Part shown: piece after piece, positions 1-53,557 of the stretch
How the letters are laid out: the number at the start of each line of letters is the position of its first letter
Position numbering within the stretch: position 1 is the first letter of the stretch
Source: a virus
Length of the DNA: 53,557 nt
Reading direction: 5' to 3' (one strand)
IMG/VR virus record: IMGVR_UViG_3300031963_000203
Coordinates: 1 to 53,557 of that record
Notes under the pieces: model-generated
Databases searched by the model: none
What the model saw: only the letters and a program-made list of their open reading frames with translations
Told to the model about the DNA's origin: nothing
Made by a program: the position numbers and the translations under genes

Positions 1-502
1 TACTCTCAATGAATAGTTTTGATTCCTCAAGGTTCATAAAAGGACCGAAAGTGTAAGAACCTAAATCTGGTGTGGTTTTAATCTTCAAAGGGGCAGAAGC
101 CATATCTGTAGAATATTTCACCATTTGGCCATCCTTCTCGAAGAAGTAGTCATCGCACATACTAACAAAGAAGTAATTAGGCTCACCACCATCACCAACC
201 ATCTGCTTGGCAAGTTCTAATGCTTTAGACTCATTAACCTTCTTTTTGAAATCAAACTTCTTATCTTGCTTGATTTTAATTCCCTTCTTTTCTTTGTGCT
301 CTTCCCAAGCCTTAGAAAGACCTTCCATATAATCTTGTTGAGCTTTCTTGTCTCCTTTAAACTTCTTATCAAAAGGACCAGAAACACCATGCTCTTTGTG
401 ATACTTCTTAGAAAAATCTAAATAAAGATTTCTTTCACTAACCAACTGGCTTTCTGCTAGCTCTTGTTTTTTCTTTTCTACAATAGAAGAAAACTTTTTC
501 AT
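1..502 (-). CDS. Hypothetical protein, 3' end cut by window edge
   Basis: An open frame starts at an ATG (500-502) and stays open for 167 codons to the window edge, so the C terminus is missing. I do not recognise the family. The N-terminal third is very rich in lysine and glutamate and looks helical. The part after about residue 100 is more mixed, with a short FF-containing segment and a TFGPF motif that suggest a small folded domain. It follows the 192-residue gene after 14 bases with no promoter-like element between, so the two are probably co-transcribed from the element at 1114-1125. No signal peptide or membrane segment is visible. It could be a head-associated or accessory protein, but nothing in it proves that. 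Confidence 0.75.
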   Translation of the reverse strand, partial: MKKFSSIVEKKKQELAESQLVSERNLYLDFSKKYHKEHGVSGPFDKKFKGDKKAQQDYMEGLSKAWEEHKEKKGIKIKQDKKFDFKKKVNESKALELAKQMVGDGGEPNYFFVSMCDDYFFEKDGQMVKYSTDMASAPLKIKTTPDLGSYTFGPFMNLEESKLFIES

Positions 503-516
503 TTTATTAATTTATT

Positions 517-1095
517 TTATTTAAAAATCGGTTGATTAGGATTCTTTTCTCTGGTATAGTAAAGATTAGCACGGTTTCTAGCTATATCATCTAAAACCGG
601 ACTTTGTCCTCTTTTAACTCCACCTTTTTGATAAAGATCTGCTACGTTATCTTCCAATTGCTTTTCACTTCTAATATTAGGAAGATCTTTTTTGGCGAAC
701 TCCTCATTAGTGTGTCTCATAAACTCCAAATCAACAGAATCGTCCTTTGGAGTACTTTTAGAAAAGGAGTAATTTGTTGGACCGAATACCCTTTTAAGAA
801 CATTTGGAACAACAGAGAAAACTCCAAAGAGTGTTTCTACACCAGTGTCTGGACCTCCACCTCTTGAAGCTCTGTTTGATTTAACCAAGCTTGATCCCTC
901 TCTTGCCATGTTGTTGATTCTAGTTTCAACTTTTTGGAAGAAGTCACGGGTTTTTTGGAGAATTGTTGGATCATCTGAAAGTCCGTAGCTTTCTTTAGAT
1001 CTTTTTTTGTACGTATCTCCCTGATTGTGTCTTTTAAAAAACAATTTTTCACTCTCGTTAATACAAAAAGATTCGTATACTTGAAGATTTTTCAT
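517..1095 (-). CDS. Hypothetical protein with capsid-targeting-like N terminus
   Basis: This 192-residue protein has no recognised domain. It begins MKNLQVYESFCINES, which resembles the capsid targeting sequence of T4 internal head proteins (IPIII begins MKTYQEFIAEA). That sequence is cut by the prohead protease after Leu/Ile-X-Glu, and the matching site here would be Ile-Asn-Glu before Ser15. The CHAP protein at 12926-13702 has a similar start. The rest is charged and polar with a Gly-rich stretch (SRGGGPDTG, about residues 77-85), and there is no membrane segment. It has its own promoter-like element (1114-1125) and a purine-rich ribosome binding region (AAAGAAAGGAAAGG) just before the ATG. 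Residence in the virion head is inferred from the N terminus only. Confidence 0.8.
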   Translation of the reverse strand: MKNLQVYESFCINESEKLFFKRHNQGDTYKKRSKESYGLSDDPTILQKTRDFFQKVETRINNMAREGSSLVKSNRASRGGGPDTGVETLFGVFSVVPNVLKRVFGPTNYSFSKSTPKDDSVDLEFMRHTNEEFAKKDLPNIRSEKQLEDNVADLYQKGGVKRGQSPVLDDIARNRANLYYTREKNPNQPIFK

Positions 1096-1113
1096 TACCT
1101 TTCCTTTCTTTCT

Positions 1114-1125
1114 TTTTATATATCC
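1114..1125 (-). promoter_or_regulatory. Late-promoter-like element GGATATATAAAA
   Basis: On the minus strand GGATATATAAAA lies in the gap between uvsW and the 192-residue gene, 18 bases before its ATG. It matches the element found before seven other genes here and resembles the T4 late promoter TATAAATA. A normal leader with a purine-rich ribosome binding site fits between this element and the start codon. Confidence 0.55.
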
Positions 1126-1130
1126 AAAAT

Positions 1131-2657
1131 CTAAAATTTGATCTCATAGACCTTGTAATCGAAGTGTTCTCTTTTGTAGATTTCTATTCTTTCTTTGGAG
1201 TGTTTCATAAGATAATTGTCTTTGCTATTGCAACTGAAATCATCAACAAAGTCTATTATGTTAACTTTCTCCTTACCTTCAAAAAGTCTCATTCCTCTCC
1301 CAAGACTTTGTTTGATCAAAACCTCGGATTTATAGGACTCGGTTAAAAAGATATTATGAATATTTTTTATGCTTACTCCTGTTGAAAGAGTACCGAAAGA
1401 AGCTACTAAAATCTTATTGGTTCCCTCTTCCATTCTCTTAGTGAAAATATCTCGCTTCTCAGGATCAGTATCACCGTCTATATAGTATACCTCGTGTTCA
1501 GAACTCTTTTCTCTGATTCCATCGTAGATTCTTTTTCCGTATCCCTCTCCTACTGACTGGAATAGTACCAACGAATTTTTAGAAGTTTTCAGAATGAAAT
1601 TAATCACATAATCAAGTCTTTTATCTGAGTTAATTACAAGCTTCCTTTCTATATTGAAAATCTCATTTCCTTCTATCTCTTTCTTGTTCTCTTTTAGATT
1701 TGAAAGTTTTTCTTTGACCTCCTCATCAAGCCAATCCATTTTGACTATCTTAATAGAAACCGGTGTAGCATATTTGTTATCAAACAAAAACTTAGGAGAT
1801 ATCTCCATTATCAAAGGTCCAAGAAATTGCTGGATAGTAAGATATTCAGCGCTGCTTTTGTTTGTCAATGTTCCAGAAAGTCCGAACCTCCATCTAGAAT
1901 CCCGACACAAAGAGACAACCTTTTTGATGGAAGCACTTGATCCTTGATGGCATTCATCAACAAAAACCGCTTCTACCCCATCAAAAAATTCAGGCTCCAT
2001 CTTCACTAAAGATTGGTATGTCCCTATCATTAGCCCACTAGAAATTTTCTTCTTATTAGATCCATGGATTTGCTGAAGCTCACAGTTTTCTAATTCTTCT
2101 AAACCATACTCCTCGAAATCCTCAGATCCTTGAAGAACTAGATTACTATTAGGAACAACCATCAAGAATTTCTGGACGTTGTGAACTTTCTTCAGATATG
2201 CTAAGACTATGAAAGCAATAAGGGTTTTACCAGAACTTGTAGCAACTTCAGAAACTGAAAGTTTAAACCTGATGATTTTCCATGCAGTTTCTATTTGGTA
2301 ATCCCTCGGCTTAAAAGATTTGTTTTCAAAAAAATCATCACACCATTTTGTAAATTCTTCAAGAGTAAAGCCAGAATCTATTATTCTTTCAAGTCCCTCT
2401 ATTCTGACCTCAATTTTGTATTTTTGCCCTATTTGATAAAGCTCAGACCAAAGACCAATTGGGACTCTCCAAATTGGAAGTCTTTTATCTATAAAACATA
2501 TAGATCCATCCCACACTTTTTTCTTGACTAAGGGATGGAAGAAGTGATTATGAATTTTTTTAGTTAATGATATTTCAATTTGCTTTTTTTCAAACTCCTC
2601 ATCATGATCCACTAAAGTCAGCCAATTATTATCATCACTTACTACGAACTTTATCAT
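1131..2657 (-). CDS. uvsW: UvsW-like superfamily 2 helicase
   Basis: This 508-residue protein is close to T4 UvsW in length. It carries the superfamily 2 helicase motifs in order: Walker A-like ATSSGKT (139-145), DECH (234-237), SGT (261-263), a motif V segment FGTLSTGVSI, and motif VI QSLGRGMR (450-457). The N-terminal ~110 residues precede the helicase core, as in UvsW. In T4, UvsW unwinds R-loops and branched DNA, shutting off origin-dependent replication and driving branch migration and fork regression. It follows uvsY directly (3-base gap), repeating the T4 pairing of recombination genes. Motif identity makes the helicase call firm. The UvsW assignment rests on motifs, length and neighbourhood. 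Confidence 0.9.
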   Translation of the reverse strand: MIKFVVSDDNNWLTLVDHDEEFEKKQIEISLTKKIHNHFFHPLVKKKVWDGSICFIDKRLPIWRVPIGLWSELYQIGQKYKIEVRIEGLERIIDSGFTLEEFTKWCDDFFENKSFKPRDYQIETAWKIIRFKLSVSEVATSSGKTLIAFIVLAYLKKVHNVQKFLMVVPNSNLVLQGSEDFEEYGLEELENCELQQIHGSNKKKISSGLMIGTYQSLVKMEPEFFDGVEAVFVDECHQGSSASIKKVVSLCRDSRWRFGLSGTLTNKSSAEYLTIQQFLGPLIMEISPKFLFDNKYATPVSIKIVKMDWLDEEVKEKLSNLKENKKEIEGNEIFNIERKLVINSDKRLDYVINFILKTSKNSLVLFQSVGEGYGKRIYDGIREKSSEHEVYYIDGDTDPEKRDIFTKRMEEGTNKILVASFGTLSTGVSIKNIHNIFLTESYKSEVLIKQSLGRGMRLFEGKEKVNIIDFVDDFSCNSKDNYLMKHSKERIEIYKREHFDYKVYEIKF

Positions 2658-2660
2658 CCA

Positions 2661-3131
2661 TTAATAGTTATTTTTAACAGCTCCTGATCTTAAATACTCC
2701 TCCAAAGCTATGCGGCTCTTTATACCATAAAGGCAGTGGTCAACAGTTTTAATTGTCTCATTTACAAATGAAATCTGATTTTCAACTATATCCATTCTTT
2801 CTTTGAGGTCAGAAAGGTCTCCTTCAATAAGTGGGGTTTTTTCATTAGCACCATATTTTATCTGGCTGTTTTCAGAATAAAATTTTAACCTATCGCCTCT
2901 ATCTTTTCTGTGCTTAGAATTCAACTTCGTCATTACTTGTCCAAGTTTAGCAGAATATTCCAACAGAATTTGTCTACTAGAATAAAGCTCAACCTGAACC
3001 TCACTCAGTTCCCTGATATTTTTCATTCGGATAGAAAGCGTTCTTATTTTTTCAGTCCACTCAGATCGCTCTTCACTGAATTTTTTGTCGAAATCTATTT
3101 TGCTTTCTATATTAGTTTGTTGCTCTGACAT
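2661..3131 (-). CDS. uvsY: UvsY-like recombination mediator
   Basis: This 156-residue, mostly helical, charged protein lies immediately upstream of uvsW in the transcript. By eye its second half aligns with T4 UvsY (137 residues): a basic segment ending in LKFYSE (YYSG in T4), then a charged stretch, then a run ending GIKSR (residues 136-140) that matches AIKSRGF of T4. T4 UvsY loads the UvsX recombinase onto gp32-covered single-stranded DNA. All the other partners except UvsX are encoded nearby (gp32, UvsW). The N-terminal ~40 residues are extra relative to T4. The start overlaps the end of the 63-residue gene by 25 bases. A profile search should confirm the family. The alternative is an unrelated coiled-coil protein. 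Confidence 0.72.
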   Translation of the reverse strand: MSEQQTNIESKIDFDKKFSEERSEWTEKIRTLSIRMKNIRELSEVQVELYSSRQILLEYSAKLGQVMTKLNSKHRKDRGDRLKFYSENSQIKYGANEKTPLIEGDLSDLKERMDIVENQISFVNETIKTVDHCLYGIKSRIALEEYLRSGAVKNNY

Positions 3132-3298
3132 TTTTGTTTTTTTCTTTTAATTGATTCTACCTCTTTCACTTCGGAGCTAATCTTAGCTTTCAGAGGCGGA
3201 CTTTGGTAATTCATAGAAAGATCTAGATCTGGGAAATCCGTATCGCCTTTGATGTCCAATGGAAATTTAACCTTTCCATCATTAGTTTTAGCTTTCAT
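3107..3298 (-). CDS. Small hypothetical protein between primase and uvsY
   Basis: This 63-residue protein starts at the ATG at 3298, which overlaps the primase stop codon as ATGA, a typical translational-coupling junction. A longer frame from an ATG six codons upstream would lie inside the primase and is less likely. The C terminus overlaps the start of uvsY by 25 bases. The protein is polar and basic, ends in a Lys-rich segment (RKKQKCQSNK), and has no recognisable domain, signal or membrane segment. Tight overlap at both ends inside the primase-uvsY-uvsW run suggests a genuine gene used together with the replication and recombination proteins. Its function is unknown. Confidence 0.6.
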   Translation of the reverse strand: MKAKTNDGKVKFPLDIKGDTDFPDLDLSMNYQSPPLKAKISSEVKEVESIKRKKQKCQSNKLI

Positions 3299-4365
3299 AT
3301 TTCTATAATATCCCATTTGTCAGCTGAAAAATAGTTATCCAATCTTTTAATTTTATTACCAGTAGATCTAAGATAATTCACCACGTCATTTAAGTCCCAT
3401 TTGTCCCTTTCTGGAAAAGAGTTTTCTTTAAGAAATTTTCCCCAAAGAAAAACCTGTTCACCCTTATCTAAGAGTTCTCTAGATTTTCTTCTACCTGCCT
3501 CATCTCCATCTAAAAACCATCTCTTGTTAGTAACATCAAAAGGAAACTGGTTGTTGATAGAACAAAGTGCAATAGAGTTAGGACAAAGCCAAGCATCCAT
3601 TGGTCCTTCAAAAGTGGTGATCATAGCATCCAAGTCAACAGTTGAAAATCCGAACACACTGGATATCGGGTCTACTTCCTCTGCCTTAGAAATTATATCT
3701 GGATTTTTTTCATTGAACAGATTTTTGTAAATACCACTAAGTTTGTATGTGAAGTATTTACTGCTGCTTTTTTTTACAATAGGTCTTATCTGAATTCCAA
3801 GAATGAAATTGTCATCACCAGTTAAATTTAAAAGATATAGATTTTTTCTTTTTGGATCCCACAAGAATTTAGAATCTGGAGAGTGATTTCTGTTTAGAAT
3901 CCATTTCTCTGCAAAAGTTCCCTTAACTTCTTGTAGCTCAAGTCTTTCTTTGAAAAGATCTCTTGGAATGAGTACATCTTTATAGTTTTCGGTAAAGAAG
4001 AAATCAATTGAATTTCTGATTTTTTTTCTTGCAACAGATGATCTGGAGATCTCAGCTATTTCAGAAACCTCTTCCATCGACAACAAACTATGAGTATCAA
4101 AATCTCTTAGGAATTGGTTTAGATTTCTGAAAACACCACAACCTCCATTGTAACACTTATAAGTGAGAGTGTCTAGATATAGGTTACCTCTCTTTTTTCT
4201 GGCGTCTTTGGAATCTCCACAAAACGGGCAGCAGAAATTTAATCTACTGCCCGCTTGGTATATTTTTAACCTTTGTGGATCGTTTCCAAAAAACTTTTGA
4301 AGAGATGCTTGTACGACAGCTTTTACTCTGTCAACAGACAAACCACTGACTTCTCTTGTTTCCAT
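3295..4365 (-). CDS. 61: T4 gp61-like DNA primase
   Basis: This 356-residue protein has the layout of a DnaG-type phage primase. An N-terminal zinc-binding domain shows CPFCGDS (C46, C49) and CYNGGC (C71, C76). A TOPRIM catalytic core follows, with EGPMDA (E253) and the acidic motif LDGDEAGRRKS (D286, D288). T4 gp61 has a similar length (342) and makes the RNA primers for lagging-strand synthesis with the gp41 helicase. No helicase domain is fused here, so a separate replicative helicase should lie outside the window. The gene sits 18 bases after gp32 and is coupled by ATGA to the 63-residue gene downstream. Zinc and TOPRIM motifs make the call firm. Confidence 0.9.
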   Translation of the reverse strand: METREVSGLSVDRVKAVVQASLQKFFGNDPQRLKIYQAGSRLNFCCPFCGDSKDARKKRGNLYLDTLTYKCYNGGCGVFRNLNQFLRDFDTHSLLSMEEVSEIAEISRSSVARKKIRNSIDFFFTENYKDVLIPRDLFKERLELQEVKGTFAEKWILNRNHSPDSKFLWDPKRKNLYLLNLTGDDNFILGIQIRPIVKKSSSKYFTYKLSGIYKNLFNEKNPDIISKAEEVDPISSVFGFSTVDLDAMITTFEGPMDAWLCPNSIALCSINNQFPFDVTNKRWFLDGDEAGRRKSRELLDKGEQVFLWGKFLKENSFPERDKWDLNDVVNYLRSTGNKIKRLDNYFSADKWDIIEI

Positions 4366-4383
4366 TCCGATCCATTATTAAGG

Positions 4384-5355
4384 TTATAGATCGTTATAAA
4401 GATCGTCTAGAGATGGTGAAGATTTCTTACCTGCTGGTTTTGAAGCTTTTGCCTTTTCTTCTTCATCACCAAAGAATTCTGAGTCTGCAGAAGATTGTTT
4501 AGTAGGAACTTGATCAAAGAAATTATCTGAAGACGATGAAGGTGCAGATGAACTTTTAGAATCCGAACCACCTCCAATAATTTCAGAAACCATTCTTCCG
4601 TCAGGAATAGTGTTTCTTACAATTCTCATTATCTTTTCATTCTCCTCTTCTGACCAATCTTTGAAATCGTATTTTTCGAGATCTAATGGACCAGATTGGA
4701 GATATTTTGTGATGATGTCTCTGCTCTTTTCAGTTTTTTCAACTGCATTGCCTTCGACTAAGAGTGGAGTTTTATCTCCAACAAATTGACAAAGATCATA
4801 GTTGTTCCATTCTCCAACCTTTCTAACATGTAAACCGAAGTTTTTACCTTCAAAAAGATCGTATGGATTTGAAGGATTTCCAAATTCAGGCTTAATTTGT
4901 TGCTCGATTAGATCATTTACTTTTCTACCGAACTTCAATACCATGATTTTACCCTCGAGATCAGGTCTGTTTGGATCCTTAACTATTTGAATAAGAGAAT
5001 AGAAATCTTCTTTTCTTGAGAAAGATTTAGAAATCTCTTGGTCTTTAGCTGATGGTGAATTCTTAAGCTTCCAGAAGATGTCTTTGAGAATAGATTTTTT
5101 ACCAACTGTAGAAGGACAAAGTGCCTTCATGTTTGTTCCATCAACTGGGTCTTTCAACCACACATAGTACTGATGAATTTTAGATTTCTTTGGGTTGGTA
5201 ACATTGGGAAGAAATCTAATAAGAGATTTGTAAACCCCGTCTTTTCCAAGTTCTGGATAAGGTTTGTAAAGGGACTCGTCCTCGTCTCTTTTAACTTCCT
5301 GTTTTACGAAAGCCTCATTGTCTAAATTAAAAATGTCAAAATCCTGATTTTCCAT
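4384..5355 (-). CDS. 32: T4 gp32-like single-stranded DNA-binding protein
   Basis: This 323-residue protein coats single-stranded DNA during replication and recombination. Similarities to T4 gp32 are: FLPNVTNPKKSK near residue 50 (T4 FLPAKND), VKDPNRPDLEGKI at 126-137 (T4 VKDPAAPENEGKV), a KFGRK segment, EGKNFGLHVRKVGEWNNYD at about 169-187 (T4 EGANFVLKVKQVSGFSNYD), then a Ser-rich linker. The acidic C terminus ends SLDDLYNDL, where T4 ends DDLLNDL. Two of the zinc-binding Cys of T4 gp32 appear to be missing: H61 and C80 remain, but the CxxC positions are occupied by S88 and K91. The 35-base leader is AU-rich and unstructured, as expected if the protein represses its own translation. Confidence 0.9.
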   Translation of the reverse strand: MENQDFDIFNLDNEAFVKQEVKRDEDESLYKPYPELGKDGVYKSLIRFLPNVTNPKKSKIHQYYVWLKDPVDGTNMKALCPSTVGKKSILKDIFWKLKNSPSAKDQEISKSFSRKEDFYSLIQIVKDPNRPDLEGKIMVLKFGRKVNDLIEQQIKPEFGNPSNPYDLFEGKNFGLHVRKVGEWNNYDLCQFVGDKTPLLVEGNAVEKTEKSRDIITKYLQSGPLDLEKYDFKDWSEEENEKIMRIVRNTIPDGRMVSEIIGGGSDSKSSSAPSSSSDNFFDQVPTKQSSADSEFFGDEEEKAKASKPAGKKSSPSLDDLYNDL

Positions 5356-5386
5356 AATTCTTTAAATTTTTTAAAATTGTTTTATT
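5356..5386 (-). promoter_or_regulatory. AU-rich leader of gp32 mRNA, possible autoregulatory site
   Basis: The gap before gp32 is almost pure A and T on the minus strand (for example CAATTTTAAAAAATTTAAAG) and lacks any clear hairpin or Shine-Dalgarno sequence. T4 gp32 represses its own translation by binding an unstructured AU-rich leader. This sequence is compatible with the same mechanism, but the link is inference. Confidence 0.3.
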
Positions 5387-5395
5387 CAAATTATA
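5387..5395 (-). promoter_or_regulatory. Possible -10 box TATAATTTG before gp32
   Basis: TATAATTTG spans the RuvC-like stop codon, 31 bases before the gp32 ATG. It contains a perfect sigma70-type -10 hexamer but I see no good -35 box at the right distance. It is the only promoter-like candidate inside the DNA-metabolism run, so it is recorded at low confidence. Confidence 0.2.
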
Positions 5396-6080
5396 CCGCT
5401 TGCTCTTTCGAAAGTTTCTCTTTGTTTTCCTCAATAAATAATGCTATCCAAGTGGCATCCACAAGATCAGAACACGGGTTCTCAACTTTGTTTGCTCCCT
5501 TTACCCACTGTGACTTGTACTCTTTTAGTAAATCAATGAAAGGTTTAAGTCTAAGATCATCTTTTCTTTTTTCGATCAATGCTTCGTAGAGTTCATCTTT
5601 TTTCGAATTTCCCTTAAGTGCAAATTTTTTAATAGTTGTTGGTGAAAAGACAAAGAAGTTATCTGGATTAATCTTTTTGACAATAGCTGATCTGATAAGA
5701 GCAGTGGTCATAGAAATATCAATAAGCGAGTTACCAGAAGAGCCAAATGAAAGTCCCTCCATTGCAACCACAGTATTTTCGTCCAAATAGGGAGTTAAAA
5801 GGTCAATTGCAAGATCAGAAAAGTAAATTGCATTTAAAATTTTTTGTCTTTCTTTTAAATGATAATCGTCACTAAATTCTTTTCTTGCTATGATATTCAC
5901 ATCTACAAAACTGCTATCATTGAGAATCTTAAAAGGAGATCCCTCCTTCTTATACATTTTGTCGATGATATTAGATGTACGATGAAGACTGATCCAACTA
6001 CATCCAGAAGATGTCAAAATACAGAATCCAGGACTATTTAAAGAAAAGTCCACACCTACATATTTGGTCTCATTATTCAT
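5391..6080 (-). CDS. RuvC-like Holliday junction resolvase
   Basis: This 229-residue RNase H-fold nuclease shows RuvC-type acidic motifs: D11 in VGVDFSLNSPG, E108 in VAMEGLSFG, and D205/D208 in CSDLVDAT. Such enzymes resolve branched DNA. In T4 this job, including debranching before packaging, is done by the unrelated endonuclease VII (gp49), so this phage probably uses a RuvC-type replacement. I chose the ATG at 6080, one base after the stop of the preceding gene. A TTG five codons earlier would overlap that gene and add only MKLAN. It is followed by gp32, primase, UvsY and UvsW, which supports a role in recombination. Exact substrate preference cannot be read from sequence. Confidence 0.82.
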   Translation of the reverse strand: MNNETKYVGVDFSLNSPGFCILTSSGCSWISLHRTSNIIDKMYKKEGSPFKILNDSSFVDVNIIARKEFSDDYHLKERQKILNAIYFSDLAIDLLTPYLDENTVVAMEGLSFGSSGNSLIDISMTTALIRSAIVKKINPDNFFVFSPTTIKKFALKGNSKKDELYEALIEKRKDDLRLKPFIDLLKEYKSQWVKGANKVENPCSDLVDATWIALFIEENKEKLSKEQAV

Positions 6081-6081
6081 A

Positions 6082-6633
6082 TTAGCCAATTTCAAGTTTA
6101 ACGTTTACATAGTTACACCTGAAACCGATACTAAAAGTGGAAAATTGTGGAGTGGTACTAGCATAGTTAAGCTGAAGATCTGAAATACTAGTTACTATCG
6201 GCTGCTGTAAAATAACAGAAGCCATAATAATACCCTCATTATCTAAAAGAAGTAGCCTGAAATCTGGAAGATATTGTTCAGGATTTTGGAAGTCTAAGAA
6301 TCTAACTATATTTTCATAGAGAACCCAATAATTGATGAATCCCTCACCTAGTTTAAAACTAACTGTGAAATCCCTTTGGATTAGATTCTGTAGCGTTGTT
6401 GAGCTTTTGTAATTCTGCTTGTAACCACCGGGTCTTATCTGTTCAACATTATCTATGCTTCTAATTGTTGGAAAATTAACAGATTGTATAGTTGCATTAA
6501 TAAAATCATTAACCGTGTCATAAGGAATAGGCATTCTTTTAATGTACCCCTCATACTTCTCTACAACTTCCGGGTATATAAATCCTTTTGGAAAATTAAA
6601 AATAAACCCGTTTTGCCTTGCGTTCAGGATCAT
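6082..6633 (-). CDS. Virion protein, possible tail-tube-fold (gp19/gp54-like)
   Basis: This 183-residue protein is coupled by ATGA to the 785-residue gene upstream. Its C-terminal two thirds read as alternating beta-strands: an FTVSFKLGEG strand, a helix with NYWVLYENI, then LPDFRLLLLDNEG, a SISDLQLNY strand and a FSTFSIGFRCN strand. This order (strand, amphipathic helix, paired strands, hydrophobic C-terminal strand) is what I would expect of the tail-tube fold shared by T4 gp19, gp48 and gp54. I do not recognise a specific family, so tube, tube initiator or other baseplate role are all possible. It directly precedes the RuvC-like gene with one base between, joining virion and DNA-metabolism genes in one transcript. 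Confidence 0.45.
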   Translation of the reverse strand: MILNARQNGFIFNFPKGFIYPEVVEKYEGYIKRMPIPYDTVNDFINATIQSVNFPTIRSIDNVEQIRPGGYKQNYKSSTTLQNLIQRDFTVSFKLGEGFINYWVLYENIVRFLDFQNPEQYLPDFRLLLLDNEGIIMASVILQQPIVTSISDLQLNYASTTPQFSTFSIGFRCNYVNVKLEIG

Positions 6634-8987
6634 CTTGAAGCAGTGTTATTTGTATTAGAAGAAGTCACAGGTGAGTTTGGATCAGCTACAGGAAGATTTA
6701 AGGCATTGCAGTATTGAATATATTTAGCATCAAATTTTCCATTGGCAAGTTTAGGGTGCACTTCCAAAGCTGCAGTTAAAAACTGGGATGCTTTTAATCC
6801 ATTAAACAAACTTGCTCCTGGTGATCCGGGATTAAAATGGTAGTTGACCACTCTAGCGACAATATAACCCATAGCTTCTAATCCTGCTATTGAGTTAGCA
6901 AGAGCAGTGATATTAATATTCGATGCTTGATTTGCACTTTGAATTGGAGGAGGAACTGCGGAATTTGAGCCAAGCAGTCCTCCTGTTGTGTTCAAAGTCG
7001 ATGAAGGAACAGTACTTAAAATTGCACTACTGCCTAAAACGTAAGTATCACTAGTTTCTGGATTACTGCTTTGAGGAACTCCATTGACTATCTGTGAACC
7101 AGTTGTGGTATTTGCAGATCCTGTTGCTGGTTTATTAGCAGCAGTTGTTGTTGAACTTGCTACTGTTGTTGAGGTAGTAGTGGTAGAAGTAGTTGCAGAT
7201 GAACTCTGTGTTGTTCCAGTAGCTGATGCAGTTGATGAAGTAAATTCTGCTTGTGTTTGCCAAGATCCTGAATATAACTTCGTTTCTATTCCATCTGGTG
7301 TCTTTGATATAATATAAAATTCTCTGTTAGTGAATCCTAGCACTTTTTTGGAATTGGTATCAACTAACTTGAATGAAATTTGTCCAGTAGATGGATTTGA
7401 AATCGTCGTCTTGTTTTTAATATTCTCAACTCTCACTGTTTGTCCACTCGCATCTAAGAAAACTAGATAGTAAGTTAAAGAATTTCCTAAATCCAATATT
7501 TCAGGGGTTTGTCCTCCAGTCAAATTGTAAACGGTAAACTTGTAAAAATTGTCAAACGGATCAACCACTATTTTTGCCTTGCCCTGACCATAAACTGTTG
7601 AGGCATTTGGTACAGAAGATTCAGATACCAGTGCACCATCCTTTCCAATAACTATAGTTTCTTGAGTGACCGAAATATTATTGTCCTTATAAAAAACAGG
7701 TACCTTCTTTTCCTTTGGGGAACCAACATTTGTATTAACACCATAAGGCGAAAGAACATTTGGTGCTTGAACTATCTTGTTGTAGACTTTTTGAGAGTAT
7801 GCTCCAGTAGTCAAAGTTATCTTATTAACCTCTCTTCCATACTTTGTAGTATCAAACGAACTAAAAGAGGATCTTCTGATTATTTGGTTCTGGTTGGATC
7901 TGTTAACCAGTCTCATAGTATAGTTCACAAGAAAAGAAGTGGTTAATGGATTTTGAAGCACAGGTCTAAAGATGTAAGGAGCATTATAATCCTGTGTTTG
8001 TGTGGTTGTGAAATTATAAGTCGTGATATAAGTCAATCCAACTTGTTCCTTAACCTCGATCTCATGAACAACATAATATGAATTACCAACTCTACCTTCT
8101 GCATTGACAAAGTCTTCCAAGAAGTTACCTTCCCATGTTGGATAATATTCCAAATAGTTATAGAAAGAATTCTGCTGTATTACAGCTGCTAAGCTTGAAT
8201 AAACATCTCTTGGAAAAATTCCAAGTTCTGCCTTAACCTGGGCAATATAATTGTCGTAGCCGTCTTTTAATACAGTTTGTGATATCTCATACAAAGCAAA
8301 CTCGACTGGTGCATCTTTTTTAAATCCATTACCATCTGAAGAAATCTTGGCAGCTAAAGTGTTTGCCTGAGATGATGTTCCAGCCAGAATATCATACTCA
8401 TAAACCATGTTAGCATAAGCAGGAATCTTAACCTCAACATAGTGGTCATAGAGAGCACCTCCTAAATAAATAGGATTTGGATTTAAGATAGGTAAAGTTA
8501 CATCTGACTTGGTCACAAGAAGCTGTAAAATCGTAGCCTTTTTGCCTGTTCTTTCTTGGAACTGTATCTGTAATATAATTCCATCAATATTGTCGAAGTT
8601 GTAACCAGCAACAATGTGAAACTTTACAGTGTCATAATAAACTCCTATATTAGAAGGAAATACTACAGGAAGATTTGCTACAGATGTTAATTTGGGATCA
8701 AAATTTAAATATTGAACTAAATAGTCCTCATCTAAAGAAACGAATCTATTCTTAGCAGTTCTAACAACACTAAGATCTCTGACATTATTGGTTACACTTT
8801 GATCTACAGGTTTATTTAAAATTTGAACGGCGTTATCAAAATAACCGTTTACTATTTTTTCAAACCCAACTGCAGGAGTTCCGGTGTTGACAAAATATTG
8901 CTCAGGATTAGGTGATGAAGTATAATTGTACTCCAACAAGAGATAATCCGTAAGCTTTACAAACCTTTGTGTAGATGTATAAGACAT
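6630..8987 (-). CDS. Large virion structural protein with Ser/Thr-rich linker
   Basis: This 785-residue protein is unrecognised but has virion character. About 580 residues of beta-rich sequence with few charged repeats are followed by a low-complexity Ser/Thr/Ala linker at about 581-630 (for example TTSTTTTSTTVASS). A small C-terminal domain follows at about 690-765, containing ALEVHPKLANGKFDAKYIQY. Linkers of this type commonly separate a virion-bound part from a flexible or exposed part. The gene starts 2 bases after a GAATATATAAA element and is the first gene of the unit that continues through the RuvC-like, gp32, primase and recombination genes. Possible roles are tail fibre, neck or baseplate accessory. 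No catalytic motif is visible. Confidence 0.7.
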   Translation of the reverse strand: MSYTSTQRFVKLTDYLLLEYNYTSSPNPEQYFVNTGTPAVGFEKIVNGYFDNAVQILNKPVDQSVTNNVRDLSVVRTAKNRFVSLDEDYLVQYLNFDPKLTSVANLPVVFPSNIGVYYDTVKFHIVAGYNFDNIDGIILQIQFQERTGKKATILQLLVTKSDVTLPILNPNPIYLGGALYDHYVEVKIPAYANMVYEYDILAGTSSQANTLAAKISSDGNGFKKDAPVEFALYEISQTVLKDGYDNYIAQVKAELGIFPRDVYSSLAAVIQQNSFYNYLEYYPTWEGNFLEDFVNAEGRVGNSYYVVHEIEVKEQVGLTYITTYNFTTTQTQDYNAPYIFRPVLQNPLTTSFLVNYTMRLVNRSNQNQIIRRSSFSSFDTTKYGREVNKITLTTGAYSQKVYNKIVQAPNVLSPYGVNTNVGSPKEKKVPVFYKDNNISVTQETIVIGKDGALVSESSVPNASTVYGQGKAKIVVDPFDNFYKFTVYNLTGGQTPEILDLGNSLTYYLVFLDASGQTVRVENIKNKTTISNPSTGQISFKLVDTNSKKVLGFTNREFYIISKTPDGIETKLYSGSWQTQAEFTSSTASATGTTQSSSATTSTTTTSTTVASSTTTAANKPATGSANTTTGSQIVNGVPQSSNPETSDTYVLGSSAILSTVPSSTLNTTGGLLGSNSAVPPPIQSANQASNINITALANSIAGLEAMGYIVARVVNYHFNPGSPGASLFNGLKASQFLTAALEVHPKLANGKFDAKYIQYCNALNLPVADPNSPVTSSNTNNTASR

Positions 8988-8989
8988 GC

Positions 8990-9000
8990 TTTATATATTC
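8990..9000 (-). promoter_or_regulatory. Late-promoter-like element GAATATATAAA
   Basis: On the minus strand GAATATATAAA is followed by GC and then the ATG of the 785-residue gene. Spacing to the start codon is only 2 bases, identical to three other sites (13705-13714, 36295-36305, 39609-39619). If it is a -10 element the transcript would be leaderless or nearly so. Confidence 0.55.
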
Positions 9001-9014
9001 CCTTTTATTTAGGC

Positions 9015-9809
9015 TTAGAATTTCCACCAGGAATACTGGACACCAATACCAATATTAATTACTGGACCAAATGCGGGTTCCCCCAAAACTTTGGCACCTA
9101 AACCAACTCCTAGATAAGGCCCAACACTCCATTTCTTTTCAGGAAACATATTTTTTAAAACATCAGATTTGTGAGGATCAACTATAGCACCTTCTATGTT
9201 TGTGATTTTCATATCGGGATATTTTGGAGTTACAAAGATTTCCAAAGACCCGTCTTTTTCTCTAAGTCCAGTAACGAAAGAAAATCCCATTTCATCCTCG
9301 TTTATTCTAGTCTTACCTGGAATTACGTTGTGTGAAGTTGAATCTATAGCAAAAAAACTATTCCCTGATAATTTTCTATAATTACCCTCTGAGAAAACAG
9401 TATCTAACTTGAAATCAAGACTGTAATTTCCATCCGCATAGACTGTTACAGTATTGTCTACATACTGCGTGTCAACTTTAACTACAGTCTCAACATCATG
9501 AATGGTTATGACATCACCTTCAACTTTTTTAAGCTCATCATATAACTTCTTGTTTAACTCCTCAAGATTATTCTTGGTTGCTAAAAGTGTTTTTTTGACA
9601 TACATGTCCTCACCAGCCTTGTTCTTCTGGACCCTTACTGTGTCTTGTAAAGCTGCTAGATTTTGATTTTGATAATCTATTTTGGCTTGGAGATCTCTGT
9701 TGCCATTGCATTGTTTGAGCAATAAAAGGATAATTATGACAATAATTGTCAAGTAAAATAGATCCTTTCTTTTATTTTCGCTCTTCATAGTTGAAGAATC
9801 TTCTTTCAT
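9015..9809 (-). CDS. Membrane-anchored coiled-coil protein, possible spanin-like role
   Basis: This 264-residue protein has a single hydrophobic segment near the N terminus (about residues 16-32, LFYLTIIVIIILLLL), then Lys-Gln-Cys. A charged coiled-coil-like stretch follows to about residue 100, then a beta-rich region. The last 40 residues alternate as in outer-membrane beta-strands (VGPYLGVGLG, VINIGIGVQYSWWKF) and end in Phe, as outer-membrane barrel proteins often do. A protein with an inner-membrane anchor, a long rod and an outer-membrane-like end could bridge the envelope as a spanin does, but this is inference. It lies in the same unit as the CHAP hydrolase. The start could be the ATG at 9809 or the one at 9788. 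Both overlap the 72-residue gene. Confidence 0.7.
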   Translation of the reverse strand: MKEDSSTMKSENKRKDLFYLTIIVIIILLLLKQCNGNRDLQAKIDYQNQNLAALQDTVRVQKNKAGEDMYVKKTLLATKNNLEELNKKLYDELKKVEGDVITIHDVETVVKVDTQYVDNTVTVYADGNYSLDFKLDTVFSEGNYRKLSGNSFFAIDSTSHNVIPGKTRINEDEMGFSFVTGLREKDGSLEIFVTPKYPDMKITNIEGAIVDPHKSDVLKNMFPEKKWSVGPYLGVGLGAKVLGEPAFGPVINIGIGVQYSWWKF

Positions 9810-9990
9810 ATTCTCTTGTTTTATTTAGTCGCTCAATTTCAAGCTTTACCCTTTGTTTTAAGTTTTCAAGCGCAGAATCATCAGATAGCATAGACATCCT
9901 GTGCTGAGTGTAGTGCTCGATCTCTTTTTCCAAATTGGAAAGGTTGTTGTGCACCTCATTGTATTGCTGTATAAACCAGTTTTTATTCAT
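9772..9990 (-). CDS. Small coiled-coil protein
   Basis: This 72-residue, highly charged helical protein (YNEVHNNLSNLEKEIEHY and later heptad-like leucines) has no recognised domain. Its ATG overlaps the stop of the long fibre gene as ATGA, and its end overlaps the start of the next gene, so translation is probably coupled across all three. T4-like phages often place small chaperones or coiled-coil partners next to fibre genes. A fibre assembly helper is therefore one option, and a regulator of the neighbouring membrane protein is another. The sequence itself does not decide between them. Confidence 0.6.
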   Translation of the reverse strand: MNKNWFIQQYNEVHNNLSNLEKEIEHYTQHRMSMLSDDSALENLKQRVKLEIERLNKTREYERRFFNYEERK

Positions 9991-12917
9991 GATACACGTC
10001 CAAACTCACATACCCTAAATGAGTAATTTCCAGTACCCTCCAATAATATGTAAAACTGACAATCCGCCGGAACAATTGCTGTCCATGAATTGCCACCGCC
10101 ATTTGCTCTGCCTAGGATATAGAAATTGGAAGCATCAATATCCTCTACATATATGTCTGTCGATGGAGACGTTCCGCTACTAGTCATTCCATAAATTATC
10201 ACATCCCGTTGATAAGGACCAAGGTATGTTATCGAAGAAGTAGTGTTAGTAGTATATGATCCGCTACTAAAAGAAGATAGATATCTAACAGAACTAGGCA
10301 TGCCAGTAACAGTACAATTAAAACCGAGTGAATCTCTTATCATTTTGAGAGGTCCTGCTAATGTAATGTTTTGGTTATTAAACATAGACAGTCCACCACT
10401 ACTGATGTACGTACTGTTTATTATAGTTGTTGCACCTTTAGCCTGCTCAGAATATAAATAAATATCATTCGATCTTTGTCTAAACAGAGTATATCCTGTT
10501 GGACCCTCAGCCGTAGAATTGAAAGCTTGGTCTATATTAAATGAAATGCTCCCAGTTACATTTAAATCACCTCCAGTAACATTCACATCACCATTAGTAA
10601 CATTTAAATTACCACCGGTTACATTTACATCTCCATAAGCTAATATAGCATTGCTAATAGCAGCTGCTCCAGAAACTGCAAGTACAGCATCATTATCAAT
10701 AGTAGTCCCTATGGCTACGTTTTCTCCAGTATCAGAGACATAGAATCCTGTAGCAGGACACGTTACTCGTTCATTATCCTCAGCTGCTGTGTATTTAGTA
10801 GCTCCAATTGCCAACGCAACGCTTTTGTTTTCGTTGCCCTTTCCAGGAACAGCAGCCTGACTTTTAAATGATGTAATTTCTAAACCATTCGGGTAGTTAA
10901 ATGGATACGCTCCAGTTATTCCCTGCCAGTAAGCAGAAGATGGAGGTACATAAACGGAGTTTCCTAAATTTCTGTGAATCTTAAGCATAGAAATTGCTCC
11001 AAATTGACCTGTACTTGATTTAGCTCCCCCCAAAAGAGAAACTGGATCAGTAGTACCAATAGTTTGGACTCCTACTATTGATAAAGCATGGTTTGGCTCG
11101 TTCCATCCTCCGGATGTTCCTTGAAAAGAAATAAGCGAAAGACTAGGAAAAGTAGCAAAAGTACTTAAATTACCAGTAAGACCCTTAGGTTGAACCGAAC
11201 CAGACATTGCACCAATAACAGTAGTTCCATACCAAGGATCCGGTGATTGTGGTCCAGGATAAGTTGCAATCGTTCTGTTACCAGAAAATCCCAGAGATAT
11301 TCTGTTGCTGTCATATTGTCCAGTAGAATTAGCTTCTAAAATCAAACGCGGATTAGAATTCCTAGTTTGAATTGTTGTATTGTTAACAGAATTGGCGTTA
11401 TTGTAAACGCCAGCATTCATGTTTGTTGTTATGGCAAAAACGTTCGCAGTTCCTGTTGTGTTTGAAGAATCTGTAATCTTATGTTGAAAACTTAAAAGAG
11501 GTCCTGCAGTAAAAGTGTGTCCGCTAGAAAAGAATTCCTGTGTAAAATCAGGACCAGTTCCAGAAACTCTTTGAGTGGAGGATGTGATAAAATTAAAATC
11601 TATTGTTCCGTCACCAATAACTGATCTGCTGGTGAAAGTTGATCCCCCTAATGTTTTTATTTGTAAAGCTGGTCCATAATTAGGAGATGTGACCCAAAGT
11701 TGCGGATATAAACCAAGTAATTCATTAGGCCCTGTTATATTAACAGAACCACCCTCGTATCCAGTAGGATTTAATCTGCCAAATCCTGCATGACCTTGGA
11801 CATAAAAAGATCCTTTATTGTGATTTAAAGGGAAATTCACGTTCCCCGTAAATAAAGCTGCATTGTGTTCAGAAACTGTTGTGGAAACACTTACATTACC
11901 AAGTACTGATAGTCTTCTACGATCATCACCTGTGAGCTTAAATCCCCCCGTACCTATACCAAGTCCTAATCCAGTAGAGTTTACGTACAGGAAAGGATAT
12001 GACTGGTTAGTCCCCCCATTATCACTGACCTCGAAGAATCCATATGTTCCTGAGGAAGCATCTACTAAAGTTCCTTTGTTTGAAGATGCTGTGCTTAGAA
12101 GTACATTATCAGCAGATGAAACAGCAGAAATTTCAGCACTTGAACTTAAATTAATTCCACTATTTAGAACAGTACCCGGAGATTTTATTAAAATAGATCC
12201 TGTAGGATTTGTGAATTCTATATCCCAGTATCCCTTGGGTCCAGGAACTGAAGTTCTCCATTGGAAATATGGATTATAATTGCTATTTGAACTTGCAGAT
12301 CCCCCTGGATCGACATCGAATTCTGCGTGACTAAAACTTATAAGTTTTGTTCTACTATCCTTAGTTGAAATTTTAAGTTTAGAATTCTCGAAATTTAAAT
12401 TTTGTATAGGCGTTCCTGCAGGAGTATAGTCAGAAATAGTAGAATCCGATAAAACCACTGTTGAATCATTTGAAGCACCTGCTATCATTATAGCATTCTG
12501 TGTGCCTCCCCCTGCTATTGAGATCGGAGCAAGATTCTGAAAAATATCCCCTGCTGCTAATCCAAATCCAGTATCTGCCCACCCGGTGGAAGTGTAAACA
12601 TATATGTCTTGGTCAGAAGATGCTGGATCGAGCCAATAATCCCCTAATGTTGGGAAAAGGAAAGGATTAGAACCTGATATTGATCCAAGGGCTGGTGTGA
12701 CATCTTGAACAAACCATTTGCTTCCAGATGGTCCTTGGAGGCCTTGAACCCCTTGCGGTCCCTGTGGTCCAACTGGACCAGTGGCTCCAGCAGATCCTTT
12801 TTGTCCCTGAGGGCCTCCACCTGCACTTAGTATCTGATCAAAGTTGTAATTAATCTTATCAACTATGGTTGATTGATTATCGCCTTGTAATATATTTAAT
12901 ACGTTTATTTGGGGCAT
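9987..12917 (-). CDS. Long fibre-like virion protein with collagen-type segment
   Basis: This 976-residue protein looks like a virion fibre. Its N terminus (residues 3-30) has a motif ending KINYNFDQIL that is echoed in the 305-residue protein at 25105-26022, probably a shared attachment module. A collagen-like Gly-X-Y segment follows at about residues 36-66 (GPVGPQGPQGVQGLQGPSG). Then comes a long stretch rich in Ser, Thr, Gly and Asn typical of beta-structured fibre shafts. A short 7-residue repeat lies at about 762-788 (consensus NVTGGDL). The C-terminal ~100 residues are compact, with SFRVCEFGRVS at the end, and could be the receptor-facing tip. It follows the CHAP gene by 8 bases. No chaperone-type autocleavage motif was recognised. 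Receptor unknown. Confidence 0.8.
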   Translation of the reverse strand: MPQINVLNILQGDNQSTIVDKINYNFDQILSAGGGPQGQKGSAGATGPVGPQGPQGVQGLQGPSGSKWFVQDVTPALGSISGSNPFLFPTLGDYWLDPASSDQDIYVYTSTGWADTGFGLAAGDIFQNLAPISIAGGGTQNAIMIAGASNDSTVVLSDSTISDYTPAGTPIQNLNFENSKLKISTKDSRTKLISFSHAEFDVDPGGSASSNSNYNPYFQWRTSVPGPKGYWDIEFTNPTGSILIKSPGTVLNSGINLSSSAEISAVSSADNVLLSTASSNKGTLVDASSGTYGFFEVSDNGGTNQSYPFLYVNSTGLGLGIGTGGFKLTGDDRRRLSVLGNVSVSTTVSEHNAALFTGNVNFPLNHNKGSFYVQGHAGFGRLNPTGYEGGSVNITGPNELLGLYPQLWVTSPNYGPALQIKTLGGSTFTSRSVIGDGTIDFNFITSSTQRVSGTGPDFTQEFFSSGHTFTAGPLLSFQHKITDSSNTTGTANVFAITTNMNAGVYNNANSVNNTTIQTRNSNPRLILEANSTGQYDSNRISLGFSGNRTIATYPGPQSPDPWYGTTVIGAMSGSVQPKGLTGNLSTFATFPSLSLISFQGTSGGWNEPNHALSIVGVQTIGTTDPVSLLGGAKSSTGQFGAISMLKIHRNLGNSVYVPPSSAYWQGITGAYPFNYPNGLEITSFKSQAAVPGKGNENKSVALAIGATKYTAAEDNERVTCPATGFYVSDTGENVAIGTTIDNDAVLAVSGAAAISNAILAYGDVNVTGGNLNVTNGDVNVTGGDLNVTGSISFNIDQAFNSTAEGPTGYTLFRQRSNDIYLYSEQAKGATTIINSTYISSGGLSMFNNQNITLAGPLKMIRDSLGFNCTVTGMPSSVRYLSSFSSGSYTTNTTSSITYLGPYQRDVIIYGMTSSGTSPSTDIYVEDIDASNFYILGRANGGGNSWTAIVPADCQFYILLEGTGNYSFRVCEFGRVS
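10554..10633 (-). repeat. Four-unit 21-base in-frame repeat in fibre gene
   Basis: Four consecutive 7-residue units with alternating consensus DVNVTGG / NLNVTNG / DVNVTGG / DLNVTG are encoded here. The units differ at synonymous and non-synonymous positions, so the expansion is not brand new. It sits in the shaft part of the fibre protein and probably adds beta-strand rungs. Confidence 0.8.
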
Positions 12918-12925
12918 CTTTTTAA

Positions 12926-13702
12926 TTATTTAAACCTTTCCTTGTAATTTTTTTCGTAATCCTTTAGCACCCAAGGATTGCTTGACAAAAAACTTTTCTC
13001 CCTCTCTGTTTTAGTTTTGAAAACATTAGAAATAGCTTTCTCAATTTCATCTTTTAAAGATGAATCGAAAGAACTTCCTCTGTATGGAGCGAAGTAATCT
13101 ATGAATCCAAGTAGTTTAGCAGGGTGATCTGATTTTTTGGTTGAAATGCTAGGATCATTTAGATTTCTTGTTACCAAGAAAGATCCATATCCTTCTCTAG
13201 CTCCATCCACTGGATTGGTATTCCCTTCTAGCGAACTAAAATTTTTCTCCTGTGGATTAACTGAAAGAACGATTCCAGTGTGGCCTGAACCGGGATATTC
13301 ACCCTTTTCATTTCTTGTGAGATAGAAAAAAGCCATCCCTGGCTTAATTAGGTTTGGATTTTTAAGAGCTTGTTCTGCTGTAATTTTTGCTCCTTTTGAT
13401 TTTTCCCAGTGAATCCTAACTGAAGGAGTAACTGGAATTTTATTTTTCTCATAAGAACCTATCCCAGACTTACTAAACACATCATAAACGAAAGCTGCAC
13501 ACCAAGGGTTTCCAGGAGTTGTTCCAGCAGCTTTTTGCATTGCTTCAACTTCTTTCCCTTTATTGCTACCTCTCGGGGATTCCTCGGCCTTTTGTGAAAT
13601 TTTCAAAGTGTCAACAAATGACTTGATTAGACCTTTAATAAATTCAACTGAGTAAGGTACACCTTCATTAAGAAAATCATAGTAATCTTTAATCTTCCTC
13701 AT
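12926..13702 (-). CDS. CHAP-family peptidoglycan hydrolase with head-targeting-like N terminus
   Basis: This 258-residue protein contains a CHAP-type amidase/peptidase domain: catalytic Cys in NPWCAAFVYDVF (C68), His in GSGHTGIVLSV (H141), and a following acidic/Asn segment LEGNTN (159-162). Such enzymes cut peptidoglycan and serve either as endolysins or as virion-borne hydrolases. The N terminus, MRKIKDYYDFLNEG, resembles the T4 capsid targeting sequence, and LNE before G14 fits the Leu/Ile-X-Glu cleavage site of the T4-type prohead protease. That would make it an internal head protein rather than, or as well as, a lysis enzyme. It heads a unit with the fibre and the membrane/coiled-coil protein, with a GATATATAAA element 2 bases before its ATG. 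Confidence 0.85.
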   Translation of the reverse strand: MRKIKDYYDFLNEGVPYSVEFIKGLIKSFVDTLKISQKAEESPRGSNKGKEVEAMQKAAGTTPGNPWCAAFVYDVFSKSGIGSYEKNKIPVTPSVRIHWEKSKGAKITAEQALKNPNLIKPGMAFFYLTRNEKGEYPGSGHTGIVLSVNPQEKNFSSLEGNTNPVDGAREGYGSFLVTRNLNDPSISTKKSDHPAKLLGFIDYFAPYRGSSFDSSLKDEIEKAISNVFKTKTEREKSFLSSNPWVLKDYEKNYKERFK

Positions 13703-13704
13703 GG

Positions 13705-13714
13705 TTTATATATC
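13705..13714 (-). promoter_or_regulatory. Late-promoter-like element GATATATAAA
   Basis: The minus strand reads GATATATAAA, then CC, then the ATG of the CHAP gene. The element and its 2-base spacing repeat those at 8990-9000, 36295-36305 and 39609-39619. Confidence 0.55.
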
Positions 13715-13730
13715 AAAAAATTTCATCTCC

Positions 13731-16700
13731 TTATATTTTTGCTATCTGAATTGAGAATGCAATTGAGTAGTCAAAAGATGGATCTTTTGGTAATCTAAAC
13801 TCATATCTGAGTTCATTGACTTTAGTGTATTTGACCTCTTGTGAGGGTAAATACCCATTTGAAAGTTTTTGATAATCTGCATAATCTCCAACTACAGAAA
13901 CCAAATCAAGAGGATCTGCAAGAGGAATTTTCTTAAGATATGTTCCATTATTTTGCGATTGGAAGATAGGCACAATGTTCAATTCCATATATTCTATGAA
14001 ATCGTCATTAATATCACTTTCAGTTCCGAATCCAAATTCTGGTACTATAAATTCTTGGAAAGTTTGCTTGGCACCGTCATTTAAGAAATACCTAATCAAC
14101 ATCCTGTCCATAAGAAGAATCCCTCTAATTTCTGTAGAGGTTTCTTCCCAAAGAATTTCATAATCTGGATAATTATCATAGTTTAATTCCAAAACATTAG
14201 TTAAAGAACTTGGATAGACAAGTTGCTTCTGGCTATTGATAGAATCAGGTGTTTGCATGACTTTACTTCCAAAGAAGGATTTCTCTTCAAGCATGCTTTT
14301 AGTACCTGGCAAACTTTCAAATGTTGTTGGATCCGTATATTGTCTATAGAACCCTGGATCCCATGAGCTTTCAAAGATTGATAAATTTCTCTTATCAATA
14401 GGGGTTTCCCCTATTAAATTGTAAACTGGATCATAAGGAGAATCTATGCTAATTCTGAATATCCACTCAGTTGCGTATTTGTAATAATTTACATTTTTGG
14501 AAACTCCAAAATTATTTTTATTCGGGCCAAAACTGCAATAAGAATATTCTATAGCATCAACAAGATTGATTTTTTGTCCCATGTATTTTCCTCCTTGAGC
14601 AACGTAATAAACAGAGCTTGGAAAATCATATGGCACTTCTAATTCAACGTAAGACCCCGATGATCCTGGTGTTCCTACAAGGGTATAACCTTGGGTCAAA
14701 GCATCAGTTGTTAATCCGTTTCCTCTGTTCGATGTTGAGAAGTAGATTTGATAACCAGTATTACTTGGATCACTTAGATCAAACTGATAAGTAACACCCT
14801 TAATAAGAGTAATTTTGTTTTCAATGATTCCGTCGATCGAGTAACACAAGGTTGATCCTAGCTCATAATTTGACGAAGATTCAGGCTTCGTCACAACCTT
14901 TACATCAAAAGTGTAAACCGAAGGAATAGTCCAATATGGCAAATCAAATTTTACATTTTCAAAACCTAAAACTTCTCGGAAAGTTGGAATATATTCACCA
15001 CTATATCTGTAAAGCTCACTTTCTCCTGGTATTTCATTCAGCACATATCCCACATTGAAAACGTCAAGTTCTTGTGGCTTATCTAGATCTTCTGTTGCTA
15101 CCACTATTGAATTTTGTTCAAAAGCAGATGGCTTTAAAAATTCCACAACAAATTGGTTGTTTAAAACCTCTGTTGCTTTAGTAGTAGAATTCCAGATGTA
15201 AGTTTTGTACTCAATGTACGGGCTTTCTGTGTTTACCAACAAAGAGATATTAGCAAAAGATATTTTAGCAAGTATGTTTTCCCAGTATCCTATACCACCT
15301 TCTCTTTGGTAAATTGGTATGGCCAAAGCTTGGTCATAAGATACAATTGATGGAATATCAGTTGGTCCAGGTGCTCCAACATCTGCAAAGTCAAAGATGT
15401 AATCAGTTTGAGTGTTAGTGAAATTGATGAATCCCTCACCAACTCCTGTTGGGAATGGTAAGGTGTATTGTCCAGAAGGACCTCCAGCAGTTGTTCCAAT
15501 CACACCGTAGAATGAACCAGGTCCAGTTGAACTGGTTGGTCCAGGAACAGTACTTATTGGGTATGTGAAATTAATTTCTTCTCTTAAATCCGATTCATAT
15601 TCTGGATTTGGTATGATATAAACAGTTCCATCATCTCCTGGAGTTCCTGAGTTAACTACAGATACAACACCCGCAGCATTTGCAGTTGAAGTTACGTTTA
15701 AAGCAGATGAAAGTTTAATATCACCAACTGCAGGAAGTTCGATTGTTCCTCCTGGAAGCCAAGTAGGAGGTGAAGAAACCGGTCCTTCTTGTCTTTCCAA
15801 TTTATCTTTCAATGAATAAAGAAGGAAATAATCCAAATCCAAGTATTGCTGTGGTGGACTAACTATTGTAGGCTCAAAATCATAAACTCTTACATCATCG
15901 ATCAGTAATTCAATTACGAAGGTTATATTTTTGAAAGTTCTGTTTTCAATTACCTTTATTTTAATAGGTGGTTGAATCTCATCCTCAATGTTTTCAACAG
16001 GAACAATGACACAAGAGAATTTATATTCATCATAAAATCTGTCATCAGTCAGATATTTGATTGATTCTTGTTGCCCGAAATTTGTAAAGGTTCTTTTAAT
16101 TCTAACTTTTGCTCCCCTGAATAATGTTTCAGAAAATCCATTAGCTGAATTGAAATCAAAAACACTGTATCTTTCTGATAGGTTTATATTTTCAATAGTT
16201 GTGCTATCAACATAATATTGTAGAAGATCTTCACCCTCTATTGAAAAATAGTCCAAGAAATAATCTCTAAGAGAAGGATTAGCATTTATAAGTTTAGCTT
16301 GATCTAATTCATCTGCTAAATAGTTTTTATCTTCTTTAAGAGTTTCCTCAGGTATTGAATATGGAGGTTTCTGAAGTTGGTACCACTCATGAGTAAAGTA
16401 TTGTGGGTCCTGTGAATTTCTAAAAAAGCTAGGAGAGAAGTTCAGAGGGCTAAAAGCAATATTTGCATTTAAGCTGTAAGGATTTCCTCTAACATCTGTT
16501 CCTCTCTTGTAAGACCACTTTGTAATATACGGACTAACTCTACTGATAGTTGCAAAATCTGGATTATAGTTATCCTGAGTGTAATCATATTCGGAGGACA
16601 ATTTTCCAAAGTTTAATTGGGCTAACTTTGTTTGTGATCCAACTTCATCATTCACAAATTTAAGAGCTTGAACTCCGTAAAATCCAGGAAAAGCATCCAA

Positions 16701-19352
16701 GTCTGGATAATATGCAGTATCAAAGTTGGAACCTGTAATTCCACTTGTAACGTTTCCTCTTGAGGAAATCGTGGGATAAATGTTGGCCTCTGCACCAGTA
16801 GAAGATGTTACCAGTGTGTAAGCTGTTTCGTCTACGACCCCCTCAAAGAAATCTGGTCCTGTAATGTTGTTTCCGTCATACGTGATAACTGCTCCAGACG
16901 ATACAAAATAAGTCTTACCATTAACTATTTGTGTTTCTCCTTCCGGTTGCACATCTAAATACTTGTAGTACTCCTTAGTTGGTGTATATCCATATTGACT
17001 TTGCCAGAAGTCCATATCAAGTTCTCTAAGACCGTAGAATGAAAAGATTCCAAGTGGAATTCTATATGGGTTAAAAGTGGAAATTCTGTTAATAGATCCA
17101 AGAGATACTTTTGAAGTAAAATCTTCAACTTCAATAGTAGCATGTGTTTCAAAATCTTTTAAACCTAAAATTTCACCTCCAGAATCTTTAGCATACTGGT
17201 CAACAAATCTGAACTTGCCGACAACTACTGAAGCTCCCTTGTTTGAATATTCTGGAAATCCTTTATACGTATCAGTTGAAGTGTTCTTAACTGTATCTAG
17301 GAAAGTTGTTCCTACCTCTATTTTGTTGGCATCTTCAAGCAGTACTTTAACCCTTGTATTTGAATAGTTAGATCCTCCTACAAAAGATTGCTTTTGATTT
17401 ATATCGCAAGCATCAATATCATTAATGAATAATATTCCTCTTCTAGAATCCGGCATTCTAGTTTGTGTGGAAAAATTCTGGAAGAAATCCAGATAATACT
17501 TATTATTTTCTTGAGCACCTGTTGCTCTTGTCCTGATTACGAGTTCGTCACCAGATTGGAAAGCTTCAAATGAATTGTAGGTGAAAGAATTAAAAATTCC
17601 GGTTAAGGCACTAATAATATCTTCTGGCGTTCCGAATGGATGAAAATAATAAGCGTTGTCCTGTGCATAATAGCTTCCTGGTCCCCATTCATCAATAACA
17701 GAGGACATATCAGAAGCACTAATAATGTCGTATTTTGCACCAGGGGTTCCATAAAATCCTAAAGGATTATAGAATATAAAACTATCTTGATTAGTGTTGG
17801 TAAGCTCATCGGTTAATCTAATTACCTGATAAGCTCTTCCCTTCTCACCAGTCGAAGTTGCTCCGTATTGCTTTTTTGTCGTGACATCACTTCCGGTCAG
17901 AACTGAAAGGTCCAATGAGATATTCTGAAGAACTAATTGATTTTCAGATCCCGAAAGACCGTATCTATATTTTTCTAATCCAGGTGAAGTATCATAGGTA
18001 TCAGATCTCTTTAGAGATAAGAAATCTCCATTTTTGTCCTGAATCCAGAAAACCTTATTAAATTCATTGACATTAACATCCGTTGAATCTGGAATTATTC
18101 CCTCTATTTTTTCTGAATCAATGAAAATTCTAACACCATCATTATTGTATTGGTAATAAGGAAAATCTTGGTAATAATACCCTTTGTCATTTCTTTGAGG
18201 AACAGGAGTGTTTCCAGATTGTCCTTGATCAAGATATAGAGCATTTCCGTCCAACTGGAATGAAGCCATTTCTGCTGCATTCACATAAAGTCCAAAATAT
18301 CTATTAATTGTGTAGTTTTCAGAATCTTTGTCATCGAATAAAAATTCAAGATTAAGCAGTTTATAACTAATAATCCCATTTCTTCTGAATCCATCTGTCA
18401 TAGATTCTTCGAATCCTATCTGTGAACTGGGATCTGAAAAGAAATCTAATAAATAATCCCCTTTCTTATCAAAGACACCAACTGAATAGTTAACACCATT
18501 ATAGGTTGTAAGCTGATTCTCTTCAAATCTAACGTCTATAAGGGAATCAGTAAAACCTGGCGTTTGTTTAATTTTTCTAAGATATTTTCCTATCTTAGAA
18601 GATTCTCCCATATCATAAGTTGCAACAACTGTGGATTTAGGAAGAATTTTTTCTGTAAAGTGTGATGCAGTGTTCTCAACATTATTAAGATTGTACAAGG
18701 GATCAAGAAGAATAACACTTCCTTGTCCTTGCAGTACAGTAAAAAATGGACTAATCTGTCCAGTTAAAATGTTTCCATCAGTATAATTCTGTCCAAGATA
18801 TTGAACAATGAAAGGCAAGTAACCTGGAGAGTCCACATCTACTGATGGATCTTCAAGAATTTTATAATTTTTACCAGCTTCTAAAGCAGAAACTGGAACC
18901 TGATATGGATAATCAATAGGATCATTAACTTTGAAAATAACAAAGTAATCGGGAATATCTTCGCCAAGCCAAAAAGGAGCTAAATATGAGAAATCCTCAG
19001 GATAACGATCAGAAACTAATGGAGTAACACCTGCACTGTATGTGAAATTATATTGGCCAGAAAGGTTTTCGATCTGGTTTTGTACAGGGGTTCCTTCACC
19101 GGAAAGTCCAAAAACAAATTGCGAAGGCGTTTGTCCGTTATCAAAGAATGTGTAAAGATCACGATCAAACGATGACTCGGGAGAAATTCTAAAAGCTTTA
19201 TATGCTCGATTAGACATTTCCGCATTAGAATCTATAGAATTAAGCCAAATATCATCTTTTGAATCAACAGTGATTTTAACATTACCACTGATTCTTGGGT
19301 TAGCTCTTAAAACTCCAAAAGAAGCCGTCTGTTTGATTATTTTCCTTGCCAC
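13731..19352 (-). CDS. Very large virion structural protein (1873 aa)
   Basis: This 1873-residue protein is of a family I cannot name. It is rich in Tyr, Asn, Ser, Gly and Pro, beta-dominated, with no transmembrane segment or catalytic motif. Its size and its place in a run of structural genes point to a baseplate, tail-fibre network or neck component. It starts with GTG (19350-19352). An in-frame TAG lies a few codons upstream and no early ATG alternative exists, so the GTG is forced. No Shine-Dalgarno is visible, but the upstream 1177-codon gene ends only 16 bases before, so re-initiation is plausible. A Gly/Pro/Thr-rich segment near the middle (about residues 1210-1290, with SSTGPGSFYGVIGTTAGG) may be a hinge or short fibre element. 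Confidence 0.8.
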   Translation of the reverse strand: MARKIIKQTASFGVLRANPRISGNVKITVDSKDDIWLNSIDSNAEMSNRAYKAFRISPESSFDRDLYTFFDNGQTPSQFVFGLSGEGTPVQNQIENLSGQYNFTYSAGVTPLVSDRYPEDFSYLAPFWLGEDIPDYFVIFKVNDPIDYPYQVPVSALEAGKNYKILEDPSVDVDSPGYLPFIVQYLGQNYTDGNILTGQISPFFTVLQGQGSVILLDPLYNLNNVENTASHFTEKILPKSTVVATYDMGESSKIGKYLRKIKQTPGFTDSLIDVRFEENQLTTYNGVNYSVGVFDKKGDYLLDFFSDPSSQIGFEESMTDGFRRNGIISYKLLNLEFLFDDKDSENYTINRYFGLYVNAAEMASFQLDGNALYLDQGQSGNTPVPQRNDKGYYYQDFPYYQYNNDGVRIFIDSEKIEGIIPDSTDVNVNEFNKVFWIQDKNGDFLSLKRSDTYDTSPGLEKYRYGLSGSENQLVLQNISLDLSVLTGSDVTTKKQYGATSTGEKGRAYQVIRLTDELTNTNQDSFIFYNPLGFYGTPGAKYDIISASDMSSVIDEWGPGSYYAQDNAYYFHPFGTPEDIISALTGIFNSFTYNSFEAFQSGDELVIRTRATGAQENNKYYLDFFQNFSTQTRMPDSRRGILFINDIDACDINQKQSFVGGSNYSNTRVKVLLEDANKIEVGTTFLDTVKNTSTDTYKGFPEYSNKGASVVVGKFRFVDQYAKDSGGEILGLKDFETHATIEVEDFTSKVSLGSINRISTFNPYRIPLGIFSFYGLRELDMDFWQSQYGYTPTKEYYKYLDVQPEGETQIVNGKTYFVSSGAVITYDGNNITGPDFFEGVVDETAYTLVTSSTGAEANIYPTISSRGNVTSGITGSNFDTAYYPDLDAFPGFYGVQALKFVNDEVGSQTKLAQLNFGKLSSEYDYTQDNYNPDFATISRVSPYITKWSYKRGTDVRGNPYSLNANIAFSPLNFSPSFFRNSQDPQYFTHEWYQLQKPPYSIPEETLKEDKNYLADELDQAKLINANPSLRDYFLDYFSIEGEDLLQYYVDSTTIENINLSERYSVFDFNSANGFSETLFRGAKVRIKRTFTNFGQQESIKYLTDDRFYDEYKFSCVIVPVENIEDEIQPPIKIKVIENRTFKNITFVIELLIDDVRVYDFEPTIVSPPQQYLDLDYFLLYSLKDKLERQEGPVSSPPTWLPGGTIELPAVGDIKLSSALNVTSTANAAGVVSVVNSGTPGDDGTVYIIPNPEYESDLREEINFTYPISTVPGPTSSTGPGSFYGVIGTTAGGPSGQYTLPFPTGVGEGFINFTNTQTDYIFDFADVGAPGPTDIPSIVSYDQALAIPIYQREGGIGYWENILAKISFANISLLVNTESPYIEYKTYIWNSTTKATEVLNNQFVVEFLKPSAFEQNSIVVATEDLDKPQELDVFNVGYVLNEIPGESELYRYSGEYIPTFREVLGFENVKFDLPYWTIPSVYTFDVKVVTKPESSSNYELGSTLCYSIDGIIENKITLIKGVTYQFDLSDPSNTGYQIYFSTSNRGNGLTTDALTQGYTLVGTPGSSGSYVELEVPYDFPSSVYYVAQGGKYMGQKINLVDAIEYSYCSFGPNKNNFGVSKNVNYYKYATEWIFRISIDSPYDPVYNLIGETPIDKRNLSIFESSWDPGFYRQYTDPTTFESLPGTKSMLEEKSFFGSKVMQTPDSINSQKQLVYPSSLTNVLELNYDNYPDYEILWEETSTEIRGILLMDRMLIRYFLNDGAKQTFQEFIVPEFGFGTESDINDDFIEYMELNIVPIFQSQNNGTYLKKIPLADPLDLVSVVGDYADYQKLSNGYLPSQEVKYTKVNELRYEFRLPKDPSFDYSIAFSIQIAKI

Positions 19353-19368
19353 AATCTGTAACTAGTTA

Positions 19369-22300
19369 TTATTTATTTGTGATAACATTTTGTGAGTAAG
19401 CTGGAGAAACCAAGGATGTCTTAGTGTAGCTTCCAGAAACTAAAACGTCAAAGGAAAAAAGATCCTCGTTCTTTACTTGAATATCTATACCTATCTTTTT
19501 GGTATAAGTGATATTCTTAAGGTTACCAGCAGATCTCCAACCTCCAATATATCCTAATTTGTCCTGTGCTCTAAGTTGGAATATAATTGGAACTGTAATC
19601 GCGTTTTCTTGTCCAAATTCGAGTGTCTTTTTTGCTAACTGTGTTGAACCTTCAACTTGTACTGCCGTGTGATCTGTAGGAGCTAAAAATAAATAAGCTC
19701 CACATGAGAACTTACCACATAAGTATTCATCAAATTCTACAAATCCTAGCTTATTAGGATAAGAATTATCATCGGTTCCGAATGTTGATCCCGAGTTAGC
19801 TCCATAAAATTCCAATTGCTGAATTGAAAGATTTTGAGGATTTGCAGTGTCGTATCCAACTGGTTCAGAAGTGATGTTTGTATCAACTTCAAATCCTAAA
19901 GCATGTCTAAATGCTGGATATATCATTGGACCAGAAGAAGTAACAGAGGGTCTTTCTAAATCAGTAAAACTTAGGGCAGATCCATCATTGATTTGAGGGT
20001 GAGAAATATGAATACAGAATTCATTTAAGTTTCCTCCCCCTACTGGTGTTGTTCCAGAATAGGTTCCGCTCCAAACTCCTGAGTTTGCTCCCGCACCACC
20101 GACTGCTGTTGTATCAGGATCAAAAGGCATTAGTATACCATAGTTGTTGATCGGATAATTCGCACCTCCAGAAGATGACCCGTTTGAAATAGTCCAGCCT
20201 AAAGTTGTACTAGGGGTAAAATAAAGATTCTGGTCTAGGCCTACACTCTTATACCTTGGATAAATGAATTGCGAATAAGCATTTCCACTTTGGTATCCAA
20301 GAGCTTGAATGAAATCACCGGGTGTTGTGGTATCAACTTGTGAAGCAACCACACCGGATAATTGTACAGGGGTTTCTCCATATTTTCTATTAGTATCATA
20401 ATCACTACTAACTGCAAATGGGGGTGGTGAGATAGCAGAGTTAGGCGCTTTAACACCCTGACCTCCAGGAATTAATGAAGTTAGTTCAAGAGGAGTAGCT
20501 GCTTCATTTCTTAATTCAACATAATAAGTAACAGTGGCTATCTTACCCTTATTATTCGGATTAGAAAGGTCTATAAGCTCATTATAATAACCTGCGAAGA
20601 AGTTAACAGTGCTTCCTGGTTTAATCTTCGTAGAAGTGTTCCCATTTGTGATATAAACTCCAAGAGTTCCTTTTGCTTTAGCAATTAACGATCTTAAGTT
20701 CTGGAGTTCATTGTCTATTTGAGTAAGCTTCTGGAATAAATCTATTGCCACTCCATTTGGATCGAAAAATCCAGAAGAAATTACTGTTGAATTGTGAGCA
20801 TAGTACTTATCACCGGATGTAAATGAAGTAGACAAGTGTTGGTCTAAACCTTTTGCTTGTAAATCAGCTTGAACCTGAACCAAAGTTTGGTCACTTACAT
20901 TCTGCTCAATAAATGGAGAGTTATCAATCTGTACAGCAAGATCTGGTGGAAACTCAACCACTATTGAGGTTGACCAATCAGACGTTAAAGGATTAGTTGG
21001 CCAGCCTGCTTCAGAAATTGCTTGAACCTGTATTTCTACTTTTTCGCCTTTTGAGATTGCAACGTCCAATTGGTTGATGTTTACTGTGTTGGCATCGCTA
21101 ACATCTTCAAGCTTCCACACATATGTACCTCTTTTTTGGTCATAAACTTTCTTTCTAAGATCGCTCTTAGTTTGTGTCCAGTTCGAGAATTGACCAGGTT
21201 TGCTTACTCCATCATTGTCAACAAAGTCAATTTGAGTTGTACCGTTACTGTTTCCTGTAAGAGAAAGATATCGATATCTGATATTGAATTGAACTATGTT
21301 TTGTTCTCCTGTTTTAGGATCAGAAAGGGGTTCTGGAATTGGCCAAAAACCTCTAACTCTATATTTAGGAGCTTCCTTAAGCTCCGGAGTTGTAGTGGTT
21401 AAATTATTTAAGTCAGTTATTGTTGTGGCTAAGAGATCAGTTTTTGTTGCCTTTTCTTTAGTTAAAGTTGATATTTTGTCGCTCAACTTTTTGAATTCAG
21501 CAGTTGGTGCTTTCTTAGTGGCAGTTGTTGTAAGATCTGAAATCTGTTTTCTTGTTTGATCTATTGCTTTGTCAATAGAAGAGATTTCATTTTTTAAAGA
21601 GGTTTTTACCTGTACTTTCTCTTTGAAAAGTTTATTTTCTTTAGAGTCTGTGATCTGTGTATTAACCTGTACAACTTTGAAATTTTCCTGTGCAACAACA
21701 GGTGCAGCAGGAGATAATCCAAAAACTGCAGGAATCGTTTTTTCTTTTGCAGCTGCTATGAATGTTTGTCCAAAATCAGAAACTTGGGAATTGTAAAATT
21801 CTGCTAAAGTCTTCACACCATCGCTGGTATTGATCTGAAGCTCATTTGACCAAAATGTGATACCAGGACTGTAAGTGCTTGAAGCTACATTGAAGTCACC
21901 ATCAATCGATTTGAGAAAAATAGCCTGTCTTTCATCAAATCCAACATTTACTTCCACTCTTCTGTTTGATAAGACATTCGATGAAATAGCAAGTGAATCA
22001 TTTCCAATTCTAATCGGTTCAAATCCAAATAGTCTTCTTAATACAACTGTCGAATCTGAGTTATCAATCGAGGTAATCTCGTATTTGGTACCACCTGTTG
22101 TGATAAGTTGATCACCTTTTGTAAGGGTTCTCGAATCTGTAGTTGTTGAAAGAGTATCTGTATATCTTAAAGTGGTAAGTTTATATTTCCTTACAGTATT
22201 AGTTGAAGTGACTCCGTTTTGTGTTGTTTGAGTTTCTTCATCAAATATTCTAAGTACACCGAATGAACCTTTGTATCTTAGCGTTCTTAATTCTAAGTCA

Positions 22301-22902
22301 TTAACTTGTTCATCAACAAAATATTGTATGCCTTGACCTTCTAGAGCTGCAATAAAATCTGCATCAGTAAGATCATTTCTGCCTTTAATGTTTGTGTCGA
22401 AGTATTGTCTTTGTATGTCAGTCTGAGTGTTTGCAATTATTCTTTTTAGCTGAACGCTTTCAGAATTGTCAGGAATTTGATTTTCAACATCAACTGTAAT
22501 ATAGAGTAAAGGATTTAAGAAAGATTCAAAAAACCAATTATTTCTTGCTCTGAATGTTGCTGGAACTTGAAGACTAGTTGGTGAAGAAGGATCTTTTAAA
22601 ACAGAAGCTTGATAAATTTTAGAAACAGTACCATCAGATTTTCTAATATTTGCAGTGTTATCCTCAAGTCCTGAAAGAGCTAAAATATTCTGATCCAGTC
22701 TATTAATCTCAGATTTCAAAAATCCATAAGATGGAATTTGAATATTTTCTGAAGTGTTATCATCCTTCAGAAATTCAATCTCTACTGAGTCATTAGGAGA
22801 AGTTGCAACATCGTTAAGCTTATTAATAATTTCCAGAGAATTTTTCTGTAATCTTAGAAATTGAGCTATTAAAGATGCAAACGAATTTTTGGTACTCGAC
22901 AT
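19369..22902 (-). CDS. Large virion structural protein with coiled coil and Fn3-like segment
   Basis: This 1177-residue protein is not assigned to a known family. It opens with a helical region, followed by beta-rich sequence. A long Lys/Thr/Asp-rich coiled-coil-like stretch lies at about residues 425-500. A segment at about 510-650 has the spacing and aromatic pattern of a fibronectin-III-like domain (KYRVRGFWPIP, then EIQVQAISEAGWP and SDWSTSIVVEF). The last third is rich in Gly, Ser, Asn and Tyr. A coiled coil between globular parts suits an elongated trimeric baseplate or fibre component. It begins 5 bases after the stop of the 727-codon gene in a compact four-gene unit. Confidence 0.78.
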   Translation of the reverse strand: MSSTKNSFASLIAQFLRLQKNSLEIINKLNDVATSPNDSVEIEFLKDDNTSENIQIPSYGFLKSEINRLDQNILALSGLEDNTANIRKSDGTVSKIYQASVLKDPSSPTSLQVPATFRARNNWFFESFLNPLLYITVDVENQIPDNSESVQLKRIIANTQTDIQRQYFDTNIKGRNDLTDADFIAALEGQGIQYFVDEQVNDLELRTLRYKGSFGVLRIFDEETQTTQNGVTSTNTVRKYKLTTLRYTDTLSTTTDSRTLTKGDQLITTGGTKYEITSIDNSDSTVVLRRLFGFEPIRIGNDSLAISSNVLSNRRVEVNVGFDERQAIFLKSIDGDFNVASSTYSPGITFWSNELQINTSDGVKTLAEFYNSQVSDFGQTFIAAAKEKTIPAVFGLSPAAPVVAQENFKVVQVNTQITDSKENKLFKEKVQVKTSLKNEISSIDKAIDQTRKQISDLTTTATKKAPTAEFKKLSDKISTLTKEKATKTDLLATTITDLNNLTTTTPELKEAPKYRVRGFWPIPEPLSDPKTGEQNIVQFNIRYRYLSLTGNSNGTTQIDFVDNDGVSKPGQFSNWTQTKSDLRKKVYDQKRGTYVWKLEDVSDANTVNINQLDVAISKGEKVEIQVQAISEAGWPTNPLTSDWSTSIVVEFPPDLAVQIDNSPFIEQNVSDQTLVQVQADLQAKGLDQHLSTSFTSGDKYYAHNSTVISSGFFDPNGVAIDLFQKLTQIDNELQNLRSLIAKAKGTLGVYITNGNTSTKIKPGSTVNFFAGYYNELIDLSNPNNKGKIATVTYYVELRNEAATPLELTSLIPGGQGVKAPNSAISPPPFAVSSDYDTNRKYGETPVQLSGVVASQVDTTTPGDFIQALGYQSGNAYSQFIYPRYKSVGLDQNLYFTPSTTLGWTISNGSSSGGANYPINNYGILMPFDPDTTAVGGAGANSGVWSGTYSGTTPVGGGNLNEFCIHISHPQINDGSALSFTDLERPSVTSSGPMIYPAFRHALGFEVDTNITSEPVGYDTANPQNLSIQQLEFYGANSGSTFGTDDNSYPNKLGFVEFDEYLCGKFSCGAYLFLAPTDHTAVQVEGSTQLAKKTLEFGQENAITVPIIFQLRAQDKLGYIGGWRSAGNLKNITYTKKIGIDIQVKNEDLFSFDVLVSGSYTKTSLVSPAYSQNVITNK

Positions 22903-22907
22903 TTAAA

Positions 22908-25091
22908 TTATTTTATTTGATCAACTTCGAATGTTAAATTCACATCGTCAGTACAAACTATATCAAAGATAGGCTTATAAGAAGAAGTACTGAATTGTGT
23001 ATTTAAGAATCCTGCTACTACTACAGAATAAGGAACTCCAGAAGGTGCATTTTTAGGATATTCTCCAAGAGCATCTGTTAATACTACTAAGGAATAATTT
23101 CCTAAATCAATCTCATCACTTATCACCAATCTCATAACCTGTCCTTTTTTCCATTTGGTAATTGAGTCATCGATTTTGATAACTATATCATTGGTTGCAG
23201 TTATTGAAATTCCGTTATTCTTATGCTTAAGATAATTTGTATAGATTTCTAATCCTACTGTGTTACCAGCTACAGGATTGATTGTAAATATGGAATTAGG
23301 TCCTATATTATAATCCTGTTGTGTGACATCAACTCTTAAGATATTAGGAATTGTTCTATCTACTTGCGTTCCCTTTCCATCTTTCAATAGATCCAAATTA
23401 TAGGACATATTAATTGATGTTTGATTTTGCAAAATGTCCTGAATATCATCGCTATTTTTCTCAATGAGGAATAAGATATCTTGAGTGTTCTCAAACAGTG
23501 CCTGATTTGCCTGTAATGAATTCTCAACAATAGTTAGTCTATTTTTTATTTCATTACTGTCATCAGTATTGATGATAAGGTCCTTTAAGGCAGCAACTTC
23601 ATCTTGGAGATTCATGATCTCCAAAGTTCTGTCGTTCAAATTCTTGGCAGCATCCTGTAACACAGTTGCAGCATCCATGAATATAGAAAGAGAGAAAGAA
23701 GAGTAATCGTTAATTGCTTGTTCTACACCAGTACTTTCAACATCAGTGTCAAACTTTAAATTGATCTTGAAACCATAGGAATTTCCATTGAGTTTGGTTA
23801 TTGGATCAGGCTTGAACTTATTGAAACTTGGAAGTTTAGCAGCATTTCCAGAAACTGGCTCAGGATCATTAAAGAATAAGATTCCGTAAAGATTTGTTTC
23901 TGAATCGGTAGGATTATTAGGATCATACACATCATAATAAATCAGTGCTGCATTAAATTCAAAAGAAACTGTACTTGGTGTTGAATTCCATTCTTCAATA
24001 GTTGTAATTCCAACGTAGTTTTGTACTGCCTTGTAAGATGATGGTTCAAAATCAATTTGTACACCATCTAAGTTGCTTCTTTTGTAACTAACTGTAAATC
24101 CGCCTAAACCTGTAGCTGCTACATATTTTTCAAGTTCATAGTTTGAGGCATCGAAGAAAGAAGGATCACTGAAATAAGAATTAGCCTCATCTCTTGGAGA
24201 GTACCAATTCGAACTGAATGTACCTGTTGCTGATGTGCCACTTACTCCAGGTTCTCCTAAAACGTCCTGGTCGAAAATAGCTAATTTTGGTAGCCCGTTT
24301 GGACCATAAACTCCAGAAGCAGAATCTCTTCCTTGAATATACTCTGTATCTAAAGGGTCAGAAGGATTGTGAGTCCATGTTCTATCCGGATAGTAATTTT
24401 CATCAGCTACGGTTTTGAAAAGAACATAAGGAGTTGCACCATCACTAGTTGGAACGTGAATATAAACCTCAGAATATGCGTTTTCTGAATTTTGTACAGA
24501 ATTTACAACGTCAATTTCTCCGATATATTGGACTAATCTTTCATATCTTGGAGTAGGAGTTCCATTACCAGTTAAATATGTGTCTTCTTCTACCCATCTT
24601 TTGTCTGAGTATGGAAAACCATTAACTGTACTTGTTGTTACTTGGTCAAGAGTGGAAACCACTTCATTAGAATTGGCTGCTCTATAACGGATTCCTCCTA
24701 ATTCTTTTACCCATTTCCAAAAAACTCTTTCCGAAACGTTTCTTTTTAACTCCGCATTATAATTTGCATCAGAAATAACAGTGCTTTCTAAATTCAAACA
24801 ATAGTTTTGGAAAGAAATTTCTGCAGACGGACTTAAATTATTCGGGTTTGACAGAATAAAATCTCCATAAGCAGCATCTAAGAATGTCGTATCAATAGCA
24901 TCGAACTGAAACGAGTTTTCCCCATAAGTTGGACTTCCGAATTCAGGAAGTTTAAGAAGAGCATATTTTGAGAACTTAAATTTCTTTAATGAATTATTAA
25001 AGGTAAGTGATAAATCCTCTGCAGCAGAAGAGAAGGTATAAAATGTACCTCCCTGAACTGATATGGGTCTTATAAAAGGGGTTTTTGCCAT
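22908..25091 (-). CDS. Virion structural protein with central coiled coil
   Basis: This 727-residue protein is unrecognised. The N-terminal ~450 residues are beta-rich and Tyr/Ser/Asn-rich. At about residues 467-560 there is a clear helical, heptad-like stretch (with NDRTLEIMNLQDEVAALKDL and further leucines), and a C-terminal beta-rich domain of about 160 residues follows. Such a head-coil-head layout fits a trimeric tail or baseplate appendage. It sits between the 305-residue fibre-like protein and the 1177-residue protein, with a 13-base gap upstream and a 5-base gap downstream. No enzymatic motif is visible. T4 gp8-gp11 equivalents would be expected in this part of the genome, but I cannot match it to any of them. 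Confidence 0.75.
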   Translation of the reverse strand: MAKTPFIRPISVQGGTFYTFSSAAEDLSLTFNNSLKKFKFSKYALLKLPEFGSPTYGENSFQFDAIDTTFLDAAYGDFILSNPNNLSPSAEISFQNYCLNLESTVISDANYNAELKRNVSERVFWKWVKELGGIRYRAANSNEVVSTLDQVTTSTVNGFPYSDKRWVEEDTYLTGNGTPTPRYERLVQYIGEIDVVNSVQNSENAYSEVYIHVPTSDGATPYVLFKTVADENYYPDRTWTHNPSDPLDTEYIQGRDSASGVYGPNGLPKLAIFDQDVLGEPGVSGTSATGTFSSNWYSPRDEANSYFSDPSFFDASNYELEKYVAATGLGGFTVSYKRSNLDGVQIDFEPSSYKAVQNYVGITTIEEWNSTPSTVSFEFNAALIYYDVYDPNNPTDSETNLYGILFFNDPEPVSGNAAKLPSFNKFKPDPITKLNGNSYGFKINLKFDTDVESTGVEQAINDYSSFSLSIFMDAATVLQDAAKNLNDRTLEIMNLQDEVAALKDLIINTDDSNEIKNRLTIVENSLQANQALFENTQDILFLIEKNSDDIQDILQNQTSINMSYNLDLLKDGKGTQVDRTIPNILRVDVTQQDYNIGPNSIFTINPVAGNTVGLEIYTNYLKHKNNGISITATNDIVIKIDDSITKWKKGQVMRLVISDEIDLGNYSLVVLTDALGEYPKNAPSGVPYSVVVAGFLNTQFSTSSYKPIFDIVCTDDVNLTFEVDQIK

Positions 25092-25104
25092 TAAATGCTA
25101 TTAA

Positions 25105-26022
25105 TTAGAAGTTCCAGTTTGATGTGGCTGATAGAACGACCCATGATCCCTTTTCAGAGGCATCAGATTGAGCTATTCTAGGTTCCCACATGAGGGTAAG
25201 TGCAGATTTGTACTGATTTGCAGTGGTTGTGAATTCTGGCGATGTATATTGTCCATCAGCAGTATTGAATCCAGTATAGTATTGTAAACCTGGTCCAGTA
25301 ACTCCAGTTGCTATTGAGCCACTTGAGGTTGCTGTGTCTATTAAAGTAACAGTAAATCCTGCAGGAATATCGGAAGCTGTAGCTCCTGATCCTGTTGTTG
25401 CATAAAAGAAAAATCCAGTGGTAAATCCTGCATCACCCGGTGCAGATGAAACATAATCGGATTGAATATAAATCACATTTTCAGTCAATGTTAACTGATA
25501 AGGATTTGAGTATGTTCCTGTTACGCCTGCTCCGGGAGCAGCTGGGAATACTGTTGTAGATCCAACTGAAGCTTTTCTGTTTGTGTTTACTACGCTACCA
25601 GAAGCTCCGAAAGTTAGTGCTCCGTCCATAATTGCTTTTGCCTGGAAGGTAGCAGTTGCACCAAACGTAGCAGAACCTGTTGCTGAAAAGGCATTCGATT
25701 GAAGCACATTTGAGAAAATACCAGTGGCACCAGCAATCGTATTAGAAGCTACCATAAAACCAGCACTTGCTCCAGTTCCATAAATTTGAATAGTTGGAGA
25801 TCCTGCTGAAGGCATGACCATACTATTGGAAAGGAAGGACTTAGCCTTGATTTGACCGCTGGAAGCTGAAGAAACGTCTATCGATCCAGTTAAAACATTA
25901 ATGTTAAAAGTGTCTTCTAAATCATTATAAGCGTTCTCTAATAGTAAAAAATTAGCATTAATTGTAAGTCTTGAACCCGAAATAGAATCGGTTCCAAGGA
26001 TTTCATTGATTGTTACTGCCAT
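25105..26022 (-). CDS. Short fibre-like virion protein
   Basis: This 305-residue protein is rich in Ala, Gly, Ser and Thr. After an N-terminal motif (INEILGTDSI, then INANFLLLENAY) it runs through short beta-strand-like repeats (ATGSATFGATATFQAKA), then a more compact C-terminal domain ending SNWNF. The N-terminal motif resembles residues 3-30 of the long fibre at 9987-12917, so both may dock on the same virion site. It is the first gene of a four-gene structural unit and follows a GGATATATATC element by 17 bases. It is probably a tail or head fibre. The ligand is unknown. Confidence 0.7.
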   Translation of the reverse strand: MAVTINEILGTDSISGSRLTINANFLLLENAYNDLEDTFNINVLTGSIDVSSASSGQIKAKSFLSNSMVMPSAGSPTIQIYGTGASAGFMVASNTIAGATGIFSNVLQSNAFSATGSATFGATATFQAKAIMDGALTFGASGSVVNTNRKASVGSTTVFPAAPGAGVTGTYSNPYQLTLTENVIYIQSDYVSSAPGDAGFTTGFFFYATTGSGATASDIPAGFTVTLIDTATSSGSIATGVTGPGLQYYTGFNTADGQYTSPEFTTTANQYKSALTLMWEPRIAQSDASEKGSWVVLSATSNWNF

Positions 26023-26039
26023 TTGGGATTTCTTTTTTT

Positions 26040-26050
26040 GATATATATCC
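26040..26050. promoter_or_regulatory. Promoter-like element in the divergent phoH/structural gap
   Basis: The only divergent gap here between a structural unit and phoH holds the palindrome GATATATATC (read GGATATATATC on the minus strand), 17 bases before the 305-codon gene. Being palindromic, it could in principle serve both directions, but on the plus side it lies about 84 bases from the phoH start. Confidence 0.45.
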
Positions 26051-26133
26051 TGTACTAATCAAGATAGGAAAAGACAGGCATTTTATTAAACAGCAAAATG
26101 CTAAGTAGTTTCTTAGAAAAAAAGAGTTTCTTT

Positions 26134-26808
26134 ATGACAACTGAAAACAACTGGACCCAGAAAAGAAAACCTAAAAATCCTATTAAATTCAAGATCACTC
26201 TAAACGACGAACAGAAAGAAGCAAAAAGAATTATTCTAGAAAATCCTGTAAATGTTCTTAAGGGAGCAGCAGGATCTGGTAAGACACTTTTGGCTGTTCA
26301 GATAGCTTTAGACTTGTTATTTACTAGAGAGGTAGAAAGAATTGTAATCACCAGACCAACTGTAGCCAAGGAGGATATAGGTTTTTTGCCCGGCGATTTA
26401 AAGGAAAAAATGGATCCGTGGTTGGCTCCAATTTATTCAAATTTAGAGATGCTATACGAAAAGGAGAAAATCCAAAAACTCCTAGCTGAAGGGATAATTG
26501 AAATATTGCCATTTCCTTTCATGAGAGGTAGAACCCTTGTTAATTCATGTGTGGTAGTTGATGAAGCACAAAACGTCACAATGAACCAGATGGAAATGGT
26601 TCTAGGTAGATTAGGAGTCGGTTCTAAGATCATGATTTGTGGGGACACTTCTCAGATAGATCTTAAAAACAAGAAGGAATCGGGATTAGATTTCATGAAC
26701 ACCATCTCTGCAAGAGTAGAAGGAGTTAAGGTTATTTCACTCAAGCAAAACCATAGACATCCAATCGTTCCTTCTATCTTAGACGTTTACAGGGAGTATA
26801 CAGTTTAA
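26134..26808 (+). CDS. phoH: PhoH-like ATPase
   Basis: This 224-residue P-loop ATPase of the PhoH family has Walker A GAAGSGKT, RPTVAKEDIGFLPGDLKEKM, Walker B VVVDEAQN, and GDTSQIDL with a later KQNHRH. PhoH-like genes are widespread in phages and their function is not settled. Proposals include RNA metabolism and phosphate stress. I chose the ATG at 26134 because AAAGAG lies 7 bases upstream. An ATG 12 codons earlier has no such site. It is one of only two plus-strand genes in the window, divergent from the 305-residue gene. Its TAA overlaps the stop of the giant minus-strand gene (26805-26808), so the two transcripts converge with no room for a terminator between them. Confidence 0.93.
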   Translation: MTTENNWTQKRKPKNPIKFKITLNDEQKEAKRIILENPVNVLKGAAGSGKTLLAVQIALDLLFTREVERIVITRPTVAKEDIGFLPGDLKEKMDPWLAPIYSNLEMLYEKEKIQKLLAEGIIEILPFPFMRGRTLVNSCVVVDEAQNVTMNQMEMVLGRLGVGSKIMICGDTSQIDLKNKKESGLDFMNTISARVEGVKVISLKQNHRHPIVPSILDVYREYTV

Positions 26809-29800
26809 ACCTCTAATTCCTGAGATTCTTGTTCAAGATCGAACTTTGATAAAGGTGGAAATCCTAATGTCTTTCTGTTGTCGTAGATTGTACGAATTAG
26901 ATAGTCGTCTGGATTTACAACTTCAGGAATTAAGTCTCCCGCAAAAGCTTCTTTGTGGTCTATAACACGAACTTTTCCTTTGTGTTGTGTTTCATAAGTG
27001 TTTCCGTTTGCGTCTTGTAATTGACAAGAAATGGAATAAAAACCAGGAGTTGTGAATGTCCAAATGAAATATGGAGTTCTTCTAACCTTTACTATTTCTT
27101 CACCAGTGTCAGTGTCAGTTAAAACCCATGTGTGGTTTTTCTTTCCAGGAATTAAAGAATCAATTGGATTTATGAAAATGGTTGAAGCCAAAGGGATTTC
27201 GAATTCTTCTTGATAGAATCTTTCCTCTTTCCAAGACCAAGAATGTGAACCTAACCAGCTTTGTACAGATCCTATGCTAAGACCTGGATCAAACCTTTCT
27301 TTAGGTATTTTCCCAATGAAAGCATCGTTAAGTGTTCCTGGAGGAGTTGCGAGGTAGGGGGAGAAATCCGCATTGCCTCTAAATAGTCCAGTGATGTAAA
27401 CATTTTCTTCGTCGTCAAGAATAAGATCTGCTCCAGAATCACTATTGACCCCACCTGCAGTTACAATGTCTATCAATAATCCATCCTTGTTGAATTTGGT
27501 CAAGTAAATATCAGATCCACCCCTAGAAACAACAGTATCTGGTGAAAAATATGCTGTAGTTGTGAAGGATCCAGTAATATAAACATTCTCTTGGGAATCA
27601 CTTTCTATGTCAAAAGCAAAATCCCCAGAAGCTCCTCCACACATTTTCATCCAAATCAATTTACCAGTTGATAGAAGCTTAATGACAAAAATATCTGATG
27701 AAGAAGAGAAAGAAGAAATAGATTGACCTTCCAATTCAAGTGTTCCTGTAAATGCTCCAGTTACCAAAAGATGTCCATTTGGATCTAATGTGATTGAATT
27801 TGTAGAAATCGATGTGGTTGGTGTTGCAGCCAAAGACTCGGCCCAAAGACACGTTCCACTTCCTGCATCAAATTTTGCAAGGAACATATCAGTAGATCCA
27901 ACATTTGTAAGTTCGATTCCACCTAAGTCTATAATTCCTGAAAATATTCCTGAGCAATAAACGTATTCTTCGTTAAGTACTGCGATTTCAAAAACTCTTG
28001 ATATACTTGATGACTCAATTTGCTTGACCCAGACATAATCAAAATTGAAGTCAAGTTTAGCGATGAATCCATTAGAATTGGTTGCAGTTAATGTGAATGG
28101 CCCAAAGTTAACTGTACCTCTAAAGCTACCACATATATAAACGTTCTCATATTTGTCAGTTTTAACATCGAAAATAAATCTTGTGCTAGGAACTGATATT
28201 GTTAAAGAATTAAGCTGTACACCATCCGGACTTATCTTAACTAATTCTAAGGTTGATGATAGTTGATCCTCATATACAACATACAAATTGTTGTAAGCAT
28301 CTGTTGTTACAGATCTAGAGGTTATTAAGTTTCCTGGGCTATTAAGAGAAATTGCCCATTGTAAAACCCCTACCTTATTATACTTAGTGACGTAAACACT
28401 TTGCGAGGATTCAGTAAGAGTGACTGTGGAAATATTGCTTTTTTCTCCCAAAGTTATTGTTCCTCTGAAATCTCCTATGCCTATAATAAAGCCTTCAGAA
28501 TCAACTGTAAGTTTAACTCCCTGGTCATTAAAATTACTTCCAAGTGTTACTACCCATTCGAAATTTTGGAATAAATCATTTGATTTTTTCTGCAGAATTC
28601 TTTCTATTTGAGCGTTTCTCCAGTAACTTTCCTTAGTCGCTTTTCCGCTAATAATATCTCTAAGTGGTGCATATAAGAAGGTATCATTTAAATTTAGAGA
28701 AGGGAATTGGTTTTTCAAACTTTCTAATGAATACCTCTGCCAAGTTGGTTTATACCAAGAATATCTGTCAACAGAAGGAATTTCTGGTCTAACTATATTG
28801 GAATCTAAAGTGATGTTGTCATAGAACGGACCAACTAAGAAATTGAATCCTATTTGGTTGTTTCCTATAGCAGAATTGTAAACATATTTTATTTTAGGAA
28901 GGGGCGTCGATGTTTCGTGATAAACAAAATCCCAACCATTTGTTCCACTAAACTTAGATGTAGCGTGAATGTGAGGAATAATATAATCTAACTTACCTAT
29001 TTCTCCAGCTAAAGTTGTAAATATTAAATTTCTAGGGAAAGTTGTTTCTCCATTCTTAATAGTTTTCCAGGGTGCTGAAAGAGCAGATTTTCCGTAAACA
29101 TTTGGACAAGGATCAATAGGAGTTGATCCATCGTTTCTATATAGAACCTGAGTGAAGAAGTAACCATCAAAGAAATAAAGCTCAGATGAAGAAGGTGCTG
29201 TTTCAATAGCAAACCAGATATTTCCGTTGCCTGTTTCAACTATGTTTGTAAAGTTACCAACAGAAATCTCAGGATTAGTTGAATTGTTCCAAACTGCCCA
29301 TCTTTCCTCGTCCCAATAAGCTAATCCGTTATCAGTTCCTATCCATTTATGATTTAGTGAATCGAGTTCAATTGAATAAACATCATTAGAAGGAATACCA
29401 GAACTGGATGTATTGAAGTTTCTGAAGTTAACCCCATCAAATCTAATAAGTCCAGCATTTTCAGTAGCTATCCATAAATACCATTTAGTGAATGAATAAT
29501 ATTCCAGTCGTAAATCTCTAATAATATCATCACCAAGATCTGAATTGGAAGGAGTAAAGAGTTTCCAAGATTTTCCAAATCCATCATAGTAAAGAAGTCC
29601 ATTATAGGAAGGTGATGTATTTGAAATAAAAGCTGCAAAAATATCCCCTGATTGTGGATTAATCTCAATAACTTTAATACTTGAGTTAGCATCTGGACAA
29701 ACCATATTCCCCTGATTGTCTATGAATTCTGTTAAATCATAAGCATAATTTTCTTCTGGAGCATTGTCATTTATTTTAACCAGAGGTTTGTCAGTGTTCT

Positions 29801-32800
29801 CAACACCTATCCATTTAACATCATTGCTATCGATTTTGATGCAATTAGTTTGTACCGCTATTCCAGGAATAGGACTGTTAGTACTATTGTATGTTTCGAA
29901 ATTGGCACCATCAAATCTGATTAAATCCTCTCCCGTAACCCAAATATCCCCATCACCGTCCCAAGCAATTCCTGTTGGTTCAATTATAACTGGTGAATAT
30001 GAAGGAATAGCCCAGAAGTTCGATGTCACATTTCTTGGCCCTGGAGTTGTAGTGATATCAGGAGAAATGAGGTTTCCTTCAGGATCTTCTGGTAATTCAG
30101 AATATCCTCTTACCACATAATCAAATCTTTGTATGTTTTCGTCTTCTGACAAATTCAATTGATTAGCAGCTTCGAAAAGATCTAGGTATGAATTTCCGGG
30201 CGAATCAGTCTCAGTAAAGACAATACCATTGGTTTGTTCAGAAACTCTTACTCTATCTCCATATTGCAGAGAATAGAGATCGAATCCGCCCAACCAGTCG
30301 TTGTGATAATCATACATGTCCCAAGTGTGGGCATATGCTTTTGCAAACTCGAAATCTTCGAAGGTGTCCCAGCAAAGTTTTTTCGTTCCCCAATATTTCA
30401 TTTCTGCTTTCGGAAGTGCCCCGAAATCATATTCAACATACTCTTCAGTTTGATTAGAACCTCCAGAGAATGTTGTTGATAATGGAGATGCATGGATTGA
30501 TCCAGAGACCTGCACTACTAAGCTCTTACCATTCCATAGTGATCCTGAGTCATTAGGAGCTTGTATAACGAATGTTTTATCACCTGAAGTGATTATTGAA
30601 TCAGTTAAGCTAATGATCTTGTATTTGGGCTGTAATACAGAATTATTAATGGCACTGTATATTACACTGGATGTTGATTCAATATCTCCTTGAAAATTAC
30701 AATCAGCAATCTTAATTGAATCAGCAAATATTTTTATATTTCCTGGACCAAAAGCAGAGCCACCACTAATGGGAGTTATTACAATTTCTGGAATCTGGAA
30801 AGTTGTTGATGAAAGAACATTGATTACAAACTGTCCATAGGGATCATCTGAAGAATCTAAAATCCAAACAGTGTCACCTGTTGTGTATCCATGAGCAGAT
30901 GTTGTTGTAACAACTGCAAGGGAGTAACCTCCATCAACTAATGTGCTTTCGATTGTTGAAACAGCAACTGAATCCACTCCCATCTCAAAAGTTGTTGTGG
31001 CTTTAACTTCTGCTATTTTAGAAAGTACCTCACAACTTTGACCCTCATTGAAGTTATTTGAATATTCAGGGAAATTTTGGATAAAGTCAGAAATAAGACT
31101 TGTTTCGTCCGTGTTTTCAACAGGCCAGATCCATTGTGATGGATAACTTTCCCATTTCAAAGGCATATTTTCCCAATCGTACTTTTCAGATTGTCTAAAC
31201 CTAGTTATGGTGTTCAATTCAATCTCTCTTTTTCCGACAGTGATTACGCTTCTTTTAATGCCTAACGAAATGGAATTTAAAGTGTCCCAAACTCTACACT
31301 TGACATTATAATCTCCAGTATAAGGAAGAAAGTGAACTATTGTTTCTAATTCAGGAAGACCCCCTCTAATTTGGAAATAATAAGGTCTATCATCTTCTTT
31401 GTAAATTGTCCACTCAATTTCATAAAAATCTAAGTAAGGTAACCTTGACCAAGAGTAAAATCCTCCCGAATTTACATAGTTTTGGAAGTAAGTAAAACTA
31501 TAGGAAGAGAAAGTCAAATTGGTAGGACTAACATTCCAGCTCGAATAGCTTCCTGATCCTCTGGTGCTTATTACCTGAATAGTTATTAAACCAGTAGCGG
31601 TGTCATACCCACCAGGAATAACATATCCCAAACAAAGATTACCAGGGGAAGTATCAGATTCAACTCTAACAAACACATTATCTGAAGAAGCAGAAAACCA
31701 ATCGTTTCCAGAACCGATATTAAGTAAAAGAGTTTGTGGAAAGGTATAGCTTAATTCAAAACTTGTGGCTGATGTTACTGTTTGAAAAGGAGTACCAGGA
31801 TTGCTTTGAATGGTTCCAGTGTAACTTGCTATGTCAAATAAATCTGTTGTGATAGTTGGATCTAAAGTTTCCCAAGTAGCACTTATTTCGTCCCAGGCCA
31901 GATCAAAAGTTGAATCAGTTATAATCACTGGGCAACCAGCAGGCAAAACGTGTTCGGTACCAGACGAGAACAATTGATAACCTGGATAATCATAATCCCC
32001 GTCTCCTAAGAATTTAGGCATTGTTCCTTCTTCAACATCTTGATAGTAAGATTCTATCGCAGTTTTAAACGGTGCAATAGAAGGTACTGGATATTCTTGA
32101 AAAAATGAATAAGGATCTACTGTGTTACCATAATAGCTTATTCCTAGCTCAGTTCCATTGATATTAGGATAAAGAAGAGATTCCTGGTTGGGTTTTGTAT
32201 AAAAAACTCTTAGGTCCTCGATGTATCCCTTTTCTGGAAATACTGTGAAGTCTACCTTTATTCCAGATTTAATTTCACTTATTCCAAGTTGATCAACCCA
32301 ACCCCTGGTTTTGTAAATGTTAAAATAAACACCTTCACCTGTGATGTCTACTATTCTTGCATTGAGAGGTAAATAGTCTCTTTTCAAACGCTCTTTGAGA
32401 CCGAAAAGTTTTATAAGAACTTCTTCAGGGCTAAATAAGAAAGCATCCTCAACAACAGGATACCCAAACTCGTCTTCGTCTACTGAATCATTAACTCTAT
32501 TGATGTCATAAAAAAGTCCAAAAAGTGAAGTCTTTTTAAATGATTTGGACGGAAATAGTTGTTCATACTGTTTCTTGAGACCAAAAGACCCATCAGGTTT
32601 TTTTCCATAGATCTCAACTTGCTTGAATTTCCCCTCATTTTCGTCTTTCAATAAACTGCTTATGAGAGAAAGAGAATCTTGTCCTTGTAAGTTCTTTGTG
32701 GCTAACTGCTTTAAGATTTGTGAATTCTGCTGTAAAGGAGTAAGTACTGAAGCAGAATCTTTCTTAATATTTAGCCAATATTCTTTAATTCTAAGATCAT

Positions 32801-33575
32801 AGTATCCAAAGAACTTAATAGCATTAAATAAGGATTTATATGAGCCAAGGTAAGGAAATATACTTTCTCCTGTTAAAAGAAGTTCCTTTCTTTTTTCGTT
32901 TATAATTTTAAAATCAGGAAGAGGTTCTTTAATGTCAGTTTCTCTAACAATAAAAGAATCTTCAGCAATAAAAGACCTTCCAAAATTGTCAAGTAGAACA
33001 CCTAATCTTGAATCCTCTCCCTCAACTTCTCCGTGAAAATTCACTCTAAGAATTGTAACAGGATTATCAGGATCTGTATAGTCTTCTAAAATTAATACTC
33101 TATCATATACACCCTCATTATCAGAATTGAGAGCAATATTGATCTGCATTGAAGAAGAAGTGATTTCGGATGTAACCACTAGTCCTGAAGGAGATGATAT
33201 CACATCACCAGGAACAACTTCAGGGAAAAACTCTACATTATCTGCTTCAACTAAAATTGGTGCATCTAAGTTTCCGTCTACACCTAATTCATAAGTGTAG
33301 ATAATAGAAGAAACATCAACCTTTCCATCATAATCTGATTCCCATTTAGTTCTCCAAACAGGAGTTCCTGGGCTAACACCATAGCTGTGAGGAAATCCAT
33401 ATTTTGTCTCAGAAAGATTATCCAGGAATTTTTCGATAACAAAAATGTGTTCGATTTCAAAAAGCTTTTCTGAAACCAAGGGGAATAATACAGATCCTTC
33501 CCAATAATCTCCATTCCATTCGAAATTATATTGCTCTCCCTGTTTATCGAAAAATAATAGATTCTGATTAACCAT
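26805..33575 (-). CDS. Giant baseplate-associated protein with two beta-propellers
   Basis: This 2256-residue protein follows gp25 and gp6, the slot where T4 has gp7. The N-terminal ~700 residues look like a virion-bound region, including LGSYKSLFNAIKFFGYYDL. Residues ~1190-1480 form blades like the regulator-propeller repeats of Bacteroidota sensors (IWVTGEDLIRFDG, LWIATENAGLIRFDG, KWIGTDNGLAYWD). Residues ~1670-2095 contain about seven further blades of the SBBP type (NVYICGSFRG, HLLVTGAFTG, NVYITGSFTT, NVYITGLFRG), enough for one closed propeller. A PKD-like beta-sandwich follows near 2120-2215. The propellers could bind host glycans or proteins and make this a receptor-binding or adhesion component. 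That is inference. The gene starts 1 base after the 82-codon gene. Confidence 0.85.
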   Translation of the reverse strand: MVNQNLLFFDKQGEQYNFEWNGDYWEGSVLFPLVSEKLFEIEHIFVIEKFLDNLSETKYGFPHSYGVSPGTPVWRTKWESDYDGKVDVSSIIYTYELGVDGNLDAPILVEADNVEFFPEVVPGDVISSPSGLVVTSEITSSSMQINIALNSDNEGVYDRVLILEDYTDPDNPVTILRVNFHGEVEGEDSRLGVLLDNFGRSFIAEDSFIVRETDIKEPLPDFKIINEKRKELLLTGESIFPYLGSYKSLFNAIKFFGYYDLRIKEYWLNIKKDSASVLTPLQQNSQILKQLATKNLQGQDSLSLISSLLKDENEGKFKQVEIYGKKPDGSFGLKKQYEQLFPSKSFKKTSLFGLFYDINRVNDSVDEDEFGYPVVEDAFLFSPEEVLIKLFGLKERLKRDYLPLNARIVDITGEGVYFNIYKTRGWVDQLGISEIKSGIKVDFTVFPEKGYIEDLRVFYTKPNQESLLYPNINGTELGISYYGNTVDPYSFFQEYPVPSIAPFKTAIESYYQDVEEGTMPKFLGDGDYDYPGYQLFSSGTEHVLPAGCPVIITDSTFDLAWDEISATWETLDPTITTDLFDIASYTGTIQSNPGTPFQTVTSATSFELSYTFPQTLLLNIGSGNDWFSASSDNVFVRVESDTSPGNLCLGYVIPGGYDTATGLITIQVISTRGSGSYSSWNVSPTNLTFSSYSFTYFQNYVNSGGFYSWSRLPYLDFYEIEWTIYKEDDRPYYFQIRGGLPELETIVHFLPYTGDYNVKCRVWDTLNSISLGIKRSVITVGKREIELNTITRFRQSEKYDWENMPLKWESYPSQWIWPVENTDETSLISDFIQNFPEYSNNFNEGQSCEVLSKIAEVKATTTFEMGVDSVAVSTIESTLVDGGYSLAVVTTTSAHGYTTGDTVWILDSSDDPYGQFVINVLSSTTFQIPEIVITPISGGSAFGPGNIKIFADSIKIADCNFQGDIESTSSVIYSAINNSVLQPKYKIISLTDSIITSGDKTFVIQAPNDSGSLWNGKSLVVQVSGSIHASPLSTTFSGGSNQTEEYVEYDFGALPKAEMKYWGTKKLCWDTFEDFEFAKAYAHTWDMYDYHNDWLGGFDLYSLQYGDRVRVSEQTNGIVFTETDSPGNSYLDLFEAANQLNLSEDENIQRFDYVVRGYSELPEDPEGNLISPDITTTPGPRNVTSNFWAIPSYSPVIIEPTGIAWDGDGDIWVTGEDLIRFDGANFETYNSTNSPIPGIAVQTNCIKIDSNDVKWIGVENTDKPLVKINDNAPEENYAYDLTEFIDNQGNMVCPDANSSIKVIEINPQSGDIFAAFISNTSPSYNGLLYYDGFGKSWKLFTPSNSDLGDDIIRDLRLEYYSFTKWYLWIATENAGLIRFDGVNFRNFNTSSSGIPSNDVYSIELDSLNHKWIGTDNGLAYWDEERWAVWNNSTNPEISVGNFTNIVETGNGNIWFAIETAPSSSELYFFDGYFFTQVLYRNDGSTPIDPCPNVYGKSALSAPWKTIKNGETTFPRNLIFTTLAGEIGKLDYIIPHIHATSKFSGTNGWDFVYHETSTPLPKIKYVYNSAIGNNQIGFNFLVGPFYDNITLDSNIVRPEIPSVDRYSWYKPTWQRYSLESLKNQFPSLNLNDTFLYAPLRDIISGKATKESYWRNAQIERILQKKSNDLFQNFEWVVTLGSNFNDQGVKLTVDSEGFIIGIGDFRGTITLGEKSNISTVTLTESSQSVYVTKYNKVGVLQWAISLNSPGNLITSRSVTTDAYNNLYVVYEDQLSSTLELVKISPDGVQLNSLTISVPSTRFIFDVKTDKYENVYICGSFRGTVNFGPFTLTATNSNGFIAKLDFNFDYVWVKQIESSSISRVFEIAVLNEEYVYCSGIFSGIIDLGGIELTNVGSTDMFLAKFDAGSGTCLWAESLAATPTTSISTNSITLDPNGHLLVTGAFTGTLELEGQSISSFSSSSDIFVIKLLSTGKLIWMKMCGGASGDFAFDIESDSQENVYITGSFTTTAYFSPDTVVSRGGSDIYLTKFNKDGLLIDIVTAGGVNSDSGADLILDDEENVYITGLFRGNADFSPYLATPPGTLNDAFIGKIPKERFDPGLSIGSVQSWLGSHSWSWKEERFYQEEFEIPLASTIFINPIDSLIPGKKNHTWVLTDTDTGEEIVKVRRTPYFIWTFTTPGFYSISCQLQDANGNTYETQHKGKVRVIDHKEAFAGDLIPEVVNPDDYLIRTIYDNRKTLGFPPLSKFDLEQESQELEV

Positions 33576-33576
33576 C

Positions 33577-33825
33577 TTACCTTACATACTTATTGTTTTT
33601 AGGAACTGTATAATTTATATAGTTCTTAATATATTTCGTAGATTCAAATAGTTGATGTACTACCCTTTCAATACTGCTTAGTATCAACATTCTGGACTCA
33701 TCTCCTTGTAGAATTTGATTGGATAATGTTTTCTCAAAAATCTTACCCTCATAATCAAATCCAACATTGGATCTAATCTCGTTTTGAGATCTTATAAACT
33801 CATACCAGCTGGGTTTGTTTGTCAT
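33577..33825 (-). CDS. Small hypothetical protein in baseplate operon
   Basis: This 82-residue, mostly helical protein shows no recognised domain, signal or membrane segment. It begins 2 bases after the stop of the gp6-like gene and ends 1 base before the giant propeller gene, so it is translated as part of the wedge operon. Its position suggests a small wedge subunit or an assembly partner for the giant protein. The sequence offers no independent support for either. Confidence 0.65.
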   Translation of the reverse strand: MTNKPSWYEFIRSQNEIRSNVGFDYEGKIFEKTLSNQILQGDESRMLILSSIERVVHQLFESTKYIKNYINYTVPKNNKYVR

Positions 33826-33827
33826 AG

Positions 33828-35525
33828 TTAGTTAGTTGTTTTTAAAGAGTTTTTAAGTATTGTATTAACTTTAGTGTTGTATGTCACAGGAACTATAGAT
33901 CTAACATCTACATTGACAGAAGATAAAGTTTGCATACTAGCTCCATAATCGTAATAAATACCATTTCTGTCATCCCATCCTCCAGAGATAACCACTATTT
34001 CATCTTTACCTATCACAATATCACCAAATTCATCGAAACCTATATCAGGTGCATTTGGATTACCTGCTTTTGCTGCTTCATTTCTTTGTCCAACAAAATA
34101 TAAAGATACTGAGTCTATTCCCTCTATGCCTTCTATAGCTGCAACAAGGTCAGATCTTGGTATTTTATCTCTTCTTCTTATGTTCAAGAAATAATCACTC
34201 AAAACGTTGGTGATTTCTGTCTTGATTGTATCTGGATCGTTTCCTTCGAAGATCGTGATTGCAATGTTTACCACGTATTTAATAATTACTGGATCTAAAA
34301 TCTTAGCTACTGTGGTAACTATTTTTTGTCCACTTTCATCAAGCAACTGATAGATTCGATCAATTTGTGGTTTTGTTAATTTGAATCTAGTCAATGGAAT
34401 ATCAAAATACGTCTCGTTGCTTTTGAGTGTTAATTGGATATCTGGTACTAAAATCAAATAGATTATATTGTCATCGTCGATATATTGGTCATTGAAAGTT
34501 GTAAATGCTTCAATGATTGAAAACTGACCAAACTTTTCAAAGAAAGTAATATAGTTGGTTGGATTGGCAAGAACAAAGCTTCTAGAAGTTTTTGGAGCAA
34601 TGAGTCTTGTTAAATCTACTGATTCCTGGTTAGCTCCTAATTGTGGAGCAATCGTGCAAGTTACTCCTAAGAAATCTTGAAGAGTAATTGTTCTTCCGAA
34701 AAGATCTGTACCATCGGAGTCAAATCTGAAAATGACCTTTGAAGAATCCTCAACAAGGATATTTCCAAATGCACCTGTGGATTCTAAATAATCAACCTCA
34801 ATAATAGCACCAGCAGGTGGAGGAAACCCAAAATCTACAGTTCCAAAGAAAATATCTATTCCTGAGATCAAAGAACTCTTTACTAAATAGCCTTTGGCAT
34901 TTCTTGGAATGTCATATAAGGAATCATACTTTTTCCATTCTTCCCCATTCACTCTAACAGCAACCTCAAAATTTTCTATACTTGAAGTACCACGGGAAGA
35001 AATGTTGTAACTTTGTAAACGTGTTCCATCAGCAGTATACTGGTTCGTATTAAGTGTTCCTTCCACCATAGAACAAATAATTTTCGAAGTTGCATCTAAG
35101 TTTAATCTTAGGTATTCCTGATTCAATTTGATGAGATAAGTTTTTCCGTTATTTACACATCTAATCTGGGAGTTATTCGGGAGCAGAATTGCTCCACCTC
35201 CTATTTGTTCAAATCCTTTTCCGTTCCATGTGATAACCACTTCACCCTTTGCAGAAATTGCTCTAGTTGGGTTGTGTCCAGCTAAAGTTGCAAGGCCATA
35301 AATTGAAGATTCTCTTGTTGCCTGATTGATATTTAATTCAGTAATCGAATCCTCTATAAAAAACAGAATAAGCTGGCTAAGGTTTTCTAAAACGAAAATA
35401 ATCTGTCCCCAAACTGAAGCAACAGTAAATAGCTGCTCAGACATTGAATATCTAGCTTGAATAAGGTCGAAGGTTTGACTTAATAAATCACCTATCTTCG
35501 CTCTATTTTTCTGTAATAAATCCAT
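33828..35525 (-). CDS. 6: gp6-like baseplate wedge protein (baseplate J family)
   Basis: This 565-residue protein is like T4 gp6 (660) and related baseplate J proteins, which form the inner ring of the baseplate and clamp the wedges. An N-terminal helical part (to about residue 90) precedes IYGLATLAGHNPTRAISAKG, the usual entry into the beta-rich middle. The C-terminal part has helices followed by AIEGIEGIDSVSLYFVGQRN, typical of the family's last domain. The gp25-like gene lies one base upstream, as expected since gp25 and gp6 contact each other in the wedge. The assignment rests on pattern and context. Confidence 0.8.
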   Translation of the reverse strand: MDLLQKNRAKIGDLLSQTFDLIQARYSMSEQLFTVASVWGQIIFVLENLSQLILFFIEDSITELNINQATRESSIYGLATLAGHNPTRAISAKGEVVITWNGKGFEQIGGGAILLPNNSQIRCVNNGKTYLIKLNQEYLRLNLDATSKIICSMVEGTLNTNQYTADGTRLQSYNISSRGTSSIENFEVAVRVNGEEWKKYDSLYDIPRNAKGYLVKSSLISGIDIFFGTVDFGFPPPAGAIIEVDYLESTGAFGNILVEDSSKVIFRFDSDGTDLFGRTITLQDFLGVTCTIAPQLGANQESVDLTRLIAPKTSRSFVLANPTNYITFFEKFGQFSIIEAFTTFNDQYIDDDNIIYLILVPDIQLTLKSNETYFDIPLTRFKLTKPQIDRIYQLLDESGQKIVTTVAKILDPVIIKYVVNIAITIFEGNDPDTIKTEITNVLSDYFLNIRRRDKIPRSDLVAAIEGIEGIDSVSLYFVGQRNEAAKAGNPNAPDIGFDEFGDIVIGKDEIVVISGGWDDRNGIYYDYGASMQTLSSVNVDVRSIVPVTYNTKVNTILKNSLKTTN

Positions 35526-35526
35526 C

Positions 35527-35898
35527 TTAAATTATTTTAATTCCAAGTATTGGGTTGCCTTTTATTGCAAAATCAATCACACATGAGTCTCTGGTGTCTC
35601 CCTTAAAGAAACCCACAGTGAAATCAACGTCATAGATTGAACCTGCTAAAGGAACATAGGTCATTAAATGTATTCTGATTGCCCTTTCTAAAGTTGCTTG
35701 GTCCACACCAAACTCGAAAAGTAAACCTTCTAGATCTATCCCAAAATAAGGATCTCCAAGAACCTCTCCTGGAGTAGTCATCATGCACTGTTTAATCATA
35801 CCAATTAGAATCTCAACAGAGTCATCAGTATGGAGTTGTCCAGATTTATAATTAGGATCATCAGGATTTCTAGGATAAATTTCTGAGTACCTTGCCAT
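35527..35898 (-). CDS. 25: gp25-like baseplate wedge protein
   Basis: This 123-residue protein is close to T4 gp25 (132) and the GPW/gp25 family. The diagnostic stretch is TTPGEVLGDPYFGIDLEGLLFE (two parts, residues 41-52 and 53-62), matching the family pattern T-x-PGE-x-x-x-DP-x-FG-x-x-L. Family members help start sheath assembly at the baseplate and occur in T6SS and R-type pyocins. It opens the wedge unit (gp25, gp6, 82-residue protein, giant propeller protein), with a GATATATAG-type element 4 bases before its ATG. Confidence 0.9.
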   Translation of the reverse strand: MARYSEIYPRNPDDPNYKSGQLHTDDSVEILIGMIKQCMMTTPGEVLGDPYFGIDLEGLLFEFGVDQATLERAIRIHLMTYVPLAGSIYDVDFTVGFFKGDTRDSCVIDFAIKGNPILGIKII

Positions 35899-35902
35899 GT
35901 TG

Positions 35903-35913
35903 TTCTATATATC
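35903..35913 (-). promoter_or_regulatory. Late-promoter-like element GATATATAGAA
   Basis: The minus strand reads GATATATAGAA, then CAAC, then the ATG of gp25. It is a slightly diverged copy of the shared element, with G in place of the second-last A, and sits 4 bases from the start codon. Confidence 0.45.
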
Positions 35914-35932
35914 AGAACTAATTAAACCAACA

Positions 35933-36292
35933 TTAATTGACATCGGCACCAACTATAAGAATTTTTTTGATTAATTGATCTTTCTTTGTCGCACTCCAGA
36001 AATCATAATTATAATTTTCCCAGCCTGGAAGCTTACTCTTCATACTAAAAATTGTGGCTTTATTCCAGTAAACATTCAGTAAATTTTTATCATTTTTCAT
36101 CCAGTAATCTCCCTCGGATAGGTTAAGGACTGAAAGATTTCTAATTTCTAAATTCAAATAGAGCATTTCGGGAAAGGTTAAAAATCTTGCAGAATTTCCA
36201 AATTCTCTAATTTTTTTCTCGCTTTCTTCTAGGTTTAAGAAAAAGTACTCTGGAAATATTTCAAAGCCTCCTAAATTCAGAAAATTACTCAT
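35933..36292 (-). CDS. Hypothetical protein upstream of gp25
   Basis: This 119-residue protein, rich in aromatic residues, contains two similar short blocks, GDYWMKND and YDFWSATKKD. I do not recognise the family. WSAT-type blocks occur in some secreted lectin-like or formylglycine-enzyme-like bacterial domains, but the match is too short to rely on. It lies between the homing endonuclease and gp25. Each of these neighbours has its own promoter-like element, and so does this gene (GAATATATAAT ending 2 bases before the ATG), so it may be a single-gene unit or read into gp25. Confidence 0.65.
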   Translation of the reverse strand: MSNFLNLGGFEIFPEYFFLNLEESEKKIREFGNSARFLTFPEMLYLNLEIRNLSVLNLSEGDYWMKNDKNLLNVYWNKATIFSMKSKLPGWENYNYDFWSATKKDQLIKKILIVGADVN

Positions 36293-36294
36293 TC

Positions 36295-36305
36295 ATTATA
36301 TATTC
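36295..36305 (-). promoter_or_regulatory. Late-promoter-like element GAATATATAAT
   Basis: The minus strand reads GAATATATAAT, then GA, then the ATG of the 119-residue gene. Again the spacing is 2 bases. The rest of the divergent gap up to 36365 is AT-rich and I see no other feature in it. Confidence 0.5.
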
Positions 36306-36365
36306 AAAAAATGAAATGGCTATTTTTATTATATCTCTAGATAAGGAAAATTAATTTCAATATCT

Positions 36366-36375
36366 AATATATAAA
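36366..36375 (+). promoter_or_regulatory. Late-promoter-like element before homing endonuclease
   Basis: The plus strand reads AATATATAAA, 16 bases before the ATG of the endonuclease gene. It resembles the element used by the virion genes, so the inserted gene may be expressed on the same late schedule. Confidence 0.45.
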
Positions 36376-36391
36376 GAAAATACACCAAGAT

Positions 36392-37366
36392 ATGGGCATA
36401 CACAATTTTATAGAGGAAACTAAAAAAAGAGATTTTAAAGGGCAAGCTTTTGGACAAGTAATATCAATTATTAAAAGGGATCCAAATTTATTAGAAGAAA
36501 CAATAAAGGAAACGGAATTTTTGGATCAAGTATATCAGGATATAAGTTTATCACAAAGATTCTATCATTTGTGGTTTAACATAATGGACATCGAAAAATG
36601 CCCATATTGTGATGAACACAAAAAATTCTCATTTACTAATAAATTTTCAATAAACCAATATAACAAAAGAGACGCTAATTATTGTGGAACTTGCTGTAAA
36701 GATCAATGTAATAAAAAATATAATTTGGATAAAGGGAGAGAAAAATTAATTGAAAAATACGGGACTAAAAATGTATGGGAAATAGAAGGATATAGAGAAA
36801 AATTCGAGAAAAATAATATAGAAAAATATGGGGCAAAATATTACACATCAACGGAAGAATTTAAGTTTAAAACTCAGAAAACATTCGAAAAGAAATACGG
36901 GGTGCACCCAACAAAATTAGAATCAACTCAGGATAAAATTAAAAAAACAAATGTAGAAAAATATGGGTATTCTCATAGACTAAAAGATCCAATAAAATAT
37001 GAGGAATATTCTAGGAAATCGTTTCAATACAAAGATTATATCTTTCAGTCAGGAAAGAAAGTAAGGATACAAGGATATGAGAATTTAGCTATAGATCTAT
37101 TATTAAAAATACACGATGAAGCAAATATAATAATAGAGGATTCTGAGATTGCTCAAGAAACTGGAAAAATAGAGTATAGTAAAGATAGAATCTATTTTCC
37201 TGACATCTTTATAAAAACGGAAAATAAGATTATAGAGGTAAAATCTGAATATACCTATGAATGTAATTTAACAGAAAATCTAGAAAAAAAGGATGCTGTA
37301 TTAGCAAAAAAAATCAATTTTGAATTCTGGATCTTCGACGCTAAAGGGAATTTGAGAATTATATAA
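36392..37366 (+). CDS. Free-standing homing endonuclease, PD-(D/E)XK type
   Basis: This 324-residue protein has a cysteine cluster at C70, C73, C98, C101/C102 and C106 that probably binds zinc. Four KYG repeats follow at about residues 121, 144, 167 and 189 (spacing 22-23), as in DNA-binding repeats of phage homing enzymes. A C-terminal PD-(D/E)XK-type nuclease core has YFPDIF (PD at 270-271) and IIEVKS (E282, K284). Such enzymes cut a cognate site and spread their own gene by repair. It lies on the opposite strand to its neighbours, between two virion genes, and is visibly richer in AAA and ATA codons than they are. All this fits an acquired selfish gene. The exact nuclease subfamily is not certain. 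Confidence 0.8.
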   Translation: MGIHNFIEETKKRDFKGQAFGQVISIIKRDPNLLEETIKETEFLDQVYQDISLSQRFYHLWFNIMDIEKCPYCDEHKKFSFTNKFSINQYNKRDANYCGTCCKDQCNKKYNLDKGREKLIEKYGTKNVWEIEGYREKFEKNNIEKYGAKYYTSTEEFKFKTQKTFEKKYGVHPTKLESTQDKIKKTNVEKYGYSHRLKDPIKYEEYSRKSFQYKDYIFQSGKKVRIQGYENLAIDLLLKIHDEANIIIEDSEIAQETGKIEYSKDRIYFPDIFIKTENKIIEVKSEYTYECNLTENLEKKDAVLAKKINFEFWIFDAKGNLRII

Positions 37367-37385
37367 CTGATCCGTTATTACCCTT

Positions 37386-38165
37386 TTAATTCCATTGCAG
37401 GAACCAAGAACTTGTGTTCTCGTCTCTAATCATGTTAAGAATTTCTGTTTTTTCAGTTGTTCCTAGCGACTGGATATTGTTGTAATTAACTCTAACACCT
37501 CCTGGGAGATTGTATTCGAATGTTCCCAATAATCTACCAATGTTGATCTTTGCTTCTGCTAAGACATATCTTACAAAAAGCTCATCATCATAAAGACTTT
37601 CTTCAGGAATAGCTATGTAAGCTCTAACCCCTACATCAATACCAGTATAAAGAACTTGGGTTGTTCCTGCTTCAGTTGTGTTAGTTCTAGCAGGATCTCT
37701 ACCATTAATAGTAAGTTTCTTTGTGTTTTTATTAAAATTAAAAGCAAAGCTTTCTAAAAGATATGCTTTTGCAAGGTCAAAGAAAGAATATAAAACAGTT
37801 CTATAAACAAGGTTGTCTCCAACAAATGGAGAAAGCATCAATTCTGACCCTAATAATTTGGAATCACCGAAATCCTTATCCGGTGTTCCTATAAGTCCAG
37901 ATCCGTTAACTTCTCTTACGTCGTAGACTGAAACCACACAAGAAGGAAGTTGTATTTGTCTTGTTGCTCTAAATGCTGGTGCAGAAAATAATTCCCTACC
38001 AAGGACGAATATTCTATCTTCAACAGCATATTGATAGTTGTCGTAAAAATAAGCTCTTGCCCTTTTAATGATCCTTTTGATCTCTTGATCATTTAGGTTG
38101 TAAGGCAGAGAACAAGAATGAGAAATCTCATCTTTAACCTCTTGAATTAGATCCTGTTCAGTCAT
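37386..38165 (-). CDS. Virion-type protein, possibly neck or tail completion
   Basis: The protein is 259 residues from the ATG at 38163-38165, which lies one base after the stop of the amidoligase-like gene. An ATG 17 codons earlier would overlap that gene by 50 bases. The N-terminal half is helical (MTEQDLIQEVKDEIS, then IKRIIKRARAYFYDNYQYA). A beta-rich part with LPSCVVSVYDVREV follows, then helices, and it ends with WFLQWN. This helix-beta-helix layout recalls small connector or neck proteins, but I do not recognise the family. It is the last gene of a two-gene unit and is followed by the convergent homing endonuclease with a 19-base gap. T4 gp13/gp14-like or baseplate roles remain open. 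Confidence 0.6.
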   Translation of the reverse strand: MTEQDLIQEVKDEISHSCSLPYNLNDQEIKRIIKRARAYFYDNYQYAVEDRIFVLGRELFSAPAFRATRQIQLPSCVVSVYDVREVNGSGLIGTPDKDFGDSKLLGSELMLSPFVGDNLVYRTVLYSFFDLAKAYLLESFAFNFNKNTKKLTINGRDPARTNTTEAGTTQVLYTGIDVGVRAYIAIPEESLYDDELFVRYVLAEAKINIGRLLGTFEYNLPGGVRVNYNNIQSLGTTEKTEILNMIRDENTSSWFLQWN

Positions 38166-38166
38166 G

Positions 38167-39606
38167 TTAATTGTTTTGTTTGAAAGATACACCAGGGATT
38201 CCAGAAGGTTTAGCATTATTATTACTAAATCTTACTGGCTTTGATAAAGACTCACCATCATTTCTGTCAGGAAATAATCTTTTTCTAGAAGATCCTTTAA
38301 GTTTTTTGTCATCCTCAGCATCAGCTACAACTTCTGTTTCTGGAGAAATGGTAGCAAGTTTTCCGATAAATCCAGATCTTATAATTCCTCCGAAGACTTC
38401 ACAATTTATTTCTTTGTCTTTATTATCAATGTAGGTTTCATGAATAGCATTACTAAACATGATATCAGAGTGCATAATTTTTGAATTATAAACCTCGTTA
38501 CCTGCAATCAAATCACAATCTTCAAGAGAGCAATTGTTCAACTTAGTAGAAAATAATCTACAGTTGAAAAGGTTGCCTGTGATTTCAGATTCAAGAATAT
38601 CGTAGTCCTTAAGCAAATAAGCTTTGGCTGTTTTAATATCCTTGATTTGGAATTTTCCAAGGTTGCTATCGTAGTTCAATTGTCCCTCTTTGATTCCATT
38701 TTCAACGATCAAATCATAAAGAACATCCCTTATGTTTAGGAAAAAAGATCTTAGTATTTGAGGATCAGATCTTAAATCAATCATCACCTGTAAGTGTGGA
38801 TAATTTTTCTGGAAAGCATCCGGATTTATGAAGGTTGATGAACTTTTATAAATTTCGTTCAAGAATGTTTTCAATATCTTCAAATCATTCTGAGTGAATA
38901 TGTTGTTAGATTGTAAAGTCTGTATAGTGTAAGTTGCTACATAATCTATGACTTCCTTAATCTGTGTATATTTTCTCTGATAATCTTTTCCTCCTAGGTA
39001 TCGTACCTCAAAATAGCCATCGCTTAATTTCAAGAAATTTATTCCCATATTCTTCTCTACTGGGACTTCAAAAAGGTTCTTATCAATAAATGACAGTGTT
39101 GATGGATCTACAAATTTATTAGAAGGAATAACCCTTTTTATAGATTTAGCATAAAGAGAGTTTGCTCTCTCAGCAAACGATTTGTAAACTATATTCTCAT
39201 CAAATCCCAATACAAATTTAAGTATATTGAGTTGGGAAACTGGAGGTATTTCCGGATAAATTGAGGTGTCAATATCGATCCCAAATTGGAAAGCACATTT
39301 TTTATCAGTGTAACCATAAAGATCGATCCACTTCAAAGTTCTGATAAGAATAGGGATAGCTTCGTAGTAAGGAAGTGGACCTGTGATTAGTTCCACCATC
39401 TTAGATCCACCAGAATAATCTGGCTCTAATTTGAAAATATCGGCAGAAGGCTTAAGCTTCGAATGATATTTGTTTAGAACTACTATTTTTTTTCCTAATT
39501 CCTTACCCAGATTTTGAGCAATTTCTTCTCTATTCAAGTTGCTATAGAACTCAAATTCAAAACCAAGCTTCACTGAATAAAAAAAATTGCTTTTATTTAA
39601 ATCCAT
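38167..39606 (-). CDS. Amidoligase-like protein with pentapeptide-like C-terminal region
   Basis: This 479-residue protein begins with a region resembling the glutamine-synthetase-fold amidoligases known from phages and bacteria: VKLGFEFEF at about 12-20, then LEPDYSGGSKMVELITGP (60-77), the position of the second acidic motif. These enzymes join carboxyl and amino groups using ATP. Around residues 335-389 a run of NCxL / DCDL units (LFNCRLFSTKLNNCSLEDCDL, in two parts) looks like a short pentapeptide-repeat helix. The C terminus is polar and basic. It sits in a virion unit with a GAATATATAAA element 2 bases before the ATG, so it may modify a virion or host protein. Both the enzyme call and the target are inference. 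Confidence 0.5.
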   Translation of the reverse strand: MDLNKSNFFYSVKLGFEFEFYSNLNREEIAQNLGKELGKKIVVLNKYHSKLKPSADIFKLEPDYSGGSKMVELITGPLPYYEAIPILIRTLKWIDLYGYTDKKCAFQFGIDIDTSIYPEIPPVSQLNILKFVLGFDENIVYKSFAERANSLYAKSIKRVIPSNKFVDPSTLSFIDKNLFEVPVEKNMGINFLKLSDGYFEVRYLGGKDYQRKYTQIKEVIDYVATYTIQTLQSNNIFTQNDLKILKTFLNEIYKSSSTFINPDAFQKNYPHLQVMIDLRSDPQILRSFFLNIRDVLYDLIVENGIKEGQLNYDSNLGKFQIKDIKTAKAYLLKDYDILESEITGNLFNCRLFSTKLNNCSLEDCDLIAGNEVYNSKIMHSDIMFSNAIHETYIDNKDKEINCEVFGGIIRSGFIGKLATISPETEVVADAEDDKKLKGSSRKRLFPDRNDGESLSKPVRFSNNNAKPSGIPGVSFKQNN

Positions 39607-39608
39607 GT

Positions 39609-39619
39609 TTTATATATTC
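39609..39619 (-). promoter_or_regulatory. Late-promoter-like element GAATATATAAA
   Basis: The minus strand reads GAATATATAAA, then AC, then the ATG of the amidoligase-like gene. It lies just downstream of the terminator at 39653-39693, so one transcript ends and the next starts within about 60 bases. Confidence 0.55.
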
Positions 39620-39652
39620 TTAAACTAGAAAATAAAGTTCTAGCACTGGGAA

Positions 39653-39693
39653 CAAAAAAAGAGTTTTACTTATTTATCACAAGTAAAACTCTT
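39653..39693 (-). terminator. Intrinsic terminator after S1-like gene
   Basis: A perfect 13-bp inverted repeat (arms AAGAGTTTTACTT at 39659-39671 and AAGTAAAACTCTT at 39681-39693, 9-base loop) is followed on the minus strand by a run of T (complement of 39653-39660). It lies 25 bases past the S1-like stop codon. The stem is AT-rich but long, and the U-tract is on the side expected for leftward transcription. Confidence 0.88.
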
Positions 39694-39718
39694 ATTATAA
39701 TTTGGAATTATTAAAGGA

Positions 39719-40828
39719 TTAAACCTCCGCTAATTGTATTTTGAAGGAGGATAAGTCAACGTTCGAAACCGAGCAGTTCACAAATTGACCAACCTCATAC
39801 TCTTTAATTGACTTCATTAATCTTTCTCTTTCGATCAATCCATTGAGACCATTTTCTAGCTTAACAAAAGCACCGAAAGTCTTGATTTTTGTGATTTCAG
39901 CTTTATAAGTTTTAAGCTGTGTGTCATCCCCAACTACTTCAGAAGAAGAATCTTTAAGCTCCTGAATGCTTTTAAGTTTCTCGTTTGGCTCAGTAACCGA
40001 TAGAGTAATCCTTTGTGGATTCTTAATGTCAGTTACAAAGAAAGTTACGGGGTCTCCAGTCTTCAGACTTTGGAGTTTAGCAGAGTTAGCTTCGTCAAAA
40101 GGAATAATACCAGTGAATATTTCATCCCATTCAACAAACACACCGTTACCAGAAGCACCTGTAACTATACCATCATACTTGTTAGAGAAAGAAAGTTTTT
40201 GAACCTCCCCGTCAATAATTTTTCTCAAGTACTTTTTAAATGATACTACGAAAATGTCTCTTTTCTGATCATAAATCTCAACCATTACAGTGAGTTCTTT
40301 TCCAACATAATCTGCAAAATTCATGATTCTGTTTGCAGCAGCTAAGCTTCCGGGTAAGAAACATTGAATTCCTGAAAGATCGACCATAAATCCACCGTTA
40401 CAAACTTCTTTTACTTTAACTTTGAAAGCACAATTATCATCCTTGATTGCTCTATGAAGTTCAGACTTAAGAGCTTTTTCGTATCCTGCTGAAACAGAAC
40501 CATAAAAAGCACCTGAAGGATCTTTATGTACAACAACTTCTAAAACCTGTCCCTCTGACATTTCGATCAAAGGATATCCTAATTTCGTAAGACTTTTTTG
40601 TTCTTTGTTTGTATCGATAACAATGCTTTGACCAAACTGAGTCTCCCCAAGAGCTATGCCTTTTTCTGTGTCGTATCTGCTAATAATAACTCTAGTTGAG
40701 GAGTTATTTTTTAAATCCTTACCTTCTGTTTGGTTGATATCCTGTGGTAATGATTTCTCGTATAGTTTTTCTAGTACATCTCTTTCACTTTCATCGTAAT
40801 CGAAGTACGTGTAATTGTTCCTTTTCAT
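39719..40828 (-). CDS. Ribosomal protein S1-like RNA-binding protein
   Basis: This 369-residue protein carries three clear S1 (OB-fold) domains and one degenerate one: about 45-115 (weak), 134-198, 217-279 and 307-369. The second contains GGFMVDLSGIQCFLPGSL, very like E. coli S1 domain 2 (GGFTVELNGIRAFLPGSL), one of the domains that hold S1 on the ribosome. The last has TYKAEITKIKTFGAFVKLENGLNG, in two parts typical of RNA-binding S1 repeats. It could steer host ribosomes to phage mRNAs or protect phage RNA. It lies at the end of the baseplate operon and directly before a strong terminator. No other translation gene is near. S1-fold assignment is firm; the role is inferred. Confidence 0.85.
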   Translation of the reverse strand: MKRNNYTYFDYDESERDVLEKLYEKSLPQDINQTEGKDLKNNSSTRVIISRYDTEKGIALGETQFGQSIVIDTNKEQKSLTKLGYPLIEMSEGQVLEVVVHKDPSGAFYGSVSAGYEKALKSELHRAIKDDNCAFKVKVKEVCNGGFMVDLSGIQCFLPGSLAAANRIMNFADYVGKELTVMVEIYDQKRDIFVVSFKKYLRKIIDGEVQKLSFSNKYDGIVTGASGNGVFVEWDEIFTGIIPFDEANSAKLQSLKTGDPVTFFVTDIKNPQRITLSVTEPNEKLKSIQELKDSSSEVVGDDTQLKTYKAEITKIKTFGAFVKLENGLNGLIERERLMKSIKEYEVGQFVNCSVSNVDLSSFKIQLAEV

Positions 40829-40861
40829 TAATTTTTTGGTTTGTTGATTTTTTTAGTAGAT

Positions 40862-40883
40862 AATTGGATTTAAATTTCCAATT
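40862..40883. repeat. Small inverted repeat before S1-like gene
   Basis: AATTGGA (40862-40868) and TCCAATT (40877-40883) form a perfect 7-bp inverted repeat with an 8-base TTTAAATT centre, in the 58-base gap between the 1749-codon gene and the S1-like gene. There is no T-run after it on either strand, so it is not a terminator. It could be an RNA hairpin or operator for the S1-like gene. The rest of the gap is AT-rich without other features. Confidence 0.4.
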
Positions 40884-40886
40884 TTT

Positions 40887-43800
40887 TTAATATTTTTTTA
40901 CATTAAATGCTTTTTGTAATTCGGAAGGGAGTTCAGGAATTGGATAAACTGGATCAGCTGCACCTAAGAAGAATTTAAATAGTCCAGAAACATCAGCTGC
41001 ACTTCTTAAAAATTCATCGATATAGACAACATAATAAGCGTTTTTAAGGCTCATTCTTCTCCATGAGGGATGGTCATCTGATAAGATGATTGGATTAATT
41101 AAGTTTATAACATTTCTTCCTAATAATACTGTAAGTGGCCATGGAATTTTGGTAAGTATATTCGAAGACAATTCAACTGCAGGATTTACTATATTTCCAA
41201 GTAGTGGGGATTTTGGCAAACCCTTAAAGTATTTCCAGAATAAGCTGTAAACTATTCTTGCAGGAGGGGGTGCACCCATTCCAATTAGGGCTTGTTCTAT
41301 CATGTCGGTAGGTCGAGCTTTTGGTATAACTGGAATTTGTGTCAGATTTAAAAAATCAGGGATATTTGGAGACTCTGGATTTAAACTCTCTCTAACTAAA
41401 TTCCTAGCTATTTTCTGAATATCCTGCGGATTTAAATTTGTAAACTTAGGAGAATCTATATTATCAATTTCAGGAAGCAGTTGCTCTAATAAACCTCCAT
41501 CTAATAAGGATGTTACTGTTTCAATAATAAAATTCTTAATTATAGTACCAGGTATAGTTACCTGAATTATTCCACCTAAACCTTGTGTTTGTGAAACTTG
41601 ATCTTGTTTGGGAGGGAAAACTGTAGGGATTTCAAAAGCTGAGATAGCATTACCAAAACCTCCATTAAGTGATTCCAAGCAACAATACGGACCTTCGGGA
41701 TGCGGAAAATCAGAAACTAAAGGTTCTTCAAGGTCCAGAGGTCTTTCGGGATCAAATGGACCCCTTCTAGAAAGTCCTAATTTTTTCGATATTAATTTTT
41801 TTAAATCCTTAACTCTTATAACTAGAATTGGATTTTCTCCATCATACCTAACATATCTTGAGAAGTCCTCTCTTGAATATATTATTTTAGACATACCCTC
41901 CATAATCCTTAGGTACATCGCAGTAAGAAGAGGATTTTTAATTTTAATAATTTTGAGAGGAACAGGTGCAATATTTGAAACTTGAACAGGAGGAAACACA
42001 AAAGGTCCTTGTTTTTCACAATCATCAATTATTGAAAATGCTCCCTTTCTAACTTTTTTAATTACCGAGAATTTGTTTCCCTTTAGTATAATATGGGTTA
42101 TTGCAAGAGATGCTGATCTAATTTCTTTAACTAGATCTTCAAATTCTTCCTTTTCCATAGTTCTTGGATCCTTATCTAATCTCAAGAAAATTTTATTCGG
42201 ATTCGAAACGTTTAAGTTGTCCAAAATATATTTGGGTGGAGAAGGTACTTTGATTAATTTAAGAACCTCCCTCATTTCGTCTTTGAAGTTAATACTGTCC
42301 CCACACTTTAACGGTACAAAACTAGCTTTCATATCCTTAAGAATTCTCAAAGACTTAACTATTCCAGGAACGTCGATTTTAAGCTTGTCTTTATCCTGTG
42401 GGTAATAAATGGATTTAGGATTAGGTATCCCTGTTTTTAAATAATCCTTTATTACAGTTTTAAGAGTTTCCTTCCTTTGTGCAATTATTAATTCCAACTG
42501 CTCTCTTTCTTCATCCACGTTTGGCTGAGGAACGTCCAGCAGTGCTGCTTTTTTGTCATACTCTTTCCTTTTTGATAAAATCGAATTCTTAAGGTCTATT
42601 TCTCTTTGTTGTGCTTCCCTTAAAGCTTCAATATTACCAGGAGGAGGAACACTGTCAAAAATTTTTGTCAGATTAGTTTGAAGATCACTAAGAATCCTAT
42701 TTGGAGAATCCACGTCATCTTGTCCAAAACCTGGGAGTGGAATAAGTTTATCAGGAATACCAAAAGAAAGAATCTGCTTGATTTTTTCAAGAGGGTCTTT
42801 AAGTTCAGGATCAGATTTTCTTGGGATAAATCTTGGACCTCTGATTCCTGTTAAGAATAAAGAACTTCCAGTTATAAACTCCTTTAAGTACACTAGAGGA
42901 GTAGGCATAAAACCTCCAATAAATGGAATGAAAATTACGATTACTCCTAAATTAAGTGGAAGTGGAATAATAATAGGATCTACTATTGTCCATATCATAG
43001 GCAAAGGGATCCTAATAAAAGGCTGTCCGTCCACAGGATTAGGTACAGGAATAGGAATAAAAGCAGGTGGTAAATAACCAACCGGCCAATATTTTAAACC
43101 AAGTCTCACTGATGGTCCTCCAGAAAGAAAGAAACTAGTTTTTTCAATTGGAGGCAATCCATTAGGATACGGCAGTAACCCAACTTTAGTTACATCTTTA
43201 CAAAACTGTTTCCACCAACATCTTTGAAATATAGTTGGACAGTCCGAACTAGGTGGGGACGATGTTAGATAATTAGCATATTTAAAATCCGATCCAGCTG
43301 GACCACAGCATTGCGGTGGACAATTAACTGAATTTCCGTTATCAACGTTTCCTCCATCGCCATCTCCAGCACCACCAGCACCCGCACATTTAAGATCAGA
43401 AAACTCCTTATCCAAAGCTTCAGGAGTAAGGGATTGCTCGTTTTCAGTTCTTTTCTGTGCTGCAATGAGCATCAGTTCTTCAATTTGCTCTATCTTTTCT
43501 TTGATGTTAGTAAAATTTTCAAATATTCTAATTCCGATAACATCTAATAAAGGCAAAGTGTTTCCTAGTGCATTTCCAGCCTGTCTTGCTAATCCTTTTA
43601 TTTCATTGAGTTTAGGCTCGACATAAACCTGTTTGTTTTGTTGGTATTTAGCATCCCATTTAGGTTTAAAGTTTCCATAGAAATCTGTGAAAACTTCATT
43701 AGGTTCGCCATCTGCAGTAAAAGTACCAGGTCTAAGCTTGCTTGGATTCCTAGCATCGTTATCTCCTCTTTCCTGTGGAGAAAAGAAAAGCCAATTTGAG

Positions 43801-46136
43801 GCAGATTTTTCAATAAGCTCACCATAAAGAATTCCCCTGTCCTCGTTAATCTGGTTTATGATAGTCTGTTTGGATTTATTCGTATTCAATACATCTTCAA
43901 AAAATCCGAAAAAATCTCCAACATCAGGAAATCCAGTTTTAAGGTTCACAATTTCTAAGAATTGGTAAGAAGCCAAATATTCCGTGGAATATTCAGCTAA
44001 TAAACCACCATTACCTGCGTGTTCGTTTCCTAGTTTGATTTTTTCTTGGTCTGGTTCAGGAACTTCCTGCAAAGGATTTGATGGCTCCCCAGTCATAGAA
44101 ATTTTACCAGGTTTTTTGACATTCTTATAAGGTAAAGGATCTCCTAGATCAGACATGAAAGACACCTTAAATTGAAGTTCAGCCCTGGCCCTGTTAAATT
44201 CTGGTCTTGCAAATCGAACAGAAAATTCTTGGATCTTGTTTATAAAAGGGTATCCATCTGTGGCATATTCCTCGTTACTGCTAGAATATGCAGAGAAAAC
44301 CCTCTCATTACGTTCAAGTTGAGCACTAGATTGTCCATATAGATCTCCTGAATCACCTGATGTTCCTATGAGCGCAGCTTCTATATCATTAAGGTCTAAA
44401 TCTCTTCCAGTTCTTGATTGTAGTGTTTCGATATTAGCATTTTTAAGTGCTGTGAGTTCATTTTTTTGGTTTATTAAAGAGTCAACAAAATCTTTTTTAA
44501 CCAGTATGTTCCTAATCGATTCAATATTAGTTTCAAAAGAAGCTAATCCTTCGTCCAATCGATAAGCTTGTTTTGATTGATCAAAAGCAACCGGAGAGTT
44601 TCCTGCTTCGATATTTTCTTTAAATAAGTCCTTTAGGTCTTTCCTTTCAAGTTCAGTATCAGCAAAGGAAAGGTCGAACAGTTTTCGCGTGAAAACTGGA
44701 TTATTAGAAAGGAAGAGATTATAAACGTTTTCTATATCAGTAACTTCTTGCTGTACTTGTTGTTCCAGAATTGGTTCTTGGTCAGTAAGGGTTAAAATTG
44801 AAATTCCAAGTTCGTAATCACTAAGAGATCCTCCATTCGAAAACGGAAATCTTAATTGCCAGGCATCTTGCAAAGACTTTTGGTATTCGAATATGATTTC
44901 ATAGTGATAAAGAATTTCCTCTAGAAATCTTTCTATAACTTGCCAACGAGCTGTTTCCTTATTTTTTTTATCTATTTTGTTAGACTTTTCTAATGCAGAG
45001 TCTATACATGCTTGGATTGCATCAACATCTACATTAGCTGCTGGTGGATCCTCCTGATCAACATTGGATCCTGTCAAGTCATTGGATCCTGTCAAGTCAT
45101 TTATTCCAGAGAAGTCAAAGGCAGGTGGATCGCAGAATTCTCCAGATATCTCTTCAACATCAGATTTGGTTGATATGATGTCTCCAGTAATTGGATCTTC
45201 AGGAAGGCCTGGATCGCAATCATCATTAATGATAGGATCATCTCCATCCGGAAAAAAATTAGCATCATATCCATCTTGTCGATTTGATGCGAATCTTCCC
45301 AGTCCTGAAAAGTTTCCATCACTGTCGAATTCCAAACCTGATCCTTCCCTTGAATCATTTTCTGGATCATTCTCTGAATCATTATCAGCATCTCCGTTTA
45401 AATCCAGATCTTTAAAATCACATTTTTTAGAATTTTTAAGCTGATCTCCTAGAACTCTATTAATATCACTGAGGGCTTGGTCATTTGTAATCGAAGGTCC
45501 TCCAAGTTTAACATGGACAACTCTTTTACCTGACATTATAAATTCCAAAGGAATTTTGTATCCAAGAATATTGAGCTCTCTTTTTTTCTTTGCACCTGAA
45601 TTTGAGGGTTTTCCAAGTACTAGAGGATCAAGATTGTCGAACAAAGATTCGTTTGTCTTCTCTAAAAATTTGGGGTCCTTTTGTCCAAGAAATTTCACAA
45701 TACCTGTTGAAGAAATATCCCGTTCTTTTTTGAAAGTTGGAATATTTGTTTGCACGCCCAAATCATCCACTATAAAGGTCTTTTCGTCTAAACTACCAGA
45801 GTTTTTGAGTTCTTCGTATAAGTCCCTGTTTTCAGTCTTTAATGATTCCAACAGAATTTGAGAATATAAAGAATCACCTTCATATTTACACGCCAGGTCT
45901 TCTATTTTAGAAAGAGGAATAGGTGGTGGTCCTGGCTCAAGACTTTTAATAAGTTCCTCTACTTCTTTTTCAGATTTTTCAAGTTCTTTATTGAATCCTT
46001 CCTCTGATTGTAAATCCTCGTAAGGTAAATCAATTTGTTGACCAGTAATTGTTTGTACTATTTGCTCAGTAGTAAGATTTTCAAAATCTTGACCAAGTAA
46101 ATCATCTATTCTTGATTCTATACTTTCAGATGCCAT
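40887..46136 (-). CDS. Very large baseplate-region protein (1749 aa), unassigned
   Basis: This 1749-residue protein of unknown family lies between the spike and the S1-like gene. Visible parts are: an acidic helical N terminus (residues 1-110); an Asp/Asn-rich low-complexity stretch at about 240-330 (DADNDSENDPENDSREG), suggestive of calcium binding; helical regions around 400-600; a Cys-containing, Pro-rich and hydrophobic section at about 985-1090 (NCPPQCCGP, then IIIPLPLNLGVIVIFIPFIGG); a long charged helix near 1170-1230; and several Pro-rich turns. Length and hydrophobic segments would allow a tape-measure-like or membrane-interacting role, but the Pro content argues against a simple tape measure. 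A strong Shine-Dalgarno (GGAGGA) overlaps the end of the spike gene. Confidence 0.7.
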   Translation of the reverse strand: MASESIESRIDDLLGQDFENLTTEQIVQTITGQQIDLPYEDLQSEEGFNKELEKSEKEVEELIKSLEPGPPPIPLSKIEDLACKYEGDSLYSQILLESLKTENRDLYEELKNSGSLDEKTFIVDDLGVQTNIPTFKKERDISSTGIVKFLGQKDPKFLEKTNESLFDNLDPLVLGKPSNSGAKKKRELNILGYKIPLEFIMSGKRVVHVKLGGPSITNDQALSDINRVLGDQLKNSKKCDFKDLDLNGDADNDSENDPENDSREGSGLEFDSDGNFSGLGRFASNRQDGYDANFFPDGDDPIINDDCDPGLPEDPITGDIISTKSDVEEISGEFCDPPAFDFSGINDLTGSNDLTGSNVDQEDPPAANVDVDAIQACIDSALEKSNKIDKKNKETARWQVIERFLEEILYHYEIIFEYQKSLQDAWQLRFPFSNGGSLSDYELGISILTLTDQEPILEQQVQQEVTDIENVYNLFLSNNPVFTRKLFDLSFADTELERKDLKDLFKENIEAGNSPVAFDQSKQAYRLDEGLASFETNIESIRNILVKKDFVDSLINQKNELTALKNANIETLQSRTGRDLDLNDIEAALIGTSGDSGDLYGQSSAQLERNERVFSAYSSSNEEYATDGYPFINKIQEFSVRFARPEFNRARAELQFKVSFMSDLGDPLPYKNVKKPGKISMTGEPSNPLQEVPEPDQEKIKLGNEHAGNGGLLAEYSTEYLASYQFLEIVNLKTGFPDVGDFFGFFEDVLNTNKSKQTIINQINEDRGILYGELIEKSASNWLFFSPQERGDNDARNPSKLRPGTFTADGEPNEVFTDFYGNFKPKWDAKYQQNKQVYVEPKLNEIKGLARQAGNALGNTLPLLDVIGIRIFENFTNIKEKIEQIEELMLIAAQKRTENEQSLTPEALDKEFSDLKCAGAGGAGDGDGGNVDNGNSVNCPPQCCGPAGSDFKYANYLTSSPPSSDCPTIFQRCWWKQFCKDVTKVGLLPYPNGLPPIEKTSFFLSGGPSVRLGLKYWPVGYLPPAFIPIPVPNPVDGQPFIRIPLPMIWTIVDPIIIPLPLNLGVIVIFIPFIGGFMPTPLVYLKEFITGSSLFLTGIRGPRFIPRKSDPELKDPLEKIKQILSFGIPDKLIPLPGFGQDDVDSPNRILSDLQTNLTKIFDSVPPPGNIEALREAQQREIDLKNSILSKRKEYDKKAALLDVPQPNVDEEREQLELIIAQRKETLKTVIKDYLKTGIPNPKSIYYPQDKDKLKIDVPGIVKSLRILKDMKASFVPLKCGDSINFKDEMREVLKLIKVPSPPKYILDNLNVSNPNKIFLRLDKDPRTMEKEEFEDLVKEIRSASLAITHIILKGNKFSVIKKVRKGAFSIIDDCEKQGPFVFPPVQVSNIAPVPLKIIKIKNPLLTAMYLRIMEGMSKIIYSREDFSRYVRYDGENPILVIRVKDLKKLISKKLGLSRRGPFDPERPLDLEEPLVSDFPHPEGPYCCLESLNGGFGNAISAFEIPTVFPPKQDQVSQTQGLGGIIQVTIPGTIIKNFIIETVTSLLDGGLLEQLLPEIDNIDSPKFTNLNPQDIQKIARNLVRESLNPESPNIPDFLNLTQIPVIPKARPTDMIEQALIGMGAPPPARIVYSLFWKYFKGLPKSPLLGNIVNPAVELSSNILTKIPWPLTVLLGRNVINLINPIILSDDHPSWRRMSLKNAYYVVYIDEFLRSAADVSGLFKFFLGAADPVYPIPELPSELQKAFNVKKY
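45063..45098. repeat. Two perfect 18-base tandem copies
   Basis: ATTGGATCCTGTCAAGTC occurs twice in direct succession without a mismatch, encoding DLTGSN twice in the 1749-residue protein. Perfect identity suggests a recent slippage duplication in the acidic linker region. Confidence 0.85.
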
Positions 46137-46138
46137 TG

Positions 46139-47014
46139 TTATCCTCCTGTTGCTCCTGTTCCTCCAGTAGCAGAACTAGGTAAAGATACAGGTTGGCTAT
46201 TTTGTGCTGGGACTGTAGGAAGGTCTGGTAAGTTTTCCCTTGTTACCCTTACTGTCTGACTAGTTGCAAGCTGTTCAAAGCTTTGTGCTAATGTGGAACT
46301 TACACCAGGTGTTACTGGAAGTTTAGCATCTACTGCGATGGCTAACTTCTTCAGAAAATCCCAAAGAGGCTCAGCACAAATCGCTGAGAAAACCGGGGAA
46401 TGTCCGAGGTTGGTAGTTTTTCCGTCCATCCAAACTTCCTCAGAAGAATGCTTAATTCTAGTAACTGCAGTATTCTCTATCTCTTGGTCAGCATACTTAG
46501 TGATTTTACCTCCTTTTAGCTCAATAGACGAAGTATCGTCCGCATGAGTGATCAATATCGAGTTATCGTTTCGAATGATGATTTTGGACTCCTTTAGATC
46601 GATTACAAGACCTTTCTCTACAGTGTAATAAATTTTTAATCTCTCGATTCCATCATAAATAAGGGAATGAGCTCCATCGTAACTTGCCCTGATTTCATCG
46701 ATGAGATCTGGAGAAAGTTCCTGCACTGCTTTGTATTCTGGACTGTAATAGTTGCCATTATTGAATTGGACGTGTACAACTGAACCTAATTTAGGAACAG
46801 ACATTCTTCCAGATCCTCCACCTAGACCATAACTCATATCAAATCTTTGGTGTGACCAGGGCAAATCCTCATCACCAACCCCATCATAAACTCCGAATAT
46901 CCTAATTTTTGCTCTGCCTTTAAATTCTGGATCTTTGTTGTCAATTACAACACCTAGAAAGTGAGCAACTTCAATATTACTATCAATTAAATGTTCTCTT
47001 GATATCAGTGTCAT
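46139..47014 (-). CDS. 5: gp5-like spike protein without lysozyme domain
   Basis: This 291-residue protein has an N-terminal OB-fold typical of gp5/VgrG spikes (about residues 17-97: FLGVVIDNKDPEFKGRAKIRI, in two parts, then VPKLGSVVHVQFNNGNYYSPEY). Short repeating beta-strands follow at about 125-190 (LVIDLKESKIIIRNDNSI, SSIELKGGKI), which look like the triple beta-helix of a spike stem. The tail is Ser/Gly-rich (SSATGGTGATGG). T4 gp5 (575 residues) carries a lysozyme between OB and helix. Here the OB runs straight into the stem, so there is no lysozyme. It follows the repeat-bearing hub-region gene and precedes the 1749-codon gene by 2 bases. Confidence 0.85.
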   Translation of the reverse strand: MTLISREHLIDSNIEVAHFLGVVIDNKDPEFKGRAKIRIFGVYDGVGDEDLPWSHQRFDMSYGLGGGSGRMSVPKLGSVVHVQFNNGNYYSPEYKAVQELSPDLIDEIRASYDGAHSLIYDGIERLKIYYTVEKGLVIDLKESKIIIRNDNSILITHADDTSSIELKGGKITKYADQEIENTAVTRIKHSSEEVWMDGKTTNLGHSPVFSAICAEPLWDFLKKLAIAVDAKLPVTPGVSSTLAQSFEQLATSQTVRVTRENLPDLPTVPAQNSQPVSLPSSATGGTGATGG

Positions 47015-47030
47015 ACTAAATTATAGAATT

Positions 47031-49988
47031 TTAAATGCTAGGGTTTTCATTGTTATTTGATTTAGGGTAAACTCTTCCAAGGTTTACTGGGGCTGAAGGA
47101 GGAACATTATATTCCGCGTTACCAAAAGCTCTTGGGTAAATTCTGTCAGATCCTCCTAAGAGAGATCCAGGTACATTAGCGTAAACGTCCTCATTTGTTG
47201 GTGGATATTGTCTTTCTGGTGCAGAGAGCGATGATCCAGGTACTGTAGGGAATTCATCGGGAGCTTTTGCTCCGGGATAAGTTCTTGCTGGTGCACCTAA
47301 ATCTATTCCTGGAACAGTTGGATAGGAGTCATCGTTGACTGATTCGTACACTCTTCCCAAACCTCCAAGATCCCGACCAGGAACCCCTGTGTATTCATCT
47401 TTTGGTGTGACTGGTTTGTATTCTCTGGTAGGTGCTCCTAAGTCTTTTCCAGGCACATCAGGATAAACATCACCATCTGGAGTTTTGTAAACTCTTGCTA
47501 GTGCACCAAGTTCCGAACCAGGTACGTTTTTGTATTCATCTTTAGGAGGAGGAGCATTATAAACCCTTTCAGTCCCTCCTAAATCAGGTCCAGGAACTCC
47601 CGGGTAAGCATCACCCTTAGGTTCATCATAAATTCTTCCCAGTGGACCTGAATCTTTACCAGGAACTTCAGTGTACTCATCTTTTGGTGGAGGTACTTTA
47701 TATTGCCTATCAGGTGCTCCCAAGTCGGGTCCAGGAACCCCTGGATATAAGTCACCAGTAGGCTCAGAATATACTCTATCAGGAACACCCAGATCTTTAC
47801 CAGGTACTCCTTTGAACTCATCACCTGCAGGAGGGCCAGGATAGGCTCTTTCTGGTGCTCCAAGATCTGTGCCTGGGACATCCGGATAAACATCACCTTT
47901 TGGTTCTGTATAAGCTCTTAAAGGAACGCCTAAATCTGCACCGGGGACATCTGAATATTCATCATTCCCTTGTACATTTGGATAGAGTCTTTGTGGCGGG
48001 CCAAGATCCGATCCAGGTACATTATTATAAAGATCATCATTAAGAGTTGGATAAACTCTTTGAGGAACACCAAGATCTGATCCAGGTACATCGCCATATT
48101 CATCAGAGTTTACTGGTGGATATTGTCTATCAGGAACACCTAAATCATTTCCAGGTACGTTTCCGTAAACATCAGAATTTATTGTTGGATAAACTCTCTG
48201 TGGAACTCCAAGATCTGGACCAGGAACGTTATTATATTCGTCTGTAGAGACTGTTGGATATTGTCTTTCTGGAGCGCCTAAATCAGTTCCAGGAACGTTG
48301 TTGTAAACATCATCTTGAAGATTGGTTGTTCCTGCTCCTGAATTGGGTAAAACATTTCCAAGATTTTGTCCAGCTTGTCCGTTAACATCAGGATACACAT
48401 CCGAATTTATTGTTGGGTATTGTCTTTCTGTAGGACCTCCAAGTCCTCTAGCTTGTGGCGTGTTGTCCTGGAATGGGTTAGGAACTCCTGCTTGGATAGT
48501 GCTCACCAAGCTTTGAACACTGGATAAAGCTTGTCCTGCATTTACACCACCTAATCCGTAAATATTTCCAAGTAACGCTCCCTGAACGATGGATACACCT
48601 TGATTAGTTAAATCTGCAACAGTATTGTTAATAAAGTTAGATGCAAGTTCTGCAGCAAACTGTCCTGCATTTCCCCCGGGATCCACAAAAGCATCACCGA
48701 ATCCAGTGCTGTTAGCGTAATCTGAAAAATTGTAATCTGACTTAGGGTTTTCCCAAAGATCAGAAATAACCATGCTTTTGATGTTATCGTTTTTCTGAAT
48801 GACATCTGCTAACTGATTGAACTGAATTTTATGATCCCTTACTCTTCCCACGTGTATCTTAAACTTTGTGGAGACTGATTGACCTCCTTTGTTGTCAATT
48901 GACGCATAAGAAGGAAATGTTTCATCGAAGTCAAATTCACACTGATCAAATTGGTAAATGAAAGCATAAGGTCCTAAAGTATAAGATCCGAATTTGTCAT
49001 TTCCCGGATCTTCGGCATTTGTAGATCTTTGTAAAAGTCCTTCTGTATTATTCAACAAACCAGTTTGGCTATTAAAGCTATCTAAAAAGTTAGCTGCTTG
49101 TGCTACAGAAGGAATCTGGAAAGGGTTCAGAATATCGTTGATTCCATATGTGAGTTGAATATTTCTTATCTCAGTTACTATCAGCCACATTCTGAACTTT
49201 CTGAGATTCTCAGGGAGCATAACTCTGTGGTAAGTGTAGTCATAAATAGCCTTTCGATAAAGTTCTGAAAGACCAAATATTCTCATGTCGATTGATTCTA
49301 AACAATCTATGCTTAAAGTTCCTGCCCTTTTTGGAATACTTCCCTTTTTGTGGTAATTTTTGATATCAGTTTTTAAAAGCTGATCTAATCCACTAACATT
49401 TTGGAAGTAGTATGGACAATTTTTATTAACGAAATCTAATCCCCTTTTAAAAGCTTCAAGCATTTGCTGTCTTTTCTGAGATCTTTGATATAAAAATTGT
49501 TGTGCTCCCATATAGGCAAGAGGGGAGTTAGCGGGAAAGAATCCATAATTTGCTCTGCTGGGAATTTTTCCCTTTGATCCATAAAAATAATCTTGGGAAG
49601 TTCCAAATCCTGAATTTGTAAGATTTTGTATATCATTAGATATTCCGGTAATATCTGAAGGATTCTTTCCACTTCTGAGTGCTTCTAATGTTCTTGCCTC
49701 AAGATCTCCTGCAGCCGCGTTAATGTTACCAACACCATTAGCTGAATAAGATCTAAATAACGGGGAAGGGGCTAAAAAGGTTTCCTCGTCTATTAAGGAA
49801 TTGTTCCCAAAGTCGAACATAAACTTGAAATAGATGTAGGTAGGATCTTCTTTCTTTCCGTGTTTCGTAGATGAAATTCCCTTCAGAAATTTCTCTCTCT
49901 GGAAATCTATTTTTCTGTTTAAGATATCTCCAGTAGGTAAAACGTTACCAGCTAATCCTGAACCAAAATCCGATATAAAATCTGCCAT
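47031..49988 (-). CDS. Hub-region tail/baseplate protein with 17-unit Pro-Gly repeat tail
   Basis: This 985-residue protein is in two halves. Residues 1-~510 form a globular virion-type region (YIYFKFMFDFGNN; CLESIDMRIFGLSELYRKAI; LPENLRKFRMWLIVTEIRN; then FKIHVGRVRDHKIQFNQL), with alternating strands that could be a tube-like or tube-cap fold. Residues 565-961 are 17 tandem units of 23-24 residues, consensus VPGxDLGxPxRxYPxxxxDxYxx. A degenerate unit lies at about 500-520 and another at the C terminus. Units alternate between those ending DEY/DEF and those ending DVY/DLY. The gene lies between the gp27-type hub and the gp5-type spike, which suggests a central baseplate or tube-end location. 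Function of the repeat tail is unknown. Confidence 0.72.
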   Translation of the reverse strand: MADFISDFGSGLAGNVLPTGDILNRKIDFQREKFLKGISSTKHGKKEDPTYIYFKFMFDFGNNSLIDEETFLAPSPLFRSYSANGVGNINAAAGDLEARTLEALRSGKNPSDITGISNDIQNLTNSGFGTSQDYFYGSKGKIPSRANYGFFPANSPLAYMGAQQFLYQRSQKRQQMLEAFKRGLDFVNKNCPYYFQNVSGLDQLLKTDIKNYHKKGSIPKRAGTLSIDCLESIDMRIFGLSELYRKAIYDYTYHRVMLPENLRKFRMWLIVTEIRNIQLTYGINDILNPFQIPSVAQAANFLDSFNSQTGLLNNTEGLLQRSTNAEDPGNDKFGSYTLGPYAFIYQFDQCEFDFDETFPSYASIDNKGGQSVSTKFKIHVGRVRDHKIQFNQLADVIQKNDNIKSMVISDLWENPKSDYNFSDYANSTGFGDAFVDPGGNAGQFAAELASNFINNTVADLTNQGVSIVQGALLGNIYGLGGVNAGQALSSVQSLVSTIQAGVPNPFQDNTPQARGLGGPTERQYPTINSDVYPDVNGQAGQNLGNVLPNSGAGTTNLQDDVYNNVPGTDLGAPERQYPTVSTDEYNNVPGPDLGVPQRVYPTINSDVYGNVPGNDLGVPDRQYPPVNSDEYGDVPGSDLGVPQRVYPTLNDDLYNNVPGSDLGPPQRLYPNVQGNDEYSDVPGADLGVPLRAYTEPKGDVYPDVPGTDLGAPERAYPGPPAGDEFKGVPGKDLGVPDRVYSEPTGDLYPGVPGPDLGAPDRQYKVPPPKDEYTEVPGKDSGPLGRIYDEPKGDAYPGVPGPDLGGTERVYNAPPPKDEYKNVPGSELGALARVYKTPDGDVYPDVPGKDLGAPTREYKPVTPKDEYTGVPGRDLGGLGRVYESVNDDSYPTVPGIDLGAPARTYPGAKAPDEFPTVPGSSLSAPERQYPPTNEDVYANVPGSLLGGSDRIYPRAFGNAEYNVPPSAPVNLGRVYPKSNNNENPSI
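47106..48296 (-). repeat. In-frame tandem repeat array, 17 units of about 70 bases
   Basis: Seventeen in-frame units of 69-72 bases encode VPG(x)DLG(x)P(x)R(x)YP(x)4D(x)Y. Units differ in both DNA and protein but keep the Pro-Gly, Asp-Leu-Gly, Arg and Tyr positions. Odd-numbered units end in DEY or DEF and even-numbered units in DVY, DLY, DAY or DSY, giving a second-order period of about 46-47 residues. Confidence 0.92.
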
Positions 49989-49997
49989 TTCTTTCTT

Positions 49998-51623
49998 TTA
50001 TTTTCCAAATATATCGCTCTTGATGCTTCCTATATCTTCCTGCAAAATCGAAGAAGCATTTTCTACAAGATCATTAAAGTTCGGATCATTCTCTTTAGGA
50101 TTTAAAGGAGAAGGATCAGAAGCAATTCCAGGATTGAGTGACCATTGCTTTTTGCCTAAAAGCAAAGTTTGGTGCATTCCATCTTTTTTATTGTATTCAA
50201 TAGTGAAACCAAGTACAACATAATTTCCTGACAAAAAAGTATTCGGTACTCTTTTATCTGGTGGTGGTGCTAATGAGGTTCCGTCACCACCTGCGGCAGT
50301 GTATTTTGAATCTCCGGAAATAGTGCTACTTCCCTCTTGAACTATATTAACAGGAAACGTTTGTCCTCTATAAATAAATGGTGTCCAAGCTCTGTTCTTA
50401 ACCTTAAGAAGAATTTTATAACTATCGTTCCTATTTAAGATATTCTGAACTTGTGCTTGCTGAAAATTTTCATGAACATTATCGAAATAAATTGTTCCAG
50501 CGTAAGTGTTTTTAACTTCCTCTTTATAAAGAGATTCACCTAGTCTTCCTTTGTTCAAAGCGTCTCTTGCCCCTAAATCTCTATTTGTAACAGACTCAAT
50601 TTTATAGCTAACGAACTTATTTTTGGGTTTGTCAGATGTCAGATTGGAGTCGTAAAATTGAAGATTTTGAAAATATCCTATATCATTATTAATTTGTCCA
50701 GCATTGTGCTGTAATGACATTGCTGTGATAAATAAAGGGGATTTACTATAGCTCGTTTGGTTTGTTAATAGAATCGGAAACTCAACCTCAGCAGTTTCTG
50801 CACCAGGCGCTAAATCTGGAGTGTAGTCCGCTCCATAAGCCATTCTTATCGTTTCGATTGTGGAATTTTGTTCATCAAACTGTTTTTTTAAATTAACAAG
50901 ATTCAAGTTGTAATATTGATCAATCCAACAATCAAAATAATCTTGTTCTCCTAACCAAGAACTATTGACAATGTGTTTTATTGCGTTTTCGTATTCAGTA
51001 CTTGGAGAAATCCAAGTCATCGAATCATTTGTTTTTGGTTCATTAGAAGCGTATCCTAGATTTAATTCTTCAGCCATTTTAATTAAAACATCAGAACTTG
51101 TTCCTTTGTAAGCTGCAGAATTATGCCTATATAATTTAGGAATTCTAACTTCGCCCTTGACTGTATAAGTTTGGAATCTTCCAGTAGAGGGTTCAAAGTT
51201 ATTTTCATCACTCACTGTGTTAGCTCTAGAAAAAGGGGAAATGACCTCAGTCACAATGAAGTCCATTCTTATAGGCTTAAACATTTCACCTAAAGCCCTG
51301 ATATAAATTGAAAATATGTCGCCATCCTTAGGAAAGGATGTGAAAATAAATCTCTCGTCGATCGTTTGAAATCTGAATATTGCGGTGGGTTTGAATCCTG
51401 TCATATCCAATTGAAAATATGATAGTCCCTTTACAATAACACTATTAATCCGGATCAGTGGCTCTGCCATACCGAACCACTTCTTCTGGATATTATTTGA
51501 TTTTTCATCATTTACTTGAGTGTTGCCCTCTTGCGATGAAGTATCAAGCACAGAAAGTTCGTCCAGAAATATATCAGGATTGCGATATTGGAGAATTGCT
51601 TTTCTTACATTAAATTCTGCCAT
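49998..51623 (-). CDS. gp27-like baseplate hub protein
   Basis: This 541-residue protein has the layout of phage hub proteins (T4 gp27, phage P2 gpD, VgrG N-terminal half). Beta-domains are followed at about 174-245 by the diagnostic stretch GTSSDVLIKMAEELNLGY, then SPSTEYENAIKHIV and FDCWIDQYYNLNLVNL, where a short helix supports the next barrel. A Gly/Ser-rich loop lies near 430-455. T4 gp27 forms a trimeric ring that joins tail tube to the gp5 spike. Here the hub gene is separated from the spike gene only by the repeat-bearing 985-codon gene. It starts 5 bases after the LysM-like gene. Confidence 0.8.
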   Translation of the reverse strand: MAEFNVRKAILQYRNPDIFLDELSVLDTSSQEGNTQVNDEKSNNIQKKWFGMAEPLIRINSVIVKGLSYFQLDMTGFKPTAIFRFQTIDERFIFTSFPKDGDIFSIYIRALGEMFKPIRMDFIVTEVISPFSRANTVSDENNFEPSTGRFQTYTVKGEVRIPKLYRHNSAAYKGTSSDVLIKMAEELNLGYASNEPKTNDSMTWISPSTEYENAIKHIVNSSWLGEQDYFDCWIDQYYNLNLVNLKKQFDEQNSTIETIRMAYGADYTPDLAPGAETAEVEFPILLTNQTSYSKSPLFITAMSLQHNAGQINNDIGYFQNLQFYDSNLTSDKPKNKFVSYKIESVTNRDLGARDALNKGRLGESLYKEEVKNTYAGTIYFDNVHENFQQAQVQNILNRNDSYKILLKVKNRAWTPFIYRGQTFPVNIVQEGSSTISGDSKYTAAGGDGTSLAPPPDKRVPNTFLSGNYVVLGFTIEYNKKDGMHQTLLLGKKQWSLNPGIASDPSPLNPKENDPNFNDLVENASSILQEDIGSIKSDIFGK

Positions 51624-51628
51624 AAGTT

Positions 51629-52234
51629 TTATCTTCTAAAAATGTTTTTCTGTGCAAGTTTCGTTTTAATATCAGTAACAGATACGTTTTTCTTCGCTTT
51701 AGTTTTACATTGACCTATATCTGGACCAAATAAAAGTTTTCCATCAGCAACTAGTATTTGTTGTTGACCCTCTTGTAATAAATTAGTCGGAAGTGGAACA
51801 TCAGCTAAATTCGAAATATTCTTTGAATTAAGGTATTCCAGTCTTTCTTGACTAACTTGTGAAATCTTCTCTTGTAGCTCCTTTCTGAAAGATTTAGCTT
51901 TTTGTTTTTGGTTAGTAACTGCTCTACCACTATTGAAAAGATCCCTTACCATTGTTTCCCCAGGAACAGCTAGGATTTCTCCAGATTTCACTGTAAGTGG
52001 ATTAGAGATATTATTAAGTTTTAATAAGCTTCCTAATTCTGCAGAATTTCCCATATATGAGAGAGCAACTAAGTCAGCTCTCATTTCCGTTTCCTCTGTT
52101 ACTATTGCAAGTGTTCGCAGAGAGTATCTGATATTTTTGGGATCCCATGATGGTGTCAAAAGATCCACAGATTGAACCTTAGTTTTTGGATTAACAAAAA
52201 AAGGTTTAGAGTCTATTATATCAATTGAAAGCAT
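51629..52234 (-). CDS. LysM-like baseplate protein, gp53 candidate
   Basis: This 201-residue protein has a LysM-like stretch at about residues 53-91 (ADLVALSYMGNSAELGSLL, then NNISNPLTVKSGEILAVP). T4 gp53 (196 residues) and P2 gpX-type proteins carry a similar LysM-like domain in the baseplate, with ANAIYGNPQLYWVLLMCN at the equivalent place in gp53. The C-terminal half is charged and helical and ends KLAQKNIFRR. Its position next to the hub agrees with a wedge-hub connector. A peptidoglycan-binding role is less likely given the virion setting. The family is inferred from the short motif, length and context, not from full alignment. Confidence 0.6.
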   Translation of the reverse strand: MLSIDIIDSKPFFVNPKTKVQSVDLLTPSWDPKNIRYSLRTLAIVTEETEMRADLVALSYMGNSAELGSLLKLNNISNPLTVKSGEILAVPGETMVRDLFNSGRAVTNQKQKAKSFRKELQEKISQVSQERLEYLNSKNISNLADVPLPTNLLQEGQQQILVADGKLLFGPDIGQCKTKAKKNVSVTDIKTKLAQKNIFRR

Positions 52235-52244
52235 ATTGTGTTAT

Positions 52245-53557
52245 TTAGTTGCTGGTATTCCCCAGATTGTTATTTGGTGCCCCTTGCAAGATCAAATTGT
52301 CTAGGCTTTGTTCATTTACTCTTAATCCTGAAGTATTAATGTAAGCCTCTGTAGTTTCTGTGCTTTCAACCAATTGGCCTAAGTATAATCTACCATTACC
52401 TCTATTGAACATAGATTCCCAATCTCCTCTGTGTCTTTGTCTTCCTGGAGAAAGAGTGAAAGATGCTGTTAGTTCTGTTGGAAAATCATCTGGACCTAGA
52501 TCATCTCCAAAATTGATTTTAACATTTGTGCAAACTAAGTTTCCTATCATTGCGATAGGATTCAATGGATTTCCAACAACTAAATGCCATTCACCAACTG
52601 GGTATCCACTAAGCATTATGGGTTGATAATAAACTTTTCTTAAGAACAAATCACTTAGCATTACTGCTATAGAGTTATAGAACTTGCCATCTTTTGGAAT
52701 ACCTTTACTTGGATCTGCGATAAACTGTTTGATTTCGTTTGTTGCCTGTTCTATATCACTTTTTAATGATCCCTCAGCAGAAGCTATATTATTGACATTT
52801 TGCTCAGAAAGAATATTCGAAACTTGGTCTTTGATGTATCCAATCGGATCAACAATAGATTTAGCGTATCCTTTTGCGCCTCCAGGGAAACCTAGACCTA
52901 CACTAGTTTGTTCTAATCGAAGTTCAGGAGATAGGAATTGTCCGTAATCTGTTCCAATCGACAATAGATTCGTCATTAAATCAAGGAAAAGTAATTTAGA
53001 ATTTACTGTTCCTACTGATGTTAAATTATAATCAAACGTCAAAGTGAAAGACGATTGTTCATCACCACCAGTAAATCCCTGCTTTCTCGTCATCATTTTG
53101 TTGACTGTATTGACATTAACAAAAATCTTCTTCGAAAGTGGACCATCACCTGATGTGGCTCCATCTAATAGCTTTCTCCTTAGCGCATTTATATTTTTTT
53201 GTGGTGACGTAAATGTACCAAGTAATTTGTCAAGTCCTTCAACGTCTAAATTATTATTACCACTAGATATGAAGGATTTTATTAGGTCTCCAAAAGGTGA
53301 ATTCATCAAACCAGGGTCACCAGTTTGCTCATTTTTTAGAGGCTCTTGTGTGTCATAGCTAAAATTAAGACCTGTGCTTATTCCGAGTATAGGAGTAAGA
53401 TTATTTCCAGTGCCTTCACCAAAATATGTGACTGCCTGTGCAACAGGAAGCGTTGTATTTTCTGAAGCATTGCGATCTTCCAATCGGTCTCTTAAACCAC
53501 CAATACTAGCTTCTTCCACTGTAACTTTCCCATTTGCAAGTTTAATACTTGCTGGTT
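52245..53557 (-). CDS. Baseplate/tail structural protein, 5' end beyond window
   Basis: The frame is open to the right edge of the window with no stop, so the true start lies outside. A GTG at 53519 is inside the gene and not the start. About 437 residues are visible. After a Gly/Asn-rich N-terminal part there is a helical region (about 250 residues before the end), then a conserved-looking C-terminal domain containing GYPVGEWHLVVGNPLNPIA, MIGNLVCTNVKINFGDDLG, PDDFPTELTASFTLSPG and ESMFNRGNGRLYL. I associate this strand-rich domain with tail or baseplate proteins of T4-like phages but cannot name it. It leads the hub operon and ends 10 bases before the LysM-like gene. Confidence 0.65.
   Translation of the reverse strand, partial: PASIKLANGKVTVEEASIGGLRDRLEDRNASENTTLPVAQAVTYFGEGTGNNLTPILGISTGLNFSYDTQEPLKNEQTGDPGLMNSPFGDLIKSFISSGNNNLDVEGLDKLLGTFTSPQKNINALRRKLLDGATSGDGPLSKKIFVNVNTVNKMMTRKQGFTGGDEQSSFTLTFDYNLTSVGTVNSKLLFLDLMTNLLSIGTDYGQFLSPELRLEQTSVGLGFPGGAKGYAKSIVDPIGYIKDQVSNILSEQNVNNIASAEGSLKSDIEQATNEIKQFIADPSKGIPKDGKFYNSIAVMLSDLFLRKVYYQPIMLSGYPVGEWHLVVGNPLNPIAMIGNLVCTNVKINFGDDLGPDDFPTELTASFTLSPGRQRHRGDWESMFNRGNGRLYLGQLVESTETTEAYINTSGLRVNEQSLDNLILQGAPNNNLGNTSN

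Follow-up and report, generated by a model that had tools for sequence, protein, structure and literature searches.

A two-phase motif array on a putative tail-tube-fold baseplate protein, with unlike periodic tails on its homologues in further giant phages

Background

What purpose might a long, strictly patterned repeat tail serve on a phage tail protein? The question is raised by a gene in the window, i.e. the whole stretch of 53,557 nucleotides analysed here (IMG/VR virus record IMGVR_UViG_3300031963_000203). An earlier note on this DNA, made from its letters, took the gene product for a hub-region protein and proposed that its repeats could form a flexible tether, a strap or a ladder binding a repetitive partner such as the tape measure or the collagen-like fibre; it also suggested modelling them with a protein of 1749 residues. 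We report that the array is real and conserved, that it is longer than was then stated, and that it belongs to a wider pattern in giant phages.

The array appears to be an unannotated and repeatedly evolved element in the tails of very large phages, attached where tube assembly seems to start. Among the matches listed in a search of the open-access PMC literature, by titles and abstract openings, there was no paper on it, and neither 'tail' nor 'baseplate' occurs in the main text of the first Lak phage paper (PMC6784885). If the strap reading favoured below is true, what keeps giant contractile tails together, or how their length might be measured, becomes testable, and the array supplies a clear set of motifs for binding studies.

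The carrier gene and its neighbourhood

The features on which the analysis rests are the following, all on the minus strand.

47031..49988, minus: carrier gene (putative tube-fold domain plus repeat array), 985 aa; ORF call
48756..49859, minus: globular domain, aa ~44-411, putative tail-tube fold, gp54-like; AlphaFold2 models, VIA-align to 9f4a_BQ (Z 7.9) and 5iv5_BG (Z 7.6)
48555..48572, minus: LGNIYG motif (aa 473-478), preceded by a helix that AlphaFold2 predicts with low confidence (aa 441-476); sequence
48297..48488, minus: degenerate N-terminal units or cap, aa ~501-564; sequence
47106..48296, minus: two-phase array of 17 units, aa 565-961; unit alignment, autocorrelation
48001..48312, minus: repeats visible in the DNA itself, 69 bp (one unit) and 138 bp (two units); TRF
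47034..47105, minus: C-cap with NLGRVY, aa 962-985; sequence, [LI]G[RK]xY in 32/34 array proteins
46139..47014, minus: gp5-type OB (spike base) gene, next downstream of the carrier; phrog_430, E 1.9e-14
49998..51623, minus: 541-aa upstream neighbour of the carrier; phrog_35886 (unknown function), E 3.4e-16, conserved order

At E 0.1 the 985-aa ORF matched nothing in Pfam or PHROG. The order of carrier and OB gene is conserved in relatives, both array-bearing and several array-less: the OB gene also adjoins the carrier homologue in PTm1 and pT24 (both as annotated) and in L085, L086 and L087, none of which has the array. The window also holds a gene with baseplate wedge matches, and the carrier thus lies among baseplate genes. 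Neither the window nor the relative G005 yielded a firm tape measure, ten proteins searched giving one weak match (E 0.0012), and a comparison of T4 gp48 with the 615-aa upstream neighbour in G005 led nowhere.

The carrier domain resembles tail-tube proteins

The carrier was modelled with AlphaFold2 from 28 sequences, and its N-domain alone from 30. The first model is partly confident in the N-domain; the second has a mean pLDDT of 56.5 and a pTM of 0.54. VIA-align ranked 9f4a_BQ, a T4 gp54 homologue, first for the N-domain model (Z 7.9, rmsd 5.4, 170 aligned) and 5iv5_BG second (Z 7.6, rmsd 5.2, 162 aligned), the latter apparently also gp54, judging by its matching residue range; the 50 matches listed are mostly phage tube, tube-initiator or T6SS Hcp chains. 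Foldseek alone gave no match under E 0.001 against the PDB (best E 0.058), and in BFVD ten models matched at E under 0.001, nine of them named uncharacterized and one without a name. An hhalign profile comparison with T4 gp54 gave a probability of 0.3%.

We therefore assign a tail-tube fold to the globular domain with moderate confidence, the VIA-align Z scores being under 8. With the same moderate confidence, we consider the carrier gp54-like in its fold and in the position of its gene, though not in sequence, which refines its earlier description as a hub-region protein and supplies a likely fold for a protein that matches neither Pfam nor PHROG. In T4, gp48 and gp54 form the platform on which the tube polymerises around the tape measure (PMC3004832, PMC8718954). 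The carrier shares with these initiator rings the predicted tube fold, a gp54 homologue being the best match, and a place among baseplate genes. Unlike it, T4 gp54 (320 aa) and gp48 (364 aa) are too short for such a tail, and the carrier has no detectable sequence similarity to gp54.

Sequence and phase of the array

Following the globular domain, the motif DxY..VPGxDLGxPxRxY recurs, its two versions taking turns; the start of this series is conserved and so, in most relatives, is its end cap. Seventeen tandem units of 23-24 aa occupy exactly 47106..48296 on the minus strand (aa 565-961), as the earlier note had it. This is the canonical core of a longer array: with degenerate N-terminal units and the C-cap, the whole spans about 47034..48488 and comprises about twenty motifs. 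The cap word [LI]G[RK]xY is found in the last 45 residues of 32 of the 34 array proteins described below, and is missing in L078 and L084. Positions P2, G3, R11 and Y13, like V1 and Y/F23, are kept in 17/17 units; L6, G7 and D21 are kept in 16 units, D5 in 14, P9 in 12 and P14 in only 9.

The strict two-unit alternation, with a true period of 46-47 residues, was borne out by several measures. E stands at the centre of D-x-Y in 9/9 odd units and 0/8 even units; when the order of the units was shuffled 20000 times, the observed difference between same-phase and opposite-phase identity was reached 14 times; and unit identity is higher at lag 2 (0.605) than at lag 1 (0.551). The protein's autocorrelation is highest at lags of 47 (z 20.6) and 23 residues (z 17.2), levels reached in 0/500 shuffles.

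At the DNA level the units have diverged, with a mean pairwise identity of 0.59 (range 0.44-0.79). TRF detects a 138-bp repeat (79% matches) at 48046..48312 and a 69-bp repeat (70%) at 48001..48230, and no DNA-level repeats elsewhere in the array. As these repeats are confined to 48001..48312, the first few units seem younger than those after them, and this stretch is probably the youngest part.

The array is Pro/Gly-rich with Tyr and Arg, proline making up 16% of its residues. Three arrays searched against Pfam gave a best E of 0.56, and a search of PDB sequences a best E of 0.46; neither value is significant, which by itself does not make the array new. The T4 gp5 triple beta-helix is built of tandem octads VxGxxxxx; in the 483-aa array VxG occurs 20 times, about once per 24 residues and not every 8. 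Nor does the array contain any run of three consecutive G-x-y triplets, in contrast to a collagen-like fibre.

Close relatives and a likely pre-existing unit

Two IMG/VR scans returned 30 and then 51 loci, many contigs being common to both. There are 37 distinct proteins including that of the window: 34 carry the array, with total lengths of 791-987 aa and 5-17 canonical units, and three (L085-L087) do not. Three further scans with giant-phage homologues returned only near-identical loci. At N-domain identities of at least 51% the array is present in 34/34 distinct proteins, the window's included. The three array-less proteins are 29-33% identical in the N-domain, and their tube domain is 65-85 residues shorter between two anchors (97-108 residues, versus 172-182 in the two array proteins measured). 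Close relatives lacking the array and otherwise unchanged, which according to the earlier note would have spoken against its view, are therefore absent from this set. The phase is likewise preserved: over 33 of these 34 proteins, neighbouring units alternate in RxY class in 195 of 217 pairs, against 115 on average and at most 139 in 2000 shuffles.

Some of these short words also occur outside this group. The word LGN[IVA]Y follows the domain in 34/34 array proteins, and LGN[VI]Y was recognised by eye in seven array-less relatives (PAU, PTm1, L085, L086, L087, L097 and L098) and was not seen by eye in pT24, MA9V-2 or MaF61. Sphingomonas phage PAU gp255 and Tenacibaculum phage PTm1 ORF-235, the latter with a neighbouring gene whose annotation reads hub subunit and tail lysozyme, have a homologous globular domain with LGNVY at the same place; their tails differ from the window's in bearing only 1-2 such motifs and no array. 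Four array-less relatives keep a single unit-like word, e.g. DVYPNVPGTDL in L086. We scored 18 tails besides the window's with a profile of 209 distinct units, using 200 shuffles per tail and no correction for multiple comparisons. The real score was matched by 0 of 200 shuffles for L098, 1 for L086, 1 for L085, 8 for L097, 8 for PAU and 12 for LR756500, while L087, PTm1 and the remaining tails did not beat their shuffles (30 or more of 200). As the unit-like word is supported in three relatives, the array looks like the expansion of a pre-existing unit.

Selection and turnover of units

We computed dN/dS (NG86) for 18 pairs; the array was computable in 17, one pair being identical. Values range from 0.06 to 0.28 over the array and from 0 to 0.14 at motif positions, where 0.14 comes from a pair with very few changes and the others are 0.05 or less, the definition of motif positions by the pattern in either sequence possibly biasing these values downward. 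Spacers exceed motifs in 13/13 computable pairs, and the array exceeds the N-domain in 10/13, i.e. the array evolves faster. From these codon comparisons we conclude that purifying selection acts at the motif positions of the array. Between the window and L003 (N-domain 89% identical), 11 of 17 units find their best match in the unit of the same index, and all 11 lie among the first 12. Together with the low dN/dS, lower still at motif positions, this upholds the proposal that the array is old and selected. Most units do not pair with the same index in L005, L029 and L040, and unit correspondence is gone at about 61-71% N-domain identity.

Elastin- and resilin-like repeats are Pro/Gly-rich and combine the VPG word with Tyr and Arg, all of which the window's array shares. 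It might accordingly be regarded as a passive spacer or elastomer grown by replication slippage, for which composition alone matters, an idea that the loss of unit correspondence and the unlike arrays of other lineages (see below) would suit. Position-specific conservation, the consistently lower dN/dS of motifs, the two-phase order and the unit-like word in some array-less tails all argue against it; so does the absence of any VPGxG pentapeptide from the 483 residues, which have instead a two-phase order and a long-range register. We regard this explanation as improbable.

Predicted disorder and an aromatic lattice

AlphaFold2 modelled the array without secondary structure, at pLDDT 26-45 over 10-residue blocks. 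Tandem repeats of tape measures are mostly alpha-helical; no helix was modelled over aa 503-985, at low pLDDT. The C-terminal tail of about 480 residues is probably intrinsically disordered, a prediction of which low AlphaFold2 confidence alone is no proof.

The aromatic residues are nevertheless regularly placed. Over 32 distinct tails of the window's clade, Tyr/Phe spacings are most often 15 (374) and 8 (345), followed by 7 (67) and 9 (39). In 32/32 tails the strongest Fourier component of the 6-10 band has a period of 7.55-7.8 residues, against 0/300 random placements for each, random placement being a weak null for duplicated sequence. The lattice of about 7.65 residues may partly arise from duplication itself. 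Its register is kept where 30-residue units replace 23-residue ones, with a spacing of 15,7,8, and its coherence is weak in 5/32 tails (L040, L015, L078, L003 and L067, where power is below half the number of aromatics). A lattice of about 7.0 residues was found in Lak phages (2 and 5 of 300 random placements), and none in LR756501 or LR756504 (78 and 202 of 300).

Such coherence, with L(DLG)-Y(RxY)-Y(DxY) spaced about 7-8-8 by eye, could point to a regular fibrous fold, for instance a three-sided solenoid with faces of about 7.67 residues, a turn of 23 residues and Leu/Tyr/Tyr at the lattice points. We doubt that such a fold exists, given the AlphaFold2 model without strands at pLDDT 26-45, the 16% proline, and the mixture of unit lengths within single arrays (23 and 24, or 23 and 30 in relatives).

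Other giant phages bear different arrays on this carrier

Some giant-phage homologues of the carrier, found by tblastn, also bear long periodic C-terminal arrays. Three Lak tails of 785-827 aa peak at lag 14 (z 22-28), LR756501 (735 kb) at lag 14 (z 12.3) and LR756504 (636 kb) at lag 15 (z 9.9), all with 0/500 shuffles. The periods (14, 14 and 15) differ from that of the window, and the units are unlike the window's and one another's: unit profiles of Lak, LR756501, LR756504 and the window each recognise their own array and none of the others. Homology of the Lak array to the window's, suggested by eye from NLDKPDQNY and DLGVPDRVY, failed the profile test in both directions. Since the arrays are mutually unlike, periodic tails on this carrier either arose several times or diverged beyond recognition, and one partner shared by all does not follow.

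Autocorrelation found no clear periodicity in PAU, PTm1, pT24, MA9V-2, MaF61 or LR756502, and a weak one in LR745206 (lag 16, z 4.4, 0/500) and L098 (lag 34, z 4.2, 2/500). Nor does an array follow from large genome size, an idea that we also rejected: LR745206 (635 kb) and LR756502 (642 kb) have the carrier and no clear array. With two such phages of about 640 kb, an array is evidently not needed in every giant phage.

The 1749-aa neighbour

The gene for the 1749-aa protein (40887..46136, minus strand), whose middle is hydrophobic and Pro-rich by eye, is present in all 36 of the array-bearing loci examined and missing from L085-L087. Homologues occur in distant giant phages: one of 1264 aa elsewhere in the genome of L085, one of 1301 aa in G007 (the record of L098), and a weak 89-residue match (E 3.3e-4) in Lak-B5. 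No match was found in 2 of 6 records (fragments of 6 kb and 46 kb), in 6 of 8 records of a second set, or by tblastn in the phages collection. We tried and rejected two links to the array. It is not specific to phages with this neighbour, as the 1264-aa and 1301-aa homologues lie in genomes whose carrier is array-less; and the length of the array tail does not track that of the neighbour (rho 0.18, p 0.40, n=25, with rows sharing the same three lengths dropped, neighbour lengths taken stop-to-stop and the window left out). A role of the 1749-residue protein as a special partner is thus not supported.

How the array may work

We give roughly even chances to a reading in which the array is disordered and acts as a multivalent docking strap attached to a ring resembling the tube initiators. 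A baseplate protein with a tube fold, most like T4 gp54, would bear a disordered tail in which a short motif has been amplified. Each motif would dock into a pocket of a partner that the tail contains in repeated copies, perhaps tube or sheath subunits, baseplate wedges or the tape measure. If the carrier is part of the virion and forms a hexameric ring, up to six tails, one per ring subunit, would strap the base of the tube to that partner by avidity. The tether, strap or ladder of the earlier note is compatible, in these general terms, with the predicted lack of structure combined with constraint on the motifs.

The array might instead lie inside the tube lumen, where it would bind the tape measure, anchor it to the baseplate and aid its release. 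This would suit the location of the carrier gene within the baseplate block and the role of T4 tube initiators as a platform for tube growth around the tape measure, as given in PMC3004832 and PMC8718954. It is unlikely, in our estimation, since the search for a tape measure in the window and G005 produced one weak match (E 0.0012) and no firm candidate, and the large neighbour is present in array-less genomes, its length being uncorrelated with that of the tail.

We attach very little probability to a multi-stranded ruler or strap that would run from the initiator ring along the contractile tail, with a repeat number related to the rings spanned, and that would have evolved several times in giant phages: one step of 14-15 residues (two lattice units of about 7.65), stretched to about 2.7 A per residue and so somewhat short of full extension, would cover one ring of about 40 A, ring heights being 38.5-42.8 A for three siphophage tubes (PMC8718954).

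Other observations in the window and related records

The OB protein (46139..47014) is shorter as the array tail lengthens (rho -0.62, p 0.0009, n=25, kinship ignored). Within the tail gene block lies an S1 RNA-binding protein (39719..40828, minus strand; Pfam S1 E 1.2e-18, 3 stretches), whose gene is present in 36/36 array-bearing loci examined and also in L087. Elsewhere in the window, a 976-aa ORF (9987..12917) has a 21/42-bp tandem repeat at 10552..10636 and weak matches to tail-fibre and collagen-like PHROGs. Two tandem proteins in L099 (13355-14944 and 14948-16621) both match phrog_213 (portal protein), with E 1.6e-56 and 1.5e-57. In L101-L102 (G005, about 47-67 kb), some two dozen small ORFs lie upstream of the tail genes, several of which resemble sugar-nucleotide or glycosyl enzymes by eye.
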